NCBI RefSeq assembly: GCF_003966695.1
Contig: NZ_AP018828.1
Location: 836,001-900,000, forward strand
Direction of reading: 5' to 3'
Length of the DNA stretch: 64,000 bases
Source of the DNA: Asticcacaulis excentricus
Lineage (GTDB): Bacteria > Pseudomonadota > Alphaproteobacteria > Caulobacterales > Caulobacteraceae
Under the pieces are notes generated by a model, which saw nothing but the letters and a program-made list of their open reading frames with translations, did no database searches and was not told the DNA's origin. Both the position numbers and the translations under genes were made by a program. Position 1 is the first letter of the stretch, and every line of letters begins with the position of its first letter. This document shows positions 1 to 64,000 of the stretch, one piece after another.

Positions 1-381
1 GACCTGAAAGGCCACTCTATCGAAGTGCGGATCAATGCTGAAAACGCCCGCACCTTCGTGCCGTCGCCCGGTACGGTCACCGATTTCCACACCCCCGGTG
101 GTCTGGGCGTACGCATGGATTCGGCGGTCTATAACGGCTACACCATCCCGCCCTATTACGACTCGATGATCGGCAAGCTAATCGTCTATGGGCGCGACCG
201 TCCCGAAGCCCTAGCCCGCCTCAAGCGCGCCCTTCAGGAAACCGTGGTGGCCGGTATCGATACCACGATTCCGCTGTTCCTCGACCTGCTGAACGAAGCC
301 GATATCCAGAAAGGGGATTACAATATCCACTGGCTGGAAAAGTGGATCAAGGCGCAGGAAGAGGCGAAGGTAGCAAGCTGA
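1..381 (+). CDS. accC: Acetyl-CoA carboxylase biotin carboxylase subunit (3' end)
   Basis: This is the C-terminal 126 residues of biotin carboxylase, cut by the left window edge. The enzyme carboxylates biotin on the carrier protein AccB using ATP and bicarbonate, the first step of fatty acid synthesis, in the cytoplasm. The frame is open from base 1. It contains the active-site segment EVRINAEN, then YDSMIGKLIVYG and the late helical region RPEALARLKRALQE typical of the biotin carboxylase C-terminal domain. It ends with a lysine- and alanine-rich tail at the expected family length. The other members of the acc operon would lie to the left, outside the window. Identification is firm; the only uncertainty is the missing upstream part. 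Confidence 0.94.
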   Translation, partial: DLKGHSIEVRINAENARTFVPSPGTVTDFHTPGGLGVRMDSAVYNGYTIPPYYDSMIGKLIVYGRDRPEALARLKRALQETVVAGIDTTIPLFLDLLNEADIQKGDYNIHWLEKWIKAQEEAKVAS

Positions 382-388
382 TCGAGCT

Positions 389-775
389 ATGGTGAGCAGG
401 TTGTCATTTCTGGTTACCGCTGACGAATACAATTCGTGGGTGTTGCCTGTTATCGATGACCTGCCACTTACCGAGCTGATCGAAGCCTACGAGCGGGAAA
501 ACGGCTACACCGACCCCGCAGGTGGATATGGTCCGATCAGATGTACCGATTTAGATTTCTCTCGGCAGACGATAAATCTTCTGGCGTGCGAGTGCGGTGA
601 AACGGGCTGTTGGCCTCTAAAAGCAACCTTATCTCAAAAAGATGATTGGGTTGTATGGTCGGAGTTTCGTCAGCCGCATCGCTCAAGTCGGGACTATTCT
701 GGCTTCGGTCCATTTCAATTTCTGCGTAGCGATCATGATGCGGCTGTAAAGGGCTTATGCCTCGACGGTAGCTAA
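389..775 (+). CDS. Conserved uncharacterised protein with CxCGExGCWPL motif
   Basis: A 128-residue protein of unknown function beginning 7 bases after the accC stop. The N-terminal half carries SWVLPVIDDLPLTEL, then GYTDPAGGYGPI. The centre has ACECGETGCWPL, a cysteine cluster that could bind a metal, and the C-terminal part reads EFRQPHRSSRDYSGFGPFQF. From memory the same motif order occurs in uncharacterised proteins scattered across actinobacteria and proteobacteria, so it looks like a true family. There is no signal peptide or membrane segment. Its base composition is visibly less GC-rich than accC and aat on either side, which suggests later arrival. Function is unknown; the gene call itself is fairly secure. 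Confidence 0.72.
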   Translation: MVSRLSFLVTADEYNSWVLPVIDDLPLTELIEAYERENGYTDPAGGYGPIRCTDLDFSRQTINLLACECGETGCWPLKATLSQKDDWVVWSEFRQPHRSSRDYSGFGPFQFLRSDHDAAVKGLCLDGS

Positions 776-799
776 TGACGTGACCGAGAGCTGAACATC

Positions 800-1450
800 T
801 TGCAGGAATTCACCCTCGACGATCTGGTCCAATGCTACCGCACCGGCATTTTTCCGATGTCGGATGCGCGTGACGATGAGACCCTGTTTCTGGTCGATCC
901 GCCGCTGCGGGGCATATTGCCGCTGGAGGGAGTCCATGTGCCGTCGCGGCTGGCGCGCACCGTGCGCAACACCCCCTTCACCGTGAAGATCGACACGGCC
1001 TTCCGGCAGGTCATCGAACTGTGCGCCGAAAGCGCCGCCGACCGCGAAAGCACGTGGATTTCCCATTCCATTCAATCGCTTTACGAAGCCCTGTTCGCGC
1101 GTGGCCTGGCCCACAGCGTCGAGGTGTGGGACGGGACTCGGCTGGTCGGCGGACTTTATGGCGTGGCCATCAACGGGGCCTTTTTCGGCGAAAGCATGGT
1201 GTCGCGCGCCACGGATGCCTCAAAGATCGCGCTGGTGCATCTGGTGGCGCGGCTGCGTGCCGGTGGCTATCGCCTGCTCGATTGTCAGTTCCTCACCGAC
1301 CATCTGCGACAGTTCGGCGTCATCGAAATTCCGCGTGAGGACTACAAGGCGCGCCTGAAAGACGCACTCTCGGTCGAAGGCGACTTCTACCGGCTGGCGA
1401 CCGCCGTGACCGGCAAGGGCGTCCTGCAACTGACCACCCAGACGTCATAG
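800..1450 (+). CDS. aat: Leucyl/phenylalanyl-tRNA--protein transferase
   Basis: Aat transfers Leu or Phe from charged tRNA to proteins with N-terminal Arg or Lys, marking them for ClpS/ClpAP degradation (N-degron pathway). The 216 residues match the family length. Recognisable segments are YRTGIFPM near the N-terminus, [14 protein letters not shown], then [19 protein letters not shown], and [14 protein letters not shown] near the end. The best start is a TTG at 800, because the conserved [14 protein letters not shown] region follows within a few residues and no suitable ATG precedes it. The 3' end overlaps the convergent DUF2155 gene by 64 bases. Identification is firm. Confidence 0.93.
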
Positions 1451-2196
1451 ACCGGGTGTTCCATGCCGTTGACGCCCGGCGTCGAGGCGTAGGTCCAGCC
1501 CTTGAACACGTCCTTGGGCTTCGGCACCGTGCCATTGGCCGCCGGTTGCGGCGAGGTACGCACCTCCAGATAGGTCATGGTGTCGCTCATCGCCTCGTCC
1601 TGCGCCGAGGTTTCGCAGGCCTTTACCGTATAGACCATGCCGCGATAACGCTTGGGCTTGCCCACCGGCGCCTCAAAGCGGATGGCTTCGCCCGTCACCT
1701 TGTCGAGCACGGTCAGGATGGCCGCACTGTAGCGCAGGCGCTTTTCGGGCGGCACCACGACCACAGGGGCCGATGACTGAGACGCGCTGCTGCTGGCCAC
1801 CGGCGCATTGCCCACCACCTGACCGGCGGAATCGACATAGGGCGTGCCCGCCGACGACGGAGCGGCAGCGGTTGGCGGAACGGCGGCGGGCGTACCCGTC
1901 CCCACGGCCTGCGGCTGGCTGGCCACCGGTGCGGTAGGGCGGTTCACGGTTTGCGTATTGGCGGCGCGCTGAGGGGTATTGCGTTTATTCCCGGTCGGGT
2001 CGTAGGGCTTATACTCTACGCCGTCGATATAGTAGGGTTCCGGGTCATAGTCGGCATTGTCGCGCGCATCGCGGCGGTCTCCGCGTCGCGGCGCTTCTTC
2101 GTCGGGCGGGATGTTCTGGGCATAGAGCGGCAAGGCGATGGCGGCCACGCCGGCCATCAGCAGCACCGCCCGAACCATCGCGCCGGTCTTTCTCAT
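1387..2196 (-). CDS. DUF2155 domain-containing exported protein
   Basis: A 269-residue protein with an N-terminal hydrophobic signal segment (residues ~7-25, ending LPLYAQ), a long Pro/Ala/Ser-rich linker (~70-155) and a C-terminal DUF2155 domain. The domain includes [17 protein letters not shown], a short cysteine-containing stretch ([15 protein letters not shown]) and a [21 protein letters not shown] signature. DUF2155 proteins are restricted mainly to alphaproteobacteria and their function is unknown; in several genomes they sit near aat and complex I genes, as here. The start at 2196 overlaps the stop of the NDUFA12 gene (TGATG), indicating translational coupling. The last ~20 codons run antisense through the end of aat, extending past the usual domain end. 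Confidence 0.85.
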
Positions 2197-2591
2197 CAGG
2201 GCTTCCACGCCTCGTAATCGCCCGACTTCGACGCCTGACGCTCGCCTTCGGCGTTCAGCGACCCCTTGGGGAACTGCGCGAACGGCGTCCCCGACAGGTT
2301 GGGCAGGTGCGGCTTTTCCCATGCCTTGCGCGGCAGCGGCGCCACCGTCGGCGGCTCATCGTACATATAGTGCATCCAACCGTGCCAGTCGGGCGGGATC
2401 TTCGAGGCATCGGCATAGCCGTTATAGATCACGTAGCGGCGCGGCTTGTCGCCGTAGCTTTCCTTGGTGTTGCGGGCCTGATAATATTTGTTGCCGAATT
2501 CGTCGGTCCCGACGAGCTTCGACGTGCGGCCGATGGTGAACAGCGTACCGAGCGTCGCACCGCTCCACCACAAGAAGGCTTTATCCAGCAA
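2196..2591 (-). CDS. NADH:ubiquinone oxidoreductase subunit, NDUFA12 family
   Basis: A 131-residue protein of the NDUFA12/B17.2 family, an accessory subunit of respiratory complex I shared by mitochondria and alphaproteobacteria. Visible family features are TLGTLFTIGRTSKLVGTDEF near the N-terminus, GNKYYQAR, and RRYVIYNGYADASKIPPDWH followed by GWMHYMYDEPP. The C-terminus has the proline-rich KPHLPNLSGTPFA segment. It should sit on the matrix/cytoplasmic arm of complex I at the inner membrane. It is the first gene of a two-gene unit with the DUF2155 gene, to which it is coupled by a one-base stop/start overlap. Core nuo genes are not in the window. Confidence 0.92.
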   Translation of the reverse strand: MLDKAFLWWSGATLGTLFTIGRTSKLVGTDEFGNKYYQARNTKESYGDKPRRYVIYNGYADASKIPPDWHGWMHYMYDEPPTVAPLPRKAWEKPHLPNLSGTPFAQFPKGSLNAEGERQASKSGDYEAWKP

Positions 2592-2836
2592 GGTCTTACC
2601 CTATTTCACTAAATGGCGAAGAGGGAGACTCCGCCGGTTATGCGTCCCCTGACTTATAAAGCGCCGCTGCATCTGCGTAAAGCGCTTCAAAGGCCACAAC
2701 CGGCGAATTATCCCCCAAGCGGGAGCTACGCAACATATTGTGGATGGATCAGCCCTCTGGCCCCACATTTATTGCTGAAAGGTTAAAATCGGTCTAGGCT
2801 TTATCCCCAACTGTGTTCGCCAATCCGGGGAAGCCA

Positions 2837-5605
2837 ATGGCAAAGATAATGTCCGGCGATTCTGTCCTGCCCTATCTGTCCTTTGCGGCCCGCGCCGAAC
2901 AGGCCCGCCCGGTGCTGGAATGGCGCGAAATCGAACGCGGCCCCGACAGTTTCAGCGTCCTGTGTCCGCGCGACTGGACGACGGCGCAAAGCGAAGCCTG
3001 GCACGACTGGGTCGAAGCCCTGCCGCGCGACCTGCCCGAAGGGGCGTTTCCACCCGTGGCCGAAGGGCTGGATGGGGCGTTCGACCTCTATGCCCATCGT
3101 CTGGCGGCGTGGGGCCGAGTGTACGGCATAGTGCGCGAAGATGAGGCGCAGGCCTTTGCGGCCGAACTGGCCGCCACCCTGCGGCTGGGGCTGGCCGCCC
3201 CCGCAACGGGCCTGCGGACCGGGCACCGCGTGCCCTTGCTGGACGGCCGCAAACTCGGCCAGACCGAGGCCCGCTACGCCGATATCGAAGACCATGCCTG
3301 TGTGCGTGAGCTGCGCGACCTTCTGGTCGGGGCGCGCTCCGAAGCGGTCGCCCGCGCCACCCGCGATCAGTTGCACGCCGCCCTGTCCGGCATTACCGCC
3401 GCCATTGCCCGCGCCGAGGGCGAACAGCGCGCCAGCTTACAACACAATCCGGCTCTGGCCCGCGCGGCGCTCAAGGCCCGGCGTCTGGGGGCCTCGGACG
3501 CCCTCATCCAGTCGGTTATTCAGTCCACGGACGGTTTGACCGGTGACAGCGCCCTGCCCGACTGGTCTTTGCAAAATGTCGAGGCCGACCGACCCGCCCC
3601 GGCGGTTATCGTGACGGCGCGCCGCGACCTGATCGCCGCCGGTGATCCGTCGGCGCGTCTGGCGGCGCAGGCGGCGCTGGAAAGCGGTCGTCTGTGGATC
3701 GCCTTCGATCCGGACGCCGCCGAAGCGCTGGACGACGCCCTGATCGCACCGCGCGCCGCGCTCAACGCCTATGGTTTCCTTAAACAAACCGGCTTCGATG
3801 TCGAAGGCTTTGCCGCCTGCGCCGCCCTGTGGACCGTGGCGCTCGATATCGAAAGCCACCTGACCTTTGCCGCCACACCCGAAGCGGCACAGCGTCTGGC
3901 CCAGCATCGTCCCCTCGCCCTCACTGTGGCCGGCCTCAGTGAAACCCTTATGGCGCTGGGCCTGAGCGCGCAAACCGAAGCGGGGCAGGATTTTGCCGCC
4001 GCCTTGATGGCCGTGCTGGATGCCGAAAGCGTGCACGCCTCCGCCGTGCTGTCGCGTCACCTGACGCCCTATGCCGGGTTCGCCGCCGAACGCGATGACC
4101 GGGTATCGGCGCTGAGCCAGAAACTCTATCGCCTGTCGGGCCTCAAAAATGCTGACCTTAAGGCGCACGCCCTGACGCGCCTGCAAACGGCGCTGAAACT
4201 GGCCAAGCCCACGGGTCTGCGCCACGTCCAGACGACCACCCTGTTTGACGATCCGGAATTGTCGCTGCGGCTGGGCGTGACGCTGGGGGATGCGCCACTG
4301 ACCGCCCTGACCGTCGCTATGGAAGGCGCCGACGGTGTCTTTGTGCGCGGCCTGCACCCCGCCGTCTGGCAAGGTCTGAAGGGAGATGAACGCGACGCCG
4401 TGCGCACGCATCTGCTGGGGCATCGCACGCTGGACGGCGCGCCGCATATCCACGCCCAGACACTGAAAGCCAAGGGACTGAGCGATTTTGAGATCGCGGC
4501 CCTCGAAGAATCCCTGATCACAGCCCACAGCCTTGATGAGGTGGTGTCCTCGGCGGTGCTGGGTGCCGATTTTATCAAGGATATCTGGGGCATCAGCGAC
4601 GAAGACCTGCACGCGCCGGGCTTTAGTCTGCCGCGTTTGATGGGCTTTACGGCGGACGAAATCGCTGAGGCGCAGGCCTTTATCTTCGGCCATGACACCA
4701 CGGAGGGGCTGCCTGACGCCCTGCGTCAGCGCCTGAGCCCCCCCGGCTTGAAGGCGCGACTGGCCCTGCGGCAAAAACTCGAAAGCTTTGCCTCGGCGCC
4801 GGCGGCCTCGGCTCTGGTGCTTGAATGGGATCAGGGGGTGCCCGACGCGCTCAAGGCCCTGGCCCAAGCGGCCGATAGCGGTCTGCGCGCCATCGGCCTG
4901 CGCCGTCAGCCGGCCCCGCCGTCCCTGACGCTCGATATTCCGGAATTTGAGGAGGCCCGCCGCCCGGCTCCGGAACCCGTGCGCGAAACTCCGGCCCAGA
5001 CGGTCATCGAAAAGATCATCGAACGCGACCGCGAACGCCAGAAACTGCCCGACCGCCGCAAGGGCTATATCCAGAAGGCCAGCGTCGGCGGCCATAAGGT
5101 CTATCTGCACACGGGCGAATACGAAGACGGTTCCGTGGGCGAAATCTTCATCGATATGCACAAGGAAGGCGCGGCCTTCCGTTCACTGATGAATAATTTC
5201 GCCATCGCCGTGTCGATCGGCCTGCAATACGGCGTGCCGCTGGACGAATTTGTCGATGCCTTCGTCTTTACGCGCTTTGAACCGGCCGGTCCGGTCAGTG
5301 GTAACGATTCGATCCGCTCGGCGACCTCCATCCTCGACTATATCTTCCGGGAACTGGCGATTTCCTATCTCAACCGCGAAGACCTGTCGAACGCCGACCC
5401 GGATGAACTGAACGCCGACGGCCTGGGTCAGGGGCATGGCCTGTCGAAACTGGCCGATGACGGCAATGAAGGCATCGCCGCCTCGCACCTGATTTCGAAG
5501 GGGTTTATGCGCGGACAGCCGGACAATCTGGTCGTCGTGCCCTTTGGACGCAAACCTTCGAAATCCGACGATCAGTCCCTGCCCCCCGAAGCGCAGGGGG
5601 AATAG
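2837..5605 (+). CDS. NrdJ-derived protein with TSCPD domain, lacking RNR catalytic cysteines
   Basis: A 922-residue cytoplasmic protein whose C-terminal half is collinear with adenosylcobalamin-dependent ribonucleotide reductase (NrdJ). Residues ~530-625 contain [15 protein letters not shown] and [20 protein letters not shown], matching the NrdJ segment ahead of the last cysteines. Residues ~735-860 contain [40 protein letters not shown] and [20 protein letters not shown], the TSCPD domain. The N-terminal ~500 residues are alanine-rich and do not show the reductase barrel. I count only three cysteines, all in the N-terminal ~330 residues and none in the redox or thiyl positions, so reductase activity is unlikely. 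The start at 2837 was chosen over GTG 2813 because GGGGAAG sits just upstream. Function is unknown. Confidence 0.82.
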
Positions 5606-5611
5606 TCCAGC

Positions 5612-5646
5612 CTCCTCCCCTGTGAGCGGCGCGAACGGGGGAGGAG
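5612..5646. terminator. Hairpin between convergent genes
   Basis: A 9-base-pair stem, CTCCTCCCC with GGGGAGGAG, closes a GC-rich loop in the 42 bases between the convergent nrdJ-like and asd genes. There is no U-tract. It belongs to the GGGGAGGAG-type hairpins seen elsewhere in the window, so it may be a dispersed repeat that also works as a boundary. Confidence 0.5.
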
Positions 5647-5647
5647 A

Positions 5648-6706
<1,059 letters not shown>

Positions 6707-6770
6707 TTACGTCTCCTGCGTCAAAAAGGTTTGGCGGGAGGCGCGAGGTGTTGGGTTTTCTGTGAAACCG

Positions 6771-6850
6771 GCCCCGCGCGTTCCGCGGGGCTTCGTCCAG
6801 ATGCCTTGGCTTACACCGTCAGCACGACCGGACCGGCCCCGCGAAGCGGG
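6771..6850 (-). promoter_or_regulatory. Candidate threonine attenuator of asd (mutually exclusive stems)
   Basis: On the minus strand four short segments can pair in alternative ways. Segment 1 CCCGC (6850-6846) pairs with segment 2 GCGGG (within 6843-6836). Segment 2, CGCGGGGC, also pairs over eight bases with segment 3 GCCCCGCG (6791-6784). Segment 3 pairs equally well with segment 4 CGCGGGGC (6778-6771) across a five-base loop. This is the 1:2, 2:3, 3:4 layout of a classical attenuator. Segment 1 overlaps the Thr codons of the leader frame, so a ribosome stalled there would free segment 2 for the antiterminator. The weak point is the terminator stem: it is followed by GGTTTC only, not a long U-tract. 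Confidence 0.6.
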
Positions 6851-6890
6851 TCGGCTTGGTAGTGGCTTTGGTGGTGGTCGTCTGGAACAT
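6819..6890 (-). CDS. Threonine-rich leader peptide upstream of asd
   Basis: A 23-codon frame beginning ATG TTC CAG and ending TGC TGA. It encodes MFQTTTTKATTKPT followed by RFAGPVRSC. Seven of 23 residues are threonine, four of them consecutive (codons 4-7), with others at 10, 11 and 14. A weak purine-rich stretch (AAAGG) lies about ten bases ahead of the ATG. The frame lies 116 bases upstream of asd, which makes a threonine precursor, and its Thr codons sit directly before and on segment 1 of the competing stems. The expected role is as a translation sensor of charged tRNA-Thr, with no function of the peptide itself. This is inference from layout. Confidence 0.6.
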   Translation of the reverse strand: MFQTTTTKATTKPTRFAGPVRSC

Positions 6891-6921
6891 GAAAGCGCCT
6901 TTACCGGGAATGAGGGGTTTT

Positions 6922-6951
6922 GTAAACCGCTCTTATACCTCTCCGGTTTAC
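6922..6951. promoter_or_regulatory. Inverted repeat around a possible asd promoter
   Basis: A perfect 8-base inverted repeat, GTAAACCG and CGGTTTAC, is separated by 14 bases. On the minus strand the spacer includes TATAAG (6937-6932), a plausible -10 element for the asd leader transcript, which would start about 40 bases ahead of the leader ATG. The placement suggests an operator overlapping a promoter in the divergent asd/pentapeptide interval. The binding protein is unknown. Confidence 0.4.
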
Positions 6952-7014
6952 GGAGGGGAGCGCGCAGGCCCCGATCTTGCTTAAGAAAAGCTAAACCACA
7001 AGAGGTGTCCCATC

Positions 7015-7500
7015 ATGAAACGCATCGCTCTGGCCGTAGCCGCGCTTTCGCTGTTTGCCCTTCCCGCTTCGGCGCAAAACCCTGTCCAGATCAGCCGCGC
7101 CGGTTCGGGCGCGTCCTGCCCCGGCTGCAACCTGTTTCAGGCCGATTTTTCCGGTAAGACGCTGAAAGGCAAGAACTTCGCCGGGGCGCGCCTGCGTCAG
7201 GCGGACCTGTCGAGCGGCGTTTTCAACGGCACGAGCTTTGCGGGCGGAGACCTGCGTGACCTTAACGGGTTTGGCTCCTTGTTCGGCCATGCCAATTTCT
7301 CGCGCACCAATCTGACCAACGCCAATTTCGTCGGGGCCTATCTCGAAGGGGCCAATTTTGCGGGCGCCAATCTGAGCGGCGTCAACTTTTCCGGGGCCGA
7401 GATGGCGTCGGCGCGCGGCATCACCCAGCGCATGATGGATCAGGCCTGCGGCGATAAGACGACCGTGGCTCCGAAGGGTATCCGCGTTCCGGTGTGCTGA
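7015..7500 (+). CDS. Secreted pentapeptide-repeat protein
   Basis: A 161-residue protein with a clear Sec signal peptide (KRIALAVAALSLFALPASAQ) and therefore likely periplasmic. From about residue 45 to 135 it is a run of pentapeptide repeats of the A(D/N)xxx type, for example LFQADFSGKTLKGKNFAGA and ANFVGAYLEGANFAGANL, which should fold into a right-handed quadrilateral beta-helix. Cysteines occur in a CPGC pair after the signal peptide and near the C-terminus (ACGD, VPVC), possibly forming disulfides that cap the helix. An AAGAGGTG ribosome-binding site precedes the start. The molecular role of such periplasmic proteins is unknown. Confidence 0.85.
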   Translation: MKRIALAVAALSLFALPASAQNPVQISRAGSGASCPGCNLFQADFSGKTLKGKNFAGARLRQADLSSGVFNGTSFAGGDLRDLNGFGSLFGHANFSRTNLTNANFVGAYLEGANFAGANLSGVNFSGAEMASARGITQRMMDQACGDKTTVAPKGIRVPVC

Positions 7501-7544
7501 TACGTTATGGGGTTTGGGGCCTGCGGCCCCAAGTCTTCATATAT

Positions 7545-7587
7545 TCAAAAGAAAAGCCTGCCGGTTTTCGGCAGGCTTTTCTTTTGA
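7545..7587. terminator. Strong bidirectional intrinsic terminator
   Basis: A perfect 19-base-pair stem running from TCAAAAGAAAAGCCTGCCG to its complement, around a 5-base loop. It has A-rich and T-rich flanks on both sides, so it can stop transcription from both the pentapeptide gene (+) and aspS (-). Two further short GC hairpins flank it at 7514-7532 (TTGGGGCC/GGCCCCAA) and 7601-7621 (TGTGGGGTC/GACCCCACA). Confidence 0.9.
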
Positions 7588-7632
7588 AAGTAAAAAGGTT
7601 TGTGGGGTCACGGACCCCACACCCCATGCATA

Positions 7633-9414
7633 TCAGCTCACCTTGATCGGCAGTTGCGTCCGGATATGCAGTTCCTTCAACTGCTTCTCCGTCACCTCCG
7701 ACGGGGCACTCATCATCACGTCCTGCCCCTGCTGATTCAGCGGGAAAGCGATGACTTCGCGGATCGCCGTCTGACCAGCCAGCAGCATCACAATGCGGTC
7801 GATACCAGGGGCCAGACCGCCGTGCGGCGGCGCGCCGTATTTGAAGGCGTTGAGCATCCCGCCGAACTGGCTTTCAACCACATCGGCCCCATAGCCCGCG
7901 ATCTCAAAGGCCTTGAGCATGATCTCCTGCTTGTGGTTCCGGATCGCGCCAGAGCACAGCTCATAGCCGTTGCAGACGATGTCGTACTGATAGGCCAGAA
8001 TGTCGAGCGGGTCCTTGGTGAGGAGCGCCTCCATCTCGCCCTGCGGCATGGAGAACGGGTTGTGCGAGAAATCGACCTTCTTCTCGTCCTCATTGTACTC
8101 GAACATCGGGAAATCGACGATCCAACAGAAGCGGAACTGATCCTCGTCCACCAGGTTGAGATCGGTGCCGACCTTGGTGCGCGCCAGACCGGCAAACTTG
8201 TAGAAGACCTTGGGATCGCCAGCGACGAAGAAGGCCGCGTCGCCCTGCGCCAGACCCAGAGCGGTCATCAGCGCCGTAGTGGCGTCGTTGCCGAGGTTCT
8301 TGGCGATGGGGCCGCCCCACGCGCCCTGATCCTCGGACCAGAAGATGTAGCCGAGGCCCGGCTGACCTTCGCCCTGCGCCCACGAATTCATACGGTCGCA
8401 GAAGGCGCGCGAGCCGCCCTTCGGGGCCGGAATGGCCCACACAGCGTTAGCGCTGTTTTCGAGAATACGCGCAAACAGGCCAAAGCCGCCGCCGCGGAAA
8501 TGCTCAGACACGTCCTGCATTTCGATCGGGTTGCGCAGGTCCGGCTTGTCCGAGCCGTACTTGGCGATGGACTCTTTGTAGGGGATGCGCTGGAACGGAT
8601 AGCTAGACACGCGCTTGCCTTCGCCGAACTCGGTAAACAGGCCGTGCATCACCGGCTCGATGGCCGCGAACACATCTTCCTGCGTCACAAAGCTCATCTC
8701 GATATCGAGCTGATAGAATTCCAAGCTACGGTCGGCGCGCAGGTCTTCGTCACGGAAGCACGGGGCGATCTGGAAATAGCGATCGAAACCCGACACCATC
8801 AGCAACTGCTTGAACTGCTGCGGCGCTTGCGGCAGGGCATAGAACTTGCCCGCGTGCAGACGCGACGGCACCAGGAAGTCGCGCGCCCCTTCGGGCGACG
8901 AGGCGGTCAGGATGGGGGTCTGGTATTCCAGAAAACCCTGCGCGACCATACGGTTACGGATCGACTGAATGACGCGCGAGCGCAGCACGATGTTCTTGTG
9001 CAGGGTTTCGCGACGCAGGTCGAGGAAGCGGTTTTTCAGACGGATGTCTTCGGGATATTCGGGCTCACCGAACACCGGCAGCGGCAGTTCGGCAGCTTCG
9101 GACAGCACTTCGATATCCGACACCACGACTTCGATAGCCCCGGTCGGCAGGTTGGGATTGACGGTCGCCTCATCCCGCGCCACCACCTTGCCATCGACGC
9201 GGATAACGCTTTCAGCACGCAAGCGTTCGACCTTGGCAAAGCCCGCGCTGTCCGGATTGAACACCAGTTGCGTCAGGCCGTAATGGTCGCGCAGGTCGAT
9301 GAACAACAGGCCGCCGTGATCGCGCTTGCGGTGAATCCAGCCCGACACGCGCACCTCGGCGCCGGCGTCGGTGGCGCGCAGCGCGCCGCAGGTATGGGTA
9401 CGGTAACTATGCAT
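7633..9414 (-). CDS. aspS: Aspartyl-tRNA synthetase
   Basis: AspRS charges tRNA-Asp (in many bacteria lacking AsnRS also tRNA-Asn) with aspartate. The 593-residue protein is a full-length bacterial-type class II synthetase. It has the N-terminal OB-fold anticodon-binding domain ([20 protein letters not shown]), motif 2 region [19 protein letters not shown], a GAD insertion in the middle, and motif 3 near the C-terminus ([15 protein letters not shown]). I place the start at 9414 because [18 protein letters not shown] matches the usual N-terminus; an in-frame start 24 bases upstream has no support. It is monocistronic, with the strong terminator downstream. Confidence 0.97.
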
Positions 9415-9560
9415 TGTGAGTCTCTGAATCCGGCTCAAAAAACGGTTGGGGGCTAGGGCACATGACAGGGGCGGAATGTCAAGACTTGTGTCCGGACTCC
9501 CGGCAAAAAGCCGCCTCCGAATTTCATTTTATTTTGCAAGCGAGCTGTCTCTTGGGGTTT

Positions 9561-9689
9561 AACCACGGATGCACACGGATGATCGCCTGCGGCGATCTCA
9601 CGGATATTCAGACCAATATGCCTCAACCTTCTCGGACCATCCGTGGACCTGCCCGCTTTGCGGGCGGGCATCCGTGTCTATCCGTGGTT
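9561..9689. repeat. Dispersed CACGGATG-type inverted repeat, copy 1
   Basis: An approximately 129-base element with terminal inverted repeats AACCACGGAT and ATCCGTGGTT and a second nested pair ACACGGATG/CATCCGTGT. Internally it contains ATCGCCTGCGGCGAT and CCTTCTCGGACC. A second copy at 10238-10330 keeps the same internal order and orientation. It lies in the 325-base gap between aspS and the next gene; the rest of that gap holds no recognisable feature beyond a probable aspS promoter. Confidence 0.8.
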
Positions 9690-9739
9690 CATTCTTCTTG
9701 CCGATATCATCCGCAGCATGGTTAATTTGCAAAGCGCAA

Positions 9740-10171
9740 TCAATCTCTCCCGGCACCTTGGCTTAGGCGATACGCTTTCAGTATCTCCGTCCGCCGCGCG
9801 GACTCGGCGACGTGTATCAGGCGGGTTTCCTTCAATTCAACGGTAGGGTGGCTGGCGCAATGTCCAGCAAACCACAGGACTTCTGCTAATGATTCATCGG
9901 GATGCCATGTGGTCAAGACATGGTGATCATCCGGAATTGGGGCGATACCGAATACCGAGATATTGGCCCAATCGACGGCATCGTGCCATGCTTCACACGC
10001 GGCGCCCCATGCCAGCGCGTAAAGACACCCACTGCTCACAAGCCATATAGCCACCTTCTCCCGCCACACCTTGTCAACCGTCATGTCGGCGATGATAACA
10101 GCCCGGAAAGGCGTGTTACCCAACTCAGGTAGCGCTTTTGCGGGCGTAATGTGCAGATATTCAAATTCCAT
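9740..10171 (-). CDS. Conserved hypothetical protein
   Basis: A 143-residue, probably cytoplasmic protein of unknown function. It contains FRAVIIADMTVDKVWREKVA, SSGCLYALAWGAACEAWHDA, VDWANISVFGIAPIPDDHHV and LTTWHPDESLAEVLWFAGHC. The tryptophan-rich pattern with Cys and His residues resembles a family of uncharacterised bacterial proteins I recall by its WLVxSGCLY...WHDxxDWAN...TTWH order, but I can name no function. The C-terminal ~25 residues look variable. It sits alone between two copies of the same dispersed repeat (9561-9689 and 10238-10330), which may mean it was inserted or moved as a unit. Confidence 0.65.
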   Translation of the reverse strand: MEFEYLHITPAKALPELGNTPFRAVIIADMTVDKVWREKVAIWLVSSGCLYALAWGAACEAWHDAVDWANISVFGIAPIPDDHHVLTTWHPDESLAEVLWFAGHCASHPTVELKETRLIHVAESARRTEILKAYRLSQGAGRD

Positions 10172-10237
10172 GGAACAACCCTAGCCTTTAAAAGCGGGAA
10201 ACAAAAGCGATGGCCTTGTGCCAACCATCAGGAAGTT

Positions 10238-10330
10238 AACCAGCACACGGATGATCGCCTGCGGCGATCACACGGATAGTCAGACCCACACGCCTCAGCC
10301 TTCTCGGACCCTCCGTGTCTATCCGGGGTT
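10238..10330. repeat. Dispersed CACGGATG-type inverted repeat, copy 2
   Basis: A shorter, ~93-base relative of the element at 9561-9689 in the same orientation. It begins AACCAGCACACGGATG, has the same ATCGCCTGCGGCGAT palindrome and TTCTCGGACC segment, and ends TCCGTGTCTATCCGGGGTT. The GC-rich internal insertion near the right end of copy 1 is absent here. Confidence 0.78.
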
Positions 10331-10420
10331 TCTTTTCCCCAGAACGGCCCACCGAACTAACCCCATCGGATGGGGCGTCCACGGATTGCCTTCTGCGCCC
10401 CATCTTCCTAAGTTAAGCGC

Positions 10421-11086
10421 ATGGCGCATCAGTACCCGCTCGACCTGTCCCTGCCTGCCCCCTATGCGGCGGCGAACTTTGTCGTCTCCGACGCCAACCG
10501 CGCCCTGTTCGACCTTCTGAGGTTGCCCGCCGACTGGCTGAACCCGCATCTGGTGCTGACCGGACCAGCCGGCTCCGGCAAGACCCACGCCGGCCACGTC
10601 TTTGCTGAAACGCACGGGGCGCACTGGCTGAGCCCCGGCGCGCCCGTGCCGGACACCGCCACCCTGTTCGTGGTCGATGAGGCTGAGACCTTCGATCAGG
10701 AGGTCCTGTTCCACCTCTATAACCGCACGGCGTCGGATGGCCGCCTGCTGCTGCTGTCACGCCAGCACCCGGCACAATGGACCATCCGTGTGCCCGATTT
10801 CGAGTCGCGGCTGAAGGCCATGCGCGTCGTCGATATGCCGGAACCGGACGATAGCCTGCTGAAAAGCGTGCTGAAAAAGCTGTTTGAAGCGCGCGTCATC
10901 ACACCATCCGACGACGTGCTGGAATATCTCAGCCGCCGCATGGAACGCTCGGTGGCGCACGCCCAAAAAATTGTCACAGGTCTTGAGGCATATGCCAATG
11001 GCCGCGCCTTTACCCGGTCTTTGGCGCGTCAATTTATCGAGACCAGTGAAAATATGACTTGGTTCGACGATTGGGATGAGATTTAG
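10421..11086 (+). CDS. hdaA: DnaA-regulatory inactivator HdaA
   Basis: HdaA is an AAA+ DnaA-like ATPase lacking the DNA-binding domain. With the sliding clamp DnaN it stimulates ATP hydrolysis by DnaA after initiation, preventing re-replication. The 221-residue protein starts with a clamp-binding sequence QYPLDLSLP (residues 4-12). Walker A is GPAGSGKTHAG, the Walker B-like segment is TLFVVDEAE, and sensor regions follow (LLSRQHPAQW, PDFESRLKAM). Length and the absence of domain IV distinguish it from DnaA. It is followed 38 bases later by ppk on the same strand, an arrangement common in Caulobacterales and other alphaproteobacteria. Confidence 0.9.
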   Translation: MAHQYPLDLSLPAPYAAANFVVSDANRALFDLLRLPADWLNPHLVLTGPAGSGKTHAGHVFAETHGAHWLSPGAPVPDTATLFVVDEAETFDQEVLFHLYNRTASDGRLLLLSRQHPAQWTIRVPDFESRLKAMRVVDMPEPDDSLLKSVLKKLFEARVITPSDDVLEYLSRRMERSVAHAQKIVTGLEAYANGRAFTRSLARQFIETSENMTWFDDWDEI

Positions 11087-11123
11087 TCAGTAAAACATAA
11101 GAAAATAAGGATTCTGAACCGCT

Positions 11124-13352
11124 ATGCCCGCCTCCGAAACCGTCAATGACATTATCCGCACGACCGAGTCGGTGGCGGCTGAGCCTCAGCCAGAGGCTCA
11201 AATTGATCTGACCTCGGACGAGGCGCTGGGCGATGCGCTATATATCAACCGCGAACTGTCGTGGCTGGCCTTCAACAAGCGGGTGATCGAAGAGGCCGAA
11301 AATCCGCGCCATCCGTTGCTGGAGCGGCTGCGCTTCCTGTCGATTTCGGCCAACAATCTCGATGAATTCTACATGGTGCGCGTCGCCGGGCTTCAGGGTC
11401 AGGTGCGCGAAGGCGTGCGTATCCTGTCCGAAGACGGCCACACCCCGGCCGAGCAGCTTGAGGCCGTCAACAAGGTCGCTCAGGCCCTGATGAACAAGCA
11501 GCAGACCATCTGGTCCAAGCTGAAGGCCGAACTGTCGGCCAATGGCCTGATCCTGCTCGATCACAAGGAAGTCACCAAGACCGACACGGCGTGGCTGGAA
11601 AAGCGCTTCCATGAGCAGCTTTTCCCCGTGCTGACGCCGCTCGCTATCGACCCGGCGCACCCCTTCCCCTTTATCCCCAATCTGGGCTTCTGCATCGCGC
11701 TGAAACTGCAACGCCGCGCCGATGCCAAGACGCTGTACGCCCTTGTGCCCATCCCCACGGGCGTGCGCCGCTTCTGGGAGATCGGTGGCAATTCGCGCGG
11801 TCAGAACACGCGGCGCAAATTCGTCACGCTGGAGGGCATGGTGGTCATGTTCGCCCAGCAGATCTTCCCCGGCTTCGATATTCTGGGCAAGGGCGTCTTC
11901 CGCATCATCCGCGACTCGGACATCGAAATCGAGGAAGAAGCCGAAGACCTGGTGCGTGAGTTCGAAGCCCTGCTGAAGCAGCGCCGCCTCGGCTCGGTGG
12001 TGCGCGTCAAATTCGGCGCCTCCATGCCCGAAGACCTGCGCGAATTCATCATCGAACAACTGCGCGCCCAGCCGCAGGACGTGACCATTGTCGATGGCAT
12101 TCTGGGCATGTCCGAGTTGTCGCAGCTTATCCCGCCCGATCGCAACGACCTGAAATTCAAGCCCTATACGCCGCGCTTTCCGGAACGCATCCGCGACAAT
12201 GCCGGAGACATCTTCTCGGCCATCCGCGAAAAGGACATTCTGGTCCACCACCCGTTCGAAAGCTTCGACGCCGTGGTGCAGTTCCTGCGTCAGGCGGCGC
12301 GCGACCCCAACGTCATCGCCATCAAACAGACGCTTTACCGCACCTCGAAGGACTCGCCCATCGTCGCGGCCCTCATTGAAGCCGCCGAGCAGGGCAAGAA
12401 CGTCACGGCTCTGGTCGAAATCAAGGCGCGCTTTGACGAAGAGGCCAATCTGCGCTGGGCCCGCGCCATGGAACGCGCGGGCGTGCACGTCGTCTATGGC
12501 TTTGTGGAGTACAAGACCCACGCCAAGCTGAGCGTCGTGGCGCGCCGCGAGGGTGAGGCCTTGCGCACCTATTGCCACTTCGGCACCGGCAATTATCACC
12601 CGGTAACGGCCAAGGTCTATACGGACCTAAGCCTGTTTACCGCCGACCCGGCGCTGGGGCGCGACGCCATGCGCGTCTTCAACTTCATCACCGGCTATGC
12701 CCGCCCGGACGTGATGGAAAAGCTCTACTTCTCGCCGGTGACGCTGAAACAGGGTCTGATCTATCTGATCGAGCAGGAAATCGCCAATGCCCGCGCCGGC
12801 AAGCCCGCGCAAATCTGGGCCAAGATGAATTCGCTGGTCGATCCGGTGATCATCCGCAAGCTCTATCAGGCCTCACAGGCCGGGGTGCAGATCGACCTTG
12901 TCATTCGCGGCATCTGCTGCCTGCGTCCCGGCGTGGCGGGCTATTCGGACAATATCCGCGTCAAGTCGATCGTCGGGCGCTTCCTGGAGCACACGCGCAT
13001 TGTCTGCTTCGCCAACGGCCACGCCCTGCCGTCGGACCAGGCGCGCGTCTTCATCTCGTCCGCCGACTGGATGAGCCGCAATCTGGACCGCCGCGTCGAA
13101 ACCCTGATCCCGGTGGACAATCCCACCGTCCACCGTCAGGTTCTGGATCAGATCATGGTCGCCAACCTCAATGACGAGGCGCAGTCGTGGAACCTGTCGT
13201 CAGACGGCACCTATACGCGCTTTGATACGACCGGCCTCGATGCGCCCTTCTCGGCCCACGAATACTTCATGACAAACCCGTCGCTGTCCGGTAGAGGTCG
13301 CGGCGTCAAGGATCTCCCCCAAGCGTTTGATCATGTCGGTGCCCGAAAGTAG
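11124..13352 (+). CDS. ppk: Polyphosphate kinase 1
   Basis: Ppk1 reversibly polymerises the gamma phosphate of ATP into polyphosphate. The 742-residue protein has the N-terminal domain ([20 protein letters not shown]), a head domain and two phospholipase-D-like C-terminal domains. The putative phosphorylated histidine lies in [15 protein letters not shown], followed by [20 protein letters not shown], and a second histidine is in [13 protein letters not shown]. The loop [18 protein letters not shown] is typical of the family. The 3' end overlaps the start of ppx, so synthesis and degradation enzymes are translationally linked. Identification is firm. Confidence 0.96.
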
Positions 13353-14859
13353 CTTTGCCCCCCTTCCCGCCGCGACGGCCCTGCCCGCCGCCTACTACAC
13401 GGCCGTCATCGACATCGGGTCCAACTCGGTGCGTCTGGTCATCTATCGCGTCGAAGGGCGCTCGATTTGGCCGGTGCATAACGAAAAGGTGCTGGCGGGG
13501 TTAGGGCGCGAACTGATGAGCAGCGGCCGTCTGAGCCCCTCGGGCTGCCGCGACACGCTGATCGCGCTGAAACGCTTTCGTTTCATCGTCGATTCCTACC
13601 CCCTGTCGCAGGTGCACACCGTGGCGACCGCCGCCATCCGTGAGGCCGAGGACGGCCCAGACATGGTGCATAGTATTGAGAGCGAAACGGGCTTCAAGGT
13701 GCGCGTCCTCAGCGGGGCCGAAGAGGCCTATTACTCGGCGCTGGGCGTGCTGTGCGGACATGACGATGCGGTCGGCGTGGTGGGCGACCTTGGCGGATCG
13801 AGCCTTGAGCTGATTGATCTGCAAGGCGAAAATGCCTTCAAAGGCATCACCCTGCCCCTGGGGCCCTTCGCGCTGGGGGCTCCGGCGGCGGTCGATATCG
13901 ACAAGACCCTGACGCGCATCCGTGAGGTTCTGACGCCGCACAAGGATCGCTTTCAGTTTGCAACCTTTCATGCCGTCGGCGGTGCGTGGCGCAACCTCGC
14001 CATCATCTGGATGCAGAAGGCCAACTATCCGCTTCAGATCGTTCAGCAATTTGAGCTGCCCGCGCGCGAAGCCCTCAATATTTGCCGCCTGATCGCCACC
14101 CAGTCGCCCGCCTCTTTGGAGCGCATCCGCGGCGTCACCAAGCGGCGCATGGAGCATCTGGCCTATGCGGCTCTGGTGCTTCAGGCCCTGATCGAAACCT
14201 TCGGCTTCGACACCATCAACTTTTCGGCCAACGGCCTGCGCGAAGGCGTTCTGTTTGAACAACTGCCTAAGGACGTGCAAAAGCGCGACCCGCTGATCGA
14301 AGGTTGCGCCGCTCTGGGGGCGCGTCAGGGCATCAGCAACGATATGGGGCCGGCTCTGGCCCAGTGGGTCTGTGATTTCTATGACACCACCTCCGGCATC
14401 GACATACCCGATGTGCGGCTGATCCGCGCGGCATCCAAGCTGGCCGACATGGGCGCGCTCCTGCACCCCGATCACCGCGCCGACCTCGTCTGCGATCAGG
14501 TGCTGCGCGCCCCTATTCCAGGACAGAACCATGCCGAGCGCGTCTTCCTGGCCTCGACCCTGTTCACCCGCTATTCCGGCGACGCCTATACCAAGGAGCC
14601 GGTGCTGATCAGCCGTATTCTGGGCGATGACGGGCTTGAGCGCGCCACGCGGTTGGGTCTGGCCCTGCGGCTGGGCTGCGACCTGTCGGCCAAGTCGGGC
14701 GCCCTGCTCCGCCACGCCCACCTGACGCAGCAGGGCCGCGATCTGGTGCTGGAGGCCAAGAGCGGCTGGGAAGACCTGCTCCTTGGCGAACAGACTCGCA
14801 AACGCGCCAAGGCACTGGCCAATGCGCTGAAACTCAACCTGAAAATGGGAAGTTACTAG
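13333..14859 (+). CDS. ppx: Exopolyphosphatase, Ppx/GppA family
   Basis: Ppx/GppA enzymes remove terminal phosphate from polyphosphate and may hydrolyse pppGpp to ppGpp. The ~508-residue protein has the two actin-fold ATPase-like domains: the first phosphate loop is [20 protein letters not shown], and [12 protein letters not shown] and [17 protein letters not shown] follow. The C-terminal ~200 residues are the helical HD-like extension. Two starts are possible, TTG at 13327 and ATG at 13333; I chose the ATG. Either way the gene begins inside the end of ppk (20-base overlap), consistent with one operon. Specificity (Ppx versus GppA) cannot be decided from sequence alone, but the context favours polyphosphate. 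Confidence 0.93.
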
Positions 14860-14867
14860 ACCTCCCT

Positions 14868-14904
14868 TTCTCCGCCCTGTGCCTTCAGCACAGGGCGGAG
14901 ATTT
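14868..14904. terminator. Intrinsic terminator between ppx and the S46 peptidase gene
   Basis: A 14-base-pair perfect stem from TCTCCGCCCTGTGC to its complement GCACAGGGCGGAGA with a five-base loop, followed on the plus strand by TTTTG. It lies between convergent genes and can serve the ppk-ppx unit. Confidence 0.85.
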
Positions 14905-14908
14905 TGAC

Positions 14909-16984
14909 TTACTTACCGGTCAGTTCCTTCACCAGCGCCTTCTGGTCATAGACCTTGTCCAGCGCTTCAAGGATGGCGGTCGAGGCCACAGTGACGGTGC
15001 GGTTGATCGTACCGTCGTAGTAATAGGCCCCGCCCAGGCTATGGATATTGCCGTCAAAGGCCGCGCCCACGACCTCCGCCTTGGCATTGATCACCGGCGA
15101 GCCGGAATTGCCGCCGATGATGTCATTGGTCGAGGAGAAGTTATAGACGATCTTCGGGTCGATCTTGCCCTTGGCAGCGGCAAACTTCGGCGACAGCTCA
15201 TAGGGGTCGTTGCCCGTGGCACGGTCATACAGGCCCGCAAACTGCGTAAAGGCCGGCACGGCCTGACCGCGATAGGTCCAGCCCGTCACCTTACCGTAGG
15301 ACAGGCGCAGCGAGAAGGTCGCGTCCGGATAGGTCGAGTTGCCATAGGCCTTGAAGCGGATCTTGGCGACCTTTTCGGCGGCGATGCGCGTCGGGCCCGA
15401 AACCTTGGCCTCGTAGTCCTTGCGTAGCGCCAGCGCCTGATCGTCGATTTTCAGCGCATACTGGATCATCGGGTCATCAGAGGCCTGAATGGCCGCCAGA
15501 CCGCCCTCCCACAGGGCCTTACGCACCGCTGGATCACCGAGCTTCGTGCCTTCGATCAGGCGCTTCGACAGACCTTCGGGCGATTCCTTACCCAGCATCA
15601 GCTTGGTGATGGCGTTGTCCGTGGTCAGGTACTCACGCGCCTTGAGAAGGCGGAATTCGAGGAAGATGCGCTCATGCGCCGGGATGATGTTCGCCTTGTC
15701 CAGCAGGCGCTTTTCGACCAGCGGCAGGCGCGTATCGGCAAATTCCGGCAAACGCTCGGCCGACGGCTTGGCGCGCTCCTTGGCGGCACGCACCAGGGTG
15801 CGGGCATAGGAGAAGAGGCTCGACGAATTGAGCGACGAGTCGAGGAAATAGTAGGGCAGATAGAGGTCCTTGGCCGTCACCTGAACCGCCGCCAGATCGG
15901 CCCACGGATCCCCATAGAGCGCCTTGTCCTCTGCGCTCATACCGGCCTTCAGGGCCACTTCTTCGGCGCGTTTGGCCTCCATGACCTTCGGGTCCTGAAG
16001 TGCCAGTTGCTGACCATAGAAGACCTTGAAGCCGTTTTCGAGGCTGGTCAGGGTATCGACGGTGATCTTCTTGTTAGCTTCGGATTCAGCCCCAAACTGG
16101 ATCAGGCGGCCGCGCAGTTCCGAGCGCATCAGTTGCTGGGTCGGAATGGTCACATCGCGCAGGGTTTCAAGCTGAGAGACGGTCAACAGGCGGCTGGTCG
16201 AGCCGGGGTTGCCGGCCACCAGAACCAGTTCGTTCTCCTTCGGCGCCGTCGTGGCGAATTTGAGATGCTGCGGCGTCTTCACCGGCTGACCGTTCTCGTA
16301 CAGGCGCAGGAAGCCAGAATCGAGATTGTAGCGCGGGAAGTTGAAATTGTCGGGGTCGCCGCCGAAGAAGCCCGCCTTATATTCCGGATAGAAGACCAGA
16401 CGCACATCGGTATAGCGGCGATACTTATAGAGCTTGTACTCACCGCCCTGATAGAAGCTGATCACCTGGCAGCGGATCGTCTTATCGTCGCCGCACCCGG
16501 CCTTTTCCAGCTCGGCCGACTTGACGTTCTGCGCCTTGACGAAGTCAGCGCCGGTCAGGCCCTTGGTCGCCGCATTGATGTCCTTGGTCACGTCGGTGAT
16601 CGACAACAGGATTTCCGCCGTCTGACCGGGGCAGGTCTTTTCCTCGGTTCGGGCCTTGGTCAGGAAGCCGTCATTGACGTAATCGGTCTGCGGCGTGGAC
16701 AGGTCCTGCGCACAGGCAATCACGCAGTGGGCATTGGTCAGCACCAGACCGTCCGGCGACACGACCGAGGCCGAGCAGCCCGACAGGCGCACCGCTGCGG
16801 CCTGCACCTTGTCCATCCATGCCTTGTCAAGCGTAACGCCGTAGGTCTCCTTGACCTTGGCGGCGGGGAAGTTGTCGAAGGTCCACATGCCTTCGTCGGC
16901 CAGAGCCGTACCCGGCGCGGCGGGAGCCATGACGGCGGCCAGCGCAAAGGCGGCACCATAGGTGAGGACGGATTTCAGCGACAT
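14909..16984 (-). CDS. S46 family dipeptidyl-peptidase (DPP7/DPP11-like)
   Basis: S46 enzymes are periplasmic or surface serine peptidases that release dipeptides from oligopeptide N-termini. The 691-residue protein has an N-terminal signal peptide (hydrophobic residues ~7-29, ending GTALADEG). The catalytic-fold segments are SGCSASVVSPDGLVLTNAHC containing the His, and IIGGNSGSPVINAKAEVVG containing the nucleophilic Ser. VFYPEYKAGFFGGDPDNFNF supplies the conserved Asp region. The length is normal for the family. Whether it prefers acidic or hydrophobic P1 residues cannot be judged here. It is monocistronic and probably feeds peptide scavenging together with the other exported peptidases in the window. 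Confidence 0.9.
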   Translation of the reverse strand: MSLKSVLTYGAAFALAAVMAPAAPGTALADEGMWTFDNFPAAKVKETYGVTLDKAWMDKVQAAAVRLSGCSASVVSPDGLVLTNAHCVIACAQDLSTPQTDYVNDGFLTKARTEEKTCPGQTAEILLSITDVTKDINAATKGLTGADFVKAQNVKSAELEKAGCGDDKTIRCQVISFYQGGEYKLYKYRRYTDVRLVFYPEYKAGFFGGDPDNFNFPRYNLDSGFLRLYENGQPVKTPQHLKFATTAPKENELVLVAGNPGSTSRLLTVSQLETLRDVTIPTQQLMRSELRGRLIQFGAESEANKKITVDTLTSLENGFKVFYGQQLALQDPKVMEAKRAEEVALKAGMSAEDKALYGDPWADLAAVQVTAKDLYLPYYFLDSSLNSSSLFSYARTLVRAAKERAKPSAERLPEFADTRLPLVEKRLLDKANIIPAHERIFLEFRLLKAREYLTTDNAITKLMLGKESPEGLSKRLIEGTKLGDPAVRKALWEGGLAAIQASDDPMIQYALKIDDQALALRKDYEAKVSGPTRIAAEKVAKIRFKAYGNSTYPDATFSLRLSYGKVTGWTYRGQAVPAFTQFAGLYDRATGNDPYELSPKFAAAKGKIDPKIVYNFSSTNDIIGGNSGSPVINAKAEVVGAAFDGNIHSLGGAYYYDGTINRTVTVASTAILEALDKVYDQKALVKELTGK

Positions 16985-17070
16985 GCGAGCGCATCCTGTG
17001 TAAATTTATAACAGGCTGCGGACTTTACATGAGCGCCTTTGTTGCGCAAGAAACCTTAACGGCGGCCAGA

Positions 17071-17646
17071 TTACATTTTTGTTAGAATGTCGCGCACGGC
17101 GGCCGGATAAAGCTGGTGCTCCTCTGTCAGCACGCGCGCCGCCAGCGTATCGGGCGTATCGCCCTCAAGGATCGGCACGCGGGCCTGAGCGATCAAAGCC
17201 CCCTCATCCACCCCGGCGGACACCCAGTGGATGCTGCACCCGGCCTCAGCATCGCCCGCTTCAATTGCGCGTTGGTGGGTGTGCAGGCCCTTGTATTTCG
17301 GCAGAAGGGACGGGTGAATATTGATCATCCGCCCTTCCCACTGCGTCACCAGCCATGGCGTCAGGATACGCATATAGCCGGCCAGACAGATGAATTCGAC
17401 GCCACGCGCCCGCAACTCAGCGTCAATGGCGCGCTCATGTGCTTCGCGATCCTTGCCGAAAGGCTTGTGATCAACGGCCAGCGCCTCGATGCCTTGCGAC
17501 GCAGCCCACTCAAGCCCCGCGGCGGCAGGATCGTTGGACACCACCACGACGCACTCGGCCGGAAAGTCCGGGGCTTTGGCGGCTTCGACAAGGGCCATCA
17601 TATTGGACCCCCGCCCGGAAATGAAGATGGCGGTTTTGGTTTTCAT
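17071..17646 (-). CDS. purN: Phosphoribosylglycinamide formyltransferase
   Basis: PurN transfers a formyl group from 10-formyl-THF to GAR, the third step of purine synthesis. The 191-residue protein begins TKTAIFISGRGSNMMALVEA, has the folate-binding and catalytic segments LAGYMRILTPWLV, MINIHPSLLPKYKGLHTHQ (catalytic Asn-His) and AGCSIHWVSAGVDEGALIAQ (catalytic Asp). Everything expected is present. It follows purM on the same strand after 123 bases that hold repeat hairpins, so the two genes are probably co-transcribed. Confidence 0.96.
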   Translation of the reverse strand: MKTKTAIFISGRGSNMMALVEAAKAPDFPAECVVVVSNDPAAAGLEWAASQGIEALAVDHKPFGKDREAHERAIDAELRARGVEFICLAGYMRILTPWLVTQWEGRMINIHPSLLPKYKGLHTHQRAIEAGDAEAGCSIHWVSAGVDEGALIAQARVPILEGDTPDTLAARVLTEEHQLYPAAVRDILTKM

Positions 17647-17658
17647 AGTCTCAAACCC

Positions 17659-17761
17659 TCCCTTCTCCCTTGAGGGAGAAGGTGGCGCGCCAGCGCCGAA
17701 TGAGGGGGAACCGGGGCGTCAAAAGCCCCCTCACCCCAACCCTCTCCCTCAGGGAGAGGGG
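17659..17761. repeat. Paired hairpin intergenic repeat between purM and purN
   Basis: Two near-perfect short-loop hairpins: 17661-17682 (CCTTCTCCCT/AGGGAGAAGG, loop TG) and 17740-17760 (CCCTCTCCCT/AGGGAGAGGG, loop C). The 57 bases between them contain GGCGCGCCAGCGCC and GGGGC...GCCCC. This CCTCTCCCT-type unit is a very widespread proteobacterial intergenic repeat. Here it separates two genes of one operon and may affect mRNA stability. Confidence 0.8.
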
Positions 17762-17769
17762 GTTGATGA

Positions 17770-18798
17770 TTACGCCGCGACCAGTTGGCCGCAGATAAAG
17801 GCGTCTTCGCCCGCAATGAGCAGCGCCGCCAGCACGGCGTCGGCATTGTGCGGCTTCACATAGAGCACGAAGCCAACGCCGCAGTTAAAGGTGCGCAGCA
17901 TCTCGTGTTTGTCGATATTGCCCGTCTGCATCAGCCACTGGAAGACCGGTGGGAAGGTCCAGCCGTCGAAATCGAACTCGGCCTTAAGCCCTTCGGCAAT
18001 GGCGCGGCCGGGGTTTTCGATCAGGCCGCCGCCGGTGATGTGCGCGCCGCCGGTGACCAGACCCGCCTTCATCAGCGGCAGAACCGACGCAATATAGATG
18101 CGCGTCGGCTCCAGCAGCGCCTGAGCCAGCGACTTTTCGGTGGCAAACGGTGCGTCGTCGGCCCAGCTCAGGCCCGAGCGCTCCACCACCTTGCGGATCA
18201 GCGAATAGCCGTTGGAGTGCGGCCCCGACGACCCCAGAGCGATGATCAGATCGCCCGCCGCCTGTGCCTCCAGCTTCGGCAGCACCTTGTCGCGGTTGAC
18301 CGCGCCGACGCTGAACCCGGCCAGATCGTAGTCTTCGCCCTCGTACATCCCCGGCATTTCGGCGGTTTCCCCGCCGACCAGCGCGCAGCCCGCGCGCTTG
18401 CAGCCTTCGGCAATCCCGGCCACCACGCGGCGCGCCGTATCGACGTCCAGCTTCGACGTCGCGTAGTAGTCGAGGAACATCAGGGGCTCAGCGCCTTGCG
18501 CCAGCAGGTCGTTGACGCACATGGCCACCAGATCGATGCCCACCGTGTCGTGACGGTTGGTTTCGATGGCGATACGCAGCTTGGTGCCCACGCCGTCCGT
18601 CGTGGTGACGATCAGCGGGTCGCCATAGCCCGCCGCCTTAAGGTCAAACAGGGCACCAAACCCGCCCAGGCTGGCCTCGGCACCGGGGCGGCGCGTGGCC
18701 TTGGCCAGCGGTTTGATGGCGTCCACAAGCGCTTCGCCCGCGTCGATATCGACGCCGGACTGGGCATAGGTAAGGCCGTTGGATTGGGGCTCGGTCAT
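17770..18798 (-). CDS. purM: Phosphoribosylformylglycinamidine cyclo-ligase
   Basis: PurM (AIR synthetase) closes the imidazole ring using ATP. The protein is 342 residues from the ATG at 18798; a longer upstream frame would add an implausible Arg-rich extension. Family markers are LTYAQSGVDIDAGEALVDAI at the N-terminus, IVTTTDGVGTKLRIAIE, CVNDLLAQGAEPLMFLDYYA, GGETAEMPGMY and HITGGGLIENPGRA. It leads the purM-purN unit. The short divergent interval to rnd (18799-19012) must hold promoters for both; no operator was recognised there. Confidence 0.96.
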   Translation of the reverse strand: MTEPQSNGLTYAQSGVDIDAGEALVDAIKPLAKATRRPGAEASLGGFGALFDLKAAGYGDPLIVTTTDGVGTKLRIAIETNRHDTVGIDLVAMCVNDLLAQGAEPLMFLDYYATSKLDVDTARRVVAGIAEGCKRAGCALVGGETAEMPGMYEGEDYDLAGFSVGAVNRDKVLPKLEAQAAGDLIIALGSSGPHSNGYSLIRKVVERSGLSWADDAPFATEKSLAQALLEPTRIYIASVLPLMKAGLVTGGAHITGGGLIENPGRAIAEGLKAEFDFDGWTFPPVFQWLMQTGNIDKHEMLRTFNCGVGFVLYVKPHNADAVLAALLIAGEDAFICGQLVAA

Positions 18799-19012
18799 AA
18801 AACTAACCTTAAGTGTACGCGCCGGAAAGCGATTTGAGGGTGATTTGCGCGCTCTATAGCGGGCTTGGCGCTTTTCGTCCCGCAAAAACTTGCTATAGCT
18901 ATTCGCAAAATCGTCAAATCGTGCGCCGGGCAGCCGCCGTGCGGTCCTTTCTTTTCATCGCCGTGGAAAAAGACGGGCATCCCCGTCGCGCTTCACGCAC
19001 AAAGTCGTATTT

Positions 19013-20161
19013 ATGCCCACTATCACCACGACCGCCGCCCTCACCGATTTCTGCGCCAAAATCGCCAGCGCCCCGTTCATCACCGTCGATACGGAGTTTA
19101 TGCGCGAAACCACCTACTGGCCCAAGCTGTGCCTGATACAGGCGGCGTCCGAGGAGCACGCGGGCATTATCGACCCCCTGTCCCCTGACCTTGATCTGAA
19201 ACCGTTTCTGGACCTGCTGACCGATCCGGCAATCCTCAAGGTGTTCCACGCCTGCCGTCAGGACGTGGAAATCTTCAACAATCTGGGAGCCATGCCCGCC
19301 CCGGTCTTCGATACGCAGGTCGCGGCCATGGCGGCGGGCTTCGGCGATCAGGTGGCCTATGATTCGCTGGTCCGTCAGGTCATCAAGGTCGATATCGACA
19401 AGGGCTCGCGCTTCACCGACTGGTCACGCCGGCCCCTGTCTGAGCAGCAGTTGCAATACGCGCTGGGCGATGTGACGCATCTGGCCAAGCTCTATCCGAA
19501 GCTGGTCGAAAAGCTGAAAGCCCAGAACCGCTACGAATGGGTCGCCGCCGAAATGGCCGACCTGACCGATCCGAAGCTCTACAACACCTCGCCCGACGAC
19601 GCCTGGCGGCGGCTGCGTCCGCGCAAGCCCTCGCTGAAATATATGGCGGTGTTCAAGGAGGTCGCGGCGTGGCGCGAGCGCGTGGCACAGGAGCGCGATC
19701 AGCCGCGCGGCCGCATCCTCAAGGACGAGGGCGTGGACGAAATCGCCACCCAACTGCCCACCGATGCGGCGGCCTTTGACCGCCTGCGTTCGACGCCCAA
19801 GGGGTTCGGGGCGTCCAAATTCGGCATCGAACTGTGCGAGGTGATCCAGACGGCTCTGGCCGAGCCGGAAAAATACGCGCCCAAGGTCGATAAGGCCCCG
19901 CCGCCGGTGCAGGTCCCGGCAAGCGTGGTGGAACTGCTGAAGGTGCTGCTGCGCGTGCGCTGCGAAGACGAAGGCGTGGCCCCGAAACTGATCGCCTCTG
20001 TGGCCGATCTGGAAAAGATCGCACTCGATGACAAGGCCAATGTCCCGGCCCTCGAAGGCTGGCGGCGCAAGGTGTTCGGCGACGACGCCATCAAGCTGAA
20101 AAAAGGCGAACTGGCGCTGGTGCTCAACGGCACCCGCGTCGAGGTGGTTGAACTGGATTAG
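19013..20161 (+). CDS. rnd: Ribonuclease D
   Basis: RNase D is a 3'-5' exoribonuclease that trims tRNA precursors. The 382-residue protein has the DEDD exonuclease residues: VDTEFMRE (DxE, residues ~24-31), VFHACRQDVEIFNN (Asp) and QQLQYALGDVTHL with the last Asp. An HRDC domain follows (WRERVAQERDQPRGRILKDE), with a further C-terminal helical region. The length fits the bacterial family. It is transcribed alone and is followed by two abutting intergenic repeats (20180-20322 and 20321-20423). Confidence 0.94.
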   Translation: MPTITTTAALTDFCAKIASAPFITVDTEFMRETTYWPKLCLIQAASEEHAGIIDPLSPDLDLKPFLDLLTDPAILKVFHACRQDVEIFNNLGAMPAPVFDTQVAAMAAGFGDQVAYDSLVRQVIKVDIDKGSRFTDWSRRPLSEQQLQYALGDVTHLAKLYPKLVEKLKAQNRYEWVAAEMADLTDPKLYNTSPDDAWRRLRPRKPSLKYMAVFKEVAAWRERVAQERDQPRGRILKDEGVDEIATQLPTDAAAFDRLRSTPKGFGASKFGIELCEVIQTALAEPEKYAPKVDKAPPPVQVPASVVELLKVLLRVRCEDEGVAPKLIASVADLEKIALDDKANVPALEGWRRKVFGDDAIKLKKGELALVLNGTRVEVVELD

Positions 20162-20179
20162 GGTCGCGACCGAAGAATT

Positions 20180-20322
20180 TAGCCACGAAAAACACGAAAA
20201 TCACGAACAACGCGGTCAACATTTGGCGCGCAGCGCCGGGCAAGAAGGCCTGTCGCAATGACGGGAGGCCCTTCAGGCAAAAAGGGGCAGCCTTTTTGTG
20301 CTTTTCGTGTTTTTCGTGGCTA
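20180..20322. repeat. CACGAAAA-type long inverted repeat, copy 1
   Basis: A 143-base element bounded by 21-base perfect inverted arms: the left arm starts TAGCCACGAAAAACACGAAA and the right arm is its complement ending TTTTTCGTGGCTA. The interior (GGCGCGCAGCGCC and others) is unrelated between copies. It abuts another repeat type on its right. The 320-base gap between rnd and ndk is fully occupied by this element, the next one and the ndk terminator. Confidence 0.88.
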
Positions 20323-20423
20323 GAGCGAAATGACTTAGGTGGAAACGCCACTTCGCTCTAAATTTTTGTTTTGTCGCGATGTTCTTACGGAAAACCGCTC
20401 ACACTTTTCCGCACATCGCTCTA
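20321..20423. repeat. Two-hairpin GAGCG element, copy 1
   Basis: Begins TAGAGCGAA and ends ATCGCTCTA. The first hairpin (20321-20360) pairs TAGAGCGAA with TTCGCTCTA. A TTTTTGTTTTGTCGCG linker follows. The second hairpin contains CGGAAAA and CTTTTCCG inside GCGATG...CATCGC. It shares this order with elements at 23037-23144 and 49946-50050 and resembles mosaic intergenic repeats known in alphaproteobacteria. Confidence 0.78.
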
Positions 20424-20427
20424 ATAA

Positions 20428-20458
20428 AAAACCCCGCCGGGCGCACCGGCGGGGTTTT
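20428..20458 (-). terminator. Terminator of ndk
   Basis: A 13-base-pair stem (AAAACCCCGCCGG with CCGGCGGGGTTTT, loop of five) located 23 bases beyond the ndk stop. The minus-strand reading is followed by a run of T, giving a classical intrinsic terminator. Confidence 0.88.
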
Positions 20459-20481
20459 AAGTTTCGGCAATAAACCTCAGA

Positions 20482-20898
20482 TTAGCCGACGATTTCGGCT
20501 TCCGAGAAGAACTGCGCGATTTCGATCGCGGCGTTTTCGTCCGAGTCCGAACCGTGCGCGGTGTTTTCACCGATCGACAGGGCGAACAGCTTGCGGACGG
20601 TGCCTTCGGCGGCCTGTTCCGGGTTGGTGGCGCCCAGCACTTCGCGGTACTTGGCGACGGCGTTTTCGCCTTCCAGAACCTGAACAACGACCGGCGCGGC
20701 GGTCATTTGCTCAACCAGTTCGCCGAAGAAGGGGCGCTCCTTGTGGACGCCGTAGAAGCGCTCGGCCTGAGCCTTGGTGAAGTGAACGCGCTTTTGAGCG
20801 ACGATGCGCAGGCCGGCGGCCTCGATCACGGCGTTGACGGCACCGGTGAGGTTGCGGCGGGTGGCGTCGGGCTTCAGGATGGAGAAGGTACGGGACAT
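20482..20898 (-). CDS. ndk: Nucleoside diphosphate kinase
   Basis: Ndk equilibrates nucleoside di- and triphosphates through a phosphohistidine intermediate. The 138 residues match the bacterial family length. Diagnostic parts are [19 protein letters not shown] at the N-terminus, [33 protein letters not shown] and the active-site region [16 protein letters not shown] containing the catalytic His. It is single-cistron with its own terminator and lies divergent from the ABC-F gene. Confidence 0.97.
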
Positions 20899-20994
20899 GG
20901 GAAATCCGTTTTGTCTTGCGTTTAGGTTGGGGCGGCTTATAGCGAGGCCGACGGCTTACGCCAACCGCTTTTTTACGACGTTTTTTACAGTCTC

Positions 20995-22896
20995 ATGCTT
21001 CAGATCACCAACCTGACCTACGACGCCTATGGCCGTCGCTTCTTTGATGGCGCCAGCCTGACCCTGACGCCGGGAACCAAGGCCGGTCTGGTGGGGCTGA
21101 ATGGCGTCGGCAAATCGACCCTGTTCGGCCTGATTTTGGGCAAGTCGCAGCCGGGCGGCGGCGAAATCACCACGCCCAAAGGATGGCGCGTGGCGAGTGT
21201 CGATCAGGAAATCGCCGCCTCACCGCAGCATCTGATCGACGCGGTGCTGGCCATCGACACGCGCCGCGCCACTCTTCTGAAGGCGCTCGAAACCGCCGAT
21301 CCGATGCAGCAGGCGGAAATCCACCACGACCTCTATGCCATCGGCGCAGACCGTGCGCCGTCGCGTGCCGCCGAAATCCTCAGTGGTCTGGGCTTTTCCA
21401 ATGCCGACCTGACGCGGCCCATCTCGGATTTTTCCGGTGGCTGGCGGATGCGCGCGGCGCTGGCCGGGGCGCTTTTGGCCGAGCCCGACCTGCTGCTGCT
21501 CGATGAGCCGACCAACTATCTCGACCTCGAAGGGGCCCTGTGGCTGGAAGCCAAGCTGAAACGCTACCCCAACGCCGCCCTGATGATTTCGCACGACCGC
21601 GACCTGCTCAACGAGTCGGTCGATGCCATCGTGCACGTGGTGGGGCAAAGGCTCGACTATTACAGCGGCAATTACGACACTTTCGAGCGGATGCGCGCCG
21701 AAAAGGCCCGCCTCAACGCCGCCAATGCCGCCAAGCAGGAGGCCGAACGCGCCCACCTTCAGGCCTTTGTCGATCGGTTCAGGGCCAAGGCGTCCAAGGC
21801 CTCACAGGCGCAGTCGCGCATGAAGAAGCTGGAAAAGCTGCCGCCAATTGCCGCCAATATTCAGGACCGCGTTGCGCCCTTCCGCCTGCCATCGCCCGAA
21901 AAGGAACTGGCCCCGCCGATCCTGCGTCTGGACGATGCCAGTGTTGGCTATGGGGATACAGTTATTCTCCGGAACATTAATATCCGGCTCGATCCCGATG
22001 ATCGGATTGGGGTTTTGGGGGTCAACGGGGCTGGTAAATCGACCTTTGCGAAGCTGCTGGCCGGAGCCCTGACCGAAATGCACGGCACGCAGTGGCGCGA
22101 CCGCCGTATGACGGTCGCCTGGTTCCATCAGCACCAGATCGAGGCCATGGACCCGGAAGACACGCCTCTGGAGATGATGCGCCGCGCTCGTCCGGATGAG
22201 ACGGAATCCAAGCGCCGCGGGCGTCTGGGCAGCTTTGGCATGACGGTGGAAAAGGTCGAGACCAAGGTGAAGGACCTGTCGGGCGGTGAGCGCGCGCGCC
22301 TGCTGCTCAACATGGTGGCCATGGACGGCCCGCACCTGCTGATCCTCGATGAGCCGACGAACCACCTTGATATCGACTCGCGCCGCGCCCTGCTCGATGC
22401 GCTGAACGATTATGAAGGCGCGGTGCTGATCATCACCCACGACCGCTCTCTGGTCGAACTGGTGGCGGACAAGCTGTGGCTGGTCAACGACGGAACGGTG
22501 AAGACCTATACCGGCACTATGGACGACTACGCGAAGCTGGTAGTCGAACGCGCCAAGACAGCGACGCGCGAGGAAGCGCAGGCCGCCGCCAAGGACAAGC
22601 CGGCCAGCGTCAATACCAAGGAGGCGCGCAAGGCCGCCGCCGCTGCCCGCAACGCCATCGCACCGCTCAAGAAAAAGGCCGATGACCTTGAGCGTCAGAT
22701 TGAGACTTTGGGTAACAAGATCAAGATGATCGACCTGAAACTTTCGGACCCGGACATCTATGTGAAGGCCCCAACAGAGGCGGTCAGGCTCGGCAAGGAA
22801 AAGTCCAAGCTTGAAGACGATCTGGTGAAGATGGAAGGCGACTGGATGGAGGCCGCCGAAATCTATGAGACGGCCAAAACCGAGGCGGGGCTTTAA
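20995..22896 (+). CDS. ABC-F family ATPase
   Basis: A 633-residue soluble protein with two ATP-binding cassettes and no membrane domain, the ABC-F layout of ribosome-associated translation factors (EttA, Uup, YheS). The first cassette has Walker A GLNGVGKST, signature SGGWRMRAALAGALLAEPDL and LLDEPTNYLDLE. A charged linker (residues ~235-285) follows, then the second cassette with GVNGAGKST, LSGGERARLLLN and LILDEPTNHLDID. The C-terminal ~100 residues (ARKAAAAARNAIAPLKKK and onward) form a probable coiled coil as in Uup and YheS. The paralogue cannot be assigned with confidence. Confidence 0.92.
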   Translation: MLQITNLTYDAYGRRFFDGASLTLTPGTKAGLVGLNGVGKSTLFGLILGKSQPGGGEITTPKGWRVASVDQEIAASPQHLIDAVLAIDTRRATLLKALETADPMQQAEIHHDLYAIGADRAPSRAAEILSGLGFSNADLTRPISDFSGGWRMRAALAGALLAEPDLLLLDEPTNYLDLEGALWLEAKLKRYPNAALMISHDRDLLNESVDAIVHVVGQRLDYYSGNYDTFERMRAEKARLNAANAAKQEAERAHLQAFVDRFRAKASKASQAQSRMKKLEKLPPIAANIQDRVAPFRLPSPEKELAPPILRLDDASVGYGDTVILRNINIRLDPDDRIGVLGVNGAGKSTFAKLLAGALTEMHGTQWRDRRMTVAWFHQHQIEAMDPEDTPLEMMRRARPDETESKRRGRLGSFGMTVEKVETKVKDLSGGERARLLLNMVAMDGPHLLILDEPTNHLDIDSRRALLDALNDYEGAVLIITHDRSLVELVADKLWLVNDGTVKTYTGTMDDYAKLVVERAKTATREEAQAAAKDKPASVNTKEARKAAAAARNAIAPLKKKADDLERQIETLGNKIKMIDLKLSDPDIYVKAPTEAVRLGKEKSKLEDDLVKMEGDWMEAAEIYETAKTEAGL

Positions 22897-22927
22897 TCTC
22901 CTCCCCACGCTTCGCGCAGGGAGGAGA
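22897..22927. terminator. GGGAGGAG-type hairpin downstream of the ABC-F gene
   Basis: A 9-base-pair stem TCTCCTCCC/GGGAGGAGA that begins at the last base of the ABC-F stop region. There is no U-tract. It is the same hairpin type as 5612-5646 and probably acts as a transcript end or as a repeat. Confidence 0.5.
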
Positions 22928-23031
22928 GCGGTCTGCAAATTGCGAGATTTGCGGCGAATAGCAGGAGCCTAACGCCGCAGGTATGGTTGTACCTGCAAGC
23001 GACGGCGACGAACTAGGCGCCCAAAGACCGC
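22928..23031. repeat. Multi-hairpin palindromic intergenic element
   Basis: Bounded by GCGGTCT and AGACCGC. Inside are GCAAAT...ATTTGC and GCAGGTA...TACCTGC hairpins, so the whole ~104 bases can fold as a closed multi-branched structure. Only one copy is in this window. It sits between two other repeats in the 243-base gap between the ABC-F and I78 genes. Confidence 0.55.
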
Positions 23032-23036
23032 GATTT

Positions 23037-23144
23037 GCTAGAGCATTCGTCGGCTAAGTTGAGCCGCCGAATGGCCCTAAGCTTTTGTTTGGTCGCGCAA
23101 TTTTTCCGAAAAGTGGTGTCCACTTTATCGGATTGCGCTCTAGC
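23037..23144. repeat. Two-hairpin GAGCG element, copy 2
   Basis: Terminal inverted repeat GCTAGAGC/GCTCTAGC. It carries the same CTTTTGTTTGGTCGCG linker and a CCGAAAAGTGG...CCACTTTATCGG second hairpin as the copy at 20321-20423. Its right end overlaps the I78 gene: the TAG stop codon of that gene (read at 23142-23140) lies within the element's terminal CTAG. Confidence 0.8.
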
Positions 23145-23478
23145 CGCAGGTGACCGACTTGATAATCCCCGTATCCGTATCGAAAATGATCGTCTGACGA
23201 TCGGCGCGGTAATCCATGGTCGCCGCACAGGTCGAACACAGAACACGGCGCTTTGAAGGCTCCAGCGGCACCGGGATCTGGGTGCGCGGCTTACCCACCA
23301 GATATTGCAGGCTCTTGGCCTCGCACTTGTCGGTATCGACCGGCTTGAATTCCGGCGGTTTTTGCGGTGTGGGGCGCGATACAGCGGGCGGCGGCGGCGG
23401 TGAAACAGGCGGCGGGGCCGGCGTCGAGCAGGCGGCCAGCAGAAGCAGGGCCGATCCAGCGGCCAGTTTTTTCATCAT
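23140..23478 (-). CDS. Peptidase inhibitor I78 family lipoprotein
   Basis: A 112-residue lipoprotein. The signal peptide ends in the lipobox LLAACS, followed by a Pro-rich linker (residues ~22-45). The C-terminal domain CEAKSLQYLVGKPRTQIPVP, then RVLCSTCAATMDYRADRQTI and IIFDTDTGIIKSVTCG, matches the I78 family, named for a potato-I-like serine protease inhibitor fold. It is likely anchored in a membrane facing the periplasm. The start overlaps the holC stop (ATGATGA), so it is the last gene of pepA-holC-I78. An alternative ATG one codon later is equally possible. The stop codon is contributed by a repeat element. Confidence 0.84.
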   Translation of the reverse strand: MMKKLAAGSALLLLAACSTPAPPPVSPPPPPAVSRPTPQKPPEFKPVDTDKCEAKSLQYLVGKPRTQIPVPLEPSKRRVLCSTCAATMDYRADRQTIIFDTDTGIIKSVTCG

Positions 23479-23924
23479 TGGACCTTCTCCCAACGACCGG
23501 CGTCGTTTTGTTTCCAGTAGGCCAGATCGAGATTTTGGGCCTTCAGCGTCTTCCATTGGGCACGCGCCCAGTTCAGATGCGTTTCATCGTGGCCCTCAAA
23601 CAGGATCAGACACCTCTGATACGGCGACAGTTCGGGCAAATTCATGGCGGACACCGAGAACAGCACCTCAGCACCGTTGGCATTGCCGCCGCTGTCGCCC
23701 AGCAGTACCGGCTGGCGCGCCGCCTGAGGCTCGCTCTCCAGTCCATGCGGCAGAAAGGCCTCATCGCGATACGCCCACAGGTGCTGATCCAGTCCCTCCA
23801 GCGTCTCGCCCGCCGCCCCCAGCACATAGGCCTTCCAGCCCTTTTGCAGGGTCTTTTCCAGCAGGTCCGGCAAAGCGGCCTTCAACGGCGTGCGTTCGAG
23901 ATGATAGAACCAGACCTGAGTCAT
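23475..23924 (-). CDS. holC: DNA polymerase III subunit chi
   Basis: HolC links the clamp loader to SSB at the replication fork. The 149-residue protein starts MTQVWFYHLERTPLKAALPD and contains LLEKTLQKGWKAYVLG, LDQHLWAYRDEAFLPHGLE and VLLGDSGGNANGAEVLFSVS, the standard chi signature series. It ends with the charged YWKQNDAGRWEKVQ. It is placed between pepA and the I78 gene; the pepA-holC pairing is conserved in many proteobacteria. Confidence 0.93.
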   Translation of the reverse strand: MTQVWFYHLERTPLKAALPDLLEKTLQKGWKAYVLGAAGETLEGLDQHLWAYRDEAFLPHGLESEPQAARQPVLLGDSGGNANGAEVLFSVSAMNLPELSPYQRCLILFEGHDETHLNWARAQWKTLKAQNLDLAYWKQNDAGRWEKVQ

Positions 23925-23954
23925 GGTATCCCTTCTTGTCAGAGGGGGCGTGCC

Positions 23955-25424
23955 TTACTGCTCGTAATAGGCCTCAACCAGCGCATTGAGCGTGCGCACG
24001 CCAAAACCGGTGCCGCCTTCTGGCACTGTGGTCAGGCGCTGCTCATTGGTCCAGGCCGTCGGGGCGATGTCGATATGCGCCCACGGCACGTCATTGACGA
24101 AGCGCTGAAGGAACAGGGCTGCGGTGATCGAACCCGCCGGACGGCCGCCAATATTGCGGATGTCAGCGATTTTGGAGTCGATCTGCTTTTCGTATTGCGG
24201 CGGCAGCGGCATCCGCCAGGTGTTTTCCGACACCGACTTCGACGCGCTCACCAGCTTGTCCGCCAGATCGTCATTGTTGGAAAAGACGCCGGCATAGTCC
24301 ATGCCCAGCGAAATGATCATGGCTCCGGTCAGGGTGGCCAGATCAATCATGAACTGCGGCTTGAAGCGTTCCTGGCAATACCACAGGGCATCGGCGAGAA
24401 CGAGGCGGCCTTCGGCGTCGGTATTGATGACCTCGATCGTCGTACCCGACATGGCCTTCACCACATCGCCCGGACGCTGGGCATTGCCATCCGGCATGTT
24501 TTCGACAAGGCCAACGATACCCACGGCATTGACCTTCGCCTTACGCCCGGCCAGCGCCACCATGGCCCCGACTACAGCGGCTGAACCGCCCATGTCCCAT
24601 TTCATGTCTTCCATGCCCTCAGCGGGCTTGATGGAGATGCCTCCGGTGTCAAAGGTCACGCCCTTGCCGACAAAGGCCACCGGCTGCGCATCGCCCGCGC
24701 CGTTCCACTGCATGACGACCAGCTTCGATTCCTTGCGCGAGCCCTGCCCCACGCCCAGAAGCGCGTTCATGCCCAAGGCCTTCATTTCGGCTTCGCCCAG
24801 CACCTCGACCTTAAGGCCCAGCGATTCGTAGCCCTTGATGATTTCGGCGTAGGATTCGGGATAGAGAACGTTCGGGGGCTCAGACACCAGATTGCGCGCC
24901 AGAATGATACCCTCGGCGACCGCTTTCAACGGTTGATAAGCCGCTTCGGCGGCGGCCACATCCGCCGTCACCAGCGTGATCGTCTTCAGCGCCGGGAGCT
25001 TGTCCAGCTTGGCCTGACCGAAATATTTGTCGAAGCGATAGGCGGCGAGCGTCAGGGCGAAACGCACCGTCGCCACCTCTTGCGCCGCAAAGCCTGACAG
25101 GTCGAGCGCCACCGAAGTCAGGCCCGACGCCTTCAGGCCGTGCCACAGGCTGCCGGCCACCGATTCGAGCGTCTGCCCCTTCAGGTCGCCCAGAGGCCCG
25201 GCCCCCAGGGCCACCAGAGCCGTATAGGACTGATCCGCCGTAGCCGATACGGTCTGCACCTTGCCCTTGGCACCGGTAAATCCTGACTTTTTCAGCGCCC
25301 CGGTGAAGTAGCCGCCCGTGGCGGTTTCCAGCGCCTGTGCGGCGGCGCTCAGGGTCAGTCCCTCACCGACCACAACGGCCAGGGCGGTATCGGCGGGAAG
25401 GACGGCGGACAGTTCGATCTGCAT
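23955..25424 (-). CDS. pepA: Leucyl aminopeptidase (M17)
   Basis: PepA is a hexameric dizinc/manganese aminopeptidase that removes N-terminal residues from peptides and in some bacteria also binds DNA. The protein is 489 residues from the ATG at 25424; a longer frame upstream lacks family similarity. Catalytic signatures are VGKGVTFDTGGISIKPAEGM, DMGGSAAVVGAM and the invariant NTDAEGRLVLADAL. All metal ligands of the M17 fold appear present. It leads the pepA-holC-I78 unit and diverges from lptF across 291 bases. Confidence 0.96.
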   Translation of the reverse strand: MQIELSAVLPADTALAVVVGEGLTLSAAAQALETATGGYFTGALKKSGFTGAKGKVQTVSATADQSYTALVALGAGPLGDLKGQTLESVAGSLWHGLKASGLTSVALDLSGFAAQEVATVRFALTLAAYRFDKYFGQAKLDKLPALKTITLVTADVAAAEAAYQPLKAVAEGIILARNLVSEPPNVLYPESYAEIIKGYESLGLKVEVLGEAEMKALGMNALLGVGQGSRKESKLVVMQWNGAGDAQPVAFVGKGVTFDTGGISIKPAEGMEDMKWDMGGSAAVVGAMVALAGRKAKVNAVGIVGLVENMPDGNAQRPGDVVKAMSGTTIEVINTDAEGRLVLADALWYCQERFKPQFMIDLATLTGAMIISLGMDYAGVFSNNDDLADKLVSASKSVSENTWRMPLPPQYEKQIDSKIADIRNIGGRPAGSITAALFLQRFVNDVPWAHIDIAPTAWTNEQRLTTVPEGGTGFGVRTLNALVEAYYEQ

Positions 25425-25715
25425 GGAAACTCCATCTGCGTATGCGGCGGGCCACGCACACACCCCTTTGTGTCTCAGGGCAGGGGCCCGCAATCCGCGC
25501 CCGTTTAAGCACCATTTGCCCGGCCGTGGCAAGGCGGTCACAGTTGTCTCAGGGCAAACAAACAACCGATTTTTCTACTGCACTGCGGTAGATGGCTTGC
25601 TATTGCCTGTGTATGCGGTCAAAACAGATCGTATAGGCGGTGCGCGGCCATGATTTCGACAAGGCCGATATCTAAGTGCCATCTTTGTTTCTTTTAAACT
25701 TTTTCAGGCTGGCCA

Positions 25716-26870
25716 TTGCGTACGATCGAAGGTTACATCTCGCGCCAGATGCGCACGCCGATTCTGGGGGCGATTGCCGCCCTGACGGCTATCGCCATCC
25801 TGTCGCAATCCCTGACCCAGTTTGACGTCATCGTTGAACGCGGCCAGAGCCTGAGCACCTTCCTGAAAATCACCTTCCTGGCTCTGCCGCAGTTGTCCGG
25901 CCTGATCTTTCCGGTGGCCATCTTTGTCGGCACGCTGGTGGCGCTCAACCGTATGCACAATGACCATGAAATTGTGGCCGGCTATGCCAACGGCATGTCC
26001 TTGTGGCGCATCGCCTCACCGGTGGTGCGTTTTGGCGTCTATATCACCCTGATGGGCCTGTTGATGACCCTGTTCATCCAGCCCGCCGCCTCACGCGCCA
26101 TGCGCGAAGAACTGTTCAAGATCAAGACCGACGTCATTGCCGCCGCTGTGCGCGAAGGCGATTTTTCGACGACGCCATCCGGCATGACGATCTACGTGCA
26201 GCGGATTGATCAAAGCGGCCTGCTGCGGCAAATCTTTATCCGCACACCCGGCCCGCATGGCCTTGACCGCACCTATTCGGCGCGCGAAGGCCGCGTCATC
26301 ACCCCGGCCAAGGGCGGACAGGTCCTGATCCTGCGCGACGGCTCGACCCAGCAATTGTCGCCGGAAGGCGTGCTGAACCACCTGACCTTTGCCGAATACT
26401 CCTTTGATATATCGCAGTACGTGATCTCGGAAGACTATCTGCACTTCAAGGATTCCGACCGCTTCCCGCACGAACTCTTCTTCCCCAACCGCGCCATGGA
26501 GTGGGAAAACGGCAACTGGACCAAGCTGATGGCCGAAGGCCACGCGCGCATTTCCGGCCCGCTGTATAATCTGGGCTTCTGTTTGCTGGCGGTTGTGGGC
26601 GTCCTGGGCGGCGCGTTCAGCCGTCAGGGTTATGGGCGACGCATCGCCACGGTGTCGTTTATCGCCGCCGGTATCCGCATCGTCGGCTTCGCTATCGAAG
26701 CGGGATGCGCCAACACGCCGGTACTCAACATCCTACAATATGTCGTGCCGGTGGCCCTGATCTGGGTCTGTCTGTCCATCATCCATAAAAACGACCGTAC
26801 CTGCGTGCGCGGCAAGGCGAAGCGTACGCAAGACCTGACGGAACTGACGCCCATCGGAGGTCAGGCATGA
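25716..26870 (+). CDS. lptF: LPS export ABC transporter permease LptF
   Basis: LptF pairs with LptG in the inner-membrane LptB2FG complex that extracts lipopolysaccharide. The 384-residue protein has transmembrane helices near residues 13-33, 50-72 and 95-115, a periplasmic jellyroll domain (~120-270), and further helices at ~280-350. The start is a TTG at 25716; it is preferred because RTIEGYISRQM, the conserved amphipathic N-terminus, precedes the first internal ATG (25749). The stop overlaps the lptG start (ATGA). Upstream, 25425-25715 holds the divergent pepA/lptF promoters, with no recognisable operator. Confidence 0.93.
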   Translation: MRTIEGYISRQMRTPILGAIAALTAIAILSQSLTQFDVIVERGQSLSTFLKITFLALPQLSGLIFPVAIFVGTLVALNRMHNDHEIVAGYANGMSLWRIASPVVRFGVYITLMGLLMTLFIQPAASRAMREELFKIKTDVIAAAVREGDFSTTPSGMTIYVQRIDQSGLLRQIFIRTPGPHGLDRTYSAREGRVITPAKGGQVLILRDGSTQQLSPEGVLNHLTFAEYSFDISQYVISEDYLHFKDSDRFPHELFFPNRAMEWENGNWTKLMAEGHARISGPLYNLGFCLLAVVGVLGGAFSRQGYGRRIATVSFIAAGIRIVGFAIEAGCANTPVLNILQYVVPVALIWVCLSIIHKNDRTCVRGKAKRTQDLTELTPIGGQA

Positions 26871-28006
26871 ACCCGGTCACCGCCGCTCTGAACCTGCTGG
26901 CCTATGTCAATCCGTGGCGTCGTGAGCGCCTGACGACCTACATCATCACGCGCTGCCTGATGGCCATAGGCACGGCGCTTGTGGTGGTCTCCAGCATTAT
27001 CTTCCTGATTGACTACGTTGAAATTTCGAAGTCGCTGGGTCAGCGCGGCGACCTGAGCAGTTTTCAGATCGTCGGTCTGCTGATGCTCAAATCCCCCAAT
27101 ATCATTCTGGTCCTGCTGCCCTTTGCCTTCCTGTTCGGCACCCTGTCGGCCTTTGTGGGGCTGAACCGCCGTTCCGAGTTGATCGCCATGCGCGCCGCCG
27201 GTATGTCGGCCTGGCGCTTTGTCCTGCCCGCTGCGGGGATGGCGGCGATTTTGGGCGCATTGACCGTTACCGTACTTAACCCCGTCGCCACAGTGCTGGC
27301 GGATCAGTATGACCGCTTTGCCGCTCAGCAGTCGCAATCGGACACCCGTGCGAAGTCGGGTGAAATCTATCTGCGGCAAGGCGACGGCAAGCAGCAGACG
27401 GTTATCCATGCCCGTAAGCAGAGCGAAGACGGGCGCCTGATCGACGCCAGCTTCTGGACCTTCTCGCTTGATGAAACGGAAATTCCGCGTTTTCTGACAC
27501 GCATTGATGCGTCGGAAGCGGTGCTGCGGCCCGGCACCTGGCAGCTCAAAAGCGCGCGGGTCAGCAAGCCGGGTGAGACAACCCTTTATTATAACACCCT
27601 GTCCATTGGTTCAAACCTGAGCCCGGAGCGGGCGTTCAACCGCTTCGCGGCGCCGCAATCCACCAATTTCTGGCAACTGCCCGGTACCATCGCCCAGATC
27701 GAATCGTCAGGATTCTCTGCCGCCGGATACGTTTTGCGCCTGAATCAATTGCTGGCCACCCCACTGATGTTCGCGGCCATGACCGCGCTGGGGGCCGCCT
27801 TCAGCCTGCGCCTGATGCGGATTGGCGGGCTTGCGCGTCTGACCCTGTCGGGTATCGTGTTGGGCTTTATGGTGTTTTTCCTCAACCAGCTCTGTGGCTC
27901 ACTGGGAAAGGCCGAGGTTATCCCCGCCTTTCTCGCCGGCTGGGCCACCCCCTTCGCCGCCTTTTTGACGGCGATGACATTGCTTGTTTATACTGAGGAC
28001 GGTTAG
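26867..28006 (+). CDS. lptG: LPS export ABC transporter permease LptG
   Basis: The partner permease of LptF. The 379 residues show the same fold: an N-terminal helix (TTYIITRCLMAIGTALVVVS), helices at ~65-90 and ~100-125, a periplasmic beta domain (~135-270) and four C-terminal helices ending in LTAMTLLVYTEDG. The cytoplasmic coupling region includes NRRSELIAMRAAGMSAWRFV, typical of LptF/G. The four-base overlap with lptF indicates coupled translation and equal stoichiometry. Confidence 0.93.
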   Translation: MNPVTAALNLLAYVNPWRRERLTTYIITRCLMAIGTALVVVSSIIFLIDYVEISKSLGQRGDLSSFQIVGLLMLKSPNIILVLLPFAFLFGTLSAFVGLNRRSELIAMRAAGMSAWRFVLPAAGMAAILGALTVTVLNPVATVLADQYDRFAAQQSQSDTRAKSGEIYLRQGDGKQQTVIHARKQSEDGRLIDASFWTFSLDETEIPRFLTRIDASEAVLRPGTWQLKSARVSKPGETTLYYNTLSIGSNLSPERAFNRFAAPQSTNFWQLPGTIAQIESSGFSAAGYVLRLNQLLATPLMFAAMTALGAAFSLRLMRIGGLARLTLSGIVLGFMVFFLNQLCGSLGKAEVIPAFLAGWATPFAAFLTAMTLLVYTEDG

Positions 28007-28155
28007 GGCACGGTGTTCGATGTTTGCGTCTCGCAGGCGACAGGCCCGAAACCAAACGTCAAAATTCGTTGCCGCCCCCGCCGTCTGACAACCTATTGTT
28101 AGCCAAATCAGCCGAAGCGTTTGTTCCGCGTTCCCTTCCATCAGGTACACCGATT

Positions 28156-31086
28156 ATGAGAAAAGCGTCGCTCAAGCTGAGCGTAGGAGTCCTGACCCTC
28201 GTAGCCGCTGGCGTCGTCAGCGGTCAGGCCGCTGCGCGCCCGGATGCCGAAGCGGACGGTGACCTACGCCTCAAAGGCGTTCGCTTTTTCGCCGATGAGA
28301 CAGAGCTCACCGCACCGGCGGTGGAAGCGGTGGCAACACCCGCGCCCGTGGTAGCGACGTCCTCCCCTCTCCCCGCGCCCCGGTCTGAACCATCCAAAGA
28401 CGCGGCTCCGGCGGTTTCCGTCGCCCACGGCACGACCGAAACCGTCGCAGTCAGCCCTTCCGAAGCGCCCAAGGTGACCCGCCCCCGGCGTTCCAGCGCG
28501 CCTGCCGCCGAAAGCGCGGCCTTGCCTGCCGTCACTCTGGCCCAGACAGACACCCCGGCTCAGCCGCAGCCTTCGCCGATGGTCATGAATGCGCGCCTGA
28601 GCGACGAACAGCTCCTCAAGGCCGAACGCGACCGCCTGAATGGCAAGGACAATCCCGCCGACAGCAAACCCGCCGATCCGCCCCTGCCGGACGACGGACT
28701 GGGTGAAGACGGGGCCTTTATCACCGCCGATGAAGTCACTTCGCCCGAAGAGAACATCATGGTCGCCCGTGGCAAGGTGGAAATGCGCTGGGAAGGCCGC
28801 CTGATTCGCGCTGATGAAGTCCGCTACGATCAGACGACGGGCAAGACGGTGGCCACTGGCAATGTTCAGACGATCAATCCCGATGGCTCGGTGCAATACG
28901 CCGACCGGCTGGAGGTCGATAACGAGCATTCCTCCGGTACCGGCGACCGTATCGCCTATATCGACACCGAGCAGTCGAAGCTGTTCGCCAACAAGGTGGA
29001 ACGTCTGGACGAACAGACCAACCGTCTCAGCGAAGCCATTTTCACACCCTGCGAACTGTGCGTGAAGGACAATGTGACGCAGGAGCCGACCTGGCACATT
29101 CAGGCCAGTTCGATCACGCAGGACAAGAAGCACCGCGTGGTGATCTACCGCAACGCCGTCATCAAGGCCAAGGGCGTGCCGGTCTTCTACATGCCGGTCC
29201 TGTGGCACGCCGACGTGACGGCCAAGCGCAGCTCCGGCTTCCTCATGCCCAAGCCCGGTTTTTCAGGGCGTCGCGGGGCGACCCTGGAACTGCCGTACCT
29301 GTGGGCGGTATCGCCCTATACGGACATCATCATCAGCCCGGAATTTTCGAGCAAGCTCAATCCGCTTCTGTATCTCGAACTGAACCGCCGCTTCTATTCC
29401 GGTGATCTGCATAGCCGCTTTGGCGTCACCAATGAGCGCTTTTTCGACAACAAGGGCCGCAAATGGGGCGACAGCGCCACCCGTGGCTTCATGCTGGTCG
29501 ATGGCAAGTTCGATATCAACGAAGACTGGCGCTGGAATTTCACCGCACAACGCGTGTGGGACAAGACAAGCAACGGTCTGCTGTCGTGGTCGGGGCCAGA
29601 CACCGCGCCCACCTCACAGCCTATCGCGGTCAATCAGCCGATATCGAACTTTTACGAACGCTATAAGGTCGATGAGGGCTTCCCCTATGCCGGCGATTTT
29701 TCGAGCAATTCGCGCCGCCTGATCAGTCAGATCAATCTGGTGCGTCAGACCGATACGGCCTTCTTCAGCGTCTCGCTGTTTTCGTTCCAGAGCCTCGCGA
29801 TTGCCGGTCAGCACCGCCTGAGTTCCGATCTGGCGTCTAGCCCGGTTCTCTATCTGGCGGAACGCGACCGGACACAACCTGCCGTCGCGCCGATGATCGA
29901 CGCCTACTGGTCGCCGGATAAGGAGATACTGGGCGGGCGTCTGACCCTGTCGGCCAATGCCGTGTCCATCATTCGCAAAACGACGCCTTCGACGGATATT
30001 TTTCTGGCCCCCGACATCGCCGATCCGAATAATCGCGGGTCCGTTGATACGGCGCGCGCCAATATCGGTCTGTCGTGGCGGCGCGGCATGGTCACCCCCG
30101 GCGGCATCAAGGTCGCGCCCTTCCTCGACGCGCGTCACGACGAATACTATCTGCGCGACTATTACAAGACCGGATATGCCCTGCAACCCGGCGAAGAGGA
30201 TACGCGGCGGGTGTCACGCAGCCTCGGCACGGTCGGCCTCGACGTCTCCTACCCGCTGCTGCGCAAGTTCAACGGCCTGACCGTGATCGTCGAGCCGATC
30301 GCGCAACTGGCCCTGTCGCCCGATTCGCAGGTCGAACCCTTCCTCACCAACGAAGACTCCAATGCGTTCGAAGTCGATGCGACCACCCTGTTCAAGGCCA
30401 ACCGTTCCCCCGGTTTCGACCTTTACGAGGGCGGCAAACGCCTGAATGTAGGGCTGAAGACCCAGTTCAGCTATGATTCGGGCCTGCGCATCTCCACGCT
30501 TCTGGGGCGAGCCTTGCGTCAAAATCCGGAAGAAAACTTCTACCGCACCTACAAGGTCGGCAACCGGACCTACAAATACGATGCTTCCAGTCTGGCCAAT
30601 ACCAAATCGGACTGGGTTGTGCAGGCCGAGGTCGATACGGGCAAGGGCCTGCGCCTTTATACGCGCCAGCGTATTGGCGATGACGGCACGATCCGTCGCG
30701 GTGAAAGCGGCGCCAGCTATATGAGCAGCCGCACGCAACTGACGGTTCGCCATCAATACGACAAGACCGGCCCCGTATTCCTTGACGACGGGCGCATCGG
30801 TACCACCGAAAAGTACCACGACCTGCAACTGTTCGGTCAGCATTTCTTCACGACCAACTGGGGCGTGTCGGCGCAGGTCAGCCGTGACCTGATGCGCGAA
30901 CGCTGGCTGCGTTCCGAAGCCTCCGTCATCTACAAGGATGACTGCGCGCGCTTTGAACTGGTCTATCAACGCGACGAAACGGCCCTGCTGCAAGAGATCC
31001 CTGGCAAGGCCAGCGAGTCTATTTCGGTTCGGATAAGTCTTGCCACATTGGCGCCATCGGACGATGATTTTGTCAATGTACGCTAA
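28156..31086 (+). CDS. lptD: LPS-assembly protein LptD
   Basis: LptD is the outer-membrane barrel that, with LptE, inserts LPS into the outer leaflet. The protein is 976 residues from the ATG at 28156; the start is set by the signal peptide RKASLKLSVGVLTLVAAGVV that follows. After it comes an unusually long Ala/Pro/Ser-rich segment (~20-170). The LptA-like beta-jellyroll follows (~195-340: NIMVARGKVEMRWEGRLIRA), then the barrel to the C-terminus. Cysteines at CELC before the barrel and DDCARFELVYQRDE near the end fit the disulfide pattern of LptD. It follows lptG by 149 bases and heads lptD-surA-pdxA-rsmA. Confidence 0.93.
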   Translation: MRKASLKLSVGVLTLVAAGVVSGQAAARPDAEADGDLRLKGVRFFADETELTAPAVEAVATPAPVVATSSPLPAPRSEPSKDAAPAVSVAHGTTETVAVSPSEAPKVTRPRRSSAPAAESAALPAVTLAQTDTPAQPQPSPMVMNARLSDEQLLKAERDRLNGKDNPADSKPADPPLPDDGLGEDGAFITADEVTSPEENIMVARGKVEMRWEGRLIRADEVRYDQTTGKTVATGNVQTINPDGSVQYADRLEVDNEHSSGTGDRIAYIDTEQSKLFANKVERLDEQTNRLSEAIFTPCELCVKDNVTQEPTWHIQASSITQDKKHRVVIYRNAVIKAKGVPVFYMPVLWHADVTAKRSSGFLMPKPGFSGRRGATLELPYLWAVSPYTDIIISPEFSSKLNPLLYLELNRRFYSGDLHSRFGVTNERFFDNKGRKWGDSATRGFMLVDGKFDINEDWRWNFTAQRVWDKTSNGLLSWSGPDTAPTSQPIAVNQPISNFYERYKVDEGFPYAGDFSSNSRRLISQINLVRQTDTAFFSVSLFSFQSLAIAGQHRLSSDLASSPVLYLAERDRTQPAVAPMIDAYWSPDKEILGGRLTLSANAVSIIRKTTPSTDIFLAPDIADPNNRGSVDTARANIGLSWRRGMVTPGGIKVAPFLDARHDEYYLRDYYKTGYALQPGEEDTRRVSRSLGTVGLDVSYPLLRKFNGLTVIVEPIAQLALSPDSQVEPFLTNEDSNAFEVDATTLFKANRSPGFDLYEGGKRLNVGLKTQFSYDSGLRISTLLGRALRQNPEENFYRTYKVGNRTYKYDASSLANTKSDWVVQAEVDTGKGLRLYTRQRIGDDGTIRRGESGASYMSSRTQLTVRHQYDKTGPVFLDDGRIGTTEKYHDLQLFGQHFFTTNWGVSAQVSRDLMRERWLRSEASVIYKDDCARFELVYQRDETALLQEIPGKASESISVRISLATLAPSDDDFVNVR

Positions 31087-31156
31087 GAGCCGTATGGTTT
31101 ATAGATTGCCCGACCCGGCCGCAGCGCCGCTTTGTTGAAAAGATTAAAACGACGAC

Positions 31157-32428
31157 ATGACCTCCGTTGCCTTCCGCCGTTCCGCGCTGCTGCTTTGCAC
31201 CTGCCTCACCCTGTCGGGCCTTCCGGCCGTCGCGCAGACGACCGCCCAACCGGCGGCGCAGGCGCGCCCGCTGGGCGAAGGGGTCGTGGCGCTGGTCAAT
31301 GACAAGCTGATCTCGTCCTACGATCTCAAGCAGCGTATGCTGTTGCTGATCATCACCTCGGGTGTGCAGGTCACGCAGCAAAACTACGCGGCGTTTCAGC
31401 AGCAGGCCCTGCGCGCGCTGATCGATGAGCACTTACAACTGGCCGAAGCCGACCACTTCAAGCTGACCGTCTCCGATGAGGAAATCGACGAGGAAATCGG
31501 CAATATGGCGCAGCAGTCGGGCCTGTCGAAGGATCAGCTTCTGGCCGAACTGAAGCGCGCCGGCATCGAAGCGCAGACCCTGCGCGATCAGATCAAGGCA
31601 GAAATCGCCTGGGGGCAACTGGTCAATGGCCGTTTCCGCCCCAAGGCGCGCGTCGGCAAGGATCAGGTCGATGCCTTCATGACCAAGCTGACCGAAGATA
31701 GCCAGAAGCCGCAATATCTGGTGGCCGAAATCCTGATCGATCCGGAAGTCGCCGGTGGTCAGAAAGAGGCCGAGGCCGGGGCGCAGCAACTGTTCGATCA
31801 GATCGCGCAGGGCGTCGCGCCGTTTCAGTCGGTGGCACGGCAGTTTTCCAACGCCCCGTCGGCGGCCAATGGCGGTGACGCGGGTTGGCTGGTCTCTGGT
31901 ACCATTGACCCCAAGGTTGAAACCGTGCTCAAGGGCATGAATCCGGGGCAGATGACACGTCCGATCGTCACCGACGAAGGCGTCTATATCTACTATCTGC
32001 GCGAAAAGAAGGAAGGTAAGGCCGACGCCAAGGTGCGCCTGAAACAGGCCGCCGTACCGCTGACCGGGGGGGATTCGGCCATGCGAGCTCTGGCCAGCTT
32101 CCGCGCCAAGTATCCGACCTGTGACGCTCTCAATAACGAAAAGGGCAATGGTCAGGTCAGCGTCGCCGATCTCGGCTTTACGACCCTCAGCGACTTAAAG
32201 CCGGAATACGCCTCGGCGCTGCAACCGCTCAAGGTCGGCCAAAGCACCGAGCCGATGAAAAACGCCATGAATATCAATGTGGTCTATGTCTGCGACAAGA
32301 CCGCCGCCGGTGATGATGTTCCTTCGCGCGAACAGGTCGAACAACGCCTGACGCAGCAAAAGGTCGCCATGCTGGGCCGCCGCTATCTGCGTGACATCCG
32401 CGACGGTGCCACCATCGAAAGCCGGTAA
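31157..32428 (+). CDS. surA: Peptidyl-prolyl isomerase SurA
   Basis: SurA is a periplasmic chaperone for outer-membrane proteins, including LptD. The 423-residue protein has a signal peptide (FRRSALLLCTCLTLSGLPAV), a SurA N-terminal domain (GVVALVNDKLISSYDLKQRM) and one recognisable parvulin domain (~170-290, with YLVAEILID and FSNAPSAANGGDAGWLVSGT). The C-terminal region (~300-423) is probably the clamp-closing helix and a degenerate second parvulin-like part. It lies 70 bases after lptD, a conserved neighbourhood. Confidence 0.92.
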   Translation: MTSVAFRRSALLLCTCLTLSGLPAVAQTTAQPAAQARPLGEGVVALVNDKLISSYDLKQRMLLLIITSGVQVTQQNYAAFQQQALRALIDEHLQLAEADHFKLTVSDEEIDEEIGNMAQQSGLSKDQLLAELKRAGIEAQTLRDQIKAEIAWGQLVNGRFRPKARVGKDQVDAFMTKLTEDSQKPQYLVAEILIDPEVAGGQKEAEAGAQQLFDQIAQGVAPFQSVARQFSNAPSAANGGDAGWLVSGTIDPKVETVLKGMNPGQMTRPIVTDEGVYIYYLREKKEGKADAKVRLKQAAVPLTGGDSAMRALASFRAKYPTCDALNNEKGNGQVSVADLGFTTLSDLKPEYASALQPLKVGQSTEPMKNAMNINVVYVCDKTAAGDDVPSREQVEQRLTQQKVAMLGRRYLRDIRDGATIESR

Positions 32429-32433
32429 GGGCG

Positions 32434-33465
32434 TTGCGCCCGCCCATCACGGCGCCGCTGATCCTCAGCCTGGGTGATCCCTGCGGCACAGGGCCGGAAC
32501 TGGTTCACAAGGCGTGGGCGGCTCTCAGATCACGGACCGACTACGCTTTCGCGGTACTGGGCGATGCCGATCTGCTGGCGTCTCTGGGGCCGGTTCGGCC
32601 TATCCATGACCTGTCCGAAACCATAGCCGCCTTTCCCGATGGCCTGCCGGTTCTCGACCGCCCGCTAAGCGCCCCCGCCCGTCCCGGTCAGCCCGATCCG
32701 GTCCATGCGCCGCACATTACCGGCTGGATACGCGAAGGCGTCGCGCTTTGCCTGTCCGGTGAGGCGCGCGGCCTCGTTACCGCCCCCATCGCCAAGTCGG
32801 TGCTCTACGCCACCGGCTTCGCCTTTCCCGGCCACACGGAATATCTGGGTGACCTGACCGCCGATACCCCCTATCCCGGCACGCGCGGCCCGGTCATGAT
32901 GCTGACCGCACCCGATGCCGCCAATGATAGCGCCCTGCGCGTCGTGCTGGCCACCATCCACATCCCGCTGTCCGAGGTGAAAGCGCACCTGTCGGCAGAG
33001 CCCCTTCGCAGCCTTGCCCACGTCACCCACGAAGCCCTGATCCGCGACTTCGGCGTGGCCAGACCGCGGCTGGTGCTGGCCGGACTCAATCCTCATGCGG
33101 GTGAAGACGGCACCATCGGGCGCGAGGAAGTCGATCTGTTACAACCTCTGGTGGTGGCCTTGCGCACCGAAGGGCTGGACATCTCAGGTCCCCTGCCCGC
33201 CGACACGCTTTTCCACGCGGAGGCGCGTCGCACCTATGACGCCGCCCTGTGCCTGTATCACGATCAAGGCTTGATTCCGCTTAAGACGCTGGACTTCTGG
33301 GGCGGGGTCAATATAACCCTCGGCCTGCCCCTTGTACGGACGTCTCCGGATCACGGCACCGGTTTTGCCATTGCCGGCAAGGGCATAGCCCGCCCCGACA
33401 GCCTGATCAACGCCATCCGGGCCGCCCACGACATCAGCCTGAACCGAGCCCAAAAAACCACGTAA
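32434..33465 (+). CDS. pdxA: 4-hydroxythreonine-4-phosphate dehydrogenase
   Basis: PdxA oxidises 4-phosphohydroxy-L-threonine in the DXP-dependent pyridoxal phosphate pathway. The 343-residue protein has LILSLGDPCGTGPELVHKAW at the N-terminus, GEARGLVTAPIAKSVLY, AGLNPHAGEDGTIGREE with a metal-binding His, HDQGLIPLKTLDFWGGVN and TSPDHGTGFAIAGKG. The only sensible start is TTG at 32434, five bases after the surA stop. It ends immediately before the rsmA start (TAAATG). All active-site segments are present. Confidence 0.94.
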   Translation: MRPPITAPLILSLGDPCGTGPELVHKAWAALRSRTDYAFAVLGDADLLASLGPVRPIHDLSETIAAFPDGLPVLDRPLSAPARPGQPDPVHAPHITGWIREGVALCLSGEARGLVTAPIAKSVLYATGFAFPGHTEYLGDLTADTPYPGTRGPVMMLTAPDAANDSALRVVLATIHIPLSEVKAHLSAEPLRSLAHVTHEALIRDFGVARPRLVLAGLNPHAGEDGTIGREEVDLLQPLVVALRTEGLDISGPLPADTLFHAEARRTYDAALCLYHDQGLIPLKTLDFWGGVNITLGLPLVRTSPDHGTGFAIAGKGIARPDSLINAIRAAHDISLNRAQKTT

Positions 33466-34299
33466 ATGACCCTGCCCTCCCTCCGCGAAAGCCTCGAAGC
33501 CCACGGCCTGATGGCCAAAAAGAGCTTCGGTCAGCACTTCCTGCTCGACCTCAATGTGACGCGCAAGATCGTGCGTCTGGGGCAGGAGGGCGGCAATAGC
33601 TTCGACAGTCAGGTGGTGATCGAGGTCGGCCCCGGTCCCGGCGGTCTGACGCGCGCCGCACTGGAAAGCGAAGCCGCTTATGTGCTGGCCGTCGAAAAGG
33701 ACGCGCGGTTTATCGACTTGCTGACGGAACTGGATACGGCCTATCCCGGCCGTTTCAGCGTGGTCGAAGCCGATGCGCTGAAGGTCGATGAGCCCGCCCT
33801 GCTGGCCGAACGTAGCCTGCCATCGCAGGCGCATCTGGTCTCCAACCTGCCCTACAATGTCGGGACACCCCTGCTGATCAAGTGGCTGACCGGGCCGTGG
33901 CAGCCCAAATCCCTGACCCTGATGTTTCAGCTTGAGGTCGCCCTGCGCGTCGTCGCGCCGGTCGGGGACGATGATTACGGCCGTCTGGGGGTCATCTCTC
34001 AGGTCCTGTGCGACTGTGAAAAGCTGATGGACCTGCCGGCGCGCGCCTTCACCCCGCCGCCCAAGGTCGATAGCGCCGTAGTGCGCCTGATCCCCAAGGC
34101 CGAACGCCCCGAGGCGCGCGTCATCCGCAATCTGGAAACCCTCACCGCCGCGGCCTTTGGTCAGCGTCGCAAGATGCTGCGGGCCTCGTTAAAGGCGCTG
34201 GGCGGCGAGACCCTGCTGGCCAAGGTTGGGATTGATCCGACCCTGCGCGCTGAAAATATCAGCCCGGCGGACTTTTTGCGGTTGGCAGAAGCGCTTTAA
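33466..34299 (+). CDS. rsmA: 16S rRNA (A1518/A1519) dimethyltransferase
   Basis: RsmA (KsgA) dimethylates two adjacent adenosines at the 3' end of 16S rRNA late in 30S assembly. The 277-residue protein contains KKSFGQHFLLDLNVTRKIV, the SAM-binding VIEVGPGPGGLTRAALESEA, LAVEKDARFIDLL and the catalytic SNLPYNVGTPLLIKWL (NLPY motif). The C-terminal domain carries FTPPPKVDSAVVRLIP. It is the last gene of the lpt-surA-pdxA-rsmA operon and is followed at once by a terminator. Confidence 0.96.
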   Translation: MTLPSLRESLEAHGLMAKKSFGQHFLLDLNVTRKIVRLGQEGGNSFDSQVVIEVGPGPGGLTRAALESEAAYVLAVEKDARFIDLLTELDTAYPGRFSVVEADALKVDEPALLAERSLPSQAHLVSNLPYNVGTPLLIKWLTGPWQPKSLTLMFQLEVALRVVAPVGDDDYGRLGVISQVLCDCEKLMDLPARAFTPPPKVDSAVVRLIPKAERPEARVIRNLETLTAAAFGQRRKMLRASLKALGGETLLAKVGIDPTLRAENISPADFLRLAEAL

Positions 34300-34303
34300 G
34301 GTC

Positions 34304-34323
34304 TTGGGGCCAGTTGGCCCCAA
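34304..34323. terminator. Terminator at the end of the lpt-rsmA operon
   Basis: An 8-base-pair perfect stem TTGGGGCC/GGCCCCAA with an AGTT loop, five bases after the rsmA stop and facing the convergent gene at 34395. It has no long T-run but is well placed. A similar stem follows the pentapeptide gene at 7514-7532. Confidence 0.6.
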
Positions 34324-34394
34324 ACCCCATAACTGTCTGCAATAACTCTGGCTGGGCGTTCTGCTCCAAGTTACGGGTGAAGGCCCCTCGCCCT

Positions 34395-35180
34395 TCAAAA
34401 CCGTTTCCAAAGCCCGATGGTCACCGCACTCGACTTCGGCACATTCTCGCCACTGACCGTCTGACGCAGGCCAAACTGCACGCCCAGCGTCTGTTTGGCA
34501 TCGAAAAAGCGCACGGCGCTGGTTTCCACGTGCGTCCATTTGGCCTCAAAACCGTTCAGTCGATCCGTCTTACCCGCAAACACCTGAGCCATCACGATCC
34601 ATTTGGGCGAAGGCCGCGCCCCGACGGTCATATCCACCCGCCACTGATCGGCATTTGACCCGCTGCGGGCCCGCCTAGCGACCTGCGCATCGACAAACAT
34701 CGGCACCTTGCGCGCCTCGAAACTATGGCCGCCATAAAGGCGCACCTCGATATCCGGGTCTTCATCACCGGGCACAGAAAACTCGTCACGCCGCCCCTTG
34801 CCAAAGCCATCCAACGACACACTGGCGCTCAGCGCACTGCGATCGGAGCGATAGAGCGGCGTCTTCAGCCCGATCTCGACAGAGCCCAAACCTGAGAAAC
34901 TGTCCACAGAGGTTTGAATATCCTGAATATTCGCCTTGGCGAACACACTCAGCAGGTCGTGCACCCCGCGTTCGGCAAAGACCGTCACGCGCTTTTCTTC
35001 CCAGTGCGGCAGGTCAATCGCGGCCGTGCCGGACGCGTCGAACCCCTTACTGGCCGTGACCACCTCGGCCTTGACGATGACTTCGCTCGCCCCACTGTCC
35101 GGCCCCCAGGCCGAGGCGCAAACGGTCGCTGGCGACAGGGCCAGCACCACTGCCAAAATCCACCGCCCCCGCTTGCGCAA
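34395..35180 (-). CDS. Putative outer-membrane beta-barrel protein, function unknown
   Basis: A 261-residue protein with a signal peptide (GRWILAVVLALSPATVCASA). The mature part alternates hydrophobic and polar residues in short segments, such as SALSASVSLDGFGKG, DIEVRLYGGHSFEA, PMFVDAQVARRA and KWIVMAQVFAGKTD. It ends in GLWKRF with a C-terminal phenylalanine, the usual terminal signal of BAM-assembled barrels. No enzyme motif was seen. It is separated by 12 bases from the class II aldolase gene upstream, so the two may be co-transcribed. The barrel assignment is inference from pattern; the gene is likely real. Confidence 0.65.
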   Translation of the reverse strand: MRKRGRWILAVVLALSPATVCASAWGPDSGASEVIVKAEVVTASKGFDASGTAAIDLPHWEEKRVTVFAERGVHDLLSVFAKANIQDIQTSVDSFSGLGSVEIGLKTPLYRSDRSALSASVSLDGFGKGRRDEFSVPGDEDPDIEVRLYGGHSFEARKVPMFVDAQVARRARSGSNADQWRVDMTVGARPSPKWIVMAQVFAGKTDRLNGFEAKWTHVETSAVRFFDAKQTLGVQFGLRQTVSGENVPKSSAVTIGLWKRF

Positions 35181-35192
35181 ACCTACCCCCTT

Positions 35193-35996
35193 TTAGCGAT
35201 CCCAGCCGGGATACTGACGCTCCAGCCGCCGCATCAGCCCCGGCCACAACAGACCGGATACAAAACCGACACCGGCCCCTAGTGGCGCCACCTTGTCCTG
35301 CACGTCCTGTGGCGCTTCCAATACGCCGCCGCGTCCGGCCGACAGGGCGGCAATCTGCTGCCGACAGGCCTGCTCCAGAAAATAGATCAGGGTAAAGGCT
35401 TCGGCCGCCGAGCCACCATAGGCCAGCGCACCATGGTTGCGCAACAGCATGATCTTTTTTTGCCCCAGATCGGCGACGATACGCTGGCGTTCATCGTGAT
35501 CAAGCGCCACGCCCTCATAGGCGTGATAGGCCAGATGCGGCCCCAGCAGCAGGGCGTTCTGCGTCAGGGGCAGCAGGCCCTCCTTTTGCGCCGACACGCC
35601 GGTCATGGCGTCCGTATGCAGGTGGATGACCACATGCGCATCCGGACAGGCGGCGTGCAGGGCGCTATGGATGGTGAAGCCCGCCGGATTCACAAAGGCG
35701 TCGGCCGCGCCTACAATCTGGCCCTCCAGATCGACCTTGACCAGCGCCGAGGCCGTCATCTCCTCGAAAAAAGTGCCGTAGGGATTGATCAGGAAATGAT
35801 CGACCTGCGACACCACCGGCCCATCCGGCCCGGCCACAAGCGAGTCCTTCGCCGGGACGCGGGCCGAAATATGGGTGAAGATGGTATCGTCCCAGCCAAA
35901 CATCGCCACCAGACGATAAAGCGCCGCCAGATCCTTACGGATGGCCCATTCGGCGGGGCTGATCAGCGGATGAACCGGGGCGGTTTCAGAGGTCAT
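35193..35996 (-). CDS. Class II aldolase/adducin family protein
   Basis: A 267-residue cytoplasmic protein of the zinc-dependent class II aldolase/adducin fold. Family members include fuculose- and ribulose-phosphate aldolases and epimerases, and longer forms have no proven reaction. Visible features are IRKDLAALYRLVAMFGWDDT, FTHISARVPAKD, the zinc-binding HVVIHLHTDA, and IMLLRNHGALAYGGSAAEAF with a further ligand His. The start at 35996 follows GGGAGA. Substrate cannot be inferred; the neighbours give no sugar pathway. Confidence 0.86.
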   Translation of the reverse strand: MTSETAPVHPLISPAEWAIRKDLAALYRLVAMFGWDDTIFTHISARVPAKDSLVAGPDGPVVSQVDHFLINPYGTFFEEMTASALVKVDLEGQIVGAADAFVNPAGFTIHSALHAACPDAHVVIHLHTDAMTGVSAQKEGLLPLTQNALLLGPHLAYHAYEGVALDHDERQRIVADLGQKKIMLLRNHGALAYGGSAAEAFTLIYFLEQACRQQIAALSAGRGGVLEAPQDVQDKVAPLGAGVGFVSGLLWPGLMRRLERQYPGWDR

Positions 35997-36091
35997 GAGG
36001 TCGTCTCCCTGTATCGTTTTGCCGATGACAGGGGATTGACGTACCGTAAGTCAAGCCGATTGCATCGACTTTCGAAGTTATCTACGTCCTA

Positions 36092-36574
36092 TCAAACCCT
36101 TGTGACGATCAGCTTACCTTCGCTGACCGCCAGAATGCGGACCTTTTCGGACAGGGCAATGGGCGCGTCCGTGCGTTCGCTCTGGGCCGGCCATTCGACG
36201 CCATCGAAGATGACGCGGCCATTGACGCGCTGACCTTCGAGGTCATCGAAGGCGTCAATCACCGTCGCCTCCTGCCCGATCAGTCGATGGTGCGGGTCAT
36301 TGATATCGGCCCCTTCCGCCAAGGGGGGCTTGAGGAAACGCCGCGACAGAAGCGTCATAATCAGCGTCAGGACGCAGAAAATAACGATCTGCACCAGCAG
36401 GTTGGCCGGGGCCCCGGTTAGGGTAACAACCGCCACGATCACGGCGGCGGCCGCAGGCCACAGAAGCCACTGCGTACCGATGACAATTTCAAACGCCAGC
36501 AGCGACCCGCCAATAATCAGCCACGCCCAGAAAAGCTGCCGCCCCTGCGGCTCAGCCAGCAAAAACTCCAGCAT
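36092..36574 (-). CDS. NfeD-like membrane protein
   Basis: A 160-residue short NfeD protein with two or three membrane helices (residues ~15-35, ~38-58, ~60-80). A C-terminal OB-fold domain follows (RLIGQEATVIDAFDDLEGQR and VNGRVIFDGVEWPAQSE). NfeD proteins are encoded beside and act with SPFH/stomatin proteins in membrane microdomains and quality control. That is the case here: the SPFH gene ends 11 bases upstream, so both form one transcript with SPFH first. Confidence 0.9.
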   Translation of the reverse strand: MLEFLLAEPQGRQLFWAWLIIGGSLLAFEIVIGTQWLLWPAAAAVIVAVVTLTGAPANLLVQIVIFCVLTLIMTLLSRRFLKPPLAEGADINDPHHRLIGQEATVIDAFDDLEGQRVNGRVIFDGVEWPAQSERTDAPIALSEKVRILAVSEGKLIVTRV

Positions 36575-36585
36575 ACTCTCCTCCG

Positions 36586-37515
36586 TTACTTGCTCCGCGA
36601 GGCCGGAGCCTGATCCGTCACCGTCTTCAACAACTCCGCCACACCGGCAACGGACCCCGACAGAGACGCCAGATCGGCTGGCAGAATCAGGGTCTTGGTA
36701 TTGGCTGAATTGGCGAAACCGGCAAAGGCTTCGACATATTTTTGCGCCACGAAGTAGTTGATGGCCTTGGTGTCGCCCGAAGCGATGGCGTCCGACACCA
36801 TCTGGGTCGCCTTGGCTTCGGCTTCGGCGGCGCGTTCGCGCGCTTCGGCGTCGCGGAAGGCGGCTTCCTTGCGCCCTTCGGCTTCAAGTACAGCGGCCTG
36901 CTTGGCCCCTTCGGCGCGGGCAATAGCGGCCTGACGCTCACCGTCGGCTTCGATGATCAGGGCGCGACGCTCACGCTCGGCCTTCATCTGACGCGCCATG
37001 GCGTCGGTAATGTCGTGCGGCGGGCGCAGGTCCTTGATCTCGATGCGTGTCACCTTGATGCCCCAGGGCGAGGTGGCGTGGTCGATAACGGTCAGGAGCC
37101 GCGTATTGATCGAATCGCGCTGCGACAACACTTCGTCCAGCTCCATCGAACCGACCACGGTGCGCAGATTGGTCATGGCGAGCTGCGTGATGGCATTGTT
37201 GAGATTATCGACGCGATACGCAGCCGCAGCGGCATCCATCACCTGCGTGAAGACGATCCCGTCCACCTTGACGATGGCATTGTCCTTGGTGATCACGTCC
37301 TGCTGCGGCACGTCGAACACCTGCTCCATCATATTGACCTTCTTGCCCACCGTTTCGATGAAAGGCGTCAGGAAGGAGATGCCGGGCTTGAGCGTGCGGG
37401 TATAGCGGCCAAAGCGTTCGACCGTAAATTCCCGGCCCTGCGGGACGATCTTGATGACCGAAAACAGGATGAAAAAGGTCACGACGATCAGAACGCCGGC
37501 GAAGATACTGAACAT
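36586..37515 (-). CDS. SPFH/Band 7 domain protein (QmcA/stomatin-like)
   Basis: A 309-residue membrane-anchored protein. One N-terminal hydrophobic helix (IFAGVLIVVTFFILFSVIK) precedes the SPFH domain (~25-190, with GREFTVERFGRYTRTLKPGI, DVPQQDVITKDNAIVKVDGI and ATSPWGIKVTRIEIKDLRPP). An Ala/Glu/Arg-rich coiled coil follows (~190-255). Such proteins oligomerise into cage-like membrane assemblies, often regulating FtsH or partner NfeD. It is the first gene of the pair with the NfeD-like gene. The symbol qmcA is tempting but not certain. Confidence 0.92.
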   Translation of the reverse strand: MFSIFAGVLIVVTFFILFSVIKIVPQGREFTVERFGRYTRTLKPGISFLTPFIETVGKKVNMMEQVFDVPQQDVITKDNAIVKVDGIVFTQVMDAAAAAYRVDNLNNAITQLAMTNLRTVVGSMELDEVLSQRDSINTRLLTVIDHATSPWGIKVTRIEIKDLRPPHDITDAMARQMKAERERRALIIEADGERQAAIARAEGAKQAAVLEAEGRKEAAFRDAEARERAAEAEAKATQMVSDAIASGDTKAINYFVAQKYVEAFAGFANSANTKTLILPADLASLSGSVAGVAELLKTVTDQAPASRSK

Positions 37516-37616
37516 GGAGACTCCCCTCAGTGGTTATGTGCACAGTGTAGCGCAACCGGGAGGAATAGCTACGAAAACCGGAGGTTAGGCCGCCGATTTT
37601 CGTTCATGCTTTCAGC

Positions 37617-38018
37617 CTATTTGCTATTGATCAGGTACTGTGCCTTACGCACGACATCCCTCAGGTCTTCATCGACGAGCAAGACCAGCGCCTCCCCGAA
37701 ACCAACGAATCTGGCCTCATCGGCATCGTCCGCTGCCTTCGGTTCGCCCTCAGTCCAATGCGCCAGATAGTCAATCAGCGCATAATGAAAATCTGGCTCA
37801 ATGATTTCATAGACATCAATCAAGGGCCCAAGTTCAGCCTTGCACCCTGTTTCTTCTTTCAATTCTCGTAAAGCGGCCGTTCTGAGGCTTTCGCCCCACT
37901 CGACCTTGCCGCCGGGAATGGACCAATGACCTTTGCGCGGTTCACGGCCCCGCCGGATCAGCAGCACCTTATCGAAACTGACGCAAACAACGCCAACACA
38001 GACTTTTGGGGCTTGCAT
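37617..38018 (-). CDS. NUDIX hydrolase
   Basis: A 133-residue cytoplasmic NUDIX enzyme. The Nudix box is clear: GGKVEWGESLRTAALRELKE followed by ETG, matching GX5EX7REUXEEXGU. It begins APKVCVGVVCVSFDKVLLIR and has REPRKGHWSIPGGK directly ahead of the box, as in ADP-ribose pyrophosphatase and MutT-like enzymes. Members cleave nucleoside diphosphates linked to another moiety; substrate is undetermined. It stands alone between the SPFH unit and the divergent FAD oxidase. Confidence 0.9.
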   Translation of the reverse strand: MQAPKVCVGVVCVSFDKVLLIRRGREPRKGHWSIPGGKVEWGESLRTAALRELKEETGCKAELGPLIDVYEIIEPDFHYALIDYLAHWTEGEPKAADDADEARFVGFGEALVLLVDEDLRDVVRKAQYLINSK

Positions 38019-38073
38019 TGCCAGAGCCTCTCACCTAACGGAACCACACATCGTTTTATGCAGGTAATACAGC

Positions 38074-39510
38074 ATGTCCGACGCCGCCAGTGATTTCGCC
38101 CAATGCCCCCCCGTCGCGCCCGAAGTGATCGCCGAGATCAAGGCCGTGGTCGGTGACGCCGGCTGGTCCGATGACGAACTGCGCGTGACGGCCAAGCTGA
38201 CCGAATGGCGCGGCAAGTGGAAAGGCCACACGCCGCTGCTGGTCCTGCCGAAGACCACCGAAGAACTGTCGCAGGTCGTCAAAATCTGCAACGCGCATGG
38301 CGTCGCCATCACCCCGCAAGGTGGCAATACGGGCCTTGTGGGCGGTCAGATTCCGTTTGGCGAAATCCTTGTATCGCTGGAGCGTATGCGCGCCATCCGC
38401 GACGTGGCCCCCACCGATGACACCATGGTGCTGGAGGCCGGGATCACCCTCCTTGAGGCGCAGGAAATCGCCGAAAAGGCCAATCGCTTCTTCCCCCTGT
38501 CACTGGCGGCTGAGGGTACGGCGACGGTCGGCGGCGTGATCAGCACCAATGCCGGTGGCACAGCGGTCCTGCGGTATGGTGTGACGCGCGATCTGGTCTC
38601 CGGCCTTGAGGTCGTCCTGCCCAACGGGGAGGTTTTCAATGGCCTGAAGCGCCTGCGCAAGGACAATACGGGCTACGACCTCAAGCAGATGTTCATTGGC
38701 GCCGAAGGCACGCTGGGCATCATCACCGCCGCTTCGCTCAAACTGTTCCCGGTAATGAATTCACGCTGCGTGGCCATTGTTGGCTTTGAAACCGCGCAGA
38801 AGGCCATCGACCTTCTGGGTCGCGCCAAGCAGGAAACCGGCGGTCAGGTCGAAGCCTTTGAGTTGATGGGTCGCTATGGCCTGTCGCTGGTGCTGAAAAA
38901 CATCCCCGACACGCGCGAGCCGCTCGAAGGGGAGTATCCCTGGTACGCCCTGATCGAGGTGGCGTCTGGCGACCCGGACGGTGCGGAAGGCTCGATGGAG
39001 CGCCTTTTGACGGCGGCGTTTGAAGAAGAGCTGATCGTCGATGCGGCCATTGCTCAGAACGAAACCCAGGCCGCGGCCTTCTGGCGTCTGCGCGAAGAGC
39101 ACTCTGCCGCCGAAAAGGTCGAGGGCGCGGCGTGGAAGCACGACGTCTCCGTACCCCTGTCGCAGATGGCCGACTATATCGAAAAGGGCGCGGCGGCGGT
39201 CGAAGCCTTCCTGCCCGGCGCACGTCTGGTCACCTTTGGCCACGTCGGTGACGGCAATGTGCACTTTAATGTCATCGTCCCCGAAGGCATGGATGCCGCC
39301 GAATTTAACGCCCTGCGCGATCAGGGGGCCAAGGTGGTGCACGATCTGGTGCATCAGTACGAAGGCTCGATCTCGGCCGAACACGGTCTCGGGCGCATGA
39401 AGACGCAGGAGGCGCTTCAGTACAAGGACCCGGCAGCGGTCGAAGCCATGCGCGCCATTCGTCTGGCGCTCGATCCGAAACGGATAATGAACCCGCACGT
39501 TCTGTTTTAA
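38074..39510 (+). CDS. FAD-binding oxidoreductase (D-2-hydroxyglutarate/D-lactate dehydrogenase-like)
   Basis: A 478-residue flavoprotein of the FAD-linked oxidase C-terminal family that oxidises D-2-hydroxy acids. The N-terminal FAD-binding (PCMH) domain has TPLLVLPKTTEELSQVVKIC and AITPQGGNTGLVGGQIPFGE, then AEGTATVGGVISTNAGG and FIGAEGTLGIITAASLKL. The C-terminal catalytic domain has the metal/substrate motifs FGHVGDGNVHFNV and SAEHGLGRMKTQ and ends RIMNPHVLF. The best guess is D-2-hydroxyglutarate dehydrogenase, which would recycle the by-product of SerA; D-lactate and glycolate oxidase subunits share these motifs. No operon partner is seen. Confidence 0.88.
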   Translation: MSDAASDFAQCPPVAPEVIAEIKAVVGDAGWSDDELRVTAKLTEWRGKWKGHTPLLVLPKTTEELSQVVKICNAHGVAITPQGGNTGLVGGQIPFGEILVSLERMRAIRDVAPTDDTMVLEAGITLLEAQEIAEKANRFFPLSLAAEGTATVGGVISTNAGGTAVLRYGVTRDLVSGLEVVLPNGEVFNGLKRLRKDNTGYDLKQMFIGAEGTLGIITAASLKLFPVMNSRCVAIVGFETAQKAIDLLGRAKQETGGQVEAFELMGRYGLSLVLKNIPDTREPLEGEYPWYALIEVASGDPDGAEGSMERLLTAAFEEELIVDAAIAQNETQAAAFWRLREEHSAAEKVEGAAWKHDVSVPLSQMADYIEKGAAAVEAFLPGARLVTFGHVGDGNVHFNVIVPEGMDAAEFNALRDQGAKVVHDLVHQYEGSISAEHGLGRMKTQEALQYKDPAAVEAMRAIRLALDPKRIMNPHVLF

Positions 39511-39528
39511 ATCGAAAACAGGATCGGC

Positions 39529-40380
39529 TCAGCCGACCTTGGTCGGGTCCAGAGCGGCCTTGGCCTCTTCGTTGCGCGCCTGAATGCGGTGCTTGGCCAT
39601 GCGCGCCACAGCCGTCATAAGTTCGGGTATGACGAACGGTTTGGGCAAAAGTTCATCCGCTCCGGCATCCTTGGCCGCCGCCAGCACGTGCATGGCGCCG
39701 ATCTTGTCATTGATGCCTTCGGACATGGCCAGGGTGCGGATGTGCGGATAGTCCTTGCGTAACTGCATGATACCCTCGACCCCGCCCATGCCGGGGATGA
39801 GCACCGCGGTTATCACCGCATCGACCAGACCCAGATTGTGGTCAAACAGCACGTCTTCCATCGTGTTGGCGACACTAACCCTGTAACCCACCTGTTGCAG
39901 GGTCATGCCGATAAAGGTGCGCAGTTGCACGTCCGGATCAACGACCAGCACATGGAAGTCCGTCTGCCGTGCGCGGTGAAACTTGAGCGTCTCGCTCAGC
40001 AATATTTTCAGTTCAGACGGATCGACGGGTTTGGGCAGCATGAAATCCGCCCCGGCCTGCAAGGCCTGCTCGCGGACCTTTTGAGTGGCGCCCGCGCCCT
40101 TCCAGACAAAGGACATCAGGGCAATCGGCGTGTCCTGCATCAGGCTTTTGAGGCCGCCGACCTTTTTCAGCATGTCCACGCCATCGACATAGCCGTCCAT
40201 CACCAGCAGTTGAAAGCGGTTATGCTGTAGCGTGCGTGTGGCCATGACCTCATTGAAACACAGCACAGACGTCCAGTTCTGACGGCTCAGTTGACGCGCC
40301 ATTTCACGCGCCTGATCCCGGTCGGAATCAAGCACAAGCACGCTGCCGTAAGTTGCGGAAGGCCCTCTTTCCGCGTTCAT
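39529..40380 (-). CDS. Tandem response-regulator receiver protein, second receiver degenerate
   Basis: A 283-residue protein of two CheY-like receiver domains without an output domain. Receiver 1 (~12-130) keeps the acidic pair VLDSD, a candidate phospho-acceptor in LLVMDGYVDG, and the Lys in FMLPKPVDPSEL. Receiver 2 (~140-260) keeps LVVDPDVQ and ELLPKPFVIPEL, but the acceptor position reads DAVITAVLIPGMGG, with Ala where Asp is expected. It may act as a phosphorylation-independent partner or scaffold in a signalling pathway. No histidine kinase is adjacent. Upstream, 40381-40672 is AT-rich and carries no gene I can support. Confidence 0.85.
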   Translation of the reverse strand: MNAERGPSATYGSVLVLDSDRDQAREMARQLSRQNWTSVLCFNEVMATRTLQHNRFQLLVMDGYVDGVDMLKKVGGLKSLMQDTPIALMSFVWKGAGATQKVREQALQAGADFMLPKPVDPSELKILLSETLKFHRARQTDFHVLVVDPDVQLRTFIGMTLQQVGYRVSVANTMEDVLFDHNLGLVDAVITAVLIPGMGGVEGIMQLRKDYPHIRTLAMSEGINDKIGAMHVLAAAKDAGADELLPKPFVIPELMTAVARMAKHRIQARNEEAKAALDPTKVG

Positions 40381-40672
40381 CTTTGCCCCTTAGCTCACAG
40401 TGAGGTACGCAACGCCTAATCAAACACAGAACAAGGTTCAGAATTTGCAGTTAAATTCCTTAAAAATTCAGAAATATAACATTTTACCCAATGAAAGCCC
40501 TTAAAAACTCGCCAAAAACGCGCATTTTTGCTTTATCCTTATCAAATCTTTATTTGAGAAATACCCGAGCAGGCATTCCGCACCGGCTCCACAGATACGA
40601 TGTCACAGGATTGAACACACCACTGCCCGCAACCCCCTTTGCAGCGCAGGGATTCGCCGTTAAACAAACCGC

Positions 40673-41440
40673 ATGATCCTGCTGCTTTCCCCTGCCAAAT
40701 CCCTGGACGAAACGCCGGTTTCGCCACCTCTGCCGACCAGCGAACCGCGCTTTACCCGTGAGACCCAGAGCCTGCTCAAGGTGATGAAGGGCAAAAAACC
40801 GGCTGACCTGCAGCGGCTGATGGATATTTCGGCCAAGCTGGGGGAACTCAACCATCAGCGCTACAAAGCCTTTGCCGATCAGGCCGCCCTACCCGCCGCC
40901 CTGATGTTCGATGGCGATGTCTATACGGGTCTGAAGGCGCGGGACCTTGATGCCGAGGGGCTGGCCTTCGCGCAGGATCACGTGCGGATATTGTCGGGGC
41001 TTTATGGTCTGCTGCGCCCGCTCGACCTGATCCGGCCCTATCGGCTGGAAATGGGCACCGGTCTGGAAACGGGCAAGGGCAGTACCCTCTACGCCTTCTG
41101 GGGCGACCGCATCGCCAAAGAGATCGTGGCGGATGCGAAAGCCACGGGCAGCGACACGGTGCTCAATCTGGCCAGTCAGGAATATGCCCGCGCCGCCCTG
41201 ACCAAGGCGTTGAAGCTGAAGGTCATTGAGGTGAAATTTCTCGAGATCAAGGGTGACAAGACCTCGATGATTTCCTTCTTTGCCAAGAAGGCGCGCGGCC
41301 TGATGGCGCGCTACGTCATCGACCACCGCATTACCGATCCGCAAGCGGCCAAGGCCTTCGATTCCGAAGGCTATCGCTTTGTGCCGGAACACTCGTCAGA
41401 GACGGTGTGGACCTTTTCGCGCAAGCACGCCGACGTTTAA
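40673..41440 (+). CDS. yaaA: Peroxide stress protein YaaA
   Basis: YaaA (DUF328/UPF0246) limits free intracellular iron during peroxide stress and has a DNA-binding fold. The 255-residue protein begins ILLLSPAKSLDETPVSPP, the invariant family start, and continues with QLQRLMDISAKLGELNHQRY-like and VRILSGLYGLLRPLDLIRPY-like segments, then YALGLE-type ETGKGSTLYAFWGDRIAKEI, VKFLEIKGDKTSMISFFAKK and ARGLMARYVIDHRI. The length is as expected. Its stop overlaps that of the convergent sua5-type gene by three bases. Confidence 0.93.
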   Translation: MILLLSPAKSLDETPVSPPLPTSEPRFTRETQSLLKVMKGKKPADLQRLMDISAKLGELNHQRYKAFADQAALPAALMFDGDVYTGLKARDLDAEGLAFAQDHVRILSGLYGLLRPLDLIRPYRLEMGTGLETGKGSTLYAFWGDRIAKEIVADAKATGSDTVLNLASQEYARAALTKALKLKVIEVKFLEIKGDKTSMISFFAKKARGLMARYVIDHRITDPQAAKAFDSEGYRFVPEHSSETVWTFSRKHADV

Positions 41441-42366
41441 CCCACAAACCCCGCAGCGCGTTTGAGGCGGTCATTGATCGCTTCGCCCAGCCCCTCCGAC
41501 GGGATCGGCGCGACGCAGATACGGGCGGGCTTATGCGCATCGGCCTCTCGCAGATAGGCGAACAGGTTGGCCGCGGCTTCCGACAGCTTGCCCGTAGGGC
41601 TGAGGTTGAGGAGTGTCCCCGCAAAATCCACAACCTTATCCACCGGGCCGAAGGCCAGATACACACAGTCGGCGGGCGGGTTTTGCACATCTATATCCAC
41701 AGGTGCGTCGGGCGCGTAATGCAGGCTGAGACGGCCCGGTGAGCGGTGCCCTTCGGCGGCGTCATCGGCCAGAGGCCCGACGATCGCCTCGACCTCTCGC
41801 CGCGTCACGGCACCGGGGCGCAGGTAACGCACGTCGCCCAGCAGGCTGACCACCGAAGATTCGAGCCCGACCTGACAATCACCGCCATCGACCGATGCCC
41901 CGACAAAGGCCCCGGTTTCGCTGAGCGCATCGGCAAAGCGTGTCGGACTGGGGCGACCTGATCGGTTGGCCGAAGGGGCCACCACGCCGCCTGCAAAGCC
42001 TTCGAGAAGGGCGCGCGCCAACGGATGCGACGGCACGCGGATCGCCACGCTGTCAAGCCCGGCACGCGCCAGATCACAGACCTTTTGCGTATCGCGCACC
42101 GGCACCACCAGCGTCAGGGGGCCGGGCCAGAAGGCCTGCGCCAGAGCCCGCGCGCGATCGTCGAACACGCCTATGGCTTCGGCCGCCGCCAGCGACGCCA
42201 CGTGCACGATCAGCGGATTGAAGCGCGGCCGCCCCTTGGCTTCAAAAACTTTTGCCACCGCTGACGGATCATCGGCACGCGCCCCCAGCCCATAGACCGT
42301 CTCGGTCGGCAGGTGGATCAGTTCGCCGCGTTCCAGCGCGGCAATGGCATCGGTAACAGTTGACAT
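41437..42366 (-). CDS. L-threonylcarbamoyladenylate synthase, Sua5 type
   Basis: This enzyme makes threonylcarbamoyl-AMP from Thr, bicarbonate and ATP for the t6A37 modification of ANN-decoding tRNAs. The protein is 309 residues from the ATG at 42366; the open frame upstream runs through repeat DNA. The N-terminal YrdC domain has LIHLPTETVYGLGARADDPS, VFEAKGRPRFNPLIVHV and VAIRVPSHPLARALLE, and VVAPSANRSGRPSPT. The C-terminal ~100 residues (PGRLSLHYAPDAPVDIDVQN) form the extra Sua5 domain, so it is Sua5 rather than the shorter TsaC. Both carry out the same reaction. Confidence 0.92.
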   Translation of the reverse strand: MSTVTDAIAALERGELIHLPTETVYGLGARADDPSAVAKVFEAKGRPRFNPLIVHVASLAAAEAIGVFDDRARALAQAFWPGPLTLVVPVRDTQKVCDLARAGLDSVAIRVPSHPLARALLEGFAGGVVAPSANRSGRPSPTRFADALSETGAFVGASVDGGDCQVGLESSVVSLLGDVRYLRPGAVTRREVEAIVGPLADDAAEGHRSPGRLSLHYAPDAPVDIDVQNPPADCVYLAFGPVDKVVDFAGTLLNLSPTGKLSEAAANLFAYLREADAHKPARICVAPIPSEGLGEAINDRLKRAAGFVG

Positions 42367-42374
42367 AACTCTAT

Positions 42375-42551
42375 CTCTCCTTCCTGTGCCGCAGGCATGG
42401 GGAGGGGGCGGCGAACGAAGCGAGGCCGACGGAGGGGGGTGACTCGGGAGCCGGAAGGCCCGAAGCCCTTGAAACAGAAGGGCTATCCCCCTCCACCCTC
42501 TACGCTGCGCTTGAGGGTCCCCCTCCCCATCGCTACGCGACAGGGAGGAGA
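42375..42551. repeat. GGGGAGG-type composite inverted repeat
   Basis: A ~177-base element filling the 228-base gap between the sua5-type gene and the cytochrome b561 fusion gene. The outer arms CTCTCCTTCCTGT and ACAGGGAGGAGA face each other. Inside are GGGGAGGGGGCGG, GGAGGGGGGTGA, ATCCCCCTCCACCCTC and GGTCCCCCTCCCC, which can pair in several ways. It is related by sequence to the smaller hairpins at 5612, 22897, 49132 and 62543. Confidence 0.75.
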
Positions 42552-42594
42552 AAAGGATGGCGCGCCATATCACACCACGGCGCGCGCGTAAGCC

Positions 42595-43860
42595 CTATTT
42601 CGTCGTGGCCGTGACCTTGAGATCAAGCGACACGGCATTGGGCACGGCGTCCGTGGCCGTCCATTCGCCGGAACCCACCCCGTAGTCCAGACGATTGAGT
42701 TTGGCGGTGGCGGTCATCACGGCCTGTTTGCCGTTGATTTTCAGCGTAAACGGCAGGTCGAACGGTTTGGTCTGCCCATGCAGGGTCAGGCGGCCCTTAG
42801 CGAGATACTTATCCGGCCCCGTCTGGGTGAAGGTCGTCGCCTTAAAGGTTGCCTTGGGGGTGGCGGCCGTGTTGAAGAAGCTGTCGCTTTTCAGCGTGTC
42901 GTCGCGGGTGGAATCGCCGCTGTTGACCGAGGACAGATCAATCACCACCGTCGCCTTCGATTGATCGAGGCGTTGCGGATCGAAGGTGATATCCGCCGTA
43001 TAGCCGCCGAAACCGCCCTTGATGGCCTCACCGTTAAAGGTGGTGGCGAAATGAATATATGAGGCCGCCTTGCTGACCGTCCATACGGGCACGGCTGCGG
43101 ACACCTCTGTGGATGATGAGGCCGATTCTGTGGACGATGTCGATTCGCTGGTTACGGCTTCGGGTTCCGCTGAGGCCACCGTTTCCACTTCAGGTGCGGC
43201 GACGGGGGCCGGTTCCGGCACACTGGCTCCGCGCATCATGAAGGTGGCCAGCACAAAGGCCCCAACCACCACCACGGCCGGCACCAGCCAGCGGACGTTC
43301 AGCGCGCTTTGAAGGAGGGTCGGTTTGGGCTCCAGCCCCGGCAACATGCGCGTCACCGTGTCATCCTTGTGGATGAAATGGTGCATAAGCGCCGCGCCAA
43401 CGTGCAGCGGGATCAGGACGTAGAAGATCAGCTTGGCAAACAGGCCATGCAGCGCCTCAAACACCTCATGCGTCTCATGCCCCAGCGGCAGGTGCGGGAT
43501 CGGCACGACGCCGAACCATAGGGTCGGCACCGGCACCTTGGCCGTTGACACCAGTGCCCAGCCGCTCAGCGGCAGGCCGATCATCAGCACATAAAATCCG
43601 ATATGCACGGCGCGCGCCGCCGCCATCTGCCATTTGGGCCCCTCAATCTCCGGCGGGGCCTTATAGGCCACCCGCAGGCCGATGCGCACAAAGGTCAGCA
43701 AGAGGATCAGAAAGCCCACCGACTTGTGCATCTGATAGCGCGAGAACAGGCCCCCGTCCTTGTCCTCCAGCGTCCAGCCCAGAAAGACCATGTAAAAGAT
43801 CAGGGCGGCCATGGCCCAGTGCAGGTAGCGCGAGGCGCGGTGATAGGTGGCGGGCGTCAT
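42595..43860 (-). CDS. Cytochrome b561 - YceI fusion protein
   Basis: A 421-residue inner-membrane protein with two domains. Residues ~1-180 are a four-helix di-heme cytochrome b561 (YHRASRYLHWAMAALIFYMV, YQMHKSVGFLILLLTFVRIG, LHVGAALMHHFIHKDD) with paired His ligands. A further helix (WLVPAVVVVGAFVLATFMMR) and an acidic Ser/Glu/Thr-rich spacer follow. Residues ~255-421 are a YceI domain (PVWTVSKAASYIHFATTFNG, AVNSGDSTRDD-like and GSGEWTATDAVPNAVSLDLK), an isoprenoid-binding lipocalin-like fold. The spacing suggests electron transfer from quinol to a periplasmic acceptor. The start at 43860 follows GAGGAG; the longer frame is not supported. Confidence 0.9.
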   Translation of the reverse strand: MTPATYHRASRYLHWAMAALIFYMVFLGWTLEDKDGGLFSRYQMHKSVGFLILLLTFVRIGLRVAYKAPPEIEGPKWQMAAARAVHIGFYVLMIGLPLSGWALVSTAKVPVPTLWFGVVPIPHLPLGHETHEVFEALHGLFAKLIFYVLIPLHVGAALMHHFIHKDDTVTRMLPGLEPKPTLLQSALNVRWLVPAVVVVGAFVLATFMMRGASVPEPAPVAAPEVETVASAEPEAVTSESTSSTESASSSTEVSAAVPVWTVSKAASYIHFATTFNGEAIKGGFGGYTADITFDPQRLDQSKATVVIDLSSVNSGDSTRDDTLKSDSFFNTAATPKATFKATTFTQTGPDKYLAKGRLTLHGQTKPFDLPFTLKINGKQAVMTATAKLNRLDYGVGSGEWTATDAVPNAVSLDLKVTATTK

Positions 43861-43991
43861 GGAACGACTCCTCAGATGTGCGTTGCGGAACACTATGCCG
43901 ATGCGGCGTGCAAAATCAACGGCTATATGTAACTAATAAAATTACATATCAAGCCCTGCCCTGTTTTGCGCGTCTTTTCTCTTGTGTCCTA

Positions 43992-44021
43992 AGGGAAGTT
44001 CACGGAACTGTGAATTTCCCT
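43992..44021. promoter_or_regulatory. Palindrome upstream of acyl-CoA dehydrogenase
   Basis: Twelve-base arms AGGGAAGTTCAC and GTGAATTTCCCT with a single mismatch are separated by GGAACT. It lies 55 bases ahead of the acyl-CoA dehydrogenase start. It could be an operator for a dimeric repressor (for example TetR-type fatty-acid regulators) or an RNA hairpin in the leader. The rest of 43861-44076 shows nothing clear. Confidence 0.4.
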
Positions 44022-44076
44022 GCCGCCACGTCATGCGTCATCAGGAAATCAGTAGAATAAAAGCTGAGGAAATCCC

Positions 44077-45831
44077 ATGACCTACCGTGCCCCGCTCGCG
44101 GATCTCAAATTCAGCCTGACGGCGGTAACGGGCATTGAGCGCCTGTACCAGAGTTCCGCCTATCCCGATTTCGACGGCGATCTGCTGGATGCGATTCTCG
44201 ACGCCGCCGGGCAGTTGTCCGAAGAGGTGCTGGCCCCGCTCAACCGCGTGGGCGATACGCACGGCGCGAAGCTCGAAAACGATAAGGTCACCGTGGCACC
44301 TGGCTTTGCCGAAGCCGTCTCCGCCTTTGCCGAAGGTGGCTGGGCCGGTCTGGGCGCCCCGGTGGAACACGGCGGGCAGGCCATGCCCAAGGCGCTGGAA
44401 ATGGTGGCCTATGAGATGTTCCACGCCGCCAATATGGCCTTTGCCCTCTATCCCACCCTGTCTCAGGCGGCCATCGAGGCTTTGCACCACCACGGCACCG
44501 AGCGTCAGAAGGCGCTCTATCTGCCGCATCTGACCAGCGGGGAATGGTCGGGCACCATGAACCTGACCGAGCCGCAGGCGGGCTCCGATCTGGCGCTTCT
44601 GACCAGTCAGGCCGTGCCGGATGGCGATGCCTACCGCCTGACCGGGCAGAAGATCTATATCACCTGGGGCGATCACGAAACGCGCGACAATATCCTGCAT
44701 CTGGTGCTGGCGCGACTTCCCGGCGCACCTGAAGGGACGCGCGGTATCTCTCTGTTTTTATGCCCGAAATACCTCGTCAACGAAGACGGCTCTCTGGGTG
44801 AACGCAATGCCCTGCGCGCCGTCGGGTTGGAACACAAGCTGGGCATCCACGCCTCGCCCACCTGCGTCATGGCGTTTGAGGGCGCGAAGGCCGAACTGGT
44901 CGGGCAGCCGCATCAGGGGCTGATGGCCATGTTCACCATGATGAACGCCGCGCGTCTGGCCGTCGGCGTACAGGGCGTGGGCATTGCCGAACGCGCCTAT
45001 CAGCAGGCGCTGGCCTATGCGCGTGACCGTCGTCAGGGCAATTCGGTCCTCACCGGCGAAAAGAAGGCCCCGATCTTCGACCACCCGGATGTGCGCCTGA
45101 TGCTGGCCCTGTCCAGGGCCAAGATCGAAGCGGCACGCGGCATCTGCCTGCTGACGGCCATGGCCGCCGACGATTATCGCCTGAACGCCGACGCCCGCGT
45201 GAAGCGCCGTGAGGATTTTCTGGTCCCCGTCGCCAAGGCATGGGCGACCGATATCGGTGTCGAAGTGGCCTCGGCCGGGGTGCAGGTGCACGGCGGCATG
45301 GGCTTTATCGAAGAGACCGGCGCGGCCCAGCATTACCGCGACGCGCGTATTGCCCCCATCTACGAAGGGACCAATGGCATTCAGGCCGGCGACCTTGTGG
45401 GGCGCAAGCTGGGTGACGACGCCGCCTCGGCACTGGAGCTTAAAGCGGATATCCAATCCTATATTCAAAACAATGATTTAAGTGACGATCTTAAAGCGTC
45501 GATCGCACAGCTTGAAACCGCCCTGACGGCGTTTGAAACCGCCAGCCTGTGGCTGGTGGCGCAGAAGAAAGCCCGACCGGCAGACGTACAGGCCGGGGCG
45601 ACCGCCTATCTGAAACTGACCGGCGATGTGGTCGGCGGCTATGTCCTGTTGCGCGGCGCGGTCGAAGCGACGGCGCGTCTCAAAGCCAATGACGGCGATC
45701 AGGCATGGCTGAAGGCCAAGGTCGAACTGTGGAAGCTCTTTGCCGCGCATATCCTGTCGCACGCGCAGGCCCTGCACACCGCCATCACCGCCGGAGCGGC
45801 CTCGCTGGAGGCCCTGTCCGAGGGTCTCTGA
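44077..45831 (+). CDS. Acyl-CoA dehydrogenase, long form
   Basis: A 584-residue FAD-dependent dehydrogenase of the longer subfamily that includes MMPA-CoA dehydrogenase (DmdC) and several fatty-acyl-CoA dehydrogenases. An N-terminal extension (YRAPLADLKFSLTAVTGIER) precedes the ACAD core. Core motifs are GEWSGTMNLTEPQAGSDLAL, TGQKIYITWGDHE, GVQVHGGMGFIEETGAAQHY and the catalytic Glu in PIYEGTNGIQAGDLVGRKLG. The C-terminal ~120 residues (SDDLKASIAQLETALTAFET onward) are the extra domain of this group. It probably serves beta-oxidation; the substrate is not deducible. The palindrome upstream may regulate it. Confidence 0.9.
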   Translation: MTYRAPLADLKFSLTAVTGIERLYQSSAYPDFDGDLLDAILDAAGQLSEEVLAPLNRVGDTHGAKLENDKVTVAPGFAEAVSAFAEGGWAGLGAPVEHGGQAMPKALEMVAYEMFHAANMAFALYPTLSQAAIEALHHHGTERQKALYLPHLTSGEWSGTMNLTEPQAGSDLALLTSQAVPDGDAYRLTGQKIYITWGDHETRDNILHLVLARLPGAPEGTRGISLFLCPKYLVNEDGSLGERNALRAVGLEHKLGIHASPTCVMAFEGAKAELVGQPHQGLMAMFTMMNAARLAVGVQGVGIAERAYQQALAYARDRRQGNSVLTGEKKAPIFDHPDVRLMLALSRAKIEAARGICLLTAMAADDYRLNADARVKRREDFLVPVAKAWATDIGVEVASAGVQVHGGMGFIEETGAAQHYRDARIAPIYEGTNGIQAGDLVGRKLGDDAASALELKADIQSYIQNNDLSDDLKASIAQLETALTAFETASLWLVAQKKARPADVQAGATAYLKLTGDVVGGYVLLRGAVEATARLKANDGDQAWLKAKVELWKLFAAHILSHAQALHTAITAGAASLEALSEGL

Positions 45832-45834
45832 GGC

Positions 45835-46710
45835 TCAGGGCTTGCTCTTGGATTGTCCGGCCGCTGCCGCGCCGGCGGCCTCTCTGGGGGAGAGCTTTTT
45901 CGGCACAACCACCACCGGCGGCGGCGCAGCCGATGAGGTGACGCCGACCTTGACGCCGGGGGCCTGACCCCGCGCGACGAACAACTGCTCGATGGTCTGG
46001 CGCACAAAGACGGCATGGGTGACGAGACCCAGTTCAAGGCGCTGGGCATTGACCTCCACCTGCTTGGTCAGGATACCGGACACCAGAGTCGCCTTCGGCG
46101 CATCGGCCCCCGGGGCGCGCTCGGTATGTTCGGTCATAAACACCGGGCCGCCGGAATTGCCCGGAATGGCCGTCAGGTCGATCAGAAAGGTCGGAAAGCT
46201 CGATACCGGCCCCACCGGATATGAGGCCAGCCGACCGGCGCGCAGGATGGGAAAGCCGATCGTATTGGCCGAATAGCCGTGCGGATAGCCGAGCGTCATC
46301 ATTTCGTCGCCGGGCGAGACGTGCCACTGATCGAACGAGCGCTCATCGGCCAGCCAGCTCAAAGGGATCGCCTTGTCCTTATAGGAGGGTGGCACCTGAA
46401 CGGCGATGACGGCGATGTCCTGTCGGGGATTTTGCGTCCACAGCGGGCCTGCCTCATTACGGATGGGGATGCGGGTGGGGCTATATTGCCAGGTGCCATT
46501 GGCGGCCTTGACGCGCCAGCCGATACGTACCTCGTTCTGCGGCATACGCTCAAAGACGTGGGCGGCGGTGACCAGAACCACTTCGGGGGCGGCCCCTTCG
46601 CGCGGAACAGACACAAGGAAGCCTGTCCCCACCATGCGCTTCTGATCATTGACCGGCTGGTCAATCTGAACGGTGGCTTCGATCAGGTCGAGGGTCAGGT
46701 CAGCATCCAT
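45835..46710 (-). CDS. Trypsin-like serine protease domain protein
   Basis: A 291-residue protein with a chymotrypsin-fold domain. The triad is visible: His in LVTAAHVFERMP, Asp in NPRQDIAVIAVQV, Ser in IPGNSGGPVFMTEH. The C-terminal ~55 residues are low complexity (Ala/Pro/Ser/Lys-rich, SSAAPPPVVVVPKK). No PDZ domain is present, unlike DegP/DegS, and I see no signal peptide or membrane helix at the N-terminus (MDADLTLDLIEATVQIDQPV), so it may be cytoplasmic. The substrate is unknown. It is convergent with, and three bases from, the acyl-CoA dehydrogenase gene. Confidence 0.82.
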   Translation of the reverse strand: MDADLTLDLIEATVQIDQPVNDQKRMVGTGFLVSVPREGAAPEVVLVTAAHVFERMPQNEVRIGWRVKAANGTWQYSPTRIPIRNEAGPLWTQNPRQDIAVIAVQVPPSYKDKAIPLSWLADERSFDQWHVSPGDEMMTLGYPHGYSANTIGFPILRAGRLASYPVGPVSSFPTFLIDLTAIPGNSGGPVFMTEHTERAPGADAPKATLVSGILTKQVEVNAQRLELGLVTHAVFVRQTIEQLFVARGQAPGVKVGVTSSAAPPPVVVVPKKLSPREAAGAAAAGQSKSKP

Positions 46711-46862
46711 GTCCTATGTCTTACCCCCCAAATGGGCCAAAACCATGCCCAAAGCACCATCACAAATAAACAAGGCGTAAGTTGACGTCCGATGGTGGAT
46801 CGTATCAACCTCTCACCCAATTCATCCTTGCGTCCCGAATGCAATTTGTCAAAGGTGCCCCT

Positions 46863-49121
46863 ATGAAAAACCCGCCGGTTCGTGGCCTCAATCGCCGAAA
46901 TTTCCTGAATTATAGCGCCGGGGCCACCGTGGCCCTGAGTGCCGGTGCGCTGGCTGCCCCTTCCTCCGTCTTCGCCGCAGAGAGTCTGATGTCCAAAACC
47001 CCCGCCCCCAAGCCCCTGAAGACGCCGCATACGATCGAGCAACTGGGCTTCAAGCGCACCGACGACTATTTCTGGATGAAGGATGACAACTGGCAGGCAG
47101 TGCTGCGTGATCCCGCCGCCATCAAGGCCGACGTCAAGGCGCAACTGATTGAGGAAAACGCCTATACGGCCGCCCTGCTGAAGCCGACCGAGGCGCTTCA
47201 GACGACCATTTTCGAAGAGATCAAGGGCCGCATCAAGGAAGACGATTCGTCGGTGCCTGCGCCCGATGGCCAGTGGGAATATTATGTCCGCTACAATATC
47301 GGCGGTCAGCACCCGATCAATGCCCGCAAGCCGCGCAGCAAGGACAAGATCAGCAGCGAAACCGTGCCCTTCGCCAAAATCCCGGCCGATGAGCAAATCC
47401 TGCTGGACGAAGACGCCGCCGCCAAGGGCCACGAATATTATTCAACGGCCACCACCACCCACAGCCCTGATCACACGCTCTACGCCTGGGCCGAGGACAC
47501 GCAAGGCTCTGAGGTCTATAAAATTTACGTCAAGGACCTCGCCACGGGGCAAGTGTTGGGCAAGCCGGTCGAAAGCGCCACGGGCGATTTCGTCTTCACG
47601 CCGGATTCGCAATATATCTTCTGGACCTTCCGCGACGATAATGGTCGCCCATCCAAACTCTACCGCCGCCCGGCCAAGGGCGGTGAAGACGTGCTGGTCT
47701 ATGAGGAAACCGATCCCGGCTTCTTCATGGGCGTTGGCCTGACCTCGGATGAGCAATTCATCCTGATCAGCATCAATGACCACGAAACCTCGGAGGCGCG
47801 CCTGATCCCGGCCAAAACGCCGACCGCTGCCCCCGTGATCGTTGAGGCGCGTCACACGGGCGTGCAATACAGCGTCGATCACTGGGATGATCGCTTCGTT
47901 ATCCTGACCAATGCCGACGGTGCGGTCGATTTCCAGATCATGACCTCAACCGCTGCCGTCCCGGCGCGCTCAACATGGAAGCCGTGGATTGCGCACCGTC
48001 CGGGCATCTACGTTACCGGTTTTGGCCTGTTCAAGGACCATATGGTGCGTACCGAACGCGAAAACGCCAATTCGCGCATCGTCATCACCAAAAAGGCCGA
48101 CCTCAGCGAGCACGAGATCGCGGTGAAGGAAGAGGCCTATGCGCTGGGTCTGGGCGGGTCGATGGAATACGACACGACGGTGATGCGCTACACCTACACC
48201 TCACCGACCACCCCGGCCCAGACCTATGATTACGACATGGCGACCAAGGAACGGGTGCTGCGCAAGACGCAGGTCGTGCCGTCGGGCCATAACCCCGCCG
48301 ACTATGTCGCCAAGCGTCTCTATGCCAAGGCGTCGGACGGGGCCGAGGTGCCGGTGACGGTGCTAATGAAAAAGGATACCAAGCTGGACGGCTCGGCGCC
48401 CCTGCTGCTCTACGGCTACGGCTCCTACGGCATTTCGATGGAGCCGACCTTCTCGGTTTCGACCCTCAGCCTCGTCAATCGCGGCTTTATCTACGCCATA
48501 GCGCATATCCGCGGCGGCACGGAAAAGGGGTATAACTGGTTCCTGGACGGTCGAAAGTTCAAGAAAAAGAACACGTTTACCGACTTTATTGCCGCGGCGG
48601 AGCATCTGATCGCTAATGGCTATGGTGCTAAGGGCCGCATCGTGGCGCAGGGCGGCTCGGCCGGCGGTATGCTGATGGGGGCCATTGCCAACCTGCGTCC
48701 GGACCTGTGGGGCGGCGTGATCGGTCAGGTGCCGTTCGTCGATGTGCTCAACACCATGAGCGACACCTCCCTGCCGCTCACGCCGCCCGAATGGCCGGAA
48801 TGGGGTAACCCGCTGGAAGACAAGGCGGCTTACGAATATATCGCCTCCTATTCGCCCTATGACAATGTGACGGCCAAGGCCTATCCGCCGGTTCTGGCCA
48901 CGGGCGGCCTGTCCGATCCGCGCGTCACCTACTGGGAGCCGATGAAGTGGGCCTCCAAGCTGCGCGAATACACCACGTCGGGGTCGCCCATCCTGCTCAA
49001 GATCAATATGGAGGCCGGGCACGGCGGGGCGTCGGGGCGTTTTGATCGCCTGAAGGAAACCGCGCTCAACTACGCCTTCGCCATCTGGGCACTGGACAAG
49101 GGCTGGACCAAACCGGCCTAA
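46863..49121 (+). CDS. Prolyl oligopeptidase family protein (S9A), Tat-exported
   Basis: A 752-residue serine peptidase. The start at 46863 is set by a twin-arginine signal: LNRRNFLNYSAGATVALSAG ending SVFAAES, so the protein should be folded before export to the periplasm. A beta-propeller region spans ~60-470 (KRTDDYFWMKDDNW at its start). The alpha/beta-hydrolase domain follows with YGYGSYGISMEPTFSV, AHIRGGTEKGYNWFLDGRKF, the nucleophile motif AQGGSAGGMLMG, the Asp region VLATGGLSDPRVTYWEP and the His in MEAGHGGASGRFDRLKE. Oligopeptidase B and prolyl oligopeptidase are the nearest types. It likely degrades short peptides alongside the S46 enzyme. Confidence 0.93.
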   Translation: MKNPPVRGLNRRNFLNYSAGATVALSAGALAAPSSVFAAESLMSKTPAPKPLKTPHTIEQLGFKRTDDYFWMKDDNWQAVLRDPAAIKADVKAQLIEENAYTAALLKPTEALQTTIFEEIKGRIKEDDSSVPAPDGQWEYYVRYNIGGQHPINARKPRSKDKISSETVPFAKIPADEQILLDEDAAAKGHEYYSTATTTHSPDHTLYAWAEDTQGSEVYKIYVKDLATGQVLGKPVESATGDFVFTPDSQYIFWTFRDDNGRPSKLYRRPAKGGEDVLVYEETDPGFFMGVGLTSDEQFILISINDHETSEARLIPAKTPTAAPVIVEARHTGVQYSVDHWDDRFVILTNADGAVDFQIMTSTAAVPARSTWKPWIAHRPGIYVTGFGLFKDHMVRTERENANSRIVITKKADLSEHEIAVKEEAYALGLGGSMEYDTTVMRYTYTSPTTPAQTYDYDMATKERVLRKTQVVPSGHNPADYVAKRLYAKASDGAEVPVTVLMKKDTKLDGSAPLLLYGYGSYGISMEPTFSVSTLSLVNRGFIYAIAHIRGGTEKGYNWFLDGRKFKKKNTFTDFIAAAEHLIANGYGAKGRIVAQGGSAGGMLMGAIANLRPDLWGGVIGQVPFVDVLNTMSDTSLPLTPPEWPEWGNPLEDKAAYEYIASYSPYDNVTAKAYPPVLATGGLSDPRVTYWEPMKWASKLREYTTSGSPILLKINMEAGHGGASGRFDRLKETALNYAFAIWALDKGWTKPA

Positions 49122-49131
49122 CCTTTCCCCT

Positions 49132-49158
49132 CCTCCCTGTGCCTCAGGCATGGGGAGG
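49132..49158. terminator. GGGGAGG hairpin after the S9 peptidase gene
   Basis: CCTCCC and GGGAGG arms enclose TGTGCCTCAGGCATG, in which GCCT/AGGC pair again. It begins ten bases after the stop codon. It has no T-run and is the same repeat type as the hairpin at 5612-5646. Confidence 0.5.
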
Positions 49159-49178
49159 CGATTGTTTGAGACCTAAGC

Positions 49179-49724
49179 ATGACCGATATTCGCCCGGCCG
49201 AGGCCGCTGATTTTCCCGCCATAGCCGAAATCTATGAGGACGGGGTGCTGAACGGCACCGGCACCTTCGATATCGTACCGCCGGGCGAGGACGCCATGCG
49301 GGCGCGCTGGCAGGAATTGCGGGACATGAACCTGCCCTATCTGGTGGCGACCGAAGGCGATAGCGTCATCGGCTATGCCTATGCCTCGCCGTTTCGCGCG
49401 CGTATCGCCTATCGCTACGGGGTCGAGGACAGCATCTATGTCCACCCCGCGCACAAGGGCAAGGGCGTGGGCAAGGCCCTGCTCAGCGCCCTGATGGCGG
49501 CCTCAACCGAGGCCGGTTTCTACGCCATGTACGCCGTGATCGGTGACGCCGAAAATACGGGCTCGATCCGCCTGCATGAACAGGCAGGCTTTGAACACAC
49601 GGGCAAGCTGCCGAAGGCCGGCTATAAGTTCGACCGCTGGCTGGACGTGATCTTCATGAGCAAGCCTCTGCGCCCGACCGACGGCCCGGCGCAAGGCATG
49701 GGCTGGGCGGCCAACGAGGTTTAG
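49179..49724 (+). CDS. GNAT family N-acetyltransferase (phosphinothricin acetyltransferase-like)
   Basis: A 181-residue GNAT acetyltransferase. It begins IRPAEAADFPAIAEIYEDGV, contains GYAYASPFRARIAYRYGVED and the acetyl-CoA-binding YVHPAHKGKGVGKALLSALM, then AVIGDAENTGSIRLHEQAGF and KFDRWLDVIFMSKPL. The pattern is that of the Pat/YncA group, which acetylates methionine sulfoximine, phosphinothricin or related amino acids. The physiological substrate is unknown. The TAG stop codon lies at the left end of a CACGAAAA-type repeat. Confidence 0.9.
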   Translation: MTDIRPAEAADFPAIAEIYEDGVLNGTGTFDIVPPGEDAMRARWQELRDMNLPYLVATEGDSVIGYAYASPFRARIAYRYGVEDSIYVHPAHKGKGVGKALLSALMAASTEAGFYAMYAVIGDAENTGSIRLHEQAGFEHTGKLPKAGYKFDRWLDVIFMSKPLRPTDGPAQGMGWAANEV

Positions 49725-49869
49725 CCACTAAAAGCACCAAAAGCACGAACCTCAGACCACAGATACGTTGCGTGAAACGCCCGACATACTGTTGCCGGAA
49801 AACTGACAGCGCCGACCCGGCGCATCTGGCCCCGCAGCCTTTTCCAGCTTTTCGTGTTTTTCGTGGCCA
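49722..49869. repeat. CACGAAAA-type long inverted repeat, copy 2
   Basis: The left arm TAGCCACTAAAAGCACCAAA is partly degenerate; the right arm TTTTCGTGTTTTTCGTGGCC matches the copy at 20180-20322. The first three bases are the stop codon of the acetyltransferase gene. The 323-base gap 49725-50047 is occupied by this repeat, a terminator and a two-hairpin element. Confidence 0.85.
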
Positions 49870-49895
49870 AATTACCCTCGTGGCCAAAACAAAAA

Positions 49896-49925
49896 AATCC
49901 CCGCAGTTGCCTGCGGGGATTGATC
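49896..49925 (+). terminator. Intrinsic terminator after the acetyltransferase gene
   Basis: An 11-base-pair stem AATCCCCGCAG/CTGCGGGGATT with a TTGC loop, followed by GATCTTTTT on the plus strand and preceded by an A-run, so it may act in both directions. Confidence 0.85.
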
Positions 49926-49945
49926 TTTTTCAGACCGTACCGTCG

Positions 49946-50050
49946 ATTAGATCGTATTTCGTTCAGATTGAATCGAAATACGATCTAATTTTTTGGTTTA
50001 ACGCGCTTTTTTATCCGAAAAGTGCGTCACACTTTTCGGAAAGCGCTTTA
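49946..50050. repeat. Two-hairpin GAGCG-family element, copy 3
   Basis: The first hairpin is a perfect 16-base-pair stem (ATTAGATCGTATTTCG and its complement, 12-base loop). The linker TTTTTTGGTTTAACGCGC and the second hairpin CCGAAAAGTG...CACTTTTCGG match the copies at 20321 and 23037. The right end GCGCTTTA includes the TAA stop codon of the phasin gene (read at 50050-50048). Confidence 0.8.
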
Positions 50051-50482
50051 ACGGTAGGACTGGAACTTTTCGACGGTCGCCGTCATGCGCGCGTTCAGCG
50101 GCTTGAAGGTGTCCTTGAACGAGGCCGACAGGGTCTCGGTCAGGGCGTTCATTTCCGACACATAGGCTTCGAGCGCCGACTTGGCGTAGGACGACTGAAG
50201 CTCGATCACTTCCTGCACCGACTTGGCCGAAGACAGGGTCTTGGCAGCCGTAACGGCCTCTTCCCAGCTCTTCTTGGTGTAGGCCGCGGCCTGCGCGCCG
50301 ACCGTTTCCGCGCCCTTGGTGGCGGCGGTCAGGCTTTCGACGACGGCCTCAACATTGGCCTTCGACAGGGTGTTGACTTCGTTCAGGGCACCGAGCGTCT
50401 TTTCAACGCCGTCCTTGAAGGCTTGGTTGGAAGCGGCGGTCACTTTTTCGACGGTCGCCTTGTAGGTTTCGGTATCCACCAT
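50048..50482 (-). CDS. Phasin family protein
   Basis: A 144-residue phasin, an amphipathic helical protein that coats polyhydroxyalkanoate granules. It is almost wholly alpha-helical and Ala/Thr/Glu/Lys-rich. Segments such as EKVTAASNQAFKDGVEKTLG, LNEVNTLSKANVEAVVESLT and VQEVIELQSSYAKSALEAYV are typical of the Phasin_2 family. The start at 50482 was chosen over an upstream frame because it has a purine-rich site (GGAGAG) before it. A TGC-N3-GCA palindrome about 120 bases upstream may be the binding site of the PHA regulator PhaR. The stop codon overlaps a repeat element. Confidence 0.9.
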   Translation of the reverse strand: MVDTETYKATVEKVTAASNQAFKDGVEKTLGALNEVNTLSKANVEAVVESLTAATKGAETVGAQAAAYTKKSWEEAVTAAKTLSSAKSVQEVIELQSSYAKSALEAYVSEMNALTETLSASFKDTFKPLNARMTATVEKFQSYR

Positions 50483-50576
50483 GGCAGTCTCTCCACTCAG
50501 GGTTAGGCGGGGTTTCCGCAAACCGGGCCATGCGCGTCGCGGGTGAGGCGTTGCCCGTAATGACCCTGTGTATAAC

Positions 50577-50618
50577 GCATATGCAGTATGAGGTCAATAA
50601 ATATTGTGCAGCGCACAA
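50577..50618. promoter_or_regulatory. Candidate PhaR-type operators upstream of the phasin gene
   Basis: Two palindromes lie 95-136 bases before the phasin start: GCATATGC (50577-50584) and TTGTGCAGCGCACAA (50604-50618, TGC-AGC-GCA core). PhaR of alphaproteobacteria is known to bind TGC-rich inverted sites at phaP promoters. The assignment rests on that similarity. The rest of the 419-base gap 50483-50901 holds promoters for both divergent genes and no gene I can support. Confidence 0.4.
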
Positions 50619-50901
50619 AAACCTAACGCGATTGTGATGCGGTTTCCTCACCCTGTGGACGAATCCGGGCGCATTTTGGCCAAAAATGCGCGCTCTTGTA
50701 AGACACTGGTAAGGAAATCGGGCGTTCTGATTAAGGATGAATGAATTGAGGCTGACAGGCCTGGTTTTCCATGGTCTTATGTCACCTTCGCGTCCCGACT
50801 AGGGCAGGCCTTGTCTTTTAGCCGGGTGGCGCGGGCATCCAAAATACCTCCCCTTGCGGCGTTTTGTCGCCGTTCAGTCAGTAGCAGCGTAAAAGCGGGA
50901 T

Positions 50902-52275
50902 ATGCGAATGCGTCAAAAAATGTCTCACACGGCCCCGATACGGAACCCGGTCAGGGTCGCGGCGAAAGCGGTCAATCTGCGGGCCATGCTGGCGGCGACC
51001 GCTACGGCTCTGGCGCTGATTGGCGTGCTGGTCGTATCGCCCGCCCGCGCTCAGGACCCCGCCGACAGCGACCGCTATGCGGCCATCGTGGTCGATGCGC
51101 AATCCGGTGAAGTCTTTTACGCCATGCGCGCCGATTCGCCGCGCTACCCCGCCTCACTGACCAAGATCATGACGCTCTACATGGCATTTGAGGAGATGGC
51201 GCAGGGCCGCCTGAAGCCCGATGACGTCATCACCCTCTCCGCTTACGCCGCGTCCATGCCGCCTACCAAGTCGGGTCTGAAAGCCGGCGACACCATCACG
51301 GTTGATATGGCCATGCGCCTGATCGCCGCCTACTCCGCCAACGATCTGGCCGCCGCGCTCGGTGAGCATATCGGCGGCTCGGAGCAGCGCTTTGCCGCCC
51401 TGATGACCGTCAAGGCGCAGGAGCTGGGCATGACGCGCTCCAACTTCGTCAATGCCTCGGGCCTGCCCGATTCGCGTCAGGTGTCTTCGGCGCGCGACTT
51501 CGCGGTTCTGGCGCGCGCGGTCATGCGCGACTTCCCGCAATATTACGAATATTTCCACGTGCGGTCGGTGCAGTTCAATGGCCGCACCTATTCGAACCAC
51601 AATCCGCTGCTGGCCTATCCCGGCGTCGATGGCATGAAGACCGGCTTTATCAATGCCGCCGGCTACAACCTTGTCGCGTCGCAGCGCAAGGGCAATCACC
51701 GCCTGATCGCCGTCATGCTGGGCGGCTCGAACAAGGCACAGCGCCGCGAACACGTCAGCACCCTGATGAATACCGGCTTTGATGTCTTTGCCCGCCGTGA
51801 AAAGGGTGAGCAGATCGTCGTGGCCCAGAACGAATTCCGCAGCGCCATGGCCCCCAAATATCAGGTGGTGGGCGATTCCAACGCCCTGTTGGCCGCCCTT
51901 GACGCGCAGGACGACGAGGATGGCACCACCGTGCAGCGCCTGTCCGGCACCGCCAAGGCCCCGGCCGTGGTCGCCGCGCTTAGCAAGGCCGAAAAGGCCG
52001 CAGAGGAGAAGGCCGCGGCGAAGAAAAAGAAGAAAGACCCGGACGCCATCTGGGCGGTGCAGGTCGGGGCCTTCAAGCAGAAGTCGCTGGCCGCCGACTG
52101 GGCCAAGGACATCAAGAAGCGCTTCCCGTCCCTCAAAGGTTTTGAAACCGACGTGTCGGAAAACGACGCCGGCCGCTATCGCACGCGCTTTATCGACATG
52201 ACCAAGGCCGAGGCGCAAAAGGCCTGCAAGGCCATCGAGGCCAAGCGTCTCGATTGCATGGTGGTGAAGTCGTAA
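50902..52275 (+). CDS. D-alanyl-D-alanine carboxypeptidase with C-terminal SPOR domain
   Basis: A 457-residue periplasmic penicillin-binding protein of the DacA/DacF type (S11) that trims the terminal D-Ala of peptidoglycan stem peptides. The membrane/signal segment is ~30-50 (MLAATATALALIGVLVVSPA). Catalytic motifs are SxxK in YPASLTKIMTLYMAF, SxN in AYSANDLAAALGE and KTG in GVDGMKTGFINAAG. An Ala/Lys-rich linker leads to a SPOR domain (~385-457, IWAVQVGAFKQKSLAADWAK), which binds denuded septal glycan and would direct the enzyme to the division site. An alternative ATG lies two codons downstream. Confidence 0.94.
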   Translation: MRMRQKMSHTAPIRNPVRVAAKAVNLRAMLAATATALALIGVLVVSPARAQDPADSDRYAAIVVDAQSGEVFYAMRADSPRYPASLTKIMTLYMAFEEMAQGRLKPDDVITLSAYAASMPPTKSGLKAGDTITVDMAMRLIAAYSANDLAAALGEHIGGSEQRFAALMTVKAQELGMTRSNFVNASGLPDSRQVSSARDFAVLARAVMRDFPQYYEYFHVRSVQFNGRTYSNHNPLLAYPGVDGMKTGFINAAGYNLVASQRKGNHRLIAVMLGGSNKAQRREHVSTLMNTGFDVFARREKGEQIVVAQNEFRSAMAPKYQVVGDSNALLAALDAQDDEDGTTVQRLSGTAKAPAVVAALSKAEKAAEEKAAAKKKKKDPDAIWAVQVGAFKQKSLAADWAKDIKKRFPSLKGFETDVSENDAGRYRTRFIDMTKAEAQKACKAIEAKRLDCMVVKS

Positions 52276-52332
52276 GGTTAGGGCGTTGGGTGTCTTCGAC
52301 GCCAACCTGCTCAATGGCTACAGGAGGCTACC

Positions 52333-52609
52333 ATAAATCGGCTTTCACTTTTTGAAATTGCGCTGGCAGAAACAAATAGCCTGAGGGAAAGGAACCCGGA
52401 CCTTCAAGGTGCTCACATCTATATTCAATCAATTGGAATATTTAATCCAATTAGACACGAAAAAAACTACAGATAGAGGCAGATTATCAGAAATAATTAT
52501 TGGGGTTCAGGCTGCTAAAGAAATAGAAGACATAGATATGTCTCTGGCCGAACTATTATGTCGCGTCTCTGCCGAAGTTGACAAAATGCAGTATAGCGTG
52601 AACTCGTAA
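52333..52609 (+). pseudogene. Decayed Tsi6-like immunity gene (frameshifted, ATA start)
   Basis: An AT-rich stretch unlike its surroundings. From 52333 one frame reads ATA-AAT-CGG and encodes NRLSLFEIALAETNSLRERN then PDLQGAHIYIQSI. The similarity then continues in the next frame (open from GTG 52409) as FNQLEYLIQLDTKK, RLSEIIIGVQAAKEIEDIDM and SLAELLCRVSAEVDKMQ, ending at 52609. The joined order resembles the Tsi6 immunity family as I recall it (KQLQYI...DRSALHRLTLGSIAVKEFD). AGGAGG lies six bases ahead of the ATA, where a start codon is expected. One frameshift near 52405-52420 and a lost ATG make it a probable pseudogene; an unusual start cannot be excluded. Confidence 0.5.
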
Positions 52610-52612
52610 AAC

Positions 52613-52705
52613 CATAGCCCCCAGCTTTCTGGGTATAACATAAAGACAGAATAGTTTCCGCGAGCGACGGGCCACGCAAGCCGAAGGCGAGATGCGGTGG
52701 TGTGG
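52613..52705. repeat. Degenerate CCCCAGCTT repeat, copy 1
   Basis: Begins CCCCCAGCTTTCTGGG and continues to GCCGAAGGCGAGATGCGGTGGTG. The same order of parts, CCCCAGCTTGCTGGGG then CCGCAAGTGAGATGCGGTGG, occurs at 62543-62606. It is a decayed member of that dispersed repeat and marks the right border of the AT-rich relic. Confidence 0.5.
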
Positions 52706-52740
52706 AATATGCGCTTATTCCGCCAAGCCTTTGAATGATT

Positions 52741-53181
52741 TCACCTGCGCTTCAATAAGGTATCGCGCGCCGCGTTGAGCTTCGCCGCCAGCGCGTCCGA
52801 ACCGCCCTGATCCGGGTGTGCCGCCTTCATGCGCTGTTTCCAAGCCTTCACTATGGCGCGGCGATCGGCCCCGACCTCCAGCCCCAAGGTGCGATAGGCC
52901 TCGATCTCGGCCTGTGTCCACGCCCCCGCCGGTCTGGGCTCAGAGCGATACCGCGCCCCGCCCGCCATGGCAAAGGCGATGGACACCAGAATGCTGGCCA
53001 GAATATATTGCCCTCGCGCCACGCAAATCACGCCCGCCATGGCCACGGCCACGGCCCCTACGGCGATCAGGGCGCGCTTTTGCCTGATCCACGGTCCGGG
53101 TTTGATCTTTCCCAGACGCGACTGGCGGCCGACCCAGACCAGCAGGGCAAAGGCGGCAGCGGTGGCAATAATCAGATACAC
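52741..53181 (-). CDS. Membrane-anchored J-domain protein
   Basis: A 146-residue protein with an N-terminal membrane helix (LIIATAAAFALLVWVGR), a second hydrophobic region (ALIAVGAVAVAMAGVICVAR to ASILVSIAFAMAGG) and a C-terminal J domain (~88-146). The J domain reads EIEAYRTLGLEVGADRRAIV, KAWKQRMKAAHPDQGGSDAL and AAKLNAARDTLL, with the HPD motif intact. It should recruit and stimulate DnaK at the inner membrane, in the style of the Tim14/Pam18 or DjlC-like proteins of alphaproteobacteria. It starts 28 bases after the mipZ stop, probably on the same transcript. Confidence 0.88.
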   Translation of the reverse strand: MYLIIATAAAFALLVWVGRQSRLGKIKPGPWIRQKRALIAVGAVAVAMAGVICVARGQYILASILVSIAFAMAGGARYRSEPRPAGAWTQAEIEAYRTLGLEVGADRRAIVKAWKQRMKAAHPDQGGSDALAAKLNAARDTLLKRR

Positions 53182-53208
53182 GGGCGCGCTTTCCGGACGG
53201 CGGGGGAA

Positions 53209-54090
53209 TTACTCCGCCGCTTCGAAATCGTCCTCGTCCGTTTCTAGCTGAGGCCCCAGTTCCGTCAACTGTTCCGACACCGCCGCCGCGTTTTCGAGAT
53301 CGAGCGCCAGCATGACGGCGCGGATTTCGGCGCGCGCCGACACGTGTGCCATGGACACGGCCACGGGCTTGATGTCCTCGCTGAGGTCGAGCACCGTTAA
53401 CCCAAATGGGAACAGTTCGCGGTACAGCACGCGGTCGCGCAAGCCCGCCGCAACGCGGAAGCCGATCCGCTTGCCCAGCGCCTGAAGCCGGTCGTCGATA
53501 CGTTTGGCATTGCGTGCCTGATTGGTGGCGAGGCGGTTGCGCAGCACGATCCAGTCGATGGTCTTGCCGTCCCAGGTGGCGCGTACCTTGCGCGAATTCC
53601 ACACGGTTTCGGCGTAGATGGACGGGCGTTTGACGTCGAGCGTCACCGGATCGACCTGCCCCAGCAGGTCAAAGTCGATAAAGCTGTCGTTCATCGGCGT
53701 GATGATGACGTGCGCCACCGCGTGGGCACGGCGCGAGAGAAAACTGTCACCGCCCGGCGTGTCGATAATCACATAGTCGGCCACATCGATCGCTTCGCTC
53801 AGCGCGCGATCAAAGGCGGCCTTGGCCTCGGCATCCGGCACCTTGACCAGCTCAGCCGGGTTCTTGTGCAGAAACGGCTCGACGGCATGCGGCAGGATCT
53901 TTTCATTGGCCGCCGCCCACTTTTTACGGTTCTCGAAAAAGTGCGCCAGCGAGCGCTGCCGCAGGTCGAGGTCAATAATGGCGACGCGCTTGCCCTGATG
54001 CAGCAAGGCTGCCGCCACGTGCATGGCGACGGTGGACTTCCCCGCCCCGCCCTTTTCGTTGCCAAAAACCAGAATACGCGCGTTCGACAT
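53209..54090 (-). CDS. mipZ: Division plane positioning ATPase MipZ
   Basis: MipZ is a ParA/MinD-like ATPase of Caulobacter and relatives that binds ParB at the poles, forms a gradient and inhibits FtsZ assembly away from midcell. The 293-residue protein starts ARILVFGNEKGGAGKSTVAM with the deviant Walker A lysine, then IIDLDLRQRSLAHFFENRKK, YVIIDTPGGDSFLSRRAHAV and VIITPMNDSFIDFDLLGQVD. The last two are characteristic of MipZ rather than ParA. VLRNRLATNQARNAKRIDDR and YRELFPFGLTVLDL follow. It heads a transcript with the J-domain gene and diverges from map. Confidence 0.95.
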   Translation of the reverse strand: MSNARILVFGNEKGGAGKSTVAMHVAAALLHQGKRVAIIDLDLRQRSLAHFFENRKKWAAANEKILPHAVEPFLHKNPAELVKVPDAEAKAAFDRALSEAIDVADYVIIDTPGGDSFLSRRAHAVAHVIITPMNDSFIDFDLLGQVDPVTLDVKRPSIYAETVWNSRKVRATWDGKTIDWIVLRNRLATNQARNAKRIDDRLQALGKRIGFRVAAGLRDRVLYRELFPFGLTVLDLSEDIKPVAVSMAHVSARAEIRAVMLALDLENAAAVSEQLTELGPQLETDEDDFEAAE

Positions 54091-54242
54091 GACCCTACTC
54101 CACAGCCCGAATCAGCACCCGATCCGGCGCTTTCATATTTGAGACGCCTCAGCCAAAGGTCAATAATCGGTTAACGATTTAACGTGGACAGAGCGGTGTA
54201 CGGAGCCTAGCCATTTGCGGACACAGGGACTATATTGCCGCT

Positions 54243-55055
54243 ATGACCACAGATAGCGATTACATCACACGCACCGACCGTATCAAAATCCACGGGCCCG
54301 AAGGCTTCGAAGGTATGCGCCGCGCCGGCAAGGTCGCCGCCGACTGCCTCGACATGCTGATCCCCTATGTGGTGCCCGGCGTGAAGACCTCCTATCTCGA
54401 TGATCTGGCGCGGGAGTTTATCTTCGACCACGGCGCGCTGCCGGCCTGCGTCTTCTATCGCGGCTATATGCACACCGTGTGTATTTCGCCCAACCACGTC
54501 GTTTGTCACGGCATCCCGTCCGAAGCCAAGACGCTGAAAGACGGCGATATCGTCAATATTGACGTCACCGCCATCATCGACGGCTGGCATGGCGATACCT
54601 CGCGCATGTATGAGGTCGGCAATGTCAATGCCAAGGCCCGGCGTCTGGTCGATGTGACCTATGAGTCGCTGCATCTGGGTCTGGCGCAGATCAAGCCCGG
54701 CAACACCTTCGGCGACATCGCCCACGCCATCCAGAAATACGCCGAAGCCCAGCGGTGCAGTGTGGTGCGCGACTTCTGCGGACACGGTCTGGGGCAGGTC
54801 TTCCACGACAACCCCAATGTCCTGCACTTTGGCCGCGCGGGTACTGGCCCGGTGCTGGAAGAAGGTATGTTCTTCACGGTCGAGCCGATGATCAACCTCG
54901 GCCGCCCGGAGGTGAAGGTGCTCAGTGACGGCTGGACCGCCGTGACGCGCGACAAGTCGCTGACGGCGCAGTGTGAACACAGTATCGGCGTGACCAGGGA
55001 CGGGCTGGAAATCTTCACGGCCTCGGACAAGTTCCGCCCCCAACCGCTGAGCTGA
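54243..55055 (+). CDS. map: Methionine aminopeptidase, type I
   Basis: Map removes the initiator methionine from nascent proteins using two metal ions. The 270-residue protein has the metal-binding residues in GDIVNIDVTAIIDGWHGDTS (two Asp), RDFCGHGLGQVFHDNPNVLH (His), EGMFFTVEPMINLG (Glu) and LTAQCEHSIGVTRDGLEIFT (Glu). The N-terminal part (GFEGMRRAGKVAADCLDMLI) is of the short type I form. It is followed ten bases later by radC on the same strand. The divergent interval 54091-54242 with mipZ contains GTTAACGATTTAAC, a palindrome of unknown meaning. Confidence 0.96.
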   Translation: MTTDSDYITRTDRIKIHGPEGFEGMRRAGKVAADCLDMLIPYVVPGVKTSYLDDLAREFIFDHGALPACVFYRGYMHTVCISPNHVVCHGIPSEAKTLKDGDIVNIDVTAIIDGWHGDTSRMYEVGNVNAKARRLVDVTYESLHLGLAQIKPGNTFGDIAHAIQKYAEAQRCSVVRDFCGHGLGQVFHDNPNVLHFGRAGTGPVLEEGMFFTVEPMINLGRPEVKVLSDGWTAVTRDKSLTAQCEHSIGVTRDGLEIFTASDKFRPQPLS

Positions 55056-55065
55056 GACACTGAAC

Positions 55066-55815
55066 ATGGCTGAGGGGGAGCCACCAACAAGCGAAACCAC
55101 ACTGTCCGACCCCGCCTTGCCTGAGCATGGGGGCCATCGTCAGCGGCTGCGCGACCGGGCGCGGCGCGGCGGGACGTCGGTTCTGCCCGATTACGAGGTG
55201 CTGGAGCTGTGTCTGTTTCGCTCCATCCCGCAACGCGACGTCAAGCCGCTGGCCAAGGCGCTGTTGAGCCGGTTCGGCAGCCTGTCCGCCGTGCTGTCGG
55301 CCCCACTGGAGGACATGCTTCAGGTGTCGGCGCTCGACAACAAGGGCCGGTCGCTGAAGATGACGCCGGACATCGCGCTCGATCTGCAACTGATGTTCGA
55401 AGCGACGCGCCGCCTGATGGCAGAGCCATTGAAACGCTCAACGGTCATTTCAAGCTGGCAGGCGCTGTTGTCGTACCTGCGCGTGACGCTGGCGCACGAA
55501 CCGCGCGAGCAGTTTCGCCTGCTGTTCCTCGACAAGAAGAACCAGCTCATCGCCGATGAGATCATGAACTACGGCACGGTCGATCACGCCCCGGCCTATC
55601 CGCGCGAAATCATGCGCCGGGCACTGGAGCTGTCGGCCTCATCGGTGATTCTGGTCCACAACCACCCGTCCGGCGACCCCATGCCGTCGCAGGGCGATAT
55701 CGACATGACCAAGGCCATTATCGCCGCCGGGAAACCGCTGAAAATTGCTATCCATGACCACCTGATCGTTGGCCGCGAAGGCGTGCTGAGCATGAAACAG
55801 GTCGGCGCGATTTAA
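55066..55815 (+). CDS. radC: RadC family JAB1/MPN metalloprotease-fold protein
   Basis: A 249-residue RadC protein. An N-terminal helix-hairpin-helix-like region (LPEHGGHRQRLRDRARRGGT, LLSRFGSLSAVLSAPLEDML) precedes the MPN domain (~125-249). The JAMM-like metal site is SASSVILVHNHPSGDPMPSQ followed by GDIDMTK, preceded by LIADEIMNYGTVDHAPAYP and ending DHLIVGREGVLSMKQVGAI. Despite the name its role in DNA repair is unproven in most bacteria. It is probably co-transcribed with map. Confidence 0.94.
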   Translation: MAEGEPPTSETTLSDPALPEHGGHRQRLRDRARRGGTSVLPDYEVLELCLFRSIPQRDVKPLAKALLSRFGSLSAVLSAPLEDMLQVSALDNKGRSLKMTPDIALDLQLMFEATRRLMAEPLKRSTVISSWQALLSYLRVTLAHEPREQFRLLFLDKKNQLIADEIMNYGTVDHAPAYPREIMRRALELSASSVILVHNHPSGDPMPSQGDIDMTKAIIAAGKPLKIAIHDHLIVGREGVLSMKQVGAI

Positions 55816-55821
55816 ACGTCT

Positions 55822-56094
55822 GGCCACGAAAAACACGAAAAAGCACGAAAAAGGCGTTTTCAGACATCCCGATTGAAGCGCTTTGAAAAATGCTTTGAAA
55901 CAGGTAAAGCCACATTTCACCAATGGGTCATACCAAGGGTCATTGGAAATGACTCTTGGTATTCCGTTCGAGAATTTCTCATGTTTCTAATACATATGAG
56001 AAATTCTCGAGTTCACAACGGCCGGATGCGGTCAGCATCTTCGGCCGTTGGTATCAGTTAAGCCTCTGCCGTTCGTGCTTTTCTTTGGTGGCTA
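55822..56094. repeat. CACGAAAA-type long inverted repeat, copy 3, interrupted
   Basis: Left part GGCCACGAAAAACACGAAAA and right part CGTGCTTTTCTTTGGTGGCTA are the arms of the same repeat as at 20180 and 49722. Here the interior is about twice as long because a complete three-hairpin element (55930-56054) lies inside it. The TAG stop codon of msrQ (read at 56094-56092) is the terminal TAG of the right arm. The element fills the 276-base gap between radC and msrQ. Confidence 0.8.
55930..56054. repeat. Three-hairpin repeat, copy 1
   Basis: A 125-base unit with ends ATACCAA and TTGGTAT. Hairpin 1 (55930-55962) has 15-base arms, hairpin 2 (55969-56009) pairs CGAGAATTTCTCAT with ATGAGAAATTCTCG, and hairpin 3 (56016-56050) pairs CAACGGCCG/CGGCCGTTG with an inner GATGC/GCATC. 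A second copy, in the same orientation, is at 57636-57759 beyond the msrPQ genes. Confidence 0.88.
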
Positions 56095-56688
56095 AACCTT
56101 CTTCCTCGCCCATTCCCAGACGCGCCAGCCCAGCAGGATGGCGATAATCGCCGCATAGACCAGCGGCATCGTCTTGTCGGCCTTGACCAGCAGGAAGTAG
56201 TGCAAGGCCCCCAGCGGCACGATCACATAGATCAGCCGGTGGAGATTCCGCCACACCACCCCGCCCAGCCGCCGGATCGCCGCATTGAACGAGGTCAGCG
56301 CCAGCGGGATCAGCAGCACAAAGGCTACCATCCCAAAAGTGATGTAGGGCCGCTTGAGGATATCCGACCAGATTTGCGCCCAGTCGAAATACTGGTCGAT
56401 GACCACATAGCTCATGAGGTGCAGCGTCACATAGCCAAAGGCAAACAGACCGATGGGCCGTCGCCAGCGGATCAGCCGCCCCTGCCGCAACAAACGCGCC
56501 AGAGGCGTCAGGGCCAGGCCCAGCACCAGCAACCGCAACCCCCACACCCCCAGTTGCCGCACCACCGTCTCGACCGGATTAACACCCAGATCGTTCTGGA
56601 AAAACCGCCACAGCAGCCACAACACCGGCAACAGGCACAGGGCGCAGATCAGGGCGATATCCGGCGTAAACCCGCGCTTGGCCTTCAT
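56092..56688 (-). CDS. msrQ: Heme-binding membrane subunit MsrQ
   Basis: MsrQ is the b-type heme membrane subunit that passes electrons from quinol (or a flavin reductase) to MsrP for periplasmic methionine sulfoxide repair. The protein is 198 residues from the ATG at 56688, which overlaps the msrP stop (TGATG). It has about six hydrophobic helices (IALICALCLLPVLWLLWRFF, LLVLGLALTPLARLL, GLFAFGYVTLHLMSYVVIDQ, ITFGMVAFVLLIPLALTSFN, LIYVIVPLGALHYFLLV, LVYAAIIAILLGWRVW) with His in YVTLHLM, NLHRLIY and ALHYFLL as likely heme ligands. Longer frames upstream are not credible. Its stop codon is donated by a repeat. Confidence 0.93.
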   Translation of the reverse strand: MKAKRGFTPDIALICALCLLPVLWLLWRFFQNDLGVNPVETVVRQLGVWGLRLLVLGLALTPLARLLRQGRLIRWRRPIGLFAFGYVTLHLMSYVVIDQYFDWAQIWSDILKRPYITFGMVAFVLLIPLALTSFNAAIRRLGGVVWRNLHRLIYVIVPLGALHYFLLVKADKTMPLVYAAIIAILLGWRVWEWARKKV

Positions 56689-57617
56689 CAGTAATACTTT
56701 TTCAGATCCATGCCGGCATAGAGGTGCGCGACATTGTCGGCATAGCCGTTGAACATTAGGGTCGGGCGGCGCTTGAATTCGCCAATGCGGCGCTCGGTCG
56801 CCTGCGACCAGCGCGGATGATCCACCTGCGGGTTCACATTGGAATAGAAGCCGTATTCCCGCGGCGCATAACGGTTCCACGAGGTCGGCGGCTCGCGCGT
56901 GGTGAAGGAAATCCGCACGATGGATTTGATGGATTTGAACCCGTACTTCCACGGCACGACTAACCGGATCGGCGCCCCGTTCTGATTAGGCAACAGGTCG
57001 CCATAGAGCCCGACGGCCAGCAGGGCCAGCGGGTTCATCGCCTCATCCATGCGCAACCCCTCAACATAGGGCCATTGCAGGATGCGGTCGGACACACCGC
57101 GCATCTCCTTGGGCCGCAGCGCCGTTTCAAAGGCCACATATTTGGCCTTCGACAGAGGTTCGGCGCGCTTGATGACCTCGGCCAGCGGAATACCGATCCA
57201 CGGAATGACCATCGACCAGCCTTCGACACAGCGCAGCCGGTAAATCCGTTCCTCCAGCGCGCCCTTGAGCAGGGTTTCGATGTCGATCGTCTGGGGTTTG
57301 GCGCAGTCGCCGTCGAGCTTCACCGTCCACGGCCGTGTGGTCAGGGCCGAGGCGTATTTGACCGGCTCCAGCTTGTCGGTGCCAAACTCATAGAAGTTGT
57401 TGTAGCCCGTCACGGCTTCGAGGTCGGTCGGCGTCTCATTAGTCCAGAAGGTGCGTTTGGCGCTCAGCTTGCCCGTCACCTGCGCGGCTTGCGCGGCCGT
57501 TCCGGCCAGCCCCAGCCCGAAACCGATCCCCGCCGCCATGATCTCGCGCCGCCGGAGATAGATATCCTTTGGGGTGACGTCGTTTTCAGTCAGGTCGGCG
57601 GCGTGGCGGATCAACAT
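56688..57617 (-). CDS. msrP: Protein-methionine-sulfoxide reductase catalytic subunit MsrP
   Basis: MsrP is a periplasmic molybdopterin enzyme that repairs oxidised methionine in envelope proteins. The 309-residue precursor has a twin-arginine signal ([20 protein letters not shown], cleaved after AQA). The Mo-binding Cys lies in [20 protein letters not shown]. Other family segments are [47 protein letters not shown] and [14 protein letters not shown], and [20 protein letters not shown]. It is the first gene of msrPQ and is flanked by two copies of the three-hairpin repeat. Confidence 0.96.
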
Positions 57618-57635
57618 GGGCAGTCTCCGTGAGTT

Positions 57636-57759
57636 ATACCAAGGTCATTGAAAATGACCCTTGGTATGCGTTTCGCGAATATCTCATGTCGCTGATACAG
57701 ATGAGATATTCGCGAGCTTTCAACGACCGGATGCGATCAGCATCTTCGGTCGTTGGCAT
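57636..57759. repeat. Three-hairpin repeat, copy 2
   Basis: A 124-base relative of 55930-56054. Hairpin 1 is 57636-57667. Hairpin 2 pairs CGCGAATATCTCAT (57674-57687) with ATGAGATATTCGCG (57701-57714). Hairpin 3 pairs CAACGACCG (57721-57729) with CGGTCGTTG (57747-57755), again with GATGC/GCATC inside. Stem differences from copy 1 are mostly paired changes. It lies 18 bases upstream of the msrP start, so it may also be part of the msrP leader or promoter region. Confidence 0.88.
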
Positions 57760-57808
57760 TACAGATGACTATACGCAGAAACCGGCCATTTGGTGACACG
57801 CCAGATGC

Positions 57809-57837
57809 AAAAAAGGCCGGTGCCCCCTGCACCGGCC
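57809..57837 (-). terminator. Terminator of the peptidoglycan-binding protein gene
   Basis: On the minus strand GGCCGGTGC pairs with GCACCGGCC (9 bp, five-base loop), followed by TTTTTTGC. It starts ten bases beyond the stop codon and is a standard intrinsic terminator. Confidence 0.88.
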
Positions 57838-57846
57838 CTCCCCATC

Positions 57847-59091
57847 CTAATGTATCTTCACGCCCAGGGCTTCGGCGGCCTCGACCGAAATCTGACCCTG
57901 TGGCAGGCCCTGATCGGCCTGAAACTTCTGCATGGCCGCCACGGTCTTGGTGCCCAGCGTACCATCGGCCGGGCCGGGATCGTAGCCGCGTTGTTTCAGG
58001 GCCACCTGAAGGGCCTTGATCTTGGCCGGGGTGGTATTGCGTTCACACAGGACTTCACGCCACACAGGCTCAGGGGCCTTCACCGCGCGCGTCTTGTCCA
58101 CCGTCTTGTAAACGGGGGCGACCGTATAGGATTCGGTGCGTGCCGGTTTGATGACTTCCTTATACTTTTCCGTGCGATAGGTGGCCGGGATCACCTTTTC
58201 GATGACCTGCTCCTCGCGCTCGACAATGACCCGCTCGACCTTTTCGACCCTGGCCGGGACCTTGATACGGCGCACCGTCGCCGGCTGCACCTCGACCATG
58301 CGTTCGACCTGCTTATACTCAGCGGGCACCTCTTTCAGGCACCAGATCGTCTGGGCCGAGCCCTTTTGCAGGTACTCGGTCGTTTCGGCGCTGCCCTGAA
58401 TCGCCACCGGCTCCTTGCCGGGCCAGGTGAGCATACCATCGGCGCGATAACGCACAGGCTGATGATCGCCGGGAGTAACCAGCGCCGCACCCGTAGCAAT
58501 CCCTTCGGAGCGCACCCATTCCTGACGCGCCGGGCGCACCATGACGCTTTCCGTGCGCTTTTCGAAAACGGGCGGCACGGGTTCCTCGCGCCACGTGGCG
58601 GGTTGCACCACGCGCTCTTCCATCACCTTGCGCGTCACGGCGGGGATCACCTTGCGCTCGACGCGTTGCGGCTGATCGACCACCTGACGCTCCGCCCAGC
58701 GCCATTCCTCAGGCACCGCGCGGGTTTCGACGCGCTCCGGCTCCACCAGCACCTTTTCGGCATAGGTTTCCAGCACTGGCGGCTTCATCAGACGGGTATA
58801 GCACTGGTTGGGACGGGCCTCCTTGACCACCGCTGGCGGCAGGTCCGGATGGTCACCACCCACAGCGCCATCGGGGCAGTCCGCCTTCGCCGACGCCGGG
58901 CTGACAACCGGGGCCTTGGCCTCGCCCATATAGACGCCTTGCGCGCCCGATGCGCCATAGGCAGAGGGCGTGTCCTTCAGGACCGGGGACGCCGGTTTAA
59001 CCGCGGGCTTAGCCGCCCACGCGCCCGTACCACACGCCATGACCGCCAGCGCCATCAGCGACACGCCGGTGTTCAGCGTCCAGTTCCTCAT
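57847..59091 (-). CDS. Exported protein with repetitive Val/Glu/Arg region and peptidoglycan-binding domain
   Basis: A 414-residue exported protein. The signal peptide (LNTGVSLMALAVMACGTGAW, cleaved near AWA) contains a Cys, but the lipobox is not convincing. Residues ~110-330 are a run of loosely repeated units rich in V, E, R and P, for example RKVIPAVTRKVMEERVVQPA, EKVERVIVEREEQVIEKVIP and KYKEVIKPARTESYTVAP, suggesting an extended beta or rod-like spacer. The C-terminal ~65 residues (KIKALQVALKQRGYDPGPAD then GTLGTKTVAAMQKFQADQG) are a PG_binding_1 domain. It probably bridges the cell wall to another envelope layer; no enzyme domain is seen. Confidence 0.82.
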   Translation of the reverse strand: MRNWTLNTGVSLMALAVMACGTGAWAAKPAVKPASPVLKDTPSAYGASGAQGVYMGEAKAPVVSPASAKADCPDGAVGGDHPDLPPAVVKEARPNQCYTRLMKPPVLETYAEKVLVEPERVETRAVPEEWRWAERQVVDQPQRVERKVIPAVTRKVMEERVVQPATWREEPVPPVFEKRTESVMVRPARQEWVRSEGIATGAALVTPGDHQPVRYRADGMLTWPGKEPVAIQGSAETTEYLQKGSAQTIWCLKEVPAEYKQVERMVEVQPATVRRIKVPARVEKVERVIVEREEQVIEKVIPATYRTEKYKEVIKPARTESYTVAPVYKTVDKTRAVKAPEPVWREVLCERNTTPAKIKALQVALKQRGYDPGPADGTLGTKTVAAMQKFQADQGLPQGQISVEAAEALGVKIH

Positions 59092-59198
59092 CTCAGCACC
59101 CTCACATACAAATCAGTTGGAGCGACTTTAACGCCTTATTAACCCTCCCGCCAACCTGACTCGCGTCTTTCGAGTAAATTAACCCTGTTCAAAACCTG

Positions 59199-61058
59199 TC
59201 AATTGCGCGTGCCATCCAGCCACGCGGCCACCCAGAACAGCGGCGCGTTCCAGTTCACGGCCACTTCGTTGGTGGAATAGCTGCCGATATGGTCAACGTA
59301 ACAGGTCTGCGGGGCGCAGCCTTTCAGGCGGGCCCTGGCATCCGTATCCGACGAGTTCTGATTGGGTCCGCCCGCTATGACGCCGGGCGGCGGGGGCGGC
59401 AAGGTACCATCATTGGCCCAGAAGCGATGATGCGGATGCTGCATGGCGCGCTCGCCATACCCCGAAACATAACTGAAATTCAGTGGGTTACGCCCCAGAA
59501 CATAATCCATCAAATTGACGGCTTCGGCGCGATAGGCCGCGTCGCCGCTGACATCCGCCGCGTAGGCGAACAGCATGGCCCGGTTCATAAAATCGGCCGT
59601 AGAGCCCCAGACATAGGGCTTGTTGAAGGCGATATGATAGCCCTGCCCGCCCGTTTCTGTCCGCATCAACGCCGCGCGGGCGACAACCGCCTGACGCGCC
59701 GCCGACCGCAGGGGCGTGTCCACCGTTGCCAGTGTCAGGGTGCCCAGCGTATCCGTCTTGCCCCAACTGAAATCCGTAGCCGTCAGATGGTGCGGCGAGG
59801 CCTTCACATCCTCCGCATAGGCCGCCTCACCCGTGGTGGCATAAAGCTCCGCGGCCGCCCAGTAGAACTCGTCGCTGAGGTGGCCGTCGCCATAGCCCCC
59901 GCCGCCGCCCCGCAGCACGTCGATGGCATAGGCATCGGGCACGCGCTTCGCGGCGGCATAGGCCTTTTTGGCCGCCGTCAGACAGCGGTCGGCATAGGCG
60001 TCGTCCACGCCTTTGAACACCCGCGCGCACTGCGCCGCCGTCGCCGCCAGATTGAGCGTCGCCGCCGTCGAGGGATAGCTGAGGCCGCGCTTTTCCTTAT
60101 CGAGATGCGGCGGCGTGGGTATGGCGGTCCAGTGCTCGTCGTGCATTTTGTGATGCGCCATGCCTGACGCATCGACACGGGTAAAGGTGAGCTTATCCAG
60201 AGACTTGCGCTGATCTCCTAAGGGCAGAGTCAGGGTCTGTCCGTCCGGCACCTGCATGGCCAGCAGGAAGTCCATTTCAAAGCGCACCTCATCCAGCAGG
60301 TCATTTTTGCCGTTACCCGCTTCGGGAATCTTCACTCGCCCATCGTCAAAGCTGCGGTCGCCGCGCGCCTGCACCCCCTCATAGGCGTTCATCAGCGTCC
60401 ACACGGCGATACCGCCATTGACCACGTACTTGCCGTGATCCCCGGCATCGTACCAGCCTTTGGACACATCCAGCGTGTAGGGGCAACCGCCCCAGTCATT
60501 GCCGCGATAATCCTTCGGCCCCCAGCAGGTAACGATCTCTTTTTCATGCGCCACAGGTCGGGCAAAGCGCTCACCGACGTATTTCGCTTCGATAGGTACG
60601 CTGGCCCGCTGGTGATAGAAGAAGGCCAGCGCGTCATATTTCAATGATTGATAGACGTCCACGCGAATGTCGAAAGGCGTGCTGACCTTATAGGTGTCGC
60701 CGTTTTTCACCCCGACCACATAGCCGCTACCGGGTGTCTTCAGAGCGGAAAAGTCAATCTGGTACACCACCTTGCCCGACCCGGCATTGAGACCGAACGG
60801 TTCGCTGCGTCCGGACAGCACGACCGTATTGGCCGCGTCCTTCACCACCCAGTCGATGGCGGGCCATGCCTTGCCAGCGGGCGCGTCTTCGGGCACGGCA
60901 TAGACGGCGATTTTGGGCGAATCCGGCTGAAACCCGGTCTGATTGAGCGTCGGAAATTCCATATAGTGGTGCTGATAGGGCCGCGGCAAGCTCGGCTGAG
61001 CCATCGCCACGCCCCCCAGGCAGGTCATCACAACGCCCGCTAAAAGCGCTTGTTTCAT
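59199..61058 (-). CDS. Glycoside hydrolase family 9 (cellulase/beta-glucan-active)
   Basis: A 619-residue secreted GH9 enzyme. A signal peptide (MKQALLAGVVMTCLGGVAMA) is followed by an N-terminal Ig-like cellulase domain (~35-125, FQPDSPKIAVYAVPEDA) and the (alpha/alpha)6 catalytic domain. Catalytic residues fall in SKGWYDAGDHGKYVVNGGIA (Asp base) and GSYSTNEVAVNWNAPLFWVA (Glu acid); GYGERAMQHPHHRFWANDG is the conserved His loop. GH9 enzymes with this architecture are endo- or exo-beta-1,4-glucanases or glucosaminidases. No polysaccharide-utilisation cluster surrounds it, so the substrate is open. Confidence 0.93.
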   Translation of the reverse strand: MKQALLAGVVMTCLGGVAMAQPSLPRPYQHHYMEFPTLNQTGFQPDSPKIAVYAVPEDAPAGKAWPAIDWVVKDAANTVVLSGRSEPFGLNAGSGKVVYQIDFSALKTPGSGYVVGVKNGDTYKVSTPFDIRVDVYQSLKYDALAFFYHQRASVPIEAKYVGERFARPVAHEKEIVTCWGPKDYRGNDWGGCPYTLDVSKGWYDAGDHGKYVVNGGIAVWTLMNAYEGVQARGDRSFDDGRVKIPEAGNGKNDLLDEVRFEMDFLLAMQVPDGQTLTLPLGDQRKSLDKLTFTRVDASGMAHHKMHDEHWTAIPTPPHLDKEKRGLSYPSTAATLNLAATAAQCARVFKGVDDAYADRCLTAAKKAYAAAKRVPDAYAIDVLRGGGGGYGDGHLSDEFYWAAAELYATTGEAAYAEDVKASPHHLTATDFSWGKTDTLGTLTLATVDTPLRSAARQAVVARAALMRTETGGQGYHIAFNKPYVWGSTADFMNRAMLFAYAADVSGDAAYRAEAVNLMDYVLGRNPLNFSYVSGYGERAMQHPHHRFWANDGTLPPPPPGVIAGGPNQNSSDTDARARLKGCAPQTCYVDHIGSYSTNEVAVNWNAPLFWVAAWLDGTRN

Positions 61059-61226
61059 ACCGTTTCTCCCTCAATCTCCGCGCCTATGTCAGCGCTGTCA
61101 CTGCGTTGTCCTAACAAACCCTGCCCGGCGCGAAAAGTACATTTAAATCTTGACTCAGAGGACGCATCCGCCCAACAGAACCGCGACCATTTTATCCCGC
61201 TTTTCTCTCTCAGACCGGACCTTGCC

Positions 61227-62531
61227 ATGATCCCCCGTTATTCCCGTCAGGACGCCGCCGCCATCTGGGACCCTTCGACCAAGTACAAGATCTGGTTCGA
61301 AATCGAGGCCCACGCCGCGACCAAGATGGCCGAACTGGGGGTCATCCCGACCGAGGCCGCCGAAACCCTGTGGGCCAAAGGTAAGGATGCGCAGTTCGAT
61401 TCGGATCGCATCGACGAGATCGAACGGACGGTGAAGCACGACGTCATCGCCTTCCTGACCCACGTCTCGGAAATCGTCGGCCCCGAAGCGCGCTTCCTGC
61501 ATCAGGGCATGACCTCTTCGGACGTGCTTGATACCTGTTTCGCGGTTCAGCTTCAGCGTTCGGCCGACCTGCTGATCGAAGGCGTTGATCTGGTGCTGGC
61601 GGCGCTGAAAAAGCGCGCCCTTGAGCATAAATTTACGCCGACGGTGGGGCGTTCGCACGGCATCCACGCCGAGCCGGTGACCTTTGGCCTGAAACTGGCC
61701 GGCTACTACGCCGAATTCGTTCGCGCCAAAAAGCGCCTTGAGGTCGCGCGTGAGGAAATCTCGACCTGCGCCATTTCCGGCGCGGTCGGCACCTTCGCCA
61801 ATGTCTCGCCCGAAGTCGAAGCCTATGTGGCCGAAAAGATGGGCCTGAGCGTCGAGCCCGTCTCGACCCAGGTCATCCCGCGCGACCGTCACGCCGCCTT
61901 CTTCGCGGCGCTGGGCGTCGTGGCCTCGTCCATCGAGCGTCTGGCTGTGGAAATCCGCCACCTGCAACGCACCGAAGTGCTGGAGGCCGAAGAATTCTTC
62001 TCCAAGGGGCAAAAGGGCTCATCGGCCATGCCGCATAAGCGCAACCCCGTTCTGACCGAAAACCTGACCGGTCTGGCGCGTCTGGTGCGCTCGGCCGTCG
62101 TCCCGGCTATGGAAAACGTCGCCCTGTGGCACGAACGCGATATCTCGCATAGCTCCGTCGAGCGCGGCATCGCGCCGGACGCCTGTGTGCATCTGGACTT
62201 TGCCCTGCGTCGTCTGGCGGGCGTCATGGAAAACCTGATGGTTTATCCGGAAAACATGCAGAAGAACCTCGACCGACTGGGCGGCCTCGTCCACTCGCAG
62301 CGCGTGCTGCTGGCCCTGACGCAAAAGGGCATGTCGCGCGAAGACAGCTATTCGGCAGTTCAGCGCAACGCCATGCGCGTCTGGCGTGGCGAAGGCAACT
62401 TCCTCGACTTCCTCAGCGCCGACGAGGACGTGTCGAAATTCTTCACCCGCGAAGAGCTTGAGCCCTTCTTTGACCTCGGCTACCACACCAAGCACGTCGA
62501 TACGATCTTCGCCCGCGTGTTTGGGGCGTAG
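61227..62531 (+). CDS. purB: Adenylosuccinate lyase
   Basis: PurB cleaves SAICAR and adenylosuccinate in purine synthesis. The protein is 434 residues from ATG 61227, chosen because IPRYSRQDAAAIWDPSTKYK is the family N-terminus; the longer frame upstream has no similarity. Conserved regions are FLHQGMTSSDVLDTCFAVQL, GRSHGIHAEPVTFGLKLAGY, AISGAVGTFANVSPEVEAYV and the flexible signature loop KGSSAMPHKRNPVLTENLTG with the catalytic Ser. It diverges from the GH9 gene and is followed by a repeat. Confidence 0.96.
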   Translation: MIPRYSRQDAAAIWDPSTKYKIWFEIEAHAATKMAELGVIPTEAAETLWAKGKDAQFDSDRIDEIERTVKHDVIAFLTHVSEIVGPEARFLHQGMTSSDVLDTCFAVQLQRSADLLIEGVDLVLAALKKRALEHKFTPTVGRSHGIHAEPVTFGLKLAGYYAEFVRAKKRLEVAREEISTCAISGAVGTFANVSPEVEAYVAEKMGLSVEPVSTQVIPRDRHAAFFAALGVVASSIERLAVEIRHLQRTEVLEAEEFFSKGQKGSSAMPHKRNPVLTENLTGLARLVRSAVVPAMENVALWHERDISHSSVERGIAPDACVHLDFALRRLAGVMENLMVYPENMQKNLDRLGGLVHSQRVLLALTQKGMSREDSYSAVQRNAMRVWRGEGNFLDFLSADEDVSKFFTREELEPFFDLGYHTKHVDTIFARVFGA

Positions 62532-62542
62532 TTAAATCATAC

Positions 62543-62606
62543 CTCCCCAGCTTGCTGGGGAGGGGGACCGCACGAACCGCAAGTGAGATGCGGTGGTGGG
62601 GGTCCT
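62543..62606. repeat. CCCCAGCTT repeat, copy 2
   Basis: CCTCCCCAGC and GCTGGGGAGG form a 10-base-pair stem with a TT loop (62543-62564). GGGGGACCGCACGAACCGCA and TGAGATGCGGTGGTGGGGGT follow, in which GGACC/GGTCC and CCGCA/TGCGG pair. It fills most of the gap between purB and the next gene and is related to 52613-52705. Confidence 0.75.
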
Positions 62607-62636
62607 CACCTGTGACTGGCATTCCAAAGGTTCCCC

Positions 62637-63344
62637 ATGTCCCTTTCCCTTCTGACCGACGCCTTTGATTTTGCCGGCTACCGCGACCGTTTTGCGCGCA
62701 AGGGCCGCATCCGGCTCGAAGGGGCCCTGTCGCACGAAGACGCCCACGCCGTTCATCACGCGCTGGAGCAGCAGACCCTGTGGGAACTGCATCTGGTCGA
62801 TAGCGAAGGCCAACCGGACATCCTGTCGCGCACCGAGCTTGAGACGCTCAATCCGTCGGAGATTCAGGACCGCCTCGCCGCCGCCGCCGAGCGCGCCCAG
62901 ACGGGCTTAAGCTTCCTGCATCTGGGCTACGACCTGACCTCAAAAGAGGCGTTGGTAAACCTCGGCGAAGACCATCCGCTGTTTGCACTGGCTAAACTTT
63001 TGTGGTCTGCGGAATTTGCGGCCTTCTGCGAAAACCTGACCGGGCTGTCGGGGCTGAAACTGCAAAGCCTGATCGCCACCGGCTACCGCCCCGGCGACTT
63101 CTTCACCATGCATACGGACGCACAGGCAGCCCTGACCTTTGAATGGAACTTCACGCACGACTGGCGCTCGGACTGGGGCGGGCAGATCCTGTTCCATTCA
63201 CCATCAGGCGATATCGAAGGCGGCATCATGCCACGCCTCAACGATCTGGCGCTTTATGCCGGGGATCAGCCGCGCTCGGTGGCCTCTCTGGCCGCCTATG
63301 CCGGCGCGCCACGGTTTGCGGTCACCGGGCGATTCATCAGGTAG
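62637..63344 (+). CDS. 2OG-Fe(II) oxygenase-like protein with a missing iron-ligand His
   Basis: A 235-residue protein resembling prolyl-4-hydroxylase-type 2-oxoglutarate oxygenases. The first two iron ligands are in GDFFTMHTDAQAALTFEWNF (HxD), and RSDWGGQILFHSPSGD and MPRLNDLALYAGDQPRSVAS form the next strands. In related proteins the distal ligand is a His shortly after that strand (PHSV); here it is PRSV (CGC codon). The 2-oxoglutarate-binding Arg may be that of APRFAVTGRF. Either the protein is inactive as a hydroxylase or it uses another ligand. The N-terminal ~120 residues carry no named motif. It starts 105 bases after purB. Confidence 0.75.
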   Translation: MSLSLLTDAFDFAGYRDRFARKGRIRLEGALSHEDAHAVHHALEQQTLWELHLVDSEGQPDILSRTELETLNPSEIQDRLAAAAERAQTGLSFLHLGYDLTSKEALVNLGEDHPLFALAKLLWSAEFAAFCENLTGLSGLKLQSLIATGYRPGDFFTMHTDAQAALTFEWNFTHDWRSDWGGQILFHSPSGDIEGGIMPRLNDLALYAGDQPRSVASLAAYAGAPRFAVTGRFIR

Positions 63345-63367
63345 CGCATAATAACGGATGTTAAAGG

Positions 63368-63646
63368 CTAACGAAGCTCTCGCACCCTTTTGACCACAAG
63401 CCCAACAGCTATGACTACAAAACTGACTGCAAATACGGCCTTAGACAGCGTATTCACAATCCTGTCCTCCTGCGCATTGATGTATACGGTCCCCCCATGC
63501 GTTTCGTAGGGAATAGTATAGTCAGCGCGAGGGGAGGATATATTGCGCACCGTGACCTTTGACGCGACGGAAAACGAATAAAACATCAACCCTGCGTTAA
63601 TCAGGATGACCGCATAAAAAACGCCGCGTCCAATCCATTTCAGCAT
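63368..63646 (-). CDS. Small membrane protein, function unknown
   Basis: A 92-residue protein with an N-terminal helix (GRGVFYAVILINAGLMFYSF), a polar loop of ~35 residues (TVRNISSPRADYTIPYETHG) and a C-terminal helix (LSKAVFAVSFVVIAVGLVVK) followed by a basic tail. Both termini are probably cytoplasmic. The start at 63646 was chosen because GGGGGTGGGG precedes it; a start at 63661 is possible. It is read after the terminator of the DUF1476 gene, so it may have its own promoter or depend on read-through. I do not recognise the family. Confidence 0.55.
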   Translation of the reverse strand: MLKWIGRGVFYAVILINAGLMFYSFSVASKVTVRNISSPRADYTIPYETHGGTVYINAQEDRIVNTLSKAVFAVSFVVIAVGLVVKRVRELR

Positions 63647-63662
63647 CCCCACCCCCAGCATT

Positions 63663-63689
63663 AAAAAACCCGGCCTTGTGAGCCGGGTT
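63663..63689 (-). terminator. Terminator of the DUF1476 gene
   Basis: Minus-strand AACCCGGC pairs with GCCGGGTT (8 bp, seven-base loop) and is followed by TTTTAA. It starts seven bases beyond the DUF1476 stop codon. Confidence 0.85.
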
Positions 63690-63695
63690 CGTATT

Positions 63696-64000
63696 CTACT
63701 GCTCGTTTTTGAGAGCTTCACGGGCCTGAGCCAGAAACTCGACCACCTTGGTTCGCACCTCTGTCTCGCGCACCGGGATGTTGGAGGCGGTCAGGTCACC
63801 CAGCACCTTGCGAATCACGTCTTCCTCGCCCGGTTGCTCGAAATCGGCGCGCACCACGGCCTTGGCGTAGTTTTCGAGATTGTCGCCGGACAGGCCCATT
63901 TTTTCGCCAGCCCACAGGCCGATCATGCGGTTACGGCGCGCCACAGCCTTGAATTCAAATTCTTCGTTGTGGGCGAACTGCGCTTCGAAACCTTTGGATC
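63696..64000 (-). CDS. DUF1476 family protein (ATP synthase inhibitor zeta-like), 5' end cut
   Basis: The frame is open to the right window edge and encodes SKGFEAQFAHNEEFEFKAVA, RRNRMIGLWAGEKMGLSGDN, a central AKAVVRADFEQPGEEDVIRK and the C-terminal TKVVEFLAQAREALKNEQ. This is the DUF1476 family, ~105 residues, specific to alphaproteobacteria; its Paracoccus member is the zeta subunit that inhibits F1 ATPase rotation. Roughly the first five to eight residues are missing beyond the window. Residue order and length fit well. Confidence 0.9.
   Translation of the reverse strand, partial: SKGFEAQFAHNEEFEFKAVARRNRMIGLWAGEKMGLSGDNLENYAKAVVRADFEQPGEEDVIRKVLGDLTASNIPVRETEVRTKVVEFLAQAREALKNEQ

Follow-up and report, generated by a model that had tools for sequence, protein, structure and literature searches.

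The gene for aspartate-semialdehyde dehydrogenase (asd) lies on the minus strand of the window (the whole stretch of 64,000 nucleotides that was analysed), and its identity is clear from two protein models (479 bits for NF011456 PRK14874, cut-off 223; 422 bits for TIGR01296 asd_B, cut-off 324). It is preceded by a small open reading frame rich in threonine codons and by a chain of RNA segments, most of which have more than one possible partner. The original prediction placed a threonine attenuator at 6771-6890; the feature in fact reaches past these limits on both sides, with a promoter at 6926-6898 and two further segments at 6748-6709. Its parts, in the order of transcription, are as follows.

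6898 to 6926, minus strand: promoter called from sequence, -35 TTTACA (6926-6921), 17-nt spacer, -10 TAAAGG (6903-6898).
6819 to 6890, minus strand: leader ORF of 23 codons, MFQTTTTKATTKPTRFAGPVRSC and a stop; putative control codons Thr and Lys, joined by Ile and Met in relatives.
6846 to 6856, minus strand: segment 1, AGCCGACCCGC, leader codons 12-15; pairs with segment 2.
6820 to 6843, minus strand: segment 2, core CGCGGGGC (6843-6836) plus part 2b, GGUCCGG...; pairs with segment 1 or 3.
6784 to 6809, minus strand: segment 3, part 3b CUGGAC...GAA plus core GCCCCGCG (6791-6784); pairs with segment 2 or 4.
6771 to 6779, minus strand: segment 4, GCGCGGGGC, followed by CGGUUUCACAG without a U-tract; pairs with segment 3 or 5.
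6754 to 6769, minus strand: small hairpin GGUUU/AAACC between segments 4 and 5, assessed by permutation of own versus swapped halves.
6737 to 6748, minus strand: segment 5, CCUCGCGCCUCC, in which CCUCGCGC pairs with segment 4 and GCGCCUCC with the Shine-Dalgarno sequence.
6709 to 6717, minus strand: segment 6, AGGAGACGU, the asd Shine-Dalgarno sequence with a conserved 3' extension; pairs with segment 5.
5648 to 6703, minus strand: asd, 351 amino acids, the leader-bearing copy of two asd genes in the genome.

The leader-bearing asd is located on contig C2; the second copy (G000:C1:1750751-1751728) is about 51% identical to it. Two asd genes (E <= 1e-30) are present in all eight leader-bearing genomes that were examined for copy number. 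We saw no Thr/Lys leader in 18 paralog loci that we inspected (L013-L030); by eye, the DNA before many of them resembles the end of a response-regulator receiver gene. On the other side of the window's leader, a divergent gene on the plus strand (7015-7500) encodes a small, secreted-looking pentapeptide-repeat protein (Pfam PF00805), followed by what looks by eye like an inverted repeat at about 7547-7586.

The frame of 23 codons with seven threonines, four of them consecutive, is indeed present at 6890-6819, with Thr at codons 4-7, 10, 11 and 14; the distance to asd, given originally as 116 bases, is 115 nt between the leader stop, which ends at 6819, and the asd start at 6703. The leader is not, as had been proposed, a threonine-only one, since it also has Lys at codons 8 and 12, and relatives combine Thr, Lys, Ile and Met codons (in the window's own leader Met occurs at the start only, so that the Ile/Met signal is a property of the relatives). 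Threonine richness by itself was rejected as evidence, since 3 of the 491 nested ATG/GTG frames of 18-30 codons in the window also have at least seven Thr.

As for the RNA, CGCGGGGC occurs twice (6843-6836 and 6778-6771) and GCCCCGCG only once (6791-6784), so that 2:3 and 3:4 are mutually exclusive; the exclusive pairings 1:2, 2:3 and 3:4 were correctly foreseen. Threonine codons 10-14 had been thought to cover segment 1; the segment corresponds to codons 12-15, with Thr 14 inside it and Thr 10-11 just upstream. The 1:2 pairing is a small hairpin within the leader ORF, 2:3 a long helix that begins in the last part of the ORF and continues past its stop, and 3:4 a hairpin GCCCCGC/GCGGGGC. What the original prediction lacked is the promoter that makes the leader probably leaderless, and segments 5 and 6, which bring the asd Shine-Dalgarno sequence into the switch: 4:5 is formed by GCGCGGGG/CC[U/C]CGCGC, and 5:6 by GCGCCUCC/GGAGACG[C/U], with the Shine-Dalgarno sequence within segment 6. 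The best arms for 4:5 and 5:6 share at least two bases of segment 5 in 81 of 82 family members, and at least three in 12 of 13 sequences from other lineages (the exception is L145, where they do not overlap); the two helices therefore exclude each other.

Folding of 6704-6890 gives z = -2.3, with 3 of 200 shuffles equally good. RNAalifold, run on 44 sequences with no structure supplied, returns 2:3 together with 4:5; its covariation term is small (-0.25 kcal/mol, the cores being invariant), and 1 of 14 pairs is changed on both sides. When the structure 1:2 + 3:4 + 5:6 is supplied, 96.6% of the cells are paired, versus 42-55% when it is slid along the alignment. One pair that belongs to 2:3 alone (x-y) does not form in 13 of 82 sequences.

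The decisive point in favour of the original observation is conservation. The asd subfamily of the window occurs in 12 of 25 genomes of the genus (at least 74% identity) and in 84 of 299 genomes of the family, spread over 4 of 22 genera (E <= 1e-100). Upstream DNA was available for 83 of these 84 loci, and 82 could be parsed; the two left out are that of G129, whose asd contig has no upstream sequence and whose leader is on another contig, and L077 (G235:C75), which was not parsed. At L077, leader segments 2b and 3 abut the asd coding sequence, and segments 4-6 are gone together with the start codon, which may be a natural deletion or an assembly artefact. Each of the 82 parsed relatives has a leader ORF, 23-27 codons long, whose start lies 162-189 nt upstream of asd, and each keeps the segments. 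Conservation of the small frame and of the stems, the test originally suggested for close relatives, is thus found there and in distant relatives too, and the remark that such a leader would be unusual in this lineage is wrong in the sense that it stands before this asd subfamily in every one of the 82 parsed loci, which come from four genera of the family. Carriers of the exact pattern (47 DNA stretches) include Caulobacter segnis, C. vibrioides, C. ginsengisoli, Phenylobacterium kunshanense, Brevundimonas vesicularis, B. nasdae and B. aurantiaca; with Caulobacter and Brevundimonas among them, the element can be tested in Caulobacter.

Sequence and spacing of the leaders are constrained as well. 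The best stretch of 15 residues contains 6 to 11 Thr, Lys, Ile or Met (initial Met counted), and these four amino acids make up 58.6% of residues 2-15 in the 82 leaders versus 13.2% of Asd itself (32 loci). The GGGG of segment 2 lies exactly 51 nt from the start codon in 73 of 82 loci. In these 73 leaders the share of Thr/Lys/Ile/Met at positions 6, 7, 9, 10, 12, 13 and 14 is 93, 90, 96, 99, 100, 88 and 93%, respectively, and at most 10% at positions 4, 11, 15 and 16; codon 12 is AAA in 68 of the 73. For Ile and Lys the leaders prefer codons that are rare in asd, with the reservation that the loci are related and the counts not independent: ATT to ATC is 21 : 4 in leaders and 47 : 390 in asd (32 loci), and AAA to AAG is 50 : 14 and 29 : 334. 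The bias persists over 29 spread representatives (ATT 37, ATC 14; AAA 43, AAG 7). Threonine codons show no clear preference in the leaders (ACC versus the rest, p 0.08).

The promoter position would place the transcription start near 6890, on the first base of the leader's ATG. In the 82 loci a -35-like element, TTTAC in 75 relatives and TTG in 7, has its first base 35-38 nt upstream of where the leader ORF starts, and a TA dinucleotide is present in the -10 zone of all 82 (a lax test); a generic sigma-70 scan of 6600-7100 did not flag the promoter. With this spacing in 82 loci, transcription should begin at the first codon of the leader or right beside it, and the leader ORF is probably leaderless. 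This is plausible in view of the 375 leaderless mRNAs mapped in C. crescentus (PMC4117421) and of the leaderless trp leader described for S. meliloti (PMC10117765). According to the same C. crescentus data, a Shine-Dalgarno sequence precedes just 24.6% of the coding sequences (PMC4117421), which makes the conserved AGGAGACGC before asd worthy of attention.

Covariation was assessed by joining the 5' arm of every lineage to its natural 3' arm or to one taken from a different lineage, in permutations on representatives (16, 33, 9 or 10 sequences) that were chosen by hand to spread over the lineages. In 16 deep lineages, swapped arms do as well as the natural ones in 41 of 5000 permutations for 1:2, in 1 of 5000 for 2:3 (0 of 5000 with 33 representatives), in 5 of 5000 for the small hairpin between segments 4 and 5, and in 347 of 5000 for 4:5, whose arms are nearly invariant. 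Negative-control arm pairs gave 2459 and 1433 of 5000 in the same lineages, which is not significant, and one reached 181 of 5000 with the 33 representatives. Within the family there is no net covariation of 5:6 (3269 of 5000 swaps equally good, 16 lineages). Across lineages, with one sequence each (9), 4:5 gives 5 and 5:6 gives 99 of 20000 permutations; with ten sequences retrieved by the RNA model built from the family (R1) or by the Asd protein, the figures are 0 and 31 of 20000 (one of the ten, L173, is on the Asd protein search list and is also matched by R2, a second model that includes 2:3 and 4:5). The helices 1:2, 2:3 and 4:5 therefore covary, as does 5:6 between families.

Individual lineages illustrate how the segments change in concert. 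In f2, segments 2, 3 and 4 shift jointly from GCGGGGC, GCCCCGC and GCGGGGC to GCGGGAC, GUCCCGC and GCGGGAC, and in f3 segments 4, 5 and 6 shift jointly from GCGCGGGG, CCCCGCGC and GGAGACGC to AUGCGGGG, [U/C]CCCGCAU and GGAGAUGC. Downstream of KTT, f44 and L171 retain the RNA but read the 3' half of the leader one base out of frame with the Caulobacteraceae form, so that it is the RNA, and not the peptide, that is conserved there.

The element is not confined to close relatives. In its own genome R1 finds one strong copy (E 3e-12; the next match has E 9.9), and across the order it finds copies in 59 of 398 genomes, two further families included. Fifteen of these loci were fetched, and asd is downstream in all fifteen; in 14 it aligns with most of the window protein at 41-73% identity (the other, L148, runs off its contig, and its match covers 30 residues). 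In L143-L146, from genus g7 of the same family, the leader stands before an asd that is just 41-46% identical. R2 has matches in 73 of 398 genomes of the order and 12 of 385 genomes of the class. Among 20 more loci fetched with it, asd is directly downstream in ten (L160-L166, L171, L173 and L177; 42-72% identity), and the leaders of all ten carry Thr/Lys codons, though L173 is poorer in them. Ten weak matches at the level of the order were fetched, leaving out G079, G435, G487, G123:C17, G509, G555, G467, G397 and G375, as well as the overlaps on the opposite strand; L172, L174, L175 and L178, among the weak matches, were rejected as chance-like or overlapping other features by eye. Finally, a sample of the class gave 135 asd matches, of which 109 upstream regions were examined (that of L260 has 44 bases only). 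A strict Thr/Lys/Ile/Met criterion is passed by 13 of the 109, versus 30 of 2180 resampled sequences; about 11 of the 13 are convincing and L332 is doubtful. The T/K/I/M match at L249 is, judging by its motif, presumably the tail of leuB. L227, L228 and L230, from the same asd subfamily (71-73%), have no such leader, and L229 has a weak Thr/Lys leader with a terminator.

What could such a leader be for? Threonine, lysine, isoleucine and methionine are all made from aspartate semialdehyde, the product of Asd, which stands at the first shared branch point of their synthesis; the asd gene of E. coli is repressed by several of these end products and, to our knowledge, a typical attenuator has been reported to be absent there. 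We think it probable, with due reserve, that the element is a ribosome-mediated attenuator of asd that responds to the charging of the aspartate-family tRNAs and works chiefly by controlling the initiation of translation; we infer the translation of the leader, stalling as the signal, the direction of control and an output that is translational and not transcriptional. The best reading is a six-segment relay, with 1:2, 3:4 and 5:6 in the off state and 2:3 and 4:5 in the on state. Transcription would begin with the start codon of the leader itself. As long as charged tRNA (for Thr and Lys, plus Ile and Met in relatives) is plentiful, the ribosome would reach the leader stop and cover segment 2; 3:4 would form, segment 5 would pair with the Shine-Dalgarno sequence of segment 6, and asd translation would be off. 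A ribosome stalled by a control codon over segment 1 would let 2:3 form and leave segment 4 free to pair with segment 5, so that the Shine-Dalgarno sequence would be released at least in part and asd turned on. If the leader were not translated, 1:2, 3:4 and 5:6 would form and asd would again be off.

The choice between a translational and a transcriptional output depends on what follows the 3:4 stem. A run of at least four T in the 10 nt after it is absent in 81 of 82 family members and present in one, and a generic scan of 6600-7100 found no terminator-like site. The missing long U-tract had been correctly noted in the original prediction; intrinsic termination at 3:4 has to be rejected in the window's lineage in view of these counts; the leader-peptide attenuator as a kind stands, without threonine exclusivity and without that terminator. 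Some relatives do have a U-tract terminator at 3:4 (L141, L142, L165, L166 and relatives in genus g27), as do, by eye, L236, L261, L295, L317, L331, L328 and L229 elsewhere in the class, and the true terminators of f3 indicate that control of transcription exists in the wider group.

Sequestors of the Shine-Dalgarno sequence with a stability of at least -9 kcal/mol are present in 75 of 82 family members, versus 87 of 820 shuffles. They are found in 1 of 16 leaderless paralogs with a Shine-Dalgarno core (18 loci) and in 0 of 22 asd genes of the class that lack a recognised leader, a rough control in which 22 of 44 parsed pieces had the core and the starts were picked by script on truncated pieces, some of them wrongly (L229, L261); the corresponding group with a leader has one usable member, at -4.2. 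In f2 the sequestor is less stable (-7.4 to -8.6). U-tract and sequestor occur together in L141 and L142, L166 has a long U-tract, and L165 has a long, perfect U-tract and no sequestor (-3.0 kcal/mol), a hint that either output can take the place of the other; the spectrum among relatives runs from the terminator alone to the sequestor alone.

Equilibrium folding is less generous to the relay. The Shine-Dalgarno core is paired at every ribosome position (median P(unpaired) 0.00-0.05). In the full RNA, with the ribosome edge just before segment 2, the probabilities are 0.82 for 2:3, 0.56 for 4:5 and 0.69 for 5:6, and with the ribosome past segment 2 they are about 0.9 for 3:4, about 0.1 for 4:5 and 0.8-0.9 for 5:6. 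Modelled stalling lowers the energy needed to open the Shine-Dalgarno sequence from 7.0 to 5.4-6.1 kcal/mol (shuffles 4.5-4.7); the drop exceeds 1.5 kcal/mol at the best boundary in 37 of 82 sequences and in 62 of 410 shuffles, and the window's own sequence has none (6.3-6.4 stalled versus 6.6 off). In a transcript cut just before the Shine-Dalgarno sequence, 4:5 is the favoured helix at equilibrium in the 'stop' state as well (mean 0.74), so that the off state would need kinetic formation and persistence of 3:4, or competition from the Shine-Dalgarno arm. Such models support only a modest switch, and none for the window's own sequence; since they argue against a clean switch, we hold the translational reading to be no better than probable.

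Classical attenuation of transcription, in which 3:4 would terminate without a recognisable U-tract (weakly or with the help of NusA) and 2:3 would be the antiterminator, is the competitor closest to the original prediction, and relatives with the same kind of leader, some with an excellent terminator at 3:4 (L141, L142, L165 and L166), speak in its favour. We nevertheless consider it unlikely for the window: besides the near absence of T-runs in the family, it leaves unexplained why segment 5 is complementary both to segment 4 and to the Shine-Dalgarno sequence. Segment 5 is transcribed after 3:4, so that the conserved 4:5 helix cannot affect termination there and makes sense only for control of translation; and it is L165, with its perfect U-tract, that lacks the sequestor. 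A mixed output, with the relay controlling asd translation and Rho cutting the untranslated asd mRNA so that mRNA and protein both change, fits all the anatomy, and coupling between translation and Rho is a general phenomenon; we give it a rather small chance, as nothing that we observed requires Rho.

Two further explanations concern the leader itself. Its RNA or peptide could also act in trans, like the rnTrpL sRNA and the peTrpL peptide of S. meliloti, which would explain part of the conservation; leaderless attenuator RNAs with trans roles are indeed described in the class (PMC10117765, PMC7298713, in the parts seen). This seems to us quite improbable, given that f44 and L171 keep the RNA with a frame shift in the 3' half of the peptide, and that the window's lineage has no terminator to release an sRNA. 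That the leader is nothing but a chance T-rich frame in a GC-rich region, devoid of function, can practically be dismissed: such frames do arise in the window, as the count given above indicates, but they would not recur in every parsed relative with fixed spacing, codon bias and covariation. The translational relay remains the reading that we prefer.

The relay is also seen before genes other than asd, namely hisS (L179) and genes for GNAT acetyltransferases (L167-L169 and L176); these loci were retrieved with R2, which contains 2:3 and 4:5, so that only their 5:6 is independent evidence (L170 was not resolved by the script). L167, L168 and L169 have related leader peptides (NPSGCNGAALAGR, NPSGCNAATLAGR and LPSGLGCNATLAGR) and the same six-segment layout before the acetyltransferase gene, identified by Pfam in L167 and L169 and by likeness to its neighbours in L168. 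L176 has a small ORF, 'MKLAIASARRRTTFRWGG', a 4:5 helix of -28 kcal/mol and a 5:6 of -10.3 before another gene of the GNAT family. His-rich leaders stand before hisS in L170 (HHHAHSH), L179 (HHHGHHH, with a relay to the Shine-Dalgarno sequence) and L338 (HHHHHH). A general leader before hisS in close relatives was rejected: L338 is the one His-rich leader among 12 loci viewed, a 13th locus, L348, being left out because it is cut at a contig end. The same holds for trpS, with one convincing Trp leader with a terminator (L362) among 14 loci; the other W-containing frames upstream of trpS look, by eye, like out-of-frame parts of upstream genes. L362, before the second trpS of G299, has a short ORF ending in AFIWWRSF, then a GC hairpin and a U-tract, and is a candidate Trp attenuator.

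A broader proposal, to be taken as tentative and somewhat short of probable, is that Alphaproteobacteria possess a general class of amino-acid leader-peptide attenuators with a translational output through a six-segment relay to the Shine-Dalgarno sequence, in which the asd leader integrates several end products of the aspartate pathway and terminator-only, terminator-plus-sequestor and sequestor-only forms coexist as a record of change between transcriptional and translational control. The asd leader peptide seems to read several end products at once, and related leaders with different output modules offer a route to study how transcriptional and translational attenuators are converted into each other.

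How does the element compare with known systems? No Rfam family matches the window at threshold (a microRNA model alone appears below it, 25.7 bits versus 71), nor do the loci of 9 relatives reach any gathering score, so that membership in an Rfam family, Thr_leader included, was rejected. In the thr operon of enteric bacteria, the attenuator thrL has a leader peptide rich in Thr (and Ile) and mutually exclusive hairpins. The asd leader resembles it in its codon-rich ORF, its exclusive 2:3 and 3:4 stems and the presence downstream of a gene of the same pathway; it differs in that its lineage has no U-tract terminator, that the controlled gene is asd, that Lys codons are used too, that the extra segments 5 and 6 involve the Shine-Dalgarno sequence, and that it matches no Rfam model. 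The translational attenuators of the erm type (ermA, ermK) have six segments and a stall caused by a drug. The asd element likewise is a chain of alternative pairings that ends at the Shine-Dalgarno sequence, with the difference that its stall would come from uncharged tRNAs of a biosynthetic pathway.

The attenuators of Rfam cover His, Leu, Thr and Trp, according to the part of PMC3766115 available to us. The cys leader peptides of Actinobacteria are amino acid leaders without a conserved terminator, like that of asd; in the passages seen, Rho is suggested for cys, and sequestration of the Shine-Dalgarno sequence is reported for ileS T-boxes and not for leader peptides (PMC1262725). No description of the asd element was found in the open-access full texts searched. 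The trp attenuator of S. meliloti (trpL, rnTrpL) shares with asd the leaderless leader ORF and the logic of the stalling ribosome but, as described in the excerpts consulted, has an intrinsic terminator and responds to a single amino acid (PMC7298713, PMC10117765). The closest parallel is SEP5 of Sinorhizobium meliloti, a small ORF located in the 5' UTR of an 'aspartate dehydrogenase' gene; it contains six Thr and three Lys codons, was proposed to encode a leader peptide, and is described as translated and as conserved only in Sinorhizobium (PMC10117765, in the passage seen). Judging by its name, the gene downstream is probably asd, and the two leaders would then be alike in being Thr/Lys-rich and in standing before it; no RNA mechanism is given for SEP5 in that passage. 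Leader control of a probable asd has thus been suggested once before in the class (Sinorhizobium, PMC10117765, as far as its passage on SEP5 goes), and what is new, as far as our searches of the open-access literature go, is the relay of six segments and a leader that seems to read several end products at once.
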